IMG/VR virus record: IMGVR_UViG_3300032560_000113
Coordinates: 1 to 24,042 of that record
Strand: one strand, 5' to 3'
DNA: 24,042 bases
From: a virus
Within the stretch, counting starts at the first letter, position 1, and every line of letters starts with the position of its first letter. This document shows positions 1 through 24,042 of the stretch, one piece after another. The position numbers were made by a program, and so were the translations under genes. The notes under the pieces were generated by a model. It saw nothing but the letters and a program-made list of their open reading frames with translations. It was not told where the DNA came from and did no database searches.

Positions 1-1
1 C

Positions 2-241
2 ACGATTGTTCACGATTTTGTTTGGAAAACTGATGGTACACAAGCTCGTGGTGTATTTGCTCAAGAAGCACACAAAGTAATTCCACAAGCCGTAAAAGTT
101 GGTGATGATGGTGAAGAAGTTGAAGACGTATGGCAAGTTGACTATTCCAAATACGTTCCAGACCTTATTGTTTATTGCCAACAACTTAAAGCAAAAATTC
201 AATCACTCAAGGCTGAAGTAGCCACACTTAAAGGAGCTTAA
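2..241 (+). CDS. Tail fibre C-terminus with S74-type intramolecular chaperone (5' partial)
   Basis: The open frame enters from the left edge and ends at TAA 239-241, giving the last 79 residues of a larger protein. The residues GVFAQEAHKVIPQAV, followed by VDYSKYVPDLIV and a closing helix LKAKIQSLKAEVATLK, match the pattern of the peptidase S74 / endosialidase-type intramolecular chaperone. In that family the domain sits at the C-terminus of trimeric tail fibres or spikes, helps the trimer fold and then cuts itself off. The catalytic Ser/Lys part lies mostly upstream of the window and cannot be checked. The neighbour 244-597 belongs to a family often found just after fibre genes. Family call is from recognised motifs; the full fibre is not visible. 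Confidence 0.8.
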   Translation, partial: TIVHDFVWKTDGTQARGVFAQEAHKVIPQAVKVGDDGEEVEDVWQVDYSKYVPDLIVYCQQLKAKIQSLKAEVATLKGA

Positions 242-243
242 AA

Positions 244-597
244 ATGTCAGCAACAATAACTTGGACTACCGATTGGTTATCCACTTCAACACAGACAATC
301 AATGGATTTACATCTGTTGTAGTCACAGCAGGTTGGAGGTGTACTGGTACTGAAACCGCTAACGGCAAGGAATACAGCAACTCTATATACGGCACTTGCT
401 CGTTTACTGAACCTCCTGCTGGAGACCCTAATTTCATACCTTTTGCAAGTTTAACGCAAGCAGAAGTCAACAATTGGGTTTGGGCATCAGGTGTGAACCA
501 GACAGCCACAGAGACTGCAATCAATGCAAATTTAGCATCACAAATCAATCCCGCAACGACCCAGCCCCCGCTTCCCTGGGCAACACAAGGAGCTTAA
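244..597 (+). CDS. Small conserved phage protein, DUF7936-like
   Basis: A 117-residue protein starting at ATG 244 behind AAGGAG, two bases after the fibre stop. The body is predicted beta-rich (ATITWTTDWL, VVVTAGWRCTG), followed by FIPFASLTQAEVNNWVW and a C-terminus rich in Ala, Asn and Pro. The layout, a beta domain then F(I/V)P(Y/F)..L(T)...V..WVW, matches a small phage family I recognise as DUF7936, commonly encoded next to tail fibres. Its biochemical role is not known to me. Position suggests a fibre-associated or late structural accessory protein. No signal peptide or membrane segment is seen. Confidence 0.65.
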   Translation: MSATITWTTDWLSTSTQTINGFTSVVVTAGWRCTGTETANGKEYSNSIYGTCSFTEPPAGDPNFIPFASLTQAEVNNWVWASGVNQTATETAINANLASQINPATTQPPLPWATQGA

Positions 598-599
598 AC

Positions 600-758
600 A
601 TGGACAAAGTAACTTTATCAACCACACTCGTGAACAACATCATGGCGTACTTGGGAACTAAACCCTTTCAAGAAGTCTTTCAATTGATCCAAGAAGTTCA
701 AAAAGAAGCTCAGGCACAAACTTCTGTGGCAACAACTCCACCCGAAACCAATGTCTGA
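600..758 (+). CDS. Small hypothetical protein, 52 residues
   Basis: Starts at ATG 600, two bases after the preceding stop, with AAGGAG upstream. The same frame is open further back, but that part lies inside the previous gene and has no ribosome site. Residues 1-35 look helical and amphipathic (NNIMAYLGTKPFQEVFQLIQEVQKEAQ); the rest is Thr/Pro-rich. The last eight bases overlap the next gene, so the two are probably translationally coupled. I do not recognise a function. Position among late small genes before the lysis cassette suggests a minor late protein. Confidence 0.6.
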   Translation: MDKVTLSTTLVNNIMAYLGTKPFQEVFQLIQEVQKEAQAQTSVATTPPETNV

Positions 759-945
759 TACAGAAAAAGATCTAGCTGTTCACGTTGCGGTCTGTGATGA
801 GCGCTATAGGCAGATCGCAGATATGCTCAAAGAAGGCGATAGACGCATGACCAAGATCGAGTATTTGATCTATGCTGTAATGGCAATGGTCATGTTTGGG
901 CCAGGGGTTGCGGCATCGTTCTTTCATAAAGTTTTTGGGTTGTAA
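751..945 (+). CDS. Small membrane protein, 64 residues
   Basis: ATG 751 overlaps the previous gene by eight bases. The N-terminal two thirds are charged and probably helical (EKDLAVHVAVCDERYRQIADMLKEGDRRMTKIE is broken here only for description: residues about 5-37). The C-terminal third, residues about 39-57, is one hydrophobic stretch (YLIYAVMAMVMFGPGVAASF). This is a tail-anchored, N-in type layout. Size and place near spanin and endolysin genes would suit a holin-like or lysis accessory protein, but no specific holin family is recognised and several other small membrane proteins nearby compete for that role. Confidence 0.6.
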   Translation: MSDTEKDLAVHVAVCDERYRQIADMLKEGDRRMTKIEYLIYAVMAMVMFGPGVAASFFHKVFGL

Positions 946-1013
946 AAATTGACCCGTTCACTCTTGTCGCACTTGCTAGCGGGGCTTTTAAAGTCTGCCG
1001 TGAAGCTTGTGAA

Positions 1014-1679
1014 ATGTACAAAGAAGGGCGGCAAATTGTTACTGACATCGCCAAGGAAGTTGATGGAGTTGTCAAAGACGTTAAGGCAGTACAAAAGAAA
1101 GCCAAGGGGCTATTTGGGTTCTTAACGTCCATTTTTGGTGCTAAGGACGAAATCAAGTCAGAAATTGCAGAAAATCTGCAAAAAACGGCTCCAAAAGCTA
1201 CCAAAAAGAAACGTCAACCTCCACCAGAGTTTGACGAGAACCTCATTTACCAACAGGTGAGTGATGCTCTCATTAAGTTCTTTCAAGCTTACAATGCACT
1301 TAAAAACTACGTAAAGGAGCAAGAGGAGTTTGCCCTTCACGCCAACAATGAAGAAGGCCAAGAGGCCGCAATCAAAATCACGATTGCCAATTTGCAGATG
1401 GAGAAGTTGAATACGGAGCTGAGTGATTACATGGTGTACCACGTCCCACACGAATTGAAGGACTTGTATACTCGGGTCAATCAGCAAATTGGTCACATTG
1501 CCAATGTGCAGGCGCTTGCAAGACGGGAAGAAATGCTGAAGGAGCGTAGGGCAAAATGGCAACGGCGGCAAAAGGCAGATCTAATCAGGGGAAGAATGGT
1601 GGCTTCAGCAATTACAGTGCTGATGCTAATGTGGATATGGCTGATGATAATAAGTCTGACTCACTCGCCATCCTACTGA
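1014..1679 (+). CDS. Conserved late phage protein with C-terminal membrane segment; start may lie upstream
   Basis: At least 221 residues, mostly charged and helical with heptad-like stretches, a basic KATKKKRQPPP linker near residue 65, and one hydrophobic segment at about residues 193-215 near the C-terminus. The frame is open upstream of ATG 1014 back to 930. Those codons read KIDPFTLVALASGAFKVCREACE just before the ATG, which resembles the N-terminus I remember for this family (M-K-x-D-P-F-T). No ATG, GTG or TTG is in frame there, only non-standard GTA 942 or ATT 948. The real protein is therefore probably about 22-24 residues longer. The last 124 bases overlap the next gene in another frame. 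Function unknown; probably a late membrane-associated or virion protein. Confidence 0.65.
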   Translation: MYKEGRQIVTDIAKEVDGVVKDVKAVQKKAKGLFGFLTSIFGAKDEIKSEIAENLQKTAPKATKKKRQPPPEFDENLIYQQVSDALIKFFQAYNALKNYVKEQEEFALHANNEEGQEAAIKITIANLQMEKLNTELSDYMVYHVPHELKDLYTRVNQQIGHIANVQALARREEMLKERRAKWQRRQKADLIRGRMVASAITVLMLMWIWLMIISLTHSPSY

Positions 1680-1798
1680 TTATTCTTCTGTTGGTTATTT
1701 TGTTATTGTTGATTCCGTTGATCGCTTGGATGTATGTGGATGTGAGGCAGATGGAGCTGAGGGTCAACAAAGCTTTGACAAGGATTGAAGGAAAATAA
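1556..1798 (+). CDS. Small membrane protein overlapping the upstream gene
   Basis: An 80-residue protein starting at ATG 1556, inside the end of the 1014-1679 gene in a different frame. The N-terminal 35 residues are polar and Gly/Asn-rich (KGRSNQGKNGGFSNYSADA). Then comes a very hydrophobic Leu/Ile stretch at about residues 36-62, and a short charged tail VRQMELRVNKALTRIEGK. The polar N-terminus followed by a single membrane helix resembles a small family I recall from similar phages, where the same long overlap also occurs; that recollection supports it being real. The next gene starts directly after its stop. A lysis or membrane role is plausible but unproven. Confidence 0.6.
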   Translation: MATAAKGRSNQGKNGGFSNYSADANVDMADDNKSDSLAILLIILLLVILLLLIPLIAWMYVDVRQMELRVNKALTRIEGK

Positions 1799-2068
1799 AT
1801 GATAAGTTATGTGTATAGAAAACGGCTAAATTTATACATATTGTTTTCAATATATATATTTTCTTTTCTTTTTACTTCATGCAACGATTCTTACAGATAT
1901 TATTGCCAAAACCCTGATAACTTTGGCAAAGAGCGTTGTCAAAAGCCTAGATGTGAGTTTAATCAGGATTGTCCTGAGTATTTGGTAGCCCCCATATTGG
2001 AGAAGAAAATTGAAGGAACTACTACTGCTCCTGCTCAACAGCCCCAAGGAACGCCTGTCTGCCGATGA
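1799..2068 (+). CDS. Small phage lipoprotein
   Basis: An 89-residue protein with a basic N-terminus (YRKRLNLY), a hydrophobic core at residues about 12-25 and a lipobox-like FTSC ending at Cys28. This points to a lipoprotein processed by signal peptidase II. The mature part holds four more cysteines in a pattern (YYCQNPDNF..ERCQKPRCEFNQDCPEY) typical of a small phage lipoprotein family I recognise, in which a short CQDP...W...CQ.P.C core follows the signal. The C-terminal AT/Pro/Gln tail overlaps the next gene. Position before the spanins suggests an envelope function in late infection. Lipobox position -3 is Phe, less usual than Leu. Confidence 0.65.
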   Translation: MISYVYRKRLNLYILFSIYIFSFLFTSCNDSYRYYCQNPDNFGKERCQKPRCEFNQDCPEYLVAPILEKKIEGTTTAPAQQPQGTPVCR

Positions 2069-2474
2069 GATAGAAATCAGGGTCCGATCTTTTGTGATCA
2101 TTGTGGTGACTTTGATTCTGGCGTTTATTGTGATGGCTCTTCTGTACTCGGTGACGTTTGTTAGTCAGCCGATCAAGGCTATGGCGCCCATCGACCAAGC
2201 GTATACTAAGATGCTCAACGATATTGTTTTGTTGATTGTGGGCGGTATAGGAGGCATCTTGACTAAAGGCTTGACCAATGAAGCCACGAACATGATGAAC
2301 GCGGCAAAGGCTAATACAGCCGCCTATGTGGCTCCTCCACCACCTCCACCTGCACCAGTTGTGATGATGGCTCCAGCGCCTAATTGGACGCCTCCACCAG
2401 CCCCTATGACGCCTCCTACGCTAGAAGCTGACCATGAGCGTGAGAGAATGGCACAAGCAAGGGCTGGACTATGA
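2010..2474 (+). CDS. Phage membrane protein with two hydrophobic segments and Pro-rich tail
   Basis: A 154-residue product starting at TTG 2010, preceded by GGAGAAG; the start lies 59 bases inside the lipoprotein gene. Residues about 28-48 (FVIIVVTLILAFIVMALLY) and about 69-84 (NDIVLLIVGGIGGIL) are membrane segments, separated by a short loop containing APIDQAYTKM. The remainder is a Pro/Ala-rich tail with a run of prolines. The motif M.PID..Y..M...I...VG..GG is familiar from small membrane proteins in lysis regions of similar phages. With two membrane segments and its location immediately before the spanins, it is a reasonable holin candidate. That assignment is inference; no signature proves it. 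Confidence 0.6.
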   Translation: MKELLLLLLNSPKERLSADEIEIRVRSFVIIVVTLILAFIVMALLYSVTFVSQPIKAMAPIDQAYTKMLNDIVLLIVGGIGGILTKGLTNEATNMMNAAKANTAAYVAPPPPPPAPVVMMAPAPNWTPPPAPMTPPTLEADHERERMAQARAGL

Positions 2475-3049
2475 GCTGGTTGTCATGGTTCTTTGATGAC
2501 TTGTTTTATTGGATGGCCCTCATTGCTCTGGGAGTAGGAGCAGTGGCCTATGTATTGAGCTATTTGGTGGGTTTTCTGCCAATGTTAAAGCCCCACGCCC
2601 TCATCATAAAGGTAGTGGGATTGGTGTTAGTTATCTCAGGAGGTTACTATGTTTCAGATTATCACGGCTATCAAAGACGCGTTGCAGAAGATAAGGCAGA
2701 AATTGAACGACTCAATGGCGAAGCGCGCGCAAAAGAAGTCGAACTCGGACAAAAGCTCGCAAGAGCCACCAGCCAACTGAAGCAGGCCAAAAATGACATT
2801 AAGACCAAGCAGGCTAGTATTGATGCTCGCATTGATGCTGGCGAGTTGCGCCTCCCCTCTACCTGTGGTGTACAAGCCAGTGCAGATGCCCCCAATGGAA
2901 ATCAAACCAATGGAACCGAATCTGACCGACAGGCTGTTAAAGATATTGTCGCCATCGCCTCAGACGGAGATAAAGCAATCGTCAGTCTTAACTCCTGCAT
3001 TGCCCAGTACGAAACCGTAATGAAAACCGTCAATGAGGGAGTCAAATGA
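2471..3049 (+). CDS. Rz: Rz-like inner-membrane spanin subunit
   Basis: A 192-residue protein whose ATG overlaps the upstream stop (ATGA). It has hydrophobic segments at residues about 13-37 and 44-62, followed by a long charged, heptad-like coiled coil (about 66-115) expected to extend into the periplasm. The decisive evidence is that a proline-rich lipoprotein with a lipobox is encoded inside it in the +1 frame (2793-3020). This is the embedded Rz/Rz1 arrangement. The pair joins inner and outer membranes and disrupts the outer membrane at the end of lysis. Two N-terminal hydrophobic segments rather than one is slightly unusual. The gene is followed by a tiny membrane ORF and the endolysin. 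Confidence 0.75.
   Translation: MSWLSWFFDDLFYWMALIALGVGAVAYVLSYLVGFLPMLKPHALIIKVVGLVLVISGGYYVSDYHGYQRRVAEDKAEIERLNGEARAKEVELGQKLARATSQLKQAKNDIKTKQASIDARIDAGELRLPSTCGVQASADAPNGNQTNGTESDRQAVKDIVAIASDGDKAIVSLNSCIAQYETVMKTVNEGVK
2793..3020 (+). CDS. Rz1: Rz1-like outer-membrane spanin lipoprotein (embedded)
   Basis: A 75-residue ORF lying wholly within the Rz-like gene in the +1 frame. The N-terminus MTLRPSRLVLMLALMLASC is a lipoprotein signal: two arginines, a Leu/Met-rich core and the lipobox L-A-S-C with Cys19. The mature part of about 57 residues is proline-rich (SPLPVVYKPVQMPPMEIKPMEP), as expected for o-spanins. In the known system the lipoprotein is anchored in the outer membrane and binds the periplasmic C-terminus of the i-spanin. 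The ribosome site before ATG 2793 is weak, so expression may be low or coupled to passage of ribosomes on Rz. Confidence 0.75.
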   Translation: MTLRPSRLVLMLALMLASCASPLPVVYKPVQMPPMEIKPMEPNLTDRLLKILSPSPQTEIKQSSVLTPALPSTKP

Positions 3050-3120
3050 ATGATAAATTCACTCTTGTACTTATGTGCGTTATCGTTCTCGTTCTTACTA
3101 TTATTTTGGTTCAACTATGA
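3046..3120 (+). CDS. 24-residue membrane micropeptide in the lysis cassette
   Basis: ATG 3046 overlaps the Rz stop as ATGA, and its own stop TGA 3118-3120 overlaps the endolysin ATG 3117 in the same way. The peptide MNDKFTLVLMCVIVLVLTII (then LVQL) is a short charged N-terminus plus one hydrophobic helix. Perfect ATGA coupling at both ends, on a stretch that would otherwise be an unexplained gap between two lysis genes, is the main reason for calling it. It could be a pinholin-like, antiholin or lysis-timing peptide. It is so short that function cannot be inferred from sequence. Confidence 0.55.
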   Translation: MNDKFTLVLMCVIVLVLTIILVQL

Positions 3121-3707
3121 TAACGGATGAGAAACTACATGCTCTTGGAATAGGGCCAGAATGGGTGGAACCACTGAATGCAACTATCCAAAAGTTCAGC
3201 ATTTTTACCGTTAAAGAACAAGCCGCCTTTATCGGACAGCTTTCACACGAGTGCAACCACTTCCGTACATTGGAAGAAAATCTTAACTACCGAGCCGAAA
3301 CCCTTCAAGCTCTCTTCCATACTCACTTCAAGCCAGAAGAGTATGCCCTTTTTGCCCATCAACCTCAAAAGATTGCCAATAGGATTTACGCCAATCGGGG
3401 AGGAAACAGGAATGAAGCAAGTGGGGACGGGTTCATGTACAGGGGAAGAGGAACAATTCAGCTTACCTTTCACGATAACTACTGGCACTGTGGACAAGCA
3501 TTGGGTCAAGATTTTGTAAAGAATCCAGACTTGGTGAAAACACCTATGTACGCCGCCATGAGCGGTGGTTGGTTTTGGGCTACGCATGGGTGCAACAATT
3601 TGGTAGATAACGATGAAGCTTTGTGTAAAAGGATCAATGGTGGGTTGTTTGGACTCAACGAAAGAATCAGTTTGACCCAAAAGGCTTTGTCAATATTGAG
3701 CGCCTAA
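3117..3707 (+). CDS. GH19 (chitinase class I-like) endolysin
   Basis: A 196-residue enzyme that degrades peptidoglycan at lysis. Start ATG 3117 is preferred over an upstream in-frame ATG at 3075 because 3117 overlaps the preceding micro-ORF stop and gives the usual N-terminus. Visible family features: FIGQLSHECNHF at about residues 38-49 with likely catalytic Glu45, EENLNYRAE at 53-61 with a second acidic pair, and YRGRGTIQLT at 108-117, the GRG.IQLT substrate-cleft motif. The sequence continues with GWFWATHGCNNLVD and ends with C..INGG. No signal peptide is present, so export through a holin is expected. Rz/Rz1 genes directly upstream complete a gram-negative lysis cassette. Confidence 0.85.
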   Translation: MITDEKLHALGIGPEWVEPLNATIQKFSIFTVKEQAAFIGQLSHECNHFRTLEENLNYRAETLQALFHTHFKPEEYALFAHQPQKIANRIYANRGGNRNEASGDGFMYRGRGTIQLTFHDNYWHCGQALGQDFVKNPDLVKTPMYAAMSGGWFWATHGCNNLVDNDEALCKRINGGLFGLNERISLTQKALSILSA

Positions 3708-3725
3708 AAGTGCCCTTGTAAAGGA

Positions 3726-3753
3726 TTGACGACGGTGGGAAAATAGCTAAAAC
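3726..3753 (+). promoter_or_regulatory. Possible sigma70-type promoter before the virion gene block
   Basis: In the 58-base gap between endolysin and adaptor gene, TTGACG (3726-3731) is followed after 16 bases by TAAAAC (3748-3753). The first hexamer matches consensus at five of six positions, the second at four of six. It lies just upstream of the ribosome site GGGAG and ATG 3766. A short CCTT-GTA-AAGG dyad precedes it. This is one of the few gaps in the rightward late block, but the match is modest. Confidence 0.3.
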
Positions 3754-3765
3754 AATGGGAGAAAT

Positions 3766-4410
3766 ATGGCTACTTACACGCCCTCTTGGGTAATGACCTA
3801 TGACTCGCTGAATGCAATCGTTCTTCAATATTTGGAGCGGTCTGATCAAGCGACGATTAACGCCATCCCTACTTTTATCACCCTTGCTGAATTTGAGATT
3901 GCCCAAGAGATCAAAACCTTGGGTCAGTTGCAGATTGTTGAGTCAACGACCATTGCAGGCAACCCAGTTCTTCAAAAGCCTGCCAGATGGCGTAAAACCG
4001 TATCAATGAACTACACCAATAGCAGTGGTGTACGAACCCCAATTTTGCTTCGTAAGTACGAGTATTTGACCAATTATTGGCCAAATAACACGCTTACTTC
4101 GGCGCCCGTTTACTATGCTGATACCAATTGGGATCACTGGTATCTAGCTCCAACACCAGATCAAGCATACACCTTAGAGGTGTTGTACTACGAACGCATT
4201 CAACCTTTGAGTTCTGACAATCAAACAAATTGGTTGACTCAGAATGCTCCAACGGCCATGTTGTTTGGCACTCTTTTGCAAGCAATGCCTTTCTTGAAAA
4301 ACGATCAACGGCAAATTTTCCAACAAAAGTACACCGAGGCTATTCAGTCACTCAAGACTGAAGACACTTCACGTCTTGGTGATCGTCAATCTGTTGCAGT
4401 GGACTCATGA
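3766..4410 (+). CDS. Head-tail adaptor-like virion protein
   Basis: A 214-residue protein without cysteine, starting at ATG 3766 behind GGGAG. The sequence begins with YDSLNAIVLQYLERSDQATI, then ITLAEFEIAQEIKTLG and a beta-rich middle (VLQKPARWRKTVSMNYT, ILLRKYEYLTNYWP, YYADTNWDHWYLAPTP), ending in a helix. This matches the phage adaptor proteins related to SU10-type podoviruses as I remember them: an N-terminal helical part that binds under the portal and W-rich beta strands. Its place upstream of a gp10/nozzle-like gene fits a neck or tail-assembly role. The gene ends in ATGA with the inserted GIY-YIG gene. Confidence 0.65.
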   Translation: MATYTPSWVMTYDSLNAIVLQYLERSDQATINAIPTFITLAEFEIAQEIKTLGQLQIVESTTIAGNPVLQKPARWRKTVSMNYTNSSGVRTPILLRKYEYLTNYWPNNTLTSAPVYYADTNWDHWYLAPTPDQAYTLEVLYYERIQPLSSDNQTNWLTQNAPTAMLFGTLLQAMPFLKNDQRQIFQQKYTEAIQSLKTEDTSRLGDRQSVAVDS

Positions 4411-5042
4411 AATACGCAATCTATATCATCACCAATACCGTGAATGCCAAGCAATATGTTGGCATTACGGCAGATTTGGAGCGTCGATGGAAAAGACATC
4501 GCAACGCTAATGAAGGACAATACATTCATCGAGCCATCAAGAAATATGGTGTGGATGCGTTTGTGTTTACGCATGTTGCAGACGCTTTTGATGCAGAGTC
4601 AGCAAAAATGATTGAGCGCATGTTGATTGTCGAGCACAATACCAAGATGCCTCACGGCTACAACATGACCGATGGTGGCGATGGAACTATGGGCATGATC
4701 AAAACTGAAGATCACAAGCAAAAAATTCGTGAGTCAAACAAGAAGACGTGGGACAGCAGGCCAGACTTAAAAAAGGCAATTGGCGAAATGAATAGCGTCC
4801 TGAAAAAAGGTAAACCCAGTGTCAAAAAAGGCATCCCAAGCGGTCGGAAAGGCATAGCTCACTCCCCTGAACATGCCGCAAAAATTAAAGAATCTTTAAA
4901 TACGCCAGAATCAAAAGCAAAACGAAGTGTGTCAGCTAAAAAGGCTTTGAACGATCCACAGTGGAAAGCAGAGCAAAGCGCTCGATTGAAAACAATTTGG
5001 GCTATTAGAAAAGCCAAGAAGGAAGCAGAATCATGTCTGTAA
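4407..5042 (+). CDS. GIY-YIG homing endonuclease with NUMOD3-type repeats
   Basis: A 211-residue protein. Residues 1-90 form the GIY-YIG domain: KYAIYIITN...KQYVGIT carries the two halves of the name motif, LERRWKRH holds the usual catalytic arginine, and the acidic IERMLIVEHNT follows. Residues 95-200 are basic and contain repeated short DNA-binding motifs of the NUMOD3 kind (TEDHKQKIRESNKK, SPEHAAKIKESLNTPESKAK). Such enzymes are selfish elements that cut cognate intron-less or gene-less alleles. It sits between the adaptor and a fibre-like gene, with a four-base overlap upstream and a ten-base overlap downstream, so it is expressed in the virion operon instead of being in an intron. Confidence 0.85.
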   Translation: MKYAIYIITNTVNAKQYVGITADLERRWKRHRNANEGQYIHRAIKKYGVDAFVFTHVADAFDAESAKMIERMLIVEHNTKMPHGYNMTDGGDGTMGMIKTEDHKQKIRESNKKTWDSRPDLKKAIGEMNSVLKKGKPSVKKGIPSGRKGIAHSPEHAAKIKESLNTPESKAKRSVSAKKALNDPQWKAEQSARLKTIWAIRKAKKEAESCL

Positions 5043-6298
5043 GCTACACAAACCCATACACAGGACAGACGATTAACCCATCACAAGTGGGTTATGAAAA
5101 TCTAACGCTCACAACCACATACACAGCGCTTCAATGGCCTGTCAATGGAAATACGACTTCTGTTGTTGCTAACATCATTGAAGCTACAGCTAACGTAAGC
5201 CCTGCGTATGTTGTTTTACCTCCTGCGACGCAAGTATCAGTTGGTCAAGCATTCATCATTAGAAACATTGGTTCAACCAATGCGTTTACGGTTGTTTCTC
5301 AGAACGCCAATTTAACGTACAACACAATTCAAACGGTTCCTACCGCGCCTACAACTGCAACAGTCAACACTTATTACATTTACCTAACTGACAATTCAAC
5401 TGTTCAAGGTACATGGTCTACTGTTGCTTTGGGTGTTGGTACTTCAGCCGCCAGTGCCGCCGCTTTGGCGGGACTTGGTTTGTTGCCGCTGAATACTACT
5501 TTGAACACCAATACGCAAGTTGCGTTGGTTTCTTCTGCTTACACTTTTAATTCAAGCGATGGATCGCAATTGTTTGTATGGACAGGTGGCGCAGGCACAA
5601 TGACCTTACCTACGGTAGCTAGTGTTCCATCTGGTTGGTATGTAATTGTCAAAAACGATGGCGCAGGCATATTGAATGTTACTGCACAAGGTTCAAGCAC
5701 AATTGATACAACAACATCAACAGTACAAATTCAAATAGCAAACTCTAGTGTTTTTGTATCCAATGGTTCAAATTGGTATACCTATGCTTTAGCACAGCAA
5801 AATGTATTCAATTACACCCAATTGTATTTAAGCCTTACTGGAGCCGCCGCTACGGTTACTTTAACCGCCGCTCAAGCCAAGAATGTTATTCAGCAGTATG
5901 CAGGTATTCTTTCTCAGAATACAACAATTATTGTTCCTCAGACGGTTCAGCTTTATTCAATTAGGAACAGTACATCTGGCGCATACACATTAACCATTTC
6001 AACTGGAGTAACTGGTGGTACAACATTCAACGTAACATCAGGTACAGCGGCACTTTTAGTGTGTGATGGAACTAATGTTTTCAGTGCAACATCATCATCA
6101 ACAAGTTTTACGTCACAGTTGACGTTAGGAAATGGTTCTGCGACCAATCCATCATTGAACTTTTCTGGAGATACAACTACTGGTTTGTATCTTGCCGCTT
6201 CAGGGCAACTAGGATTTGCAATTGGTGGAGTAAGCGCAGGAACATTAACGTCTAGCGGATTATTGTTACCTGTTGGCATTCAAGGCGGGACATTCTAA
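5033..6298 (+). CDS. Fibre-like virion protein
   Basis: A 421-residue, Ser/Thr/Asn/Val-rich protein with almost no charged residues and one cysteine. It is made of repeated beta-strand blocks (YVVLPPATQVSVGQAFIIRN; MTLPTVASVPSGWYVIVKN; YTLTISTGVTGGTTFNVTSG), each about 90-110 residues apart, resembling tail or head fibre shafts that bind surfaces. The end, NPSLNFSGDTTTGLYLAASGQL, matches the S-F-x-GDxxTG(I/L)Y segment that in many phage fibres precedes the chaperone tail; here the protein stops shortly afterwards at GGTF. It may work with the S74-type fibre at the left edge. Its stop overlaps the next ATG by one base (TAATG). Confidence 0.65.
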   Translation: MSVSYTNPYTGQTINPSQVGYENLTLTTTYTALQWPVNGNTTSVVANIIEATANVSPAYVVLPPATQVSVGQAFIIRNIGSTNAFTVVSQNANLTYNTIQTVPTAPTTATVNTYYIYLTDNSTVQGTWSTVALGVGTSAASAAALAGLGLLPLNTTLNTNTQVALVSSAYTFNSSDGSQLFVWTGGAGTMTLPTVASVPSGWYVIVKNDGAGILNVTAQGSSTIDTTTSTVQIQIANSSVFVSNGSNWYTYALAQQNVFNYTQLYLSLTGAAATVTLTAAQAKNVIQQYAGILSQNTTIIVPQTVQLYSIRNSTSGAYTLTISTGVTGGTTFNVTSGTAALLVCDGTNVFSATSSSTSFTSQLTLGNGSATNPSLNFSGDTTTGLYLAASGQLGFAIGGVSAGTLTSSGLLLPVGIQGGTF

Positions 6299-8373
6299 TG
6301 ACTGTAAAAGTTGCCGTTCTTCAAGCAGGTGCAGGCATCCAAAGGGATGGAACTGTATTTTCTGCTCCTTCTTATGTAGACGGTCAATGGTGCCGATTCC
6401 AATATGGTCGTCCTAGAAAAATGGGCGGTTATGAGGGCGCGTTTTTAAATGCTCCTAGCATCAGCCGTGGCATGATCATGCAGTCCCAAAGCGGACAAAC
6501 ATGGGTGGTTTCTGGATTTAACAGTAGCATTCAACAATGGACTATTGGTAATAGTGATGCGATTGGGTCTGGCCCACAAGAAGTATTTGTGATTGGAAGC
6601 ATCACAACGATTGGAATTGCAACCGCAGGTGCAGGATATACAAATGGTACATACACAAGTATCACGCCCATAACAAATAGTGGAAATGGTTCTGGAGCAA
6701 CAATAACTGTTGTTGTATCTGGGGGAATAGTTACAACTTTGACCGTTACTGCAAGTGGTTCTGGTTATGGTTATGGGGATACGTTTAGTTTTTCAACATC
6801 AAGTCTAGGTGGTGGATCTCCAACAACTTTATTTGTTGGAACGATTACATCGGTCACATATGATGGTCTAAATTTAGCTCCTTCAAACAATTACTATGTG
6901 GCCGATACAAATGCGCTGTGGCAATTTGATACGGGTTTCGATCCGTTTGGGACGGGCAATAATAATTTGATTGCGCACCCTGGCGACAATCTGCAGTACA
7001 TAGACAGCCAAACCAACGTCAGGCCATTGATTGGTACGTTTACAGGTACAAGTTTGACGCCTGTTGGCGTTTTTACAGCATCGGGAACAACAACAAACGG
7101 AAGCCCTAACGTTACTTTTGCAACTACAAACATTGCAATGGGTGCGGGTGTATCGGTTTATGGGACGGGTATTCCTGCTAACACCAAGATTGTTTCAGCC
7201 ACCACAACGGGTGGAGTTTGGACGGTTACATTAAATAACAATGCCACTGCTTCTGGCACAGTGACTTTGACCTTTGACAACAATATTGCTGTAAGCGGTG
7301 GTGTTGTAATGCTTTATCCATATCTTTTTGTGTACGGAAATTATGGGTTGATCCAAAACTGTTCAGCAGGCGACTTTAACAATTGGACGTCAGCAGATGC
7401 CAACGCCAATAACGTATCCTCTACAAAGGTCGTTAAAGGCATGGCTCTTCGAGGAGGAACAACATCTCCTAGTGGACTGTTTTGGACAACTGATTCTGTT
7501 GTGAGGGTGACTTATTCGCCCCAAACTGTAGGCACGTCAACCATTTATTGGCGCTATGACTTGATCACTCAGCAGTCTTCAATCATGTCAAGCCAGTGCG
7601 TGATTGAGTATGACGGCATCATCTATTGGGTAGGTGTTGATAGATTCTTAATGTATAACGGTGTTGTATCTGAAGTTCCCAATACACAAAATACCAACTA
7701 TTTCTTTGACAACATCAATATTAATCAAAGACAAAAAGTATGGGCTACGAAGATTCCTCGGTGGGGGGAAATTTGGTTTTTCTATCCACGCGGTAACTCA
7801 ACCGAATGTAACGACGCCATCATTTACAACGTCCGTGAAAAATGTTGGTATGACGCAGGCTTGGCAGATGGTGCCAATCGTTCTGCAGGCGTCTTTTCTG
7901 AAGTGTACAGAAAGCCAATTTGGGCGGGTAATGTGGCCAATTCAGTAGGAACTTATACGCTTTGGAACCACGAAGTTGGAACCGATCAAGTCTATTTGAA
8001 CAACGTCAACGCCATCAATTCTTACTTTGAAACCAATGTATTGGGAACTGGTGTATTGGGAACTGGTGCAGGATTGGTGGGTGCTCCTTCTGGTGGAGAT
8101 AACCTCTGGACTCGTTTAGAGCGCGTTGAGCCTGACTTTGTACAGTCTGGACAGATGAGTTTGACGGTCACTGGTAAGGGCTATGCAGACGATACAGACC
8201 AAACTTCGAGCGCTTATACATTTGACTCAACAACCCTTAAAATTGATATGAAGGAACAGCGCCGTGAGATGCGTTTGAGGTTCACAAGTAACACTCAAAA
8301 CGGCAACTATTTCATGGGCCGAGTTGTATTGAGTGTCGAGACAGGCGACGTTCGCGGAACGGGAAATCCATGA
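6298..8373 (+). CDS. P22 gp10 / nozzle-like tail protein with two inserted beta domains
   Basis: A 691-residue protein. The N-terminus (AGIQRDGTVFSAPSYVDGQWCRFQYGRPRKMGGYE) and C-terminal half (GLFWTTDSVVRVTY, WRYDLITQQSSIMSSQ, IIYWVGVDRFLMYNGVV, WGEIWFFYP) give recurring W/Y blades as in the beta-propeller of packaged-DNA stabilisation or nozzle proteins of P22/SU10-type podoviruses. These proteins form the lower tail ring. Two low-complexity Gly/Thr blocks interrupt the fold at residues about 100-180 (GAGYTNGTYTSITPI, GSGYGYGDTFSF) and about 258-330 (SVYGTGIPANTKI, TASGTVTLTF); similar decorative modules occur in many phage structural proteins. Family placement is by pattern recognition. 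Confidence 0.6.
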   Translation: MTVKVAVLQAGAGIQRDGTVFSAPSYVDGQWCRFQYGRPRKMGGYEGAFLNAPSISRGMIMQSQSGQTWVVSGFNSSIQQWTIGNSDAIGSGPQEVFVIGSITTIGIATAGAGYTNGTYTSITPITNSGNGSGATITVVVSGGIVTTLTVTASGSGYGYGDTFSFSTSSLGGGSPTTLFVGTITSVTYDGLNLAPSNNYYVADTNALWQFDTGFDPFGTGNNNLIAHPGDNLQYIDSQTNVRPLIGTFTGTSLTPVGVFTASGTTTNGSPNVTFATTNIAMGAGVSVYGTGIPANTKIVSATTTGGVWTVTLNNNATASGTVTLTFDNNIAVSGGVVMLYPYLFVYGNYGLIQNCSAGDFNNWTSADANANNVSSTKVVKGMALRGGTTSPSGLFWTTDSVVRVTYSPQTVGTSTIYWRYDLITQQSSIMSSQCVIEYDGIIYWVGVDRFLMYNGVVSEVPNTQNTNYFFDNININQRQKVWATKIPRWGEIWFFYPRGNSTECNDAIIYNVREKCWYDAGLADGANRSAGVFSEVYRKPIWAGNVANSVGTYTLWNHEVGTDQVYLNNVNAINSYFETNVLGTGVLGTGAGLVGAPSGGDNLWTRLERVEPDFVQSGQMSLTVTGKGYADDTDQTSSAYTFDSTTLKIDMKEQRREMRLRFTSNTQNGNYFMGRVVLSVETGDVRGTGNP
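8038..8067 (+). repeat. 15-bp tandem duplication in the gp10-like gene
   Basis: GTATTGGGAACTGGT occurs twice head to tail (8038-8052, 8053-8067), encoding VLGTG twice. It is an in-frame slip in a loop of the virion protein. Confidence 0.85.
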
Positions 8374-8621
8374 TTTCGTACGATCCTCGCGGAATGACAT
8401 GGGATCAGTACAATAAGCTGATGGAAGAGCAGTTTGCGTCCAATCAGCTAGGGCATGTGCCTGAAGAGAATTGGAGAACATGGGTGGACGGCATGAATGG
8501 TATTGGTTATTTTGTCCAATCAGGAATACCAGATCACCGTCCATTTGATCATTGGCAAGATTGGGCAATGGCTATGGCGGGCATCATGTCGATTTCGCCT
8601 AACTTGGGGAGCACATATTGA
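8370..8621 (+). CDS. Small virion-block protein, 83 residues
   Basis: Begins at ATG 8370, overlapping the gp10-like stop by four bases. The protein is Trp-rich for its size (MTWDQYNKLMEE, NWRTWVDGM, HWQDWAMAMAGIM) and probably helical, with no membrane segment or signal. Comparable small proteins with a C-terminal F..WQ.WA..L.G.M pattern appear between nozzle-like and internal-protein genes in related phages as I remember them. Function unknown; likely a small structural or assembly component. It overlaps the next gene by four bases (TTGA). Confidence 0.55.
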   Translation: MISYDPRGMTWDQYNKLMEEQFASNQLGHVPEENWRTWVDGMNGIGYFVQSGIPDHRPFDHWQDWAMAMAGIMSISPNLGSTY

Positions 8622-8986
8622 AACCGTCCGACGTCATTACAGCCGATTCACATAATCGAAACTTAGACCCTAAAAAGGTCATGGGAGCCGCCCAAGTAGC
8701 AATCAAAAAGGGCGGCAAATTATTTCATCACGGTAAAACGTCACTGCTTTTGGAAAAGTTGAGTGATGGGGATTATTCAACCCATTTGTTTACCCAAGAT
8801 TCTCCAGTTTTATTGGCTAGAGCTTTGGCTTTGTTTTATAGAAAAATTGAGAAAAGTGACATTCGCATCATTTATGGTGATGCCACTGGGCCCATGCTTA
8901 ACTTGCTTAGACGATTAGCAAGACAAGTTGGCGCTCCTATCAAGGATTCTGACCGTCATGGTTTTACATGGATGATTAAATTATGA
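8618..8986 (+). CDS. Conserved small phage protein, unknown function, 122 residues
   Basis: The best start is TTG 8618, which overlaps the previous stop as TTGA and gives the N-terminus MKPSDVITADSHNRNLDPKK; the next in-frame ATG would remove about 21 residues. The protein alternates strands and helices: a beta section (GKLFHHGKTSLLLEKL, STHLFTQDS) then helices (LARALALFYRKIEK, LNLLRRLARQVGAP) around a strand IRIIYGD. It has the layout of a small alpha/beta fold. Similar proteins directly preceding the internal-protein gene are familiar in this phage type. Its stop overlaps the ATG of the cysteine-rich gene by four bases. No enzymatic motif is seen. Confidence 0.55.
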   Translation: MKPSDVITADSHNRNLDPKKVMGAAQVAIKKGGKLFHHGKTSLLLEKLSDGDYSTHLFTQDSPVLLARALALFYRKIEKSDIRIIYGDATGPMLNLLRRLARQVGAPIKDSDRHGFTWMIKL

Positions 8987-10980
8987 GCAATTATTCAGGC
9001 TTTGGTGGCTTACAAACACAAAACACTGGTGCTCAACTTCATACACCAAATATTGAGCCAAATGACATTTTGCCTTGCGGACAAGCAACGCCACACTATG
9101 GTGGTGGTGGTGGTTTACTGAGTGCGGCTCTCGATATTGCTACTGGCGGTGCCAGTAGTTTTTTATGCGTACTTGAAGATGCGGCTTGTGCAATCTGTGC
9201 AATTTGCGCAATTGATAGTGCGGCATGCGTTGTTTGCTCTGCATCATGTTTTGCATGCTCTGCTTCTTCTGCGGGTTGTGCAACCTGTGCAACCTGTGCA
9301 ACTTGTGCAAATTGTGCAAATTGCACATCATGCGCTAATTGCTGTACAAGCGGATGTTGCACAAGTGAATGTTGCACAACTAAGTGTTGCAAAACTGAAT
9401 GTTGTGCAAGTCAATGTTGTACAACGCAATGTTGCAATACTAAGTGCTGTTCTACTCAATGTTGCAATCCTCAATGTTGTGTAAATGGATGTTGTTCAAC
9501 TCAATGTTGTAACACATGTTGCAAGAGCGGATTATGCTGTGTAAGTTGTTGCACATCTTGCTCTTGTTGCACTACCTGTTGCACTAGTTGCTGTAAATGC
9601 TCTTGCGTTGATTGCTGTTCTACCTGTTGCACTAATTGCTGTTCTTGCACATCTTGCTCTTGTTGCACTACTTGTTGCACAGATTGCTGTGCATGCACTT
9701 GCTGTACAAATTGCTGTGGCTGTTGCACATGCGATTGCTGTGCATGTTGCACATGCGATTGTTGTGCATGTTGTACTTGTGATTGCTGTGTTTCTTGTTG
9801 TACTTGTTGTACTGCTTGCTGTACTTGCTGTACAGCTTGCGGTTGCTGTACTTGTTGTACTGCTTGCTGTGCTTGCTGTACCGATTGTTGCACTTGCTGT
9901 ACAGCTTGCGGTTGCTGTACTTGTTGTACTGCTTGCTGTGCTTGCTGTACCGATTGTTGCACTTGCTGTACAGCTTGCGGTTGCTGTACTGCTTGCTGTG
10001 CATGCTGTACTGCTTGCTGTGACTGCTGTTCTTGCTGTTGCTCTTGCAAAAATAAGAATCACAAAAATAAAAAAAGCAATAATGTTGGTAAAAAACCCTC
10101 CAAAAATGTTGCCAAACCAGTTTCTAGCGGAGCAGGAAGCAATGCTGGTAGTGGAGCCTTATGCGGTCAAGCTTCAGAATTGGTCGGTCATGCAGGAAAT
10201 TTAGGAATTGACACTGAAAAAGGCTTAACTCAGATAGGTGGTGGCTTAGGTGCAAATCCCGATATGGGCATGAAAGAAGGAGAAATGCTTGCTCAAGGCG
10301 GTCTTGCTCACTTTGCCAAAGGTGGATCAAGCAAAGATTGCTGTACTGACTGTAAATGTTGGGTGAAGATATTGAACAAAGGTTTGAAATGTGCTGAACC
10401 TGATTTCAAGTGTTCTGCATGCACCATGCTGAGAAGCCAAACCAATCCAAATTTGGGCAATATTACTCTGCACTCTTTGAGACAGATGAAGTGTGGAATC
10501 ACAGGTAGTGCTGACGGTGGATTGGCGCACGCCTATAAGGCGGCAACTCCTAAAGGGCACAATCCTGAGTTCATCACTGGCGTGACAGGCTACTACGCTT
10601 GTGGTGGCGGTACAGGCCAATCTGACGACATTCCTGCGATGCTTCATGACGGAGACTACGTTATGGATGCTGAGACCGTATCGGCTCTTGGAGACGGTTC
10701 TAGCAAGGCGGGCATGCATGTCTTGGAAGGCTTCCGTAAACAGCTACCACACAAAGAAACAGTTGGGTCTAATCCTGTTCCTGCAAAAATTGCAGACGGG
10801 GAGTATGTTTTCCCTTCGGCGTTTGTCACGGCGCTAGGAGGAGGGGATAATAAGAAAGGTTCAGAAATTCTTGATGGATTGCGAAAGAAATTACGAGATC
10901 ACAAGCGTTCTGCACCTTTGGATTCAATCCCACCAAAGGCAAAGACCCCAATTGACTACATCAAAAAGGGAAAGAAATAA
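8983..10980 (+). CDS. Virion-type protein with a giant cysteine-rich domain
   Basis: A 665-residue protein. Residues 1-60 are Gly-rich and ordinary. Residues 62-355 contain about 137 cysteines by hand count, close to half. Cys is spaced every third residue at 99-120 (CATCATCATCANCANC), then as CC every five residues at 120-176 (TSGCC TSECC TTKCC and so on), then as nearly continuous CC pairs separated by T, A, D, S or G. A Lys/Asn linker follows (about 356-380). Residues 400-665 resemble a known phage virion family: GGLAHFAKGG, and two copies of a DGDYV/DGEYV module (about 548-590, 597-640). A few extra cysteines continue (DCCTDCKCW, 452-460). Disulphide cross-linking or metal binding is the obvious inference. 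The C-terminal family match gives confidence that it is a real virion gene. Confidence 0.75.
   Translation: MSNYSGFGGLQTQNTGAQLHTPNIEPNDILPCGQATPHYGGGGGLLSAALDIATGGASSFLCVLEDAACAICAICAIDSAACVVCSASCFACSASSAGCATCATCATCANCANCTSCANCCTSGCCTSECCTTKCCKTECCASQCCTTQCCNTKCCSTQCCNPQCCVNGCCSTQCCNTCCKSGLCCVSCCTSCSCCTTCCTSCCKCSCVDCCSTCCTNCCSCTSCSCCTTCCTDCCACTCCTNCCGCCTCDCCACCTCDCCACCTCDCCVSCCTCCTACCTCCTACGCCTCCTACCACCTDCCTCCTACGCCTCCTACCACCTDCCTCCTACGCCTACCACCTACCDCCSCCCSCKNKNHKNKKSNNVGKKPSKNVAKPVSSGAGSNAGSGALCGQASELVGHAGNLGIDTEKGLTQIGGGLGANPDMGMKEGEMLAQGGLAHFAKGGSSKDCCTDCKCWVKILNKGLKCAEPDFKCSACTMLRSQTNPNLGNITLHSLRQMKCGITGSADGGLAHAYKAATPKGHNPEFITGVTGYYACGGGTGQSDDIPAMLHDGDYVMDAETVSALGDGSSKAGMHVLEGFRKQLPHKETVGSNPVPAKIADGEYVFPSAFVTALGGGDNKKGSEILDGLRKKLRDHKRSAPLDSIPPKAKTPIDYIKKGKK
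9721..9792 (+). repeat. 24-bp repeats in the cysteine-rich domain
   Basis: Three consecutive 24-bp units (9721-9744, 9745-9768, 9769-9792) encode CCTCDCCA, CCTCDCCA and CCTCDCCV. Units one and two differ at one base, the third at several. The unit is built from TGY codons, so the strand carries dense TGC/TGT triplets prone to slippage. Confidence 0.85.
9841..9978 (+). repeat. Perfect 69-bp tandem repeat in the cysteine-rich domain
   Basis: Two identical 69-bp units (9841-9909 and 9910-9978) each encode 23 residues starting GCCTCCTACC and ending CCTCCTAC. A third unit begins at 9979 and matches for 12 bases before diverging, and the last 20 or so bases of the unit also occur just before 9841. 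Identity at synonymous sites indicates recent duplication. Confidence 0.9.
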
Positions 10981-12177
10981 ATGGCTAACTTACTCCAATC
11001 ATCCCAAAATAAGTCAACGTGCGCACCATCGTACTACACAAACTATCTTCAACAGTTAGCAACGTGCGGTCAAGGGGCTGAGAAATGCGCTCAGTTTGTA
11101 GGGGCTCAACCTTTACAGCAACAAGCTTTTTGTACCATTGGTCAAACGGCGGGAGCACAACAACCCACGTTCCAAACTGGAATGGGCTACATTGGTTGCG
11201 CGGCTCAGTCAGGCAGTCAGATTGGAGCTAAAGTTAGCCCTTATTTGGGCGCGGCAACTAGTGCAAGCCCACTTTGCGCGGCTAAACCATTGATCAGTCA
11301 ATCGCAAGGCATGAATTTGGGACAAGTGGCTCAGTGCTACATGAACCCATTCATTCAAAACCAAGTGCAGAATATGTCTGATATTGCTCAGAGAAATATT
11401 CAGCAGAACTTGTCTCCACAAGCCACAGCGGCGATTGTGGGTTCAGGTCAATTTGGTTCACAGCGTGGCGCTCAAGCTTTGGGTCAAGTTGCGGCGAATG
11501 CAGAGCAATGTCTTAGCGCAAACATTGGAAAGATGTTGACCTGTGGATATGGCCAAGCACTAAGTGCGGCAGGTCAAAAAGAGAGCGCATTGGGTCAATT
11601 GGCAGGAACTACAGAGCAAGCACAAGCGGCTCAGAATCAAGCTCAATTGCAAGCGGCACAAACTGCGGCATGCGCACAGTCAAGGCAAGCGGCGGCACAG
11701 CAAGCGGCAGGTCTTGGCATGGGTACGTTGGGTACTCAAGCGGCCGCTCAAAATTTAGCATGTATCAATGCTTTGGCCACGTTAGGCGCTCAGTGCCAAC
11801 AGATCAAACAGAATGCTCAGTGCTACGACTTCACTAAACTGGCAAAAGAAGCTAGTTTGATGCAAGGACAAGCCATTCCAACATCGGTTAAGACAACCAT
11901 GTGCATGTCGCCTTTATCTGCAATTGGCGCGGCGGGTGCGGCGGCCAAAGCATCTGGATTGACATGCTATCTCAGCAATAAACTAGGATGTGTTTTTAAA
12001 GGTACACCTTGCACAATATGCTGTGGAAGTGTAGTCTGTGGAAGTGTAGTCGATGTGTGTAATTACAGCATGGGATGCGGTTCTTTCTTAAACGGTTTGA
12101 TTAAAACTGCTACAGGTGGAAGTGTTGGTTGTGCATCGACCCGTAATCTTGGCGCGTTGCCTGCAAGGAGAAAATAA
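10981..12177 (+). CDS. Cysteine-enriched internal virion protein
   Basis: A 398-residue, Ala/Gln/Gly-rich protein starting right after the stop of the cysteine-rich gene. The core NIQQNLSPQATAAIVGSG and QFGSQRGAQALGQ (about 139-168), followed by long Gln/Ala helices (about 200-245), NALATLGAQ, and AIPTSVKTT.MSPLSAIG near 300, matches a phage structural family I recognise. Its members lie between the DG(E/D)YV-type protein and two larger internal proteins and may be ejected with the DNA. What is odd is about 23 cysteines, spread through the whole length and densest at the C-terminus (CVFKGTPCTICCGSVVCGSVVDVC). Homologues as I remember them are nearly free of cysteine. Function as a structural partner of 8983-10980 is inference. 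Confidence 0.65.
   Translation: MANLLQSSQNKSTCAPSYYTNYLQQLATCGQGAEKCAQFVGAQPLQQQAFCTIGQTAGAQQPTFQTGMGYIGCAAQSGSQIGAKVSPYLGAATSASPLCAAKPLISQSQGMNLGQVAQCYMNPFIQNQVQNMSDIAQRNIQQNLSPQATAAIVGSGQFGSQRGAQALGQVAANAEQCLSANIGKMLTCGYGQALSAAGQKESALGQLAGTTEQAQAAQNQAQLQAAQTAACAQSRQAAAQQAAGLGMGTLGTQAAAQNLACINALATLGAQCQQIKQNAQCYDFTKLAKEASLMQGQAIPTSVKTTMCMSPLSAIGAAGAAAKASGLTCYLSNKLGCVFKGTPCTICCGSVVCGSVVDVCNYSMGCGSFLNGLIKTATGGSVGCASTRNLGALPARRK
12022..12051 (+). repeat. 15-bp tandem duplication encoding CGSVV twice
   Basis: TGTGGAAGTGTAGTC occurs twice head to tail (12022-12036, 12037-12051), duplicating a Cys-containing pentapeptide in the C-terminal cysteine cluster of the preceding gene. It shows cysteines being added by slippage here as well. 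Confidence 0.85.
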
Positions 12178-13688
12178 TGGCAAAAGATGATTTAAAAGAT
12201 TACACATTTAGTGGTGGGTTGGCCAATGTCAATCCACAAGGTCTTTCTGAGCAAGATTTGCAAAAACTTAGAGATATCACTGATCAAAAAATTGAAGAGC
12301 TACAACATCGATATGATCAACCCAATTGGTGGAAGGTGGCCGCAGGGTTTTCAAAGCCCCAATTAGGTGGTTTCTTGGCTTCTGCAAGCAGTGCGGCAGA
12401 AGCTATGGGTGAAAACGTAGAAAAACAACGTGCTCAAATGGCTCCTATTGCTCAGATGCAAATCAATCGTGAGCAATCCAACATGTTGCTTAACCAAAGA
12501 ATTAAACAAAACCAATTATTTAATGCTTGGAAAGCAAGTAAAAAGCCAATGGATGAAGATACTTATACAAGTATTGCCGCTCTTGGAAATGAAACAGAAG
12601 TGGCAAAATCAGCCAAACAATATTGGGATCAAGCCAAAGGTCGTGTTGGTACGATTGGTGATGCTGAAAAGCTTGCTTCACAATATCCACGACTTGATTC
12701 AGCATTTAAAGACTTTATTCAAGCGGGAGCAAATCCTAATGCCGACTCCAATGAAGTTAAGCAAAAGCAAACTCTTTATGAGCAAACGCTGAACGCGGCC
12801 AAGCCACCACAGACTGATGATGCAACATGGGCGGGATTAAGTCGTGAGCAAAAGCAAAAAGCAATTGACAAGTACGCTGAAGATCAACAAAAGATTGGTT
12901 TGACTGATGAACAACGAATGAAAGTTGATCATGATCAAGCCATACCTCGCATGACGATTATGCGCGACATTCGTGATTTGACTTTAGGTAAGGGTCTAAA
13001 AGACTCTACAGTCAAAGATGAAAATGGGAAAGAAGTTACTCTCACAGGACAACAACAAATGCAAAGGTTGTTGGGCATGTTTGGTGGAGACAATCCATTT
13101 GAAATTGTGGGTAGGGCCGCCGCAGACGGTAAATTTGGAGAGCTCTTTAAAGGTGCTGATGACTTGGTTCGTAGGGGCATGATGACGCCTGAAGCACGTC
13201 GTGAGTTTGAAACTTTAGCTAAGTTATTGGCTCAACAGCAAGTGGCTTTGCGTAGTGGTGCTGTTAATCCAACGGATGCGTTTACAGCGTTGCAACAGAC
13301 GGCGACGCCTGGTGTCTATAACAGCCAACAAGCCTTGGTCACCATTCTTGACTTGATGGCCCACAACGAGCGCAACAACGTCGACAAGTACCAATACATC
13401 TTGACCAAAAAGCCTAATGCACGTCGCATTGGCGCTGATGAAAACTTCTACGAAATGCAACGCAAGTTTGCAAAAGAGCACAGTGGAATTGCATTGGGTA
13501 AACCAATGTATGACACGCCAGATTATTATAGTCCTTACACCACTAGACAATCAAAAGAAGAATCAGAAGGAAAATCCAAACCCAATCAAGGTTCTACCAG
13601 AAAATCTCGCATTGTTGGAATGAATGGTAATTGGTGGGAAAGGGATGAGAAAACTGGAAAATTTGTAGATACAGGGGAGAAACCTTAA
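12177..13688 (+). CDS. Large internal virion protein, unknown function, no cysteine
   Basis: A 503-residue protein joined to the previous gene by TAATG. It is highly helical and charged: a coiled-coil-like N-terminus (SEQDLQKLRDITDQKIEELQ), a WWKVAAGFSKPQLGGFLASAS segment near residue 50, then long Gln/Lys helices (EKQRAQMAPIAQMQ, NREQSNMLLNQRIKQNQL). The C-terminus is polar (SRIVGMNGNWWERDEKTGKF). The position directly before a muralytic-type virion protein and the helical character resemble the ejection or internal core proteins of podoviruses. No enzyme motif is seen. The absence of any cysteine contrasts sharply with the two upstream genes. Confidence 0.55.
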   Translation: MAKDDLKDYTFSGGLANVNPQGLSEQDLQKLRDITDQKIEELQHRYDQPNWWKVAAGFSKPQLGGFLASASSAAEAMGENVEKQRAQMAPIAQMQINREQSNMLLNQRIKQNQLFNAWKASKKPMDEDTYTSIAALGNETEVAKSAKQYWDQAKGRVGTIGDAEKLASQYPRLDSAFKDFIQAGANPNADSNEVKQKQTLYEQTLNAAKPPQTDDATWAGLSREQKQKAIDKYAEDQQKIGLTDEQRMKVDHDQAIPRMTIMRDIRDLTLGKGLKDSTVKDENGKEVTLTGQQQMQRLLGMFGGDNPFEIVGRAAADGKFGELFKGADDLVRRGMMTPEARREFETLAKLLAQQQVALRSGAVNPTDAFTALQQTATPGVYNSQQALVTILDLMAHNERNNVDKYQYILTKKPNARRIGADENFYEMQRKFAKEHSGIALGKPMYDTPDYYSPYTTRQSKEESEGKSKPNQGSTRKSRIVGMNGNWWERDEKTGKFVDTGEKP

Positions 13689-15055
13689 TGGACAATGAAG
13701 TACCTTTATCTTCGTATTACAACAACCCTGGCAATTTGAAGCCACCAAAAGGAGTGACCTATGAAGGTCAAGTTGGTGTTGATCCTGACACTGGATTTGC
13801 CATTTTTCAAGACCCTGAATATGGTCACAAAGCTCTTGTTGGCGACATTAGCGCCAAAATTAAACGCGGTTTAAATACGCCTGATAAGTTCATTGATGTT
13901 TACACTCCTAAAGATGACAATAATGAAGAATCTAGAGCAAATTACAAAACACACATTGCAAAAGCATTGGGATTAAAAAGTCCGAATGATCCTTTTCCAG
14001 AAAAATCTGCTGAACAAATTGCAAAAGCGATCAGTGAGTTTGAAAGTGGAAACTATACAAACAAGCCCACAGATATTAATCCTATGTCTGGCAAGTCTTA
14101 TGAAGATACAGCCAAAGATACGGAAAAATCTGGCAAAGCATTTGATGGTAGCGAGCTCAACACAAACAAAGTCTCAGAAGCTGAAAAACTACATCCAAAA
14201 AAAGTGGTGGATGATAGTGATCCAAGAAGTTTACCTGGCGTCCAAAAAGCGGAAAAAAGCGTTTTAGGAACACTAGGAGCTGTTACTGGTGCTTCAACAG
14301 CCGCAGGTATTGAAACAGGCAGAAAGGTTCTTCCTTTGGTGCCTAATATTTACAGCCAAGTAATGGGATTGGATCAAAATATTAATCGCCCATCGACTCG
14401 AATGAGCATGCAAAGTTATTTGAACAGCCAAGTGCCTCACACATTGGATTTGCATTTGTCGGATCTTGAGAAGGAAGTGACAAATGCAAGACGTGCAGTG
14501 AACCCAGGCGTTGCGCCAGTGAAGCTCCGAACTATGTCCGAAGTACAAGACGCACTTAAGGAAATTAAGTTTAAGCCTGAAGAGGTAAAGACAAAGCCTC
14601 GTGTTGAAATGGTTGAAGGTAAGCCAGGCGTTTTCCGTCAAACTGGCGAGTTCACTACCTCTAGAACCCCTGCACAAGCAGGCATTGATTTAACCAAGTA
14701 TGAACGCAACCCCAAAACACCAATCATGAATGAGATCAAGGGTAGCGCCAAAACTGCAGGCAACATTGCTAAAGGCGCTTTTCCATCTATCGGTCGAATT
14801 GGTCTAGGTGCCTTGGGTGGTCTTGGTGCATTGACCAGTGGCTATGATACTTTTGAGCATGCTCGTGAGCATGGTTGGAAAGACCCTAGAACATGGTCAA
14901 AAGCCGCCGCAACCCTTGGTGGCGGCTTGATGATGATCCCAACACCGATGACCGAAGTCATTGGCGGTGGGTTGTCTGCAATTGGGATGGCTCCTGACAT
15001 TTATGATTATTTCCATGATCAAGAGCCAGAGCCATCATCTGCTAAGAAGCAATAG
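13688..15055 (+). CDS. Virion-associated protein with NNPGNL muralytic-type domain
   Basis: A 455-residue protein coupled by TAATG to the previous gene. The N-terminus has the NNPGNL motif (residues 12-17), then GFAIFQDPEYGHKALVGDI, KFIDVYTPKDDNNEESRANY and HIAKALGL. This order (NPGNL, F..F.....G..AL, W/Y-x-P-DNN, Y) matches a domain found in phage structural lysins and ejected virion proteins thought to open peptidoglycan. Residues 120-340 are polar and of unknown role. Residues about 355-445 are Gly/Ala-rich and mildly hydrophobic (IGRIGLGALGGLGALTSGYD, AAATLGGGLMMIPTPMTEVI), suited to membrane insertion. There are no cysteines. Likely the last gene of the rightward virion block; convergent genes follow. 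Confidence 0.6.
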   Translation: MDNEVPLSSYYNNPGNLKPPKGVTYEGQVGVDPDTGFAIFQDPEYGHKALVGDISAKIKRGLNTPDKFIDVYTPKDDNNEESRANYKTHIAKALGLKSPNDPFPEKSAEQIAKAISEFESGNYTNKPTDINPMSGKSYEDTAKDTEKSGKAFDGSELNTNKVSEAEKLHPKKVVDDSDPRSLPGVQKAEKSVLGTLGAVTGASTAAGIETGRKVLPLVPNIYSQVMGLDQNINRPSTRMSMQSYLNSQVPHTLDLHLSDLEKEVTNARRAVNPGVAPVKLRTMSEVQDALKEIKFKPEEVKTKPRVEMVEGKPGVFRQTGEFTTSRTPAQAGIDLTKYERNPKTPIMNEIKGSAKTAGNIAKGAFPSIGRIGLGALGGLGALTSGYDTFEHAREHGWKDPRTWSKAAATLGGGLMMIPTPMTEVIGGGLSAIGMAPDIYDYFHDQEPEPSSAKKQ

Positions 15056-15059
15056 AAAA

Positions 15060-15076
15060 TACTAATCCGATTAGTA
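15060..15076 (-). terminator. Weak terminator or operator dyad at the convergent junction
   Basis: TACTAATC-C-GATTAGTA is a perfect 8-bp dyad lying in the 42-base gap between the rightward virion block and the leftward nuclease operon. Read leftward, the hairpin is followed by TTTTC, a short T tract, so it may end leftward transcription. Rightward there is no T tract. An operator is an alternative. Confidence 0.35.
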
Positions 15077-15097
15077 CGAAGAAGCAGAAGACGCCAA

Positions 15098-15316
15098 TCA
15101 CTTTTTGCTCCTTACTTCCATGATCTTGTCGGCCACCAAAGAGTTGTAAGCTCTGGCGACTTCGATGCATGCTTCGCGCTCCTTCATGATGATGTCAACT
15201 TTGGCTCTATCAATGAAGGCGTTGGCAAGCTTTACCAAATCATCCTCAAGAAAGTTATAGTTGTCCTCAAGTTGGACTTCGTGGAACACGCGGTTGATTT
15301 CTTCTTTACTTAACAT
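15098..15316 (-). CDS. Small conserved phage protein, 72 residues
   Basis: The start chosen is ATG at 15316 (reading leftward), which has GGAG six bases upstream and begins just after the stop of the nuclease gene. Longer versions run through the nuclease gene. The protein begins MLSKEEINRVFHEVQLED and contains the EREACIEVAR segment seen in many short phage proteins of unknown function, often together with an L..F..L pattern. Two similar small proteins (23499-23681 and 23684-23929) lie at the other end of the window and share the layout ..EEI....K...... then ALA/F..LV...ERE. Function unknown. Confidence 0.6.
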   Translation of the reverse strand: MLSKEEINRVFHEVQLEDNYNFLEDDLVKLANAFIDRAKVDIIMKEREACIEVARAYNSLVADKIMEVRSKK

Positions 15317-15317
15317 T

Positions 15318-16106
15318 TCATACTCCAAAGTCATTTTTAAGTTTCCAAAAACGCAATAGGCACTGGAACATTTCCCAACCCTTGCGGAGATCGGCTTCTG
15401 GCCATTCAACAATGCGAATGAGACCAGGGTTTGTTACTGAAGCAAACACATTCGCACAGCGTGCATGCGGAAGCCCCAAACCGTTCCTATAGGCCGCCAA
15501 TTGCATCAAGTGCTCCTCATAGGCCACCACATCATCATCGGGCCCAAATTCCTTCGTTTTGGCGTCAATGACGATGCCTACTGGCGCTGTCTCACTGGGG
15601 TCGCAGTGCAGGTCAACCTTACCGCCATATCCCAAGTTGGAGGCAAAGGATATCTCTGTTCTCCACTCTTGTAGTGGGTGGGTTCCAAAGTGATCAAAGA
15701 CCTTTTCCTCAAAGGCTTTGGCGATGTCAACGTGGTCTACGTCTTTGCGTCCTGAGTACCACTTTTCAATGGACTCGTGAACGCGTGTACCGCGCTCTGC
15801 GGCCTGTTTTCCCGTCTCCTTAGAGTCAGCTACTATCCGAGCAATAAAATCCTTCTCAGACTCGTTTTGAGCCCTTGGAAGGGTAAGCGCGGCGAGGAGC
15901 ATTTGCTCGTTCTTCCACACTTCGAGCCCAGGCTTCGCCACCACCTTCAACAACGTGCTGACTGAGGGCACCAAGTTAAACTTGCGCGCATCACGAAGGG
16001 TTGTGGGTCGATCTGAACCGTCTTTTGCTTTGACGGTGTACATGGGCCCACCGTCCTGCTTGTACCAATGAACGGACTCTGCCGATCTAGCAATGATTGT
16101 TGTCAT
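15318..16106 (-). CDS. PD-(D/E)XK nuclease, RecB/Cas4-like exonuclease
   Basis: A 262-residue protein. Motifs in order: PSVSTLLKVVAKPGLE (47-62), GTRVHESIEKW (106-116) as the helix carrying the motif-I histidine, a strand with Glu151, GGKVDLH (161-167, Asp165), IDAKTK (180-185, Asp181 and Lys183) as the core D-x-K, and QLAAY (202-206) as the Q...Y motif. This order is that of the PDDEXK_1/RecB family of phage exonucleases, which degrade DNA ends for recombination or host DNA breakdown. In the leftward operon it follows an SSB-like gene, consistent with a recombination pair. An HNH endonuclease gene sits between the two. Confidence 0.8.
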   Translation of the reverse strand: MTTIIARSAESVHWYKQDGGPMYTVKAKDGSDRPTTLRDARKFNLVPSVSTLLKVVAKPGLEVWKNEQMLLAALTLPRAQNESEKDFIARIVADSKETGKQAAERGTRVHESIEKWYSGRKDVDHVDIAKAFEEKVFDHFGTHPLQEWRTEISFASNLGYGGKVDLHCDPSETAPVGIVIDAKTKEFGPDDDVVAYEEHLMQLAAYRNGLGLPHARCANVFASVTNPGLIRIVEWPEADLRKGWEMFQCLLRFWKLKNDFGV

Positions 16107-16544
16107 TTATTGTTCCTTTAATTTTCGTTTAATGGATTTAGTCATTGGACTGTTTTCTCCTATGCGGGATTTACAGTATTTAATGAATTTAGGCATATTC
16201 ATGTTTTCTTTTTGTGTTCCCCATCTTAGGTTTTCAGGTCTGTTATTGAGAGCGTTCTCATCAAGGTGCAAAACTACCGCACGTTCAAAAGGCGCAAAGC
16301 CGTGAAAGGCTTCACATACAAGTCGATGGATTTTCATGTTTCCAAATTTTCTATTTGCCAAGCCCATGTATTCGTGCCTAGCTGTTTTTGATGCTTTACT
16401 TTTGACTCCAAAAGTTGGCTTTGGTTGATATTTGCGAGTTCCGCCATTTGGTAGTGGTGCAACACTATCTGGCAGTTTTACTCGCCCCCATGAGCTAGCC
16501 ATTAAGCCTGGCTTGCTCGGTACTGGCTTCCATTGTTCAGTCAT
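16107..16544 (-). CDS. HNH homing endonuclease, NUMOD4-type N-terminus
   Basis: A 145-residue protein. The N-terminus EQWKPVPSKPGLMASSWGRV is a NUMOD4-like recognition motif (W-x-P-x-P/G-...-S-x-x-G-x-V). The C-terminal part KIHRLVCEAFHG and AVVLHLDENALNNRPENLRWG (71-109) is the HNH_3 pattern with His93, Asn100/101 and Asn105, followed by KENM. Such stand-alone HNH genes are mobile: they cut alleles lacking them and spread by repair. Its stop directly abuts the nuclease ATG with no gap, and only 23 bases separate it from the SSB-like gene, so it lies between two genes that would otherwise be adjacent. Confidence 0.85.
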   Translation of the reverse strand: MTEQWKPVPSKPGLMASSWGRVKLPDSVAPLPNGGTRKYQPKPTFGVKSKASKTARHEYMGLANRKFGNMKIHRLVCEAFHGFAPFERAVVLHLDENALNNRPENLRWGTQKENMNMPKFIKYCKSRIGENSPMTKSIKRKLKEQ

Positions 16545-16551
16545 TTAGACA

Positions 16552-16564
16552 TGATAACATATCA
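16552..16564. repeat. Small dyad in the HNH/SSB-like gap
   Basis: TGATA-ACA-TATCA, a perfect 5-bp dyad, occupies the 23-base gap between the SSB-like and HNH genes. It may be an operator or RNA processing site, or chance. Confidence 0.25.
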
Positions 16565-16567
16565 ATC

Positions 16568-17212
16568 CTAAAACGGAATATCTGAATCTTCATCTATATT
16601 GGCAGATGCGATTGCATCGCGTTGGTATTCATTGCTCTTTTGAATCTTTTGCCACTCAGGTGAAGCCATGATCTTTGTCTTCAGGTTGTCGCTGAATGTC
16701 TCAAACAAGGCCATGTCAGGCTCTTGAAGGTTGAACATTTCGTTCTTGTTGATTGCTTGGGGTAAACCGTTTTGTTTGATGATGGAGGGAACTGGGGTAA
16801 CGCCATCCACATTGGAATAGGTTTGTCCGTTCTGCCCTGCACGTTCAATCACGTTGATCATGCACCAAGCGCCTAAGATGTTCTTGAGGTCAAACTTGCG
16901 CATCTCTTCTTGTGTGAAGGGCTTACCGCGCCATGATTGCAAATCCAAGCGAAGGTTTGCTTTCTCACTCCATGAGAGCGTGTAGTTCTTAAATATTGCA
17001 AATGGTCGGCCATCTTTCATCTTCAAAACTGTGCCATTGTCGTCAGTGCCGTGTATTTCCCAACCAAGCATAATTTTGTGTAAGAACTTAACTTGCCCTA
17101 AATATTCTGACTTTTGTGTTCCAACATCGACTATCCTATAGCACCTTGCTAGATGCATTCCAGAGGGAGTGCGCTCGAAATTACCACCTTTATCTTCAAC
17201 GTAAAAACTCAT
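16568..17212 (-). CDS. Single-stranded DNA-binding-like replication/recombination protein
   Basis: The start chosen is ATG 17212, with AGGAG seven bases upstream; a longer frame to 17254 would run into the control region. The 214-residue protein begins MSFYVEDKGGNFERTPSGMH and continues with ARCYRIVDVGTQKSEYLG, IMLGWEIHG, NYTLSWSEKANLRLDL and SWRGKPFTQEE. It ends in an acidic tail ANIDEDSDIPF. The DxDIPF-type acidic tail is typical of SSB proteins, and the body resembles a phage family usually annotated as replication or ssDNA-binding. It likely coats single strands for the neighbouring PD-(D/E)XK nuclease and helicase. First gene of the leftward operon. Confidence 0.65.
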   Translation of the reverse strand: MSFYVEDKGGNFERTPSGMHLARCYRIVDVGTQKSEYLGQVKFLHKIMLGWEIHGTDDNGTVLKMKDGRPFAIFKNYTLSWSEKANLRLDLQSWRGKPFTQEEMRKFDLKNILGAWCMINVIERAGQNGQTYSNVDGVTPVPSIIKQNGLPQAINKNEMFNLQEPDMALFETFSDNLKTKIMASPEWQKIQKSNEYQRDAIASANIDEDSDIPF

Positions 17213-17247
17213 GATTTCTCCTTGTAAACGGTCAATTCGACCAAACC

Positions 17248-17262
17248 CGATCAACGTGATCG
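17248..17262. promoter_or_regulatory. Operator-like dyad CGATCA-ACG-TGATCG
   Basis: Perfect 6-bp arms with a 3-bp centre, placed between the two divergent early transcripts and next to a minus-strand TTGACA. The likely binder is the 66-residue HTH protein encoded 62 bases downstream. Confidence 0.5.
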
Positions 17263-17283
17263 TGTCAAGACTATAACATAAAA

Positions 17284-17300
17284 TCTAATTCTGTGTTAGA
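17284..17300. promoter_or_regulatory. TCTAA-N7-TTAGA element, copy 1
   Basis: TCTAATTCTGTGTTAGA followed by CTA, ending 23 bases before ATG 17324. Two near-identical copies precede other rightward starts (21779-21795, 22712-22728). Could be an operator, or TAGACT at its right side could act as a -10. Confidence 0.5.
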
Positions 17301-17323
17301 CTATCTTCAAGGAAGGAGAAAAT

Positions 17324-17524
17324 ATGAACCTAAAAAAATACTTTGAAGGAGAGCCTTATGGCGCGAAGAAAGAGATGGCTGAGTACTTAGGAATCACACC
17401 TACATGGTTGGGACTTCTATTGCGCAAAGCACGTCAACCCTCGCCCGAACTGGCCAAAAAGATTGAAAAAGCGACTCAAGGATTGGTAACTGCTAAAGAG
17501 TTACGTCCTGACCTTTTTGACTGA
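17324..17524 (+). CDS. Cro/YdaS-like HTH regulator
   Basis: A 66-residue protein with GGAAGGAG before ATG 17324. Residues about 14-36 (KKEMAEYLGITPTWLGLLLRKA) form a helix-turn-helix, with PSPELAKKIEKATQG following and the ending TAKELRPDLFD. The ending (T)..ELRPD(L/I)F is characteristic of the YdaS/Cro-like family of small phage repressors. It is the first gene of the rightward early block and faces the leftward SSB-like operon across a region with an operator-like dyad, so it probably controls both directions. A partner repressor is not seen in the window. Confidence 0.75.
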   Translation: MNLKKYFEGEPYGAKKEMAEYLGITPTWLGLLLRKARQPSPELAKKIEKATQGLVTAKELRPDLFD

Positions 17525-17538
17525 ACACAATGTTGTGT
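17525..17538. promoter_or_regulatory. Dyad ACACAA-TG-TTGTGT between HTH and ParB-like genes
   Basis: A 6-bp dyad with 2-bp centre begins immediately after the HTH stop and lies before the ribosome site CTGGAG of the next gene. The tiny centre makes an RNA hairpin unlikely and favours a DNA-binding site, possibly for the HTH or the ParB-like protein. Confidence 0.4.
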
Positions 17539-17554
17539 ATTTACTGGAGAAAAA

Positions 17555-18355
17555 ATGAACCGCGTTCTTAAAAGTGTAAAGATTAACAGCGTCCGCATTG
17601 ATGGAGACACGCAGTCACGCGTTGACATTGATGCCAATTGGGTGAGTGGCATTGTTGATGACCTCAAGAATGACATTGACTATGACCCGATTGAAGCGCG
17701 TTTTGATGGTGTCCATTACTGGCTGACAGATGGTTTCCACCGTTATCTGGCAAACAAGCAAATTGGGGCTAAAGAAATCAAGGTTGCGTACTTGCCAGGG
17801 ACGCAATTCGACGCCCAAATCGACAGCTTCAGCGCCAACAGCAAGCACGGCAAACCCCGTACAAGGGCCGATAAACAAAAGGCTGTGGAAAGGGCTCTTG
17901 CTCACCCACAATTGCAAGGCAAAACCAACTATGAGATTGCCAAAATCTGTATGGTTTCTCAGTCTTTTGTGGCCGCTGTGCGTGATCCTGCCAAGAAACA
18001 AAAGCAAGCCGAAAACGTAGAAAAACACTTTAAAAACAAAGGTGAACCAAAAGAAAATACTAGTTTAACTAGTAGTTTTAATACAACACCTAGCGAAAAC
18101 ACCTACGAAGATTGTGGCCCTGACGAAGCCGAACTGAAGGCAAATGAACTGGCTCTACAAGCTGATCAAGACGCCATGTATCAGTTGTTGGAGTCGGACG
18201 ATGCATTGGCTACGGCTTATGAGGAGATCAAGCGACTCAATCATTTGAATGGCCAATTGGAGGTTCGCATCAATGGGCTGATGAATGAAAAGAACGAAGC
18301 CATTAAGTTGGTTAAGAAACTGCAAAAAGAAAACGACAAACTGAAAGCAAAATAA
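17555..18355 (+). CDS. ParB-like DNA-binding protein
   Basis: A 266-residue protein with CTGGAG before ATG 17555. Residues 1-95 resemble a ParB/Srx-type N-terminal domain: VKINSVRIDGDTQSRVDID, DYDPIEARFDG, then WLTDGFHRYLA (56-66), equivalent to the conserved (D)G.HR motif. ANSKHGKPRTRADK follows at 94-107 and a helix-turn-helix at about 124-143 (TNYEIAKICMVSQSFVAAVR). The last 50 residues are a coiled coil (IKRLNHLNGQLEVRINGL, then KKLQKENDKLKAK). In phages such proteins can act in regulation, nuclease activity or replication instead of plasmid partition; no ParA is present here. It overlaps the helicase gene by one base (TAATG). Confidence 0.7.
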   Translation: MNRVLKSVKINSVRIDGDTQSRVDIDANWVSGIVDDLKNDIDYDPIEARFDGVHYWLTDGFHRYLANKQIGAKEIKVAYLPGTQFDAQIDSFSANSKHGKPRTRADKQKAVERALAHPQLQGKTNYEIAKICMVSQSFVAAVRDPAKKQKQAENVEKHFKNKGEPKENTSLTSSFNTTPSENTYEDCGPDEAELKANELALQADQDAMYQLLESDDALATAYEEIKRLNHLNGQLEVRINGLMNEKNEAIKLVKKLQKENDKLKAK

Positions 18356-19893
18356 TGAACACAAACCTAGCGCCGAGTGAGCGTGATGATGGACAAGTAA
18401 AAAATGGATTCCCAGAACCACGACAATTTCAAATCGATGCTCATAACGCCTTGCGCCAAGGGTTCCGTGATGGTCACAAAAACCAGATCATCATGGCCCC
18501 CACAGGCGCGGGCAAAACCTACCTTGGACTACGAATCTGTAATGAAGCGATTCAAAAAGGTAAGCGAGCAGTATTTCTTTGCGACCGAACAACGCTGATC
18601 AATCAGACATCTGCGGTGGCCGACCGATACGGCATGAATCAGCATGGAGTGATCCAAGCCAATCATTGGAGACGTCGCCCAGATGAGTTGTTCCAGATTG
18701 CTTCAGTACAGACCATTGCCAAGCGTGAATTCTGGCCACAGATGGACGTTTTGGTGGTCGATGAAGCGCACACCACTTACAAGGCATGGACTGAATTTGC
18801 AAAGTCTACAAATGCCACTGTGATTGGTTTATCCGCCACGCCCTTTACTTCTGGGCTTGGAAAGATATTCACAAACATCGTAAACGCCACCACAATGCAC
18901 GATCTCACGCAGAATGGTGTGTTGGTACCCATGCGCATCTTTTCGTGCTCTAAGCCCGATATGGAGGGCGCAGAGACCAGAGGCGGTGAATGGACTGACA
19001 AGGCGGCAGAAGAGCGCGAACTCAAGATTGTTGGGGACGTGGTGGCCGATTGGCACAGGTTTGGTCAAAGTAGGAAGACAATTGTCTTTGGCGCGACGAT
19101 CAAGCACTGTGAGGAGCTATGCAGGCAGTTCATTGAATCTGGCGTCATGGCGGCTGTGTTTACAAGCGATACAACGGCTACAGAGCGCGAGTTAATCCTT
19201 AAAGAGTACCGCAAGCACAACAGCAATCTCAAGGTGCTGATATCCGTGGAAGCTTTGGCCAAGGGGTTTGACGTGCCTGATGTGGGTTGTATCTGCGATG
19301 CAAGGCCACTGCGTAAGTCTTTATCCACAGCCATTCAGATGTGGGGGCGTGGTCTGCGTTCTTCGCCTGAGACGGGTAAGAAGGACTGTCACCTTCTAGA
19401 CTTCAGTGGCAACATTGTGCGGTTCTTCGAAGACTTTAACGACATCTATTTCAACGGACTTGAGAAATTGGATGATGGGGATAAGCTCGACAAGAAGGTG
19501 CGTACAAAGGAAGAGTTCGAGCCCAAGGGTTGCCCACGGTGTGGTTATATGCCGTTCCATAAACGCTGTATGGCGTGTGGGTTTGAGAAGATGAGTAAGA
19601 TTTTGTCTGAAGCGTTACCAGGCCATATGCAAGAAATCTTCATCGGCACTGGCCCCAACAAGAAGAAGCTTGCCGACAACGCCGAGCACCTCTGGAACCA
19701 GATTTGCACTTATGCAAGGCACCACTCAGCGCCTGAAAAGCAGTCTGCTCGCGCATGGCATTTGTTTAGGGACATCACAGGTCAAGAGACCCGTTGGATG
19801 TTTAGCAAGGCGCCATCAGTTGAGATCACAAAGAACGTATTTAACAAGATTCAACAAATGAACATTGCCTTTAGGAAGGCTAGTAAAAAATGA
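18355..19893 (+). CDS. SF2 DEAH-box DNA helicase
   Basis: A 512-residue ATP-dependent helicase for phage DNA replication, repair or recombination. Visible motifs: Q-rich start FQIDAHNALRQGF, motif I APTGAGKT (48-55), motif Ia FLCDRTTLINQT, motif II DEAH (136-139), motif III SAT (160-162), motif IV region KTIVFGATIKHCEEL, motif V VEALAKGFDVPDV and motif VI QMWGRGLR (328-335). A four-cysteine zinc-binding knuckle CPRC...CMAC lies at 393-408, after the helicase core. The layout resembles the RecG/UvsW-like phage helicases with a C-terminal zinc module. It is coupled to ParB-like and downstream genes by TAATG and ATGA overlaps. Confidence 0.85.
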   Translation: MNTNLAPSERDDGQVKNGFPEPRQFQIDAHNALRQGFRDGHKNQIIMAPTGAGKTYLGLRICNEAIQKGKRAVFLCDRTTLINQTSAVADRYGMNQHGVIQANHWRRRPDELFQIASVQTIAKREFWPQMDVLVVDEAHTTYKAWTEFAKSTNATVIGLSATPFTSGLGKIFTNIVNATTMHDLTQNGVLVPMRIFSCSKPDMEGAETRGGEWTDKAAEERELKIVGDVVADWHRFGQSRKTIVFGATIKHCEELCRQFIESGVMAAVFTSDTTATERELILKEYRKHNSNLKVLISVEALAKGFDVPDVGCICDARPLRKSLSTAIQMWGRGLRSSPETGKKDCHLLDFSGNIVRFFEDFNDIYFNGLEKLDDGDKLDKKVRTKEEFEPKGCPRCGYMPFHKRCMACGFEKMSKILSEALPGHMQEIFIGTGPNKKKLADNAEHLWNQICTYARHHSAPEKQSARAWHLFRDITGQETRWMFSKAPSVEITKNVFNKIQQMNIAFRKASKK

Positions 19894-20363
19894 GAAAGAG
19901 ATCAAAGTATCGTCCCAAGCCAGTGATTTTGGACTGCATCACCTATGTGAAGACTGGCTTTACACCTATGGTAGACATGAAAAACGTATTGTTAAATTTG
20001 CAATTGAAGAACCATTCTGCCCTTGAATCTTTGAGGGTAGGAGATGCGACAAAAGAGGATATTGACACGATCATCAGCGCCTTGAACATTACTGAAGCTT
20101 TGTCCATGCAAGGCATAGGAGATGATTACAAGGAAGAGATCAAGGAAGCACAAGACGCGCTGTTTGAATGCGCTAAACGGGGCGCTGAGAACTACAAGTT
20201 CATTGTCAAAGGGTTGGAGCTAAAAGCAATCAATTACGCGATGGAGCTCCACGACGCCCAGTTGCATGCATCGACTGTGAGAGACATTGAGAAAGCCATT
20301 GATACGGTGAAAAACACCATCATTCAGAAAAAAGCTAGAGCCATTGTGGAGAAACAAATATGA
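19890..20363 (+). CDS. Conserved phage/prophage protein, Burkholderiales-type, unknown function
   Basis: A 157-residue protein overlapping the helicase stop by four bases. It starts RKRSKYRPKPVILDCITYV and holds LKNHSALESLRVGDATKEDID, ISALNITEALSMQGIG, AQDALFECAKRG and LELKAINYAMELHDAQLHA before a C-terminal helix. This matches a family I recognise from Burkholderiales phages and prophages (KYRP..V, (I/L)KNH.AL, D.I..ALN..EAL, AM.LHDAQL). No biochemical function is known to me. It probably belongs to the replication module, since it lies between helicase and primase-like genes. It is the best hint of a betaproteobacterial host. Confidence 0.65.
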   Translation: MRKRSKYRPKPVILDCITYVKTGFTPMVDMKNVLLNLQLKNHSALESLRVGDATKEDIDTIISALNITEALSMQGIGDDYKEEIKEAQDALFECAKRGAENYKFIVKGLELKAINYAMELHDAQLHASTVRDIEKAIDTVKNTIIQKKARAIVEKQI

Positions 20364-21235
20364 GCTTTATTGACTTTGCTCGCGCCAACGGCGTGGATAT
20401 TGATATTTCAAGGCTTTACCCTTCCGAGAACATCAAGCGCACAGGTACTGTAGAAAAACCTAAATCCACGAATGGTGCCTACTATTGGGATGGTCAGCGT
20501 GGATGGGTCTTTGATTGGTCAGGAGCGTCCACAGTGATCTGGTATGAGAATCCCAATGCGAAGCCTTGGACTGAGGAAGAAAAGCGCGCATGGATGGATA
20601 GAAGGCGTTCTCAGCAGTCCGATCAGCAAAAGAGATATGAAAAGGTCGGGTTACAAGCTGAAGCGATCTTGAAGTCAGCAAAACTCGATCACCACAACTA
20701 CCTTGAATACAAGGGCTTCAAGGATGAAAAGGGTCTTGTATTGGGGGATAAGCTTTTGATCCCTATGCGCAATGTGGTAACCAACAAAGTAACTGGTTAC
20801 CAATCGATTGTTTTTGACTACACCACGCACAAGTACGACAAGAAGATGCTATTGGGCATGAGGGCTAGAAACTCAGTGCTATTGATTGGAGACAGAAAAG
20901 GCGAGGAGTTCTGGTTGGTCGAAGGATATGCAACAGGATTGAGCTTGCATCAAGCTTTGAGGAGCTGTGGGCTCAAGGCGTCGGTTGTGGTTTGCTTTAG
21001 CGCGCATAATCTTGTGGCGGTCGCTGACCAAATCAAAGGCAAGCGGTTTATCTTTGCCGACAATGATGCCTCTGAGACGGGCCAGAAGGCCGCTGAGAGC
21101 ACTGGATTGCCTTGGACTACGGCTGATGAGCAAGGATGGGATGCAAACGACCTGCACATTAAGAGCGGTCTCTTCAATGTTGTTGCAAAAATAATGGAAT
21201 TAAAAAGAAAGGTGTTGACAAGTATTGATACCTGA
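20360..21235 (+). CDS. Toprim-domain primase-like protein
   Basis: A 291-residue protein overlapping the previous stop by four bases. The N-terminus (SFIDFARANGVDIDISRLY, NGAYYWDGQRGWVFDWSG) resembles the start of phage primases that read a short template domain. Residues 128-165 (KLLIPMRNVVTNKVTGYQSI) precede a Toprim fold: WLVEGYATGLSL at 185-196 with Glu188, and FADNDASETGQKAAE at 232-246 with Asp234 and Asp236. Such proteins synthesise RNA primers, often together with a separate helicase, here the gene two positions upstream. There is no DnaB-type helicase domain. It is the last gene before the 590-base non-coding stretch; its C-terminal codons overlap the promoter at 21215. Confidence 0.75.
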   Translation: MSFIDFARANGVDIDISRLYPSENIKRTGTVEKPKSTNGAYYWDGQRGWVFDWSGASTVIWYENPNAKPWTEEEKRAWMDRRRSQQSDQQKRYEKVGLQAEAILKSAKLDHHNYLEYKGFKDEKGLVLGDKLLIPMRNVVTNKVTGYQSIVFDYTTHKYDKKMLLGMRARNSVLLIGDRKGEEFWLVEGYATGLSLHQALRSCGLKASVVVCFSAHNLVAVADQIKGKRFIFADNDASETGQKAAESTGLPWTTADEQGWDANDLHIKSGLFNVVAKIMELKRKVLTSIDT

Positions 21236-21245
21236 TTGGTATAAT
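21215..21245 (+). promoter_or_regulatory. Consensus sigma70 promoter for a structured RNA
   Basis: TTGACA (21215-21220) and TATAAT (21240-21245) are both perfect, separated by 19 bases, with TGG just before the -10 (extended -10). The spacer is two bases longer than ideal. It overlaps the end of the primase-like gene and reads into the non-coding region. Confidence 0.7.
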
Positions 21246-21251
21246 TTACAA

Positions 21252-21367
21252 AACTGAGCTTGGTAACCTCAGTATAAAGCTGTTAAGTCAGACTCCGACC
21301 CCGTATGGGGTAGTTATTCCTTAAAAGGATAAGTTACCACGGGGTCTGTCTTAACAGCTTTTTTTTT
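21252..21367 (+). ncRNA. Predicted small structured RNA with own promoter and terminator
   Basis: Expected to start near 21252 from the consensus promoter. First hairpin: ACTGAG 21253-21258 with CTCAGT 21268-21273. Main stem: AAAGCTGTTAAG 21276-21287 with CTTAACAGCTTT 21350-21361, 12 perfect pairs. Inside it GACCCCGT 21297-21304 can pair with ACGGGGTC 21339-21346, or ACCCC can pair locally with GGGGT (21298-21311), and TCCT-TAAA-AGGA forms a small hairpin. The first loop TGGTAAC (21261-21267) is complementary to GTTACCA (21333-21339), so a pseudoknot or switch is possible. No open frame of note lies here. Role unknown: regulatory sRNA or attenuator. Confidence 0.55.
21276..21367 (+). terminator. 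Strong intrinsic terminator
   Basis: The 12-bp stem AAAGCTGTTAAG/CTTAACAGCTTT is followed by a run of nine T (21359-21367), as for rho-independent termination. The stem carries a 62-base structured loop, which is long for a plain terminator. Confidence 0.65.
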
Positions 21368-21375
21368 ACCCGTAC

Positions 21376-21711
21376 TCCGCACGATAGCAAGCACCCCAGT
21401 CGTGGTGGCGCGGAAGGAAAGCGTACACGGTATGCAACTGTGTGATTGATGATGGTGGATGCGTAGGCTGATACGCAACAATAGTCGTGAGTGCCAATGT
21501 CGAGCCGATATTTAAGGACGGTTGGCAAACTGGAGTTCAGTACCAGTCACCATCATCAATCACATGGGCTAGGGGGCAGTTCCCGAACAATCCGTGCGAC
21601 TGGTCGAATCATCAAGTCGGGGGCATAACGTATCCAACCGTTAGCATGATGATCCACGCAAGTGGGGTGAAGCACCTTCTCCTTCCTTACCTCTTCAATG
21701 GGGTAGGGGGG
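21376..21711 (+). ncRNA. Predicted large branched RNA fold (no protein gene)
   Basis: No convincing protein gene is seen here but many perfect helices occur. TCCGC 21376-21380 pairs with GCGGA 21410-21414; GCGTAC 21421-21426 with GTATGC 21430-21435 (one G-U). A 21-bp helix pairs 21438-21458 with 21547-21567, 18 Watson-Crick and three G-U. It encloses TGCGTA/TACGCA (21460-21477), TGCCAA/TTGGCA (21492-21527) and ACTGG/CCAGT (21529-21547), making a multi-way junction. Then CGACT/AGTCG (21597-21619), AACG/CGTT (21627-21642), CCAC-GCAA-GTGG (21654-21665, GNRA loop), GGTG-AAG-CACC (21666-21676), and a 12-bp hairpin 21682-21711. G-U pairs are allowed only if the plus strand is transcribed. No clear own promoter. 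Confidence 0.5.
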
Positions 21712-21735
21712 TCTTTGGGTGAAGGATAATAAAGG

Positions 21736-21749
21736 TTGATAATAATCAA
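21736..21749. repeat. TTGAT-AATA-ATCAA dyad in AT-rich leader
   Basis: A perfect 5-bp dyad within an AT-rich stretch (about 21725-21790) between the structured region and the oxygenase gene. Possibly a protein-binding site or origin component; no DnaA-box series is seen. Confidence 0.25.
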
Positions 21750-21778
21750 TCAAAAGTGAAATTTTAATTTTTTGAAAA

Positions 21779-21795
21779 GCTAATTTTGTGTTAGA
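21779..21795. promoter_or_regulatory. CTAA-N7-TTAG element, copy 2
   Basis: GCTAATTTTGTGTTAGA, then CTT, ends 27 bases before ATG 21823. It differs from copy 1 at two positions. A T-rich TTTTGA sits 16 bases before the TAGACT part, so a promoter is possible. Confidence 0.5.
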
Positions 21796-21822
21796 CTTTT
21801 GAGAACTAACACAGGAGAGAAC

Positions 21823-22488
21823 ATGGATAAGCTTGAGGAATTTCACTACTTCACTACACCTGTCTACGCGGTGAAGAAACCTGATTTTTTACCTGCTGTA
21901 CGGGCTGTGTCTACAAAGTACTTGGATAAATCCAGAGCCCAAAAGAAAACCAAAAGACCGATCACTGTGATGAGTGCGAACTACTCACATGAAAAGTCAA
22001 TTGCTGAATTTGCGCAGTACGTTTCCCAGACTGCATGGAATATTTTGAATGCGCAAGGTTACAACGTGGATGCCAAGGTGACTTACTTCATGGAAATGTG
22101 GAGCCATGAGCACAACCACATGTCTCACATTGATCCACACATTCACCACAATGGATCTCAGATATCTGCGTTTTACTTTTTGGATGTACCGCAGAATGGT
22201 TGCAAGTTGGTGATCCATGATCCAAGGGAAGCCAAGCAAATTGTGAGCTTGCCTGAGAAGACACCTAAGATGGTGACACCTGCGGCCAATCAAGTGGTGT
22301 TTAACCCCGAAGCAGGTACGCTTATTTTGTTCAATGCATGGGTGAGACATTCATTAACGCGTAACCTCAACAAGACGGCACCATTACGTTTTGTTCATAT
22401 GAACCTTTCTGTTGCGCCCACACCCTCTTCTACTTCTAAGAAAAACCAACCACCCAAACCAGTTGAACCCAAAGTGGAGATCATATGA
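21823..22488 (+). CDS. 2OG-Fe(II) oxygenase-like protein
   Basis: A 221-residue protein starting at ATG 21823 behind AGGAGAG; an upstream TTG at 21799 lacks a ribosome site. The core resembles the phage 2OG-FeII_Oxy family: EMWSHEHNHMSHIDPHIHHNG (91-111, likely iron-binding histidines within HIHHN), SAFYFLDVPQNGCKLVIHDPR (115-135), and PEAGTLILFNAWVRHSLTRN (162-181) with the distal His176 and Arg180 for 2-oxoglutarate. Such enzymes hydroxylate protein or nucleic acid substrates; the target in phages is generally unknown. The tail is a Pro/Lys linker (PTPSSTSKKNQPPKPVEPK). The gene follows a conserved TTAGA element and overlaps the next gene by four bases. Confidence 0.75.
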   Translation: MDKLEEFHYFTTPVYAVKKPDFLPAVRAVSTKYLDKSRAQKKTKRPITVMSANYSHEKSIAEFAQYVSQTAWNILNAQGYNVDAKVTYFMEMWSHEHNHMSHIDPHIHHNGSQISAFYFLDVPQNGCKLVIHDPREAKQIVSLPEKTPKMVTPAANQVVFNPEAGTLILFNAWVRHSLTRNLNKTAPLRFVHMNLSVAPTPSSTSKKNQPPKPVEPKVEII

Positions 22489-22721
22489 AATTCAGGATTC
22501 GATTCAATAAGTCACGCGGTCAAGAAGGACGTGGAACTATGGATCACGTCTGGAGAGTGTTCGCTGATGATAAAGAATACCTAGTCAAACACGTTCAGTT
22601 GAACACCATCTGCAAAAGCGAGAAGCAAGAAGGCTCTGATGATTGGAACATTGTTTGCGAAGGCGAGATGACCATCGACAAAGAAACTTCAACAATAACT
22701 ATTGATAACAATCTAATTTGA
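22485..22721 (+). CDS. Conserved small phage protein, 78 residues
   Basis: ATG 22485 overlaps the oxygenase stop by four bases. The N-terminal half KFRIRFNKSRGQEGRGTMDH, then VWRVFADDKEYLVKHVQLN, matches a short phage family I recognise (RGT.DHVWRVFE.GKEY..KH). The C-terminal half is acidic and beta-like (DWNIVCEGEMTIDKETSTITI). No catalytic motif is known to me. The stop TGA lies within the third copy of the TCTAA-N7-TTAGA element, so the end of this gene and the control of the next are interlocked. Confidence 0.6.
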   Translation: MKFRIRFNKSRGQEGRGTMDHVWRVFADDKEYLVKHVQLNTICKSEKQEGSDDWNIVCEGEMTIDKETSTITIDNNLI

Positions 22722-22728
22722 TGTTAGA
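22712..22728. promoter_or_regulatory. TCTAA-N7-TTAGA element, copy 3
   Basis: TCTAATTTGATGTTAGA, followed by CTT, overlaps the end of the preceding gene and ends 37 bases before the chosen ATG 22766 of the next. It shares TCTAATT and TGTTAGACT with the other two copies, despite being constrained by coding. Confidence 0.45.
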
Positions 22729-22765
22729 CTTCCCTTGCCACGATATTGTGGTTAAGGGGAAGACA

Positions 22766-23050
22766 ATGACGAATGAAGAATTAGATATTGCAATCAAAAC
22801 ACATGAAAAGCGGCGCGTAAGATTTATTAAAGAAGAACTGTCAGATGATGATGCACATGACTTGGCTGACAAACTTTTTGAGCGCGATAAAGAGGGCTTT
22901 GATGATAGGCGGCTTTGTTTTGAATGTAAGAGCTATGACGACAAGACTACGCATTGCACGGCTTACAAGGACGGATTAGGTAAGACGTATAGACCCCTTA
23001 GATTTATTCTTCAACGGTGCGATAAATTTGTTTTAAGGGGAAAGAAATGA
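22766..23050 (+). CDS. Small four-cysteine (zinc-binding-like) phage protein
   Basis: A 94-residue protein. ATG 22766 with AAGGGGA upstream is preferred over TTG 22718 or ATG 22721, which lie inside the regulatory element. The N-terminal half is charged and helical (DDDAHDLADKLFERDK), then DRRLCFECKSY and HCTAY, ending FILQRCDKF. Cys51, Cys54, Cys64 and Cys85 suggest a zinc site. The pattern D-RR-LC-EC...C......LQRC.F is familiar from many phage and plasmid proteins of Burkholderiales and Pseudomonas. Function unknown. It overlaps the resolvase gene by four bases. Confidence 0.65.
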   Translation: MTNEELDIAIKTHEKRRVRFIKEELSDDDAHDLADKLFERDKEGFDDRRLCFECKSYDDKTTHCTAYKDGLGKTYRPLRFILQRCDKFVLRGKK

Positions 23051-23502
23051 AATTGATTGTGGGAATAGACCCTGGCGCCACAGGTGCCCTAGTTCTCATC
23101 GAGGACGACAAACCCATCGAGTGGACAATCATGCCCACTTACAAAGTTGGCTCTGCCACTCGCGTTCACGCATCTGAAATTGCACACTTTTTAGACTACG
23201 GCAAATACGTTGATCACGTCTACATCGAAAGTGTCCATGCTATGCCTAGCCAAGGTGTTACCTCCATGTTTAACTTTGGCCATTCAGTTGGCACAGTGAT
23301 GGGCGTGGTCGGCGCTTTAGGATATCCACACACACTGGTTACACCTCAGAAGTGGAAGAAGGGCGCAGGGCTTGTAGGAACCGATAAGGACGCCGCAAGA
23401 GCTCGCGCAATACAGTTGTGGCCACAATGGAAAGAACTGTCTCAAAAGGGCAAAGGACAAGCTTATGCGGACGCGGCATTGATCGCGGTGTTTGGATCAT
23501 GA
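23047..23502 (+). CDS. RuvC-like Holliday junction resolvase
   Basis: A 151-residue nuclease of the RNase H-like fold. It has IVGIDPGATGALV (4-16) with Asp8, VYIESVHAMPSQGV (58-71) with Glu61, the PQKWKK segment (100-105) and the end DKDAARARA, then KGKGQAYADAALIA (about 134-147) with Asp142. These are the four acidic positions and loops expected for phage RuvC-like resolvases, which cut branched DNA during recombination and before packaging. The length is close to the family's usual 150-160. ATGA coupling at both ends fits an operon with the four-cysteine protein and the small genes that follow. Confidence 0.85.
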   Translation: MKLIVGIDPGATGALVLIEDDKPIEWTIMPTYKVGSATRVHASEIAHFLDYGKYVDHVYIESVHAMPSQGVTSMFNFGHSVGTVMGVVGALGYPHTLVTPQKWKKGAGLVGTDKDAARARAIQLWPQWKELSQKGKGQAYADAALIAVFGS

Positions 23503-23681
23503 CTAAAGAAGAAATCATTAAGATGGTTAAACAAACTCAATTTTTTACTATGATCACAATTCAAGCAAATGGAGAAGCTATATACACTTTTGACATAGAT
23601 GCTCTTCAATCTTTTGCTAATTTAGTAGCTCAAAAAGAACGAAGAGAAATCATTGAGTGGCTTTGCTATTACAAGGATTGA
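23499..23681 (+). CDS. Small protein, 60 residues, related in layout to the next gene
   Basis: ATG 23499 overlaps the resolvase stop (ATGA); a longer upstream frame lies within the resolvase gene. The protein starts TKEEIIKMVKQTQFF and includes IDALQSFANLVAQKERREIIEWL. The next gene starts TDKEIIELAKQAGW and has LETFAKLIAQHKREECAKIA, so the two look like diverged duplicates of a common small phage family (E-I-I-x-x-A/V-K-Q ... L..FA.L(V/I)AQ..R.E). No function is known to me. Confidence 0.6.
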   Translation: MTKEEIIKMVKQTQFFTMITIQANGEAIYTFDIDALQSFANLVAQKERREIIEWLCYYKD

Positions 23682-23683
23682 AA

Positions 23684-23929
23684 ATGACTGACAAAGAAAT
23701 CATAGAGTTGGCTAAACAGGCGGGTTGGGAGATGGATGACAGCCTTGTGCTTGAGCCTGAAATCGTTTGGTATATCAGCCAAGGACAACTTGAAACCTTT
23801 GCCAAACTAATAGCACAGCATAAGCGTGAGGAATGTGCAAAGATTGCTGACTCATACGCAGATGGGTTAGAGCGTAATTACTCTGAAATTATTGCGGACA
23901 AAATCCGAGCAAGGAAAAATAATGAATAA
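23684..23929 (+). CDS. Small phage protein, 81 residues
   Basis: ATG 23684 lies two bases after the previous stop; the frame is open nine codons further back but inside the preceding gene. It begins TDKEIIELAKQAGWEMDDS and includes QLETFAKLIAQHKREECAKI and ADKIRARKN, the common layout of small phage proteins of unknown function (E.I.ELA.QAG...... L..FA.L(I/V)..ERE.CA). The C-terminal eight bases overlap the next gene. Likely a diverged sibling of 23499-23681 and of the leftward 15098-15316 protein. Confidence 0.65.
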   Translation: MTDKEIIELAKQAGWEMDDSLVLEPEIVWYISQGQLETFAKLIAQHKREECAKIADSYADGLERNYSEIIADKIRARKNNE

Positions 23930-24042
23930 ATTTGGAATGGCAGAAGTAAAAGGTGAGGGTGAGCCAGTCTTTGGGCATGACTTTGTACCTGATCCAAACG
24001 CAGTAGAAACAACATGGATTGAGTTCAGTTTACCTGTGGCGT
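23922..24042 (+). CDS. Start of a further protein (3' partial)
   Basis: ATG 23922 overlaps the previous gene by eight bases and has AAGGAAA upstream. The 40 visible residues begin MNKFGMAEVKGEGEPVF and include GHDFVPDPNAVETTWIEF before the window ends. There is no stop in the visible part. Nothing in the fragment identifies the family. Confidence 0.5.
   Translation, partial: MNKFGMAEVKGEGEPVFGHDFVPDPNAVETTWIEFSLPVA

Follow-up and report, generated by a model that had tools for sequence, protein, structure and literature searches.

Two adjacent genes, E1 and E2, in a 24,042 nucleotide stretch of viral DNA (IMG/VR record IMGVR_UViG_3300032560_000113, positions 1 to 24,042; the whole stretch is referred to as the window) encode cysteine-bearing proteins that probably help inject the viral DNA into the host. 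E1 contains a domain of 294 amino acids of which 137 are cysteine, and E2 carries 23 cysteines. The cysteine is conserved at the codon level, Cys-rich E1 is found only together with Cys-bearing E2, and the two genes are inherited jointly. We give an even chance to the reading that the pair is a swappable two-protein ejection cassette in which dense thiols, as disulfides or metal clusters, build or cure the DNA conduit, i.e. a redox- or metal-triggered infection machine.

The cysteine domain of E1

The features of the E1 gene are:

8983..10980, + strand: E1, a 665 aa open reading frame with an ATG start and 148 Cys; putative ejection/internal virion protein
9166..10047, + strand: Cys domain of E1, residues 62–355; 137/294 Cys; low complexity of the CCxxCC and CCxxxCC type
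9816..9990, + strand: 69-bp in-frame tandem repeat inside the Cys domain; 2.6 copies, 98% match
10048..10137, + strand: Lys-rich patch directly 3′ of the Cys domain (KNKNHKNKKSNNVGKKPSKN...); net charge +9 in 30 residues
10540..10977, + strand: conserved E1 C-terminal domain with two DG(D/E)YV modules; weak phrog_6090 match over 49 residues

An earlier note, made from the sequence of the window, placed about 137 cysteines at residues 62–355. The count is confirmed at 137/294 (46.6%) and the coordinates 9166–10047 are exact. To our knowledge, nearly half Cys over 294 residues (59% over 140 residues in a relative) is beyond any viral structural protein. Other large open reading frames of the window average approximately 0.7% Cys; at that rate the binomial probability of the E1 domain count is near 1e-208, and chance is thus excluded as its source. 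Over the whole E1 open reading frame the Cys codons are TGT (81) and TGC (67). Tandem repeats with periods of 24, 45, 48 and 69 bp make up part of the domain. The remaining reading frames across the domain are also open because TGY-rich DNA is without stops; only the E1 frame is continuous with the conserved parts on the N- and C-terminal sides.

The possibility of an assembly artefact in the TGY-rich stretch, which the earlier note had raised against its own reading, is ruled out. Contig L362, from another dataset, shows 99.9% identity to window positions 5109–9524 and enters the same Cys domain with an in-frame difference in repeat length, and diverged versions of the domain are present in relatives L005–L009. 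A further E1 with 158 Cys in 390 residues is found in L366 (3878–5049, reverse of L234). As this contig stops within the domain, Cys domains of the E1 type probably break assemblies and are hence under-counted.

Codon changes were counted in gapless aligned blocks of the E1 domain. Cys codons show 28 synonymous TGT/TGC changes versus 7 losses, while the corresponding counts for non-Cys codons are 26 and 26. Some of the pairs compared depend on one another, and misaligned repeats may raise the count of 28, so that little weight should be placed on an exact p-value. Thus selection seems to keep the cysteine in the domain rather than a DNA repeat. A wrong frame or a DNA-level repeat is ruled out by the codon changes together with the conserved flanks. 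A change of the genetic code that gives TGY another meaning is ruled out as well, since other genes use Cys at normal rates; the helicase (18355–19893), which bears an ordinary CxxC..CxxC zinc-finger-like stretch, also counts against it.

It is highly improbable that the domain is neutral low-complexity growth, in which TGY-rich repeats slip within a tolerant linker and the cysteine is without function. Such growth would be in keeping with the tandem repeats, whose length differs in frame between near-identical genomes, and with the repeated gain and loss of the dense domain described below. However, neutral growth does not account for the codon counts above, for the separate, non-repetitive Cys fixed in E2, or for the presence of Cys-rich E1 only with Cys-bearing E2.

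The Cys domain stands where relatives have a disordered, repeat-rich linker, and its description as an expansion inside a real structural-type gene is supported. Cys spacing differs between E1 sequences: CCxxCC in the window, CCxxxCC with Pro in L008, CCxCxCC in L035 and CCC every 18 residues in L023. The E1 of L035 displays 59% Cys over 140 residues, together with Asp/Asn/Lys, and is rich in CxC and CC. Since spacing varies freely among relatives while high Cys density is retained, the domain appears to argue for a dense thiol network or sink and against a single folded site. The AlphaFold model of E1 is poor (pLDDT 42), and little of the protein is modelled except for two small C-terminal modules. 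At one site of the C-terminal domain, most Cys-bearing phages have YYAC and most Cys-free phages YYA(N/Q/D/S).

A Lys-rich patch usually comes immediately after the Cys domain; the median net charge per 30 residues is +9 in Cys-rich E1 versus +4 in Cys-poor E1. The position of the patch, directly after the domain in most Cys-rich E1, would fit a protamine-like role, where domain and patch bind the packaged DNA end and, like the protamines of mammalian sperm nuclei, become cross-linked inside the head, so that the DNA and the ejection proteins are retained and organized. Such a role is rather improbable, and it leaves the fixed Cys of E2 and the E2 C-terminal motif unexplained.

TonB-box-like strings (DEIVVTP, DTVTVTG, repeated LPPVTVTGKK) are found in the E1 of L003, L017, L073, L074, L023 and L002. 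These exceed the shuffled expectation in few members only, and the TonB-box idea is weak.

Gene neighbourhood and known ejection systems

The genes around E1 that bear on its identity are:

3766..4410, + strand: SU10-type head-to-tail adaptor (PF24175 SU10_adaptor, 4e-26; PDB 9nwi, 0.0011, and 7z47, 0.011)
6298..8373, + strand: nozzle-type tail protein (phage VP1 nozzle 8zkm/8zkk, 1.5e-7; phrog_3287, 5e-26)
10981..12177, + strand: E2, 398 aa with 23 Cys scattered along its length; putative DNA ejection protein
12127..12174, + strand: E2 C-terminal motif GCxS(T/L)xxxG(A/G)LP, ending 2–4 residues before the stop
12177..13688, + strand: E3, third gene of the block; 0 Cys
13688..15055, + strand: E4, lytic virion protein (phrog_873, 8e-15); 0 Cys

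The gene order in the window is SU10-type adaptor, nozzle, small genes, E1, E2, E3 and the lytic E4. E1 and E2 are thus situated between the nozzle and a lytic internal protein, as are ejection proteins of short-tailed phages. In the related complete record MW202545, genes for terminase, a portal-type protein and capsid are present, and none is named as a tail-tube gene. Two other genes of the window may be mentioned. A GIY-YIG endonuclease, likely a homing endonuclease, is found between the adaptor and fibre genes (4407–5042, + strand; PF01541), and an 89 aa lipoprotein-like open reading frame with 6 Cys (1799–2068, + strand) adjoins a putative inner spanin and endolysin and looks like an ordinary Rz1-type spanin.

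A comparison of E2 with phrog_4287, annotated 'DNA ejection protein' (PHROGs v4), gave matches for 11 of 43 relatives (best 1.2e-5); the E2 of the window alone is without a match. The E2 homologue in Caulobacter phage GB2A matches phrog_4287 over most of its length (1.6e-9). In phage SU10, gp20–24 are found in the virion and are absent after release, and one has transglycosylase activity; the five ejection proteins are believed to lengthen the nozzle so that it spans the periplasm (PMC9509320). From the phrog_4287 matches of E2 relatives, the gene order and the parallel with SU10 gp20–24, we infer that E1–E4 form the ejection-protein block of a short-tailed phage; homology of the relatives and gene order likewise point to a putative ejection role for E1 and E2. 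PDB sequence searches with E1 and E2 show no relative.

A segment of 49 residues in the E1 C-terminal domain matches phrog_6090, annotated 'tail length tape measure protein' (2e-4). E1 as a tape measure protein is rejected because the match covers only 49 of the 1853 phrog_6090 positions, the rest of E1 is without a match, and the neighbours are short-tailed-phage genes. The suggestion that the domain belongs to a metal-bearing tail, as in the 'Ferrojan horse' hypothesis for iron, finds no support either; E1 is not a tail fibre by position or profile and nothing points to iron.

The SU10/kuravirus apparatus shares with the window the adaptor family, a nozzle-type protein and then an internal-protein block with a lytic enzyme. 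However, no Cys-rich ejection protein is mentioned in the passages of its description considered here (PMC9509320). The P22 and T7 ejection proteins likewise form an internal-protein block and are thought to form a transient trans-periplasmic conduit (PMC8954989), but the words cysteine, disulfide and zinc are absent from that review and no sequence link to E1 was found. Two DNA pattern scans for other cysteine-dense phage proteins showed, besides E1 relatives, almost only simple repeats in shadow frames among the matches listed. The open-access papers, an incomplete set, yielded no account of Cys-rich phage virion or ejection proteins. E1 and E2 thus appear to be a variant of ejection proteins for which a described equivalent was not found in the open-access literature.

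E2 and the coupled cysteine states

The earlier coordinates (9166–10047) cover half of the finding only, because E2 shares the Cys trait. The earlier note was right about the E1 domain, but missed this shared trait, the many Cys-bearing relatives, and the position in a probable ejection block rather than a tail fibre.

Several cysteines of E2 occupy fixed sites. Among the Cys-bearing sequences of the alignment, Cys261 is found in 30/30, Cys308 in 27/30, Cys384 in 29/30 and Cys366 in 24/25; Cys-free sequences mostly have Asp at position 261. Unlike Cys-free members of the family, Cys-bearing E2 proteins also have their own C-terminal extension, a Cys tail that ends in the GCxS(T/L)xxxG(A/G)LP motif (in short GCxSTxxxGALP). 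The motif is present in 37/39 complete Cys-bearing E2 and in 0/16 Cys-free E2. In some relatives (L002, L038 and L045) the extension is full of CC motifs. The E2 homologue of L002 (8736–9974, MW202545) is annotated 'coronavirus S2 glycoprotein'; this is surely a misannotation, perhaps due to its Cys-rich tail. The E2 structure model shows mostly long helices with low confidence (pLDDT 53).

In E2, Cys mostly takes the place of polar, probably exposed residues (D, N, Q, S, T). Mutation bias seems an unlikely source, since going from Asp or Gln to Cys, for example, takes at least two base changes. Polar, probably exposed sites and a high Cys density without fixed spacing are what would be expected if the cysteines reacted with thiols or disulfides of the host envelope, so that the conduit is anchored to a host partner and not to itself. 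This is improbable; no host partner is known, and the dependence of E1 on the state of E2 suggests that the two proteins act on each other.

Relatives were gathered from viral contigs and phage records with E2 and the E1 C-terminal domain as queries, and 55 distinct genomes having both E1 and E2 were used for Cys counts. In 15 of these E2 has 0 Cys, and the E1 has 0, 2 or 4. The other 40 have 7–42 Cys in E2 and 1–148 in E1. The Spearman correlation between E1 and E2 counts across the 55 genomes is 0.85, and Cys-rich E1 is never found beside Cys-free E2. The remaining open reading frames have approximately 0.6% Cys in the Cys-bearing and Cys-free groups alike. With near-copies included, E3 displays 0 Cys in 73/77 loci of the family and E4 in 64/68 loci. 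As E3 and E4 are at zero nearly everywhere and the states of E1 and E2 are coupled, the ancestral block seems to have avoided cysteine, with the two proteins taking it up jointly in one lineage. L060 has 7 Cys in E2, 2 in E1, and retains Asp at the conserved E1 site, which suggests that E2 changed before E1.

With Cys masked, every Cys-bearing copy in the E2 tree is on one side of a single branch (support 97.8), and the same is found in the joint E1/E2 tree (support 88). For the E1 C-terminal domain taken by itself, the tree requires three changes, but one Cys clade is not rejected (p 0.17). A single Cys clade is rejected by the trees of the two flanking genes, nozzle and E3 (p 0.0001, 7 changes each). 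Because these flanking trees reject the clade that the E2 tree supports, the simplest reading is that E1 and E2 would move between phage backbones as a unit, a cassette in which the cysteine states need to match. Inside the Cys-bearing group, where the branching order of these quick trees is not firm, the E1/E2 tree implies 7 gains or losses of the dense E1 domain.

There is no host split by Cys state at the level of Betaproteobacteria/Burkholderiales; such bacterial bins hold both Cys-bearing and Cys-free versions. This host assignment is a lead only, because bacterial bins can contain stray phage contigs. Among 18 records, none has a phage-encoded thioredoxin above the family cut-off; when the genes of 12 records were clustered, no obvious redox gene went with the Cys trait. 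A 2OG-Fe(II) oxygenase gene (window 21799–22488, + strand; PF13759, 9e-14) belongs to a family present in 7/7 Cys-bearing versus 1/5 Cys-free long records, a small sample with no known link to the trait. A conserved 75 aa protein (L103; record G003 22632–22859 and equivalents) adjoins the oxygenase in 5/7 Cys-bearing and 0/5 Cys-free records.

Possible roles of the cysteines

We tentatively favour, at somewhat less than even probability, the reading that E1 and E2 are ejection proteins that form a trans-envelope conduit held together by disulfides. E1 and E2 would be adjacent ejection (pilot) proteins, stored in the head of a short-tailed phage, that exit via the nozzle ahead of the DNA and then build a conduit spanning the host periplasm. 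Cysteine would have entered both proteins of the pair together in one lineage: E2 would have gained its fixed cysteines and the Cys-containing C-terminal tail with the GCxSTxxxGALP motif, and afterwards E1 would have swapped its disordered, repeat-rich linker for the low-complexity Cys domain and the Lys-rich patch. During storage and while the proteins thread out as flexible chains, the thiols may be reduced or metal-capped. The periplasm is an oxidising compartment, and there a dense disulfide network could form within and between E1 and E2, giving a cured conduit. This oxidation step is suggested by cysteine chemistry and the known oxidising nature of the periplasm. Two points stand against a disulfide conduit: disulfides made in the free virion could jam ejection, and CxC/CC-rich versions such as L035 look more metal-thiolate-like.

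The main rival is a metal-thiolate model: within the virion the Cys domains would act as an oversized metallothionein for Zn, Cu or Fe, with the thiols capped or the core condensed as a result, and the metal may be set free in the host. This is unlikely, but could coexist with the disulfide conduit by protecting thiols in the free particle. The window, L005, L028 and L035 mostly have CxC, CC and CxxC spacings, the Cys domains have few aromatics, the Lys patch adjoins the domain, and thiols need protection in an aerobic virion. CxC and CC spacings and few aromatics are also common to metallothioneins and E1. However, E1 is much longer, its Cys spacing is not conserved among relatives, the Pro-rich CCxPx forms (L008, L037 and L052) are atypical of metallothioneins, and there is no metallothionein family match.

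High-sulfur keratin-associated proteins carry CCxxx and CCxPx low-complexity repeats with Ser/Thr/Pro and a variable repeat number, and E1 displays similar repeats (e.g. L008 and L037). Short CC-containing repeats are present in E1 at high density, and the likeness is one of composition only. Keratin-associated proteins differ in that E1 is a phage gene with no Pfam match and 46–59% Cys over 140–294 residues. The earlier comparison with keratin-associated proteins and metallothioneins is thus fair in composition, yet seven family members give no Pfam match to either at E-values up to 10.

The cysteine of E1 and E2 has the look of a chemical switch and not of drift, since E3 and E4 almost wholly lack Cys, as do the E1 and E2 of Cys-free relatives. 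No description of such dense cysteine chemistry was found for any phage DNA-delivery machine, and its carriers are a group of environmental phages. E1 and E2 may offer a genetically encoded, highly cross-linkable protein material. Related phages with Cys-bearing and Cys-free pairs offer a natural comparison with and without thiols; reductants, dsbA hosts and metal analysis could be applied to it directly, and it bears on what keeps transient ejection conduits intact in the periplasm.

Follow-up and report, generated by a model that had tools for sequence, protein, structure and literature searches.

A cysteine-rich pair in an ejection-protein operon

The window, which is the whole stretch of viral DNA that we analysed (24,042 nucleotides, positions 1 to 24,042 of IMG/VR record IMGVR_UViG_3300032560_000113), contains an ATG-started open reading frame on the plus strand at 10981-12177 that encodes a 398-residue protein, termed A. 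An earlier note on this DNA had described about 23 Cys spread through this protein, and the count is indeed 23 (5.8%): residues 14, 29, 36, 51, 73, 99, 119, 177, 188, 231, 261, 272, 281, 308, 329, 337, 344, 347, 348, 353, 360, 366 and 384. At a frequency of 1.15%, the chance probability of at least 23 Cys in 398 residues is 5e-10. TGY codons number 23 in the coding frame and 10 and 20 in the remaining forward frames, and a protein-level argument for A depends on its homologues. The Cys-rich tail also contains the 15-bp duplication that had been noticed before, an exact tandem repeat (TGTGGAAGTGTAGTC x2, about nt 12022-12051, plus strand) that adds CGSVV and gives CGSVVCGSVV at residues 348-357; it is absent from L003 and L004, the two relatives compared. 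An AlphaFold model of A was of low confidence (mean pLDDT 55.6), the tail region included.

Directly upstream on the same strand (8983-10980) lies the gene for UP, the upstream partner of A, a protein of 665 residues and 148 Cys that co-varies with A. Its residues 60-355 (9160-10047) form an ultra-high-cysteine domain in which 137 of 296 residues are Cys, arranged in (CCxxx)n and CCTCCTA-type repeats whose other letters are chiefly T, A and S. UP holds 148 TGY codons in the coding frame versus 7 and 54 in the two remaining forward frames, which clearly makes the excess a property of the protein; both codons are used (81 TGT, 67 TGC). The C-terminal domain (10438-10977, plus strand) is conserved in relatives with and without Cys in A, hereafter Cys+ and Cys-, the window being Cys+. 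It includes a DGDYV segment that resembles a tape measure protein (PDB 8zdo chain S) over 39 residues only, with E 8.4e-4, and PHROG tape-measure families match UP weakly. Within this domain, residue C540 (YYA[C]GGGTGQ, codon 10600-10602, plus strand) is Cys in 45 of 58 Cys+ genomes and in 0 of 52 Cys- genomes. When five Cys-rich UPs were searched against Pfam up to E 10, four had no match and the fifth had one chance-level match to an unrelated family. AlphaFold confidence was low for the second model as well (mean pLDDT 41.4).

Downstream of A on the plus strand follow protein B, by position the next ejection-type protein (12177-13688, 503 aa), and protein C, a virion protein with an endolysin-like N-terminal region (13688-15055, 455 aa; phrog_873 endolysin, 8.2e-15). 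As previously claimed, both are devoid of Cys, and the proteins encoded at 3766-8373 hold few (0, 1, 1 and 5). In relatives of both states, the counterparts of B and C have little or no Cys (at most 2). Absence of Cys from B and C is nothing special; what is unexpected is the departure of A and UP from this rule.

Several further genes in and around this region deserve mention in their own right. A 122-aa gene at 8618-8986 (plus strand), whose position recalls T7 gene 13, has relatives in both states; its end looks acetyltransferase-like by eye, and it has no Pfam match. An 89-aa open reading frame with 6 Cys and a lipoprotein-like start lies near the lysis genes (1799-2068) and likewise has no Pfam match. 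The open reading frame at 4407-5042 is inserted between an SU10-type adaptor gene and a tail-fibre-like gene, and its start looks like that of a GIY-YIG endonuclease. The protein at 21799-22488 resembles, by eye, family CL31, which 8 of the 10 Cys+ genomes and 1 of the 7 Cys- genomes contain; these counts may be low, since the gene at the corresponding place in phage record MW202545, a putative 2OG-Fe(II) oxygenase, falls outside the CL31 cluster. In relative L019 (3551-5099 and upstream), an acyl-carrier-protein-like (ACP-like) gene, a 3-oxoacyl-ACP synthase gene (PF02801, 3.5e-17) and a gene of ~143 aa stand between the tail gene and UP, and the same arrangement occurs in L021, L032, L033, L039, L043, L045, L049 and L060. 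This places fatty-acid enzymes inside a virion-protein operon.

The assignment of A comes from its homologues and its position. The 'DNA ejection protein' family phrog_4287 matches 6 of 48 A-family members at E <= 0.01 (best 1.2e-5), and it matches the A of cultured Caulobacter phage GB2A at 1.6e-9 over residues 16-298. The window's own A gave no direct phrog_4287 match in the profile search and is tied to GB2A through homology (tblastn, 5e-13). A sits in an ejection-protein operon beside a lytic virion protein. By these profile matches and this operon position, A is a predicted member of the DNA-ejection proteins.

Two states of cysteine content

We collected relatives of A from IMG/VR with a single protein scan and two profile scans (the latter keeping the best 80 of 301 and the best 80 of 303), and relatives of UP by one IMG/VR scan with its C-terminus (best 80 of 260). 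A bacterial-genome scan added three contigs, each in a betaproteobacterial MAG, which suggest a freshwater betaproteobacterium as host for Cys+ members; no Cys+ phage of the family is known to be in culture. Among phage records, A matched only MW202545, a complete record obtained from a spring, and four Caulobacter phages belonging to the RW/GB2A group, a group described as one species in the portion of PMC11053796 consulted. The family is one of freshwater bacterial viruses. Three non-redundant sets were used: 75 A sequences (near-copies, L020 and L050 removed); 108 A sequences, 98 of them full length (near-copies, L002, L016, L018, L020 and L103-L156 removed); and a UP set in which identical C-termini were collapsed, leaving 110 of 253 pairs, with the window represented by a relative.

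The 98 full-length A proteins divide sharply: 50 have exactly 0 Cys, 48 have 7-42, and none has 1-6. In the smaller sample of 75, 51 contain Cys and 24 contain exactly none. The 50 Cys-free proteins together comprise 19,285 residues without one Cys, for which the chance probability at 1% is ~1e-84 if residues are treated as independent. UP behaves similarly. Among UPs with an intact 5' end, at least 5 Cys were found in 45 of 53 Cys+ genomes and in 0 of 49 Cys- genomes, the latter comprising 42 UPs with zero Cys, three with 1, three with 2 and one with 4. We conclude that Cys in A is a two-state trait, and that UP follows.

Two other explanations were considered and set aside. Redox conditions of the sample or habitat are not the sole cause, as Cys+ and Cys- contigs share metagenomes (for example 3300025357, 3300025598 and 3300025389). 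Recoding of TGY is unsupported, since in both states other proteins (CL25, CL38) show conserved zinc-finger-like CxxC patterns. Separately, among 17 genomes, the conserved family CL11 (~330 aa, 321-339) lacks Cys in every one of the 15 genomes where it occurs, and the 212-aa family CL6 has 0-1 Cys; from these two families, Cys avoidance seems broader than the ejection proteins.

Placement of cysteines in A and UP

A small core of Cys is near-invariant in Cys+ A proteins, consisting of C261 (45/48 rows with a residue there), C308 (43/46), C384 (43/44), C347 and C353. Around this core, placement is fluid: up to residue 315, 68 columns have Cys in some A sequence. In columns with at least 5 Cys, 85% of the cells of Cys- homologues are polar or Gly, versus 51% in other columns, as expected of exposed cross-linking sites. 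Total Cys is odd in 28 of 48 proteins. The 68 columns and the odd totals suit a loose network between molecules better than a fixed set of pairs within one. The only core pair that stands out by co-occurrence is C119 with C281, C119 always being accompanied by C281 (24/24 rows).

The repeats of UP are similarly variable outside their CC pairs. Spacers differ by phage (T/S/A in the window, V/P/S in L004, D/E in L101, TVTGKK in L019) and vary freely while CC is kept, and Cys totals differ among near relatives (148 in the window, 97 in L001, 130 in L003). His is almost absent from the Cys-rich domains and Lys/Arg are scarce in most; in the window the domain has 5 K/R and 10 D/E in 245 residues, and in L101 it has 80 D/E and 7 K/R in 191. 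A (CCxxx)4 pattern scan of IMG/VR, restricted to the 45 most Cys-rich of 59 open frames at 80 loci, gave one long Cys-repeat protein, and by eye this sole such protein among the matches listed is an already known UP.

These features bear on what the Cys might do. Metal-thiolate binding is the main rival of the disulphide model that we set out below, although we consider it unlikely. It holds that the core of A would form a specific metal or Fe-S site, and that the UP repeats would store soft metal (Zn, Cu or Fe) in the virion, to be delivered or used in assembly. The near-invariant core of five Cys speaks for such a site, as does the residue that replaces two of the Cys: Cys- homologues mostly have Asp, another ligand residue, at the C261 and C177 sites (20/24 and 22/24). 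CC-dense repeats can also bind metal. Against it, the Cys of A beyond the tail are scattered without CxxC pairing; the UP domains are nearly His-free and mostly poor in K/R, whereas metallothioneins are Lys-rich; and none of the five Cys-rich UPs matched a metallothionein Pfam family up to E 10.

Were quantity all that mattered, the ejected A and UP might act as a sacrificial thiol sponge that absorbs oxidants or electrophiles at entry. The wide variation in Cys number and position over those 68 columns and the variable spacers would suit such a role. This leaves unexplained the near-invariant Cys, the motif common to the two proteins (below) and the choice of two particular virion proteins, and we regard the idea as very unlikely.

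Acylation finds its support in neighbouring genes. Under this explanation A and UP would be S-acylated for insertion into the host envelope, some phages encoding the ACP and 3-oxoacyl-ACP synthase themselves. Of the non-redundant loci, 9 of the 51 Cys+ ones and none of the 24 Cys- ones carry the ACP-like and synthase genes immediately before UP. However, the cassette was not seen in the other 42 of 51 Cys+ loci, the window included (some contigs are incomplete), and 137 Cys in one domain far exceed any such need, which makes the explanation highly improbable.

A tail motif common to A and UP

The tail of A carries a C-terminal motif, GCASTRNLGALP (12127-12162, plus strand), that holds C384 and is diagnostic of the Cys+ state. 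In the form GC....G[AG]LP it is found in 45 of 48 full-length Cys+ A proteins and 0 of 50 Cys- ones. The three exceptions are L101, which has a GAKP variant; L072, whose A lacks the motif and whose UP has it; and L012, whose A lacks it and whose UP is cut by the contig end. The same pattern is present in UPs of 9 of 54 Cys+ genomes and 0 of 51 Cys- genomes, and in 0 of 1187 other proteins of 17 genomes. A profile built from the A tail also picks up some of these UP segments, at weak scores (best E 6e-4).

Specificity of the pair

For a test of specificity we used 17 large phage records, of which 10 are Cys+ and 7 are Cys-, and the 25 protein families with at least 4 members per side. Ranked by Cys difference between states, with kinship ignored, A came first (p 0.0005) and UP second (p 0.003). 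The next-ranked families differ by about one Cys (0.66 vs 0.38%, p 0.009; 0.57 vs 0.28%, p 0.02). When the 25 tests are corrected for, only A stays below 0.05; for UP, having just five Cys- members sets the limit. Within the Cys+ state, Cys counts of A and UP in 40 full-length pairs correlate with a Spearman coefficient of 0.77. Independent contrasts on an N-half A tree with Cys columns removed gave r 0.57 (p 5e-5, 43 contrasts), with a marginal sign test (26/39, p 0.053); the A trees were built by a quick method and leave many forks unresolved.

The earlier note had proposed a co-evolved adjacent pair with enrichment confined to these two genes. This part stands, given the joint switching, the correlated counts and the top ranks among 25 families. 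Shared disulphides or a metal cofactor, the chemistry that the note suggested for the partners, are hypotheses. Its stricter expectation, that Cys positions in A would be found only alongside a Cys-rich UP, is refuted by homologues that share many of the positions and have a UP without the repeat domain. The A of L007 has 12 of the window's 23 Cys positions beside a UP with 9 Cys, and the A of L048 has 10 of the 23 beside a UP with 2 Cys. Genomes of this type rule out a strict dependence of the Cys of A on the giant UP domain. From these sequence comparisons, the giant domain appears to have been elaborated in a pair that was Cys+ beforehand. No other Cys-rich protein evidently replaces UP in low-UP genomes, in a screen of the 17 genomes for open reading frames of at least 90 aa and at least 4.5% Cys, although many of the frames listed look spurious.

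Neutral drift or DNA-level repeat slippage, with Cys of no function, is scarcely credible in light of these data. The repetitive UP domain, its differing Cys counts in close relatives and the exact 15-bp duplication in A speak for slippage. It does not account for a TGY excess confined to the coding frame of UP and built from both TGT and TGC, for the strict two-state split and the long run of Cys- A residues without Cys, or for the co-variation of A with UP and their common motif.

Switches between states

On an A tree built without Cys columns, the state changes twice, both changes being forced by starred branches. An N-half A tree with more rows needs five changes, two of them forced, and places the Cys+ A proteins of L075/L085 and of L175 among Cys- rows, although L175 is a long branch and its placement is unsure. 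These proteins have Cys at columns where the main clade has none, yet carry the same tail motif. In L075, 7 of the 12 Cys before C281 lie at columns that are Cys-free in all ~48 main-clade rows, and C281, C308, C384 and the tail are in common with the main clade. The UP C-terminal domains of L075, L085, L082, L091 and L175 group with Cys- UPs, and on that tree three changes are forced. The simplest reading of L075-type A proteins would be recombination of the tail followed by fresh Cys gains.

A proposed disulphide-cross-linked pair

We favour a reading in which A and UP, both belonging to the ejection apparatus, co-evolve and are cross-linked by disulphides; to this we assign a probability of about 0.45. 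A would be a DNA-ejection protein and UP a pilot or tape-measure-like protein of the DNA-delivery apparatus, and UP would presumably be ejected too. In one set of lineages the two have become thiol-rich. Their Cys occupy mostly positions that are polar in Cys-free homologues and, in UP, low-complexity CC repeats. After leaving the reducing cytoplasm, the Cys of both proteins would form intermolecular disulphides, either within virions once these are released or, following ejection, under the oxidising conditions of the host periplasm, and A and UP would set into a cross-linked conduit or plug, like the ultra-high-sulphur proteins of the hair or feather matrix. B and C remain Cys-free and would escape capture in the network, while the common GC....GALP motif could be a docking or nucleating element that ties A to UP. 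A search of 31 records for a phage thioredoxin or glutaredoxin gave no match above the cut-off, so the oxidation would fall to host enzymes or to air.

Some observations weigh against the disulphide model. If the disulphides formed ahead of ejection, the proteins might be unable to pass a narrow tail. The near-invariant C261, C308 and C384 hint at a specific site and not a loose net. In 8 of 53 Cys+ genomes UP has fewer than 5 Cys, so that a UP-A network would be thin there.

In its fullest form, the disulphide-cross-linked pair would mean that a genome-delivery apparatus has been turned into a redox-set, two-protein sulphur resin, adopted by an all-or-none switch, more than once, and tagged by GC....GALP; we offer this fuller form as a possibility that is rather less than probable. 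Ejection proteins must partly unfold, exit the capsid and assemble anew within the envelope of the host. With Cys purged from them in some lineages and loaded into two proteins in others, the family offers a testable case of redox chemistry in phage genome delivery and a natural experiment with two states, more than one switch and a short diagnostic motif.

Comparison with known systems

By eye, the gene order of the window is similar to that of T7 genes 12-16. Podophage ejection sets (T7 gp14/gp15/gp16; P22 gp7/gp20/gp16) follow the same order of tail gene, small gene, ejection-type proteins and, last, a lytic-domain protein. T7 gp15 and gp16, together 2,065 aa, are without Cys, like B and C; T7 gp14 has 1 Cys in 196 aa, in contrast with 23 in A and 148 in UP. 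UP is like tape measure or pilot proteins over a short segment only and adds the Cys-repeat domain in its N-terminal half. The word stem 'cystein' does not occur in the portion of an ejection-protein review at hand (PMC8954989), and searches of the open-licence literature listed no account of ejection proteins rich in Cys. A and UP are probably a variant of the DNA-ejection proteins, in which the Cys-loading appears new.

Outside phages, metallothioneins share with UP a very high Cys content and CC pairs, but UP is far larger, with hardly any His and, in most cases, little Lys. There is also a likeness to avian EDCRP and mammalian KRTAPs, for which the portion of PMC4423139 consulted describes CC repeats, variable repeat number and convergent gain. 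As far as that portion goes, these proteins and UP have in common CC-containing short repeats, repeat numbers that vary between close relatives and a Cys-bearing partner. No KRTAP Pfam family matched the five Cys-rich UPs up to E 10, and the likeness is best taken as analogy, not homology. UP would then represent an independent origin of an ultra-high-sulphur repeat protein outside animals. If the disulphide-cross-linked pair is real, A and UP would be a bacteriophage counterpart of the keratin-KRTAP matrix, with Cys throughout a family whose other members tolerate none.
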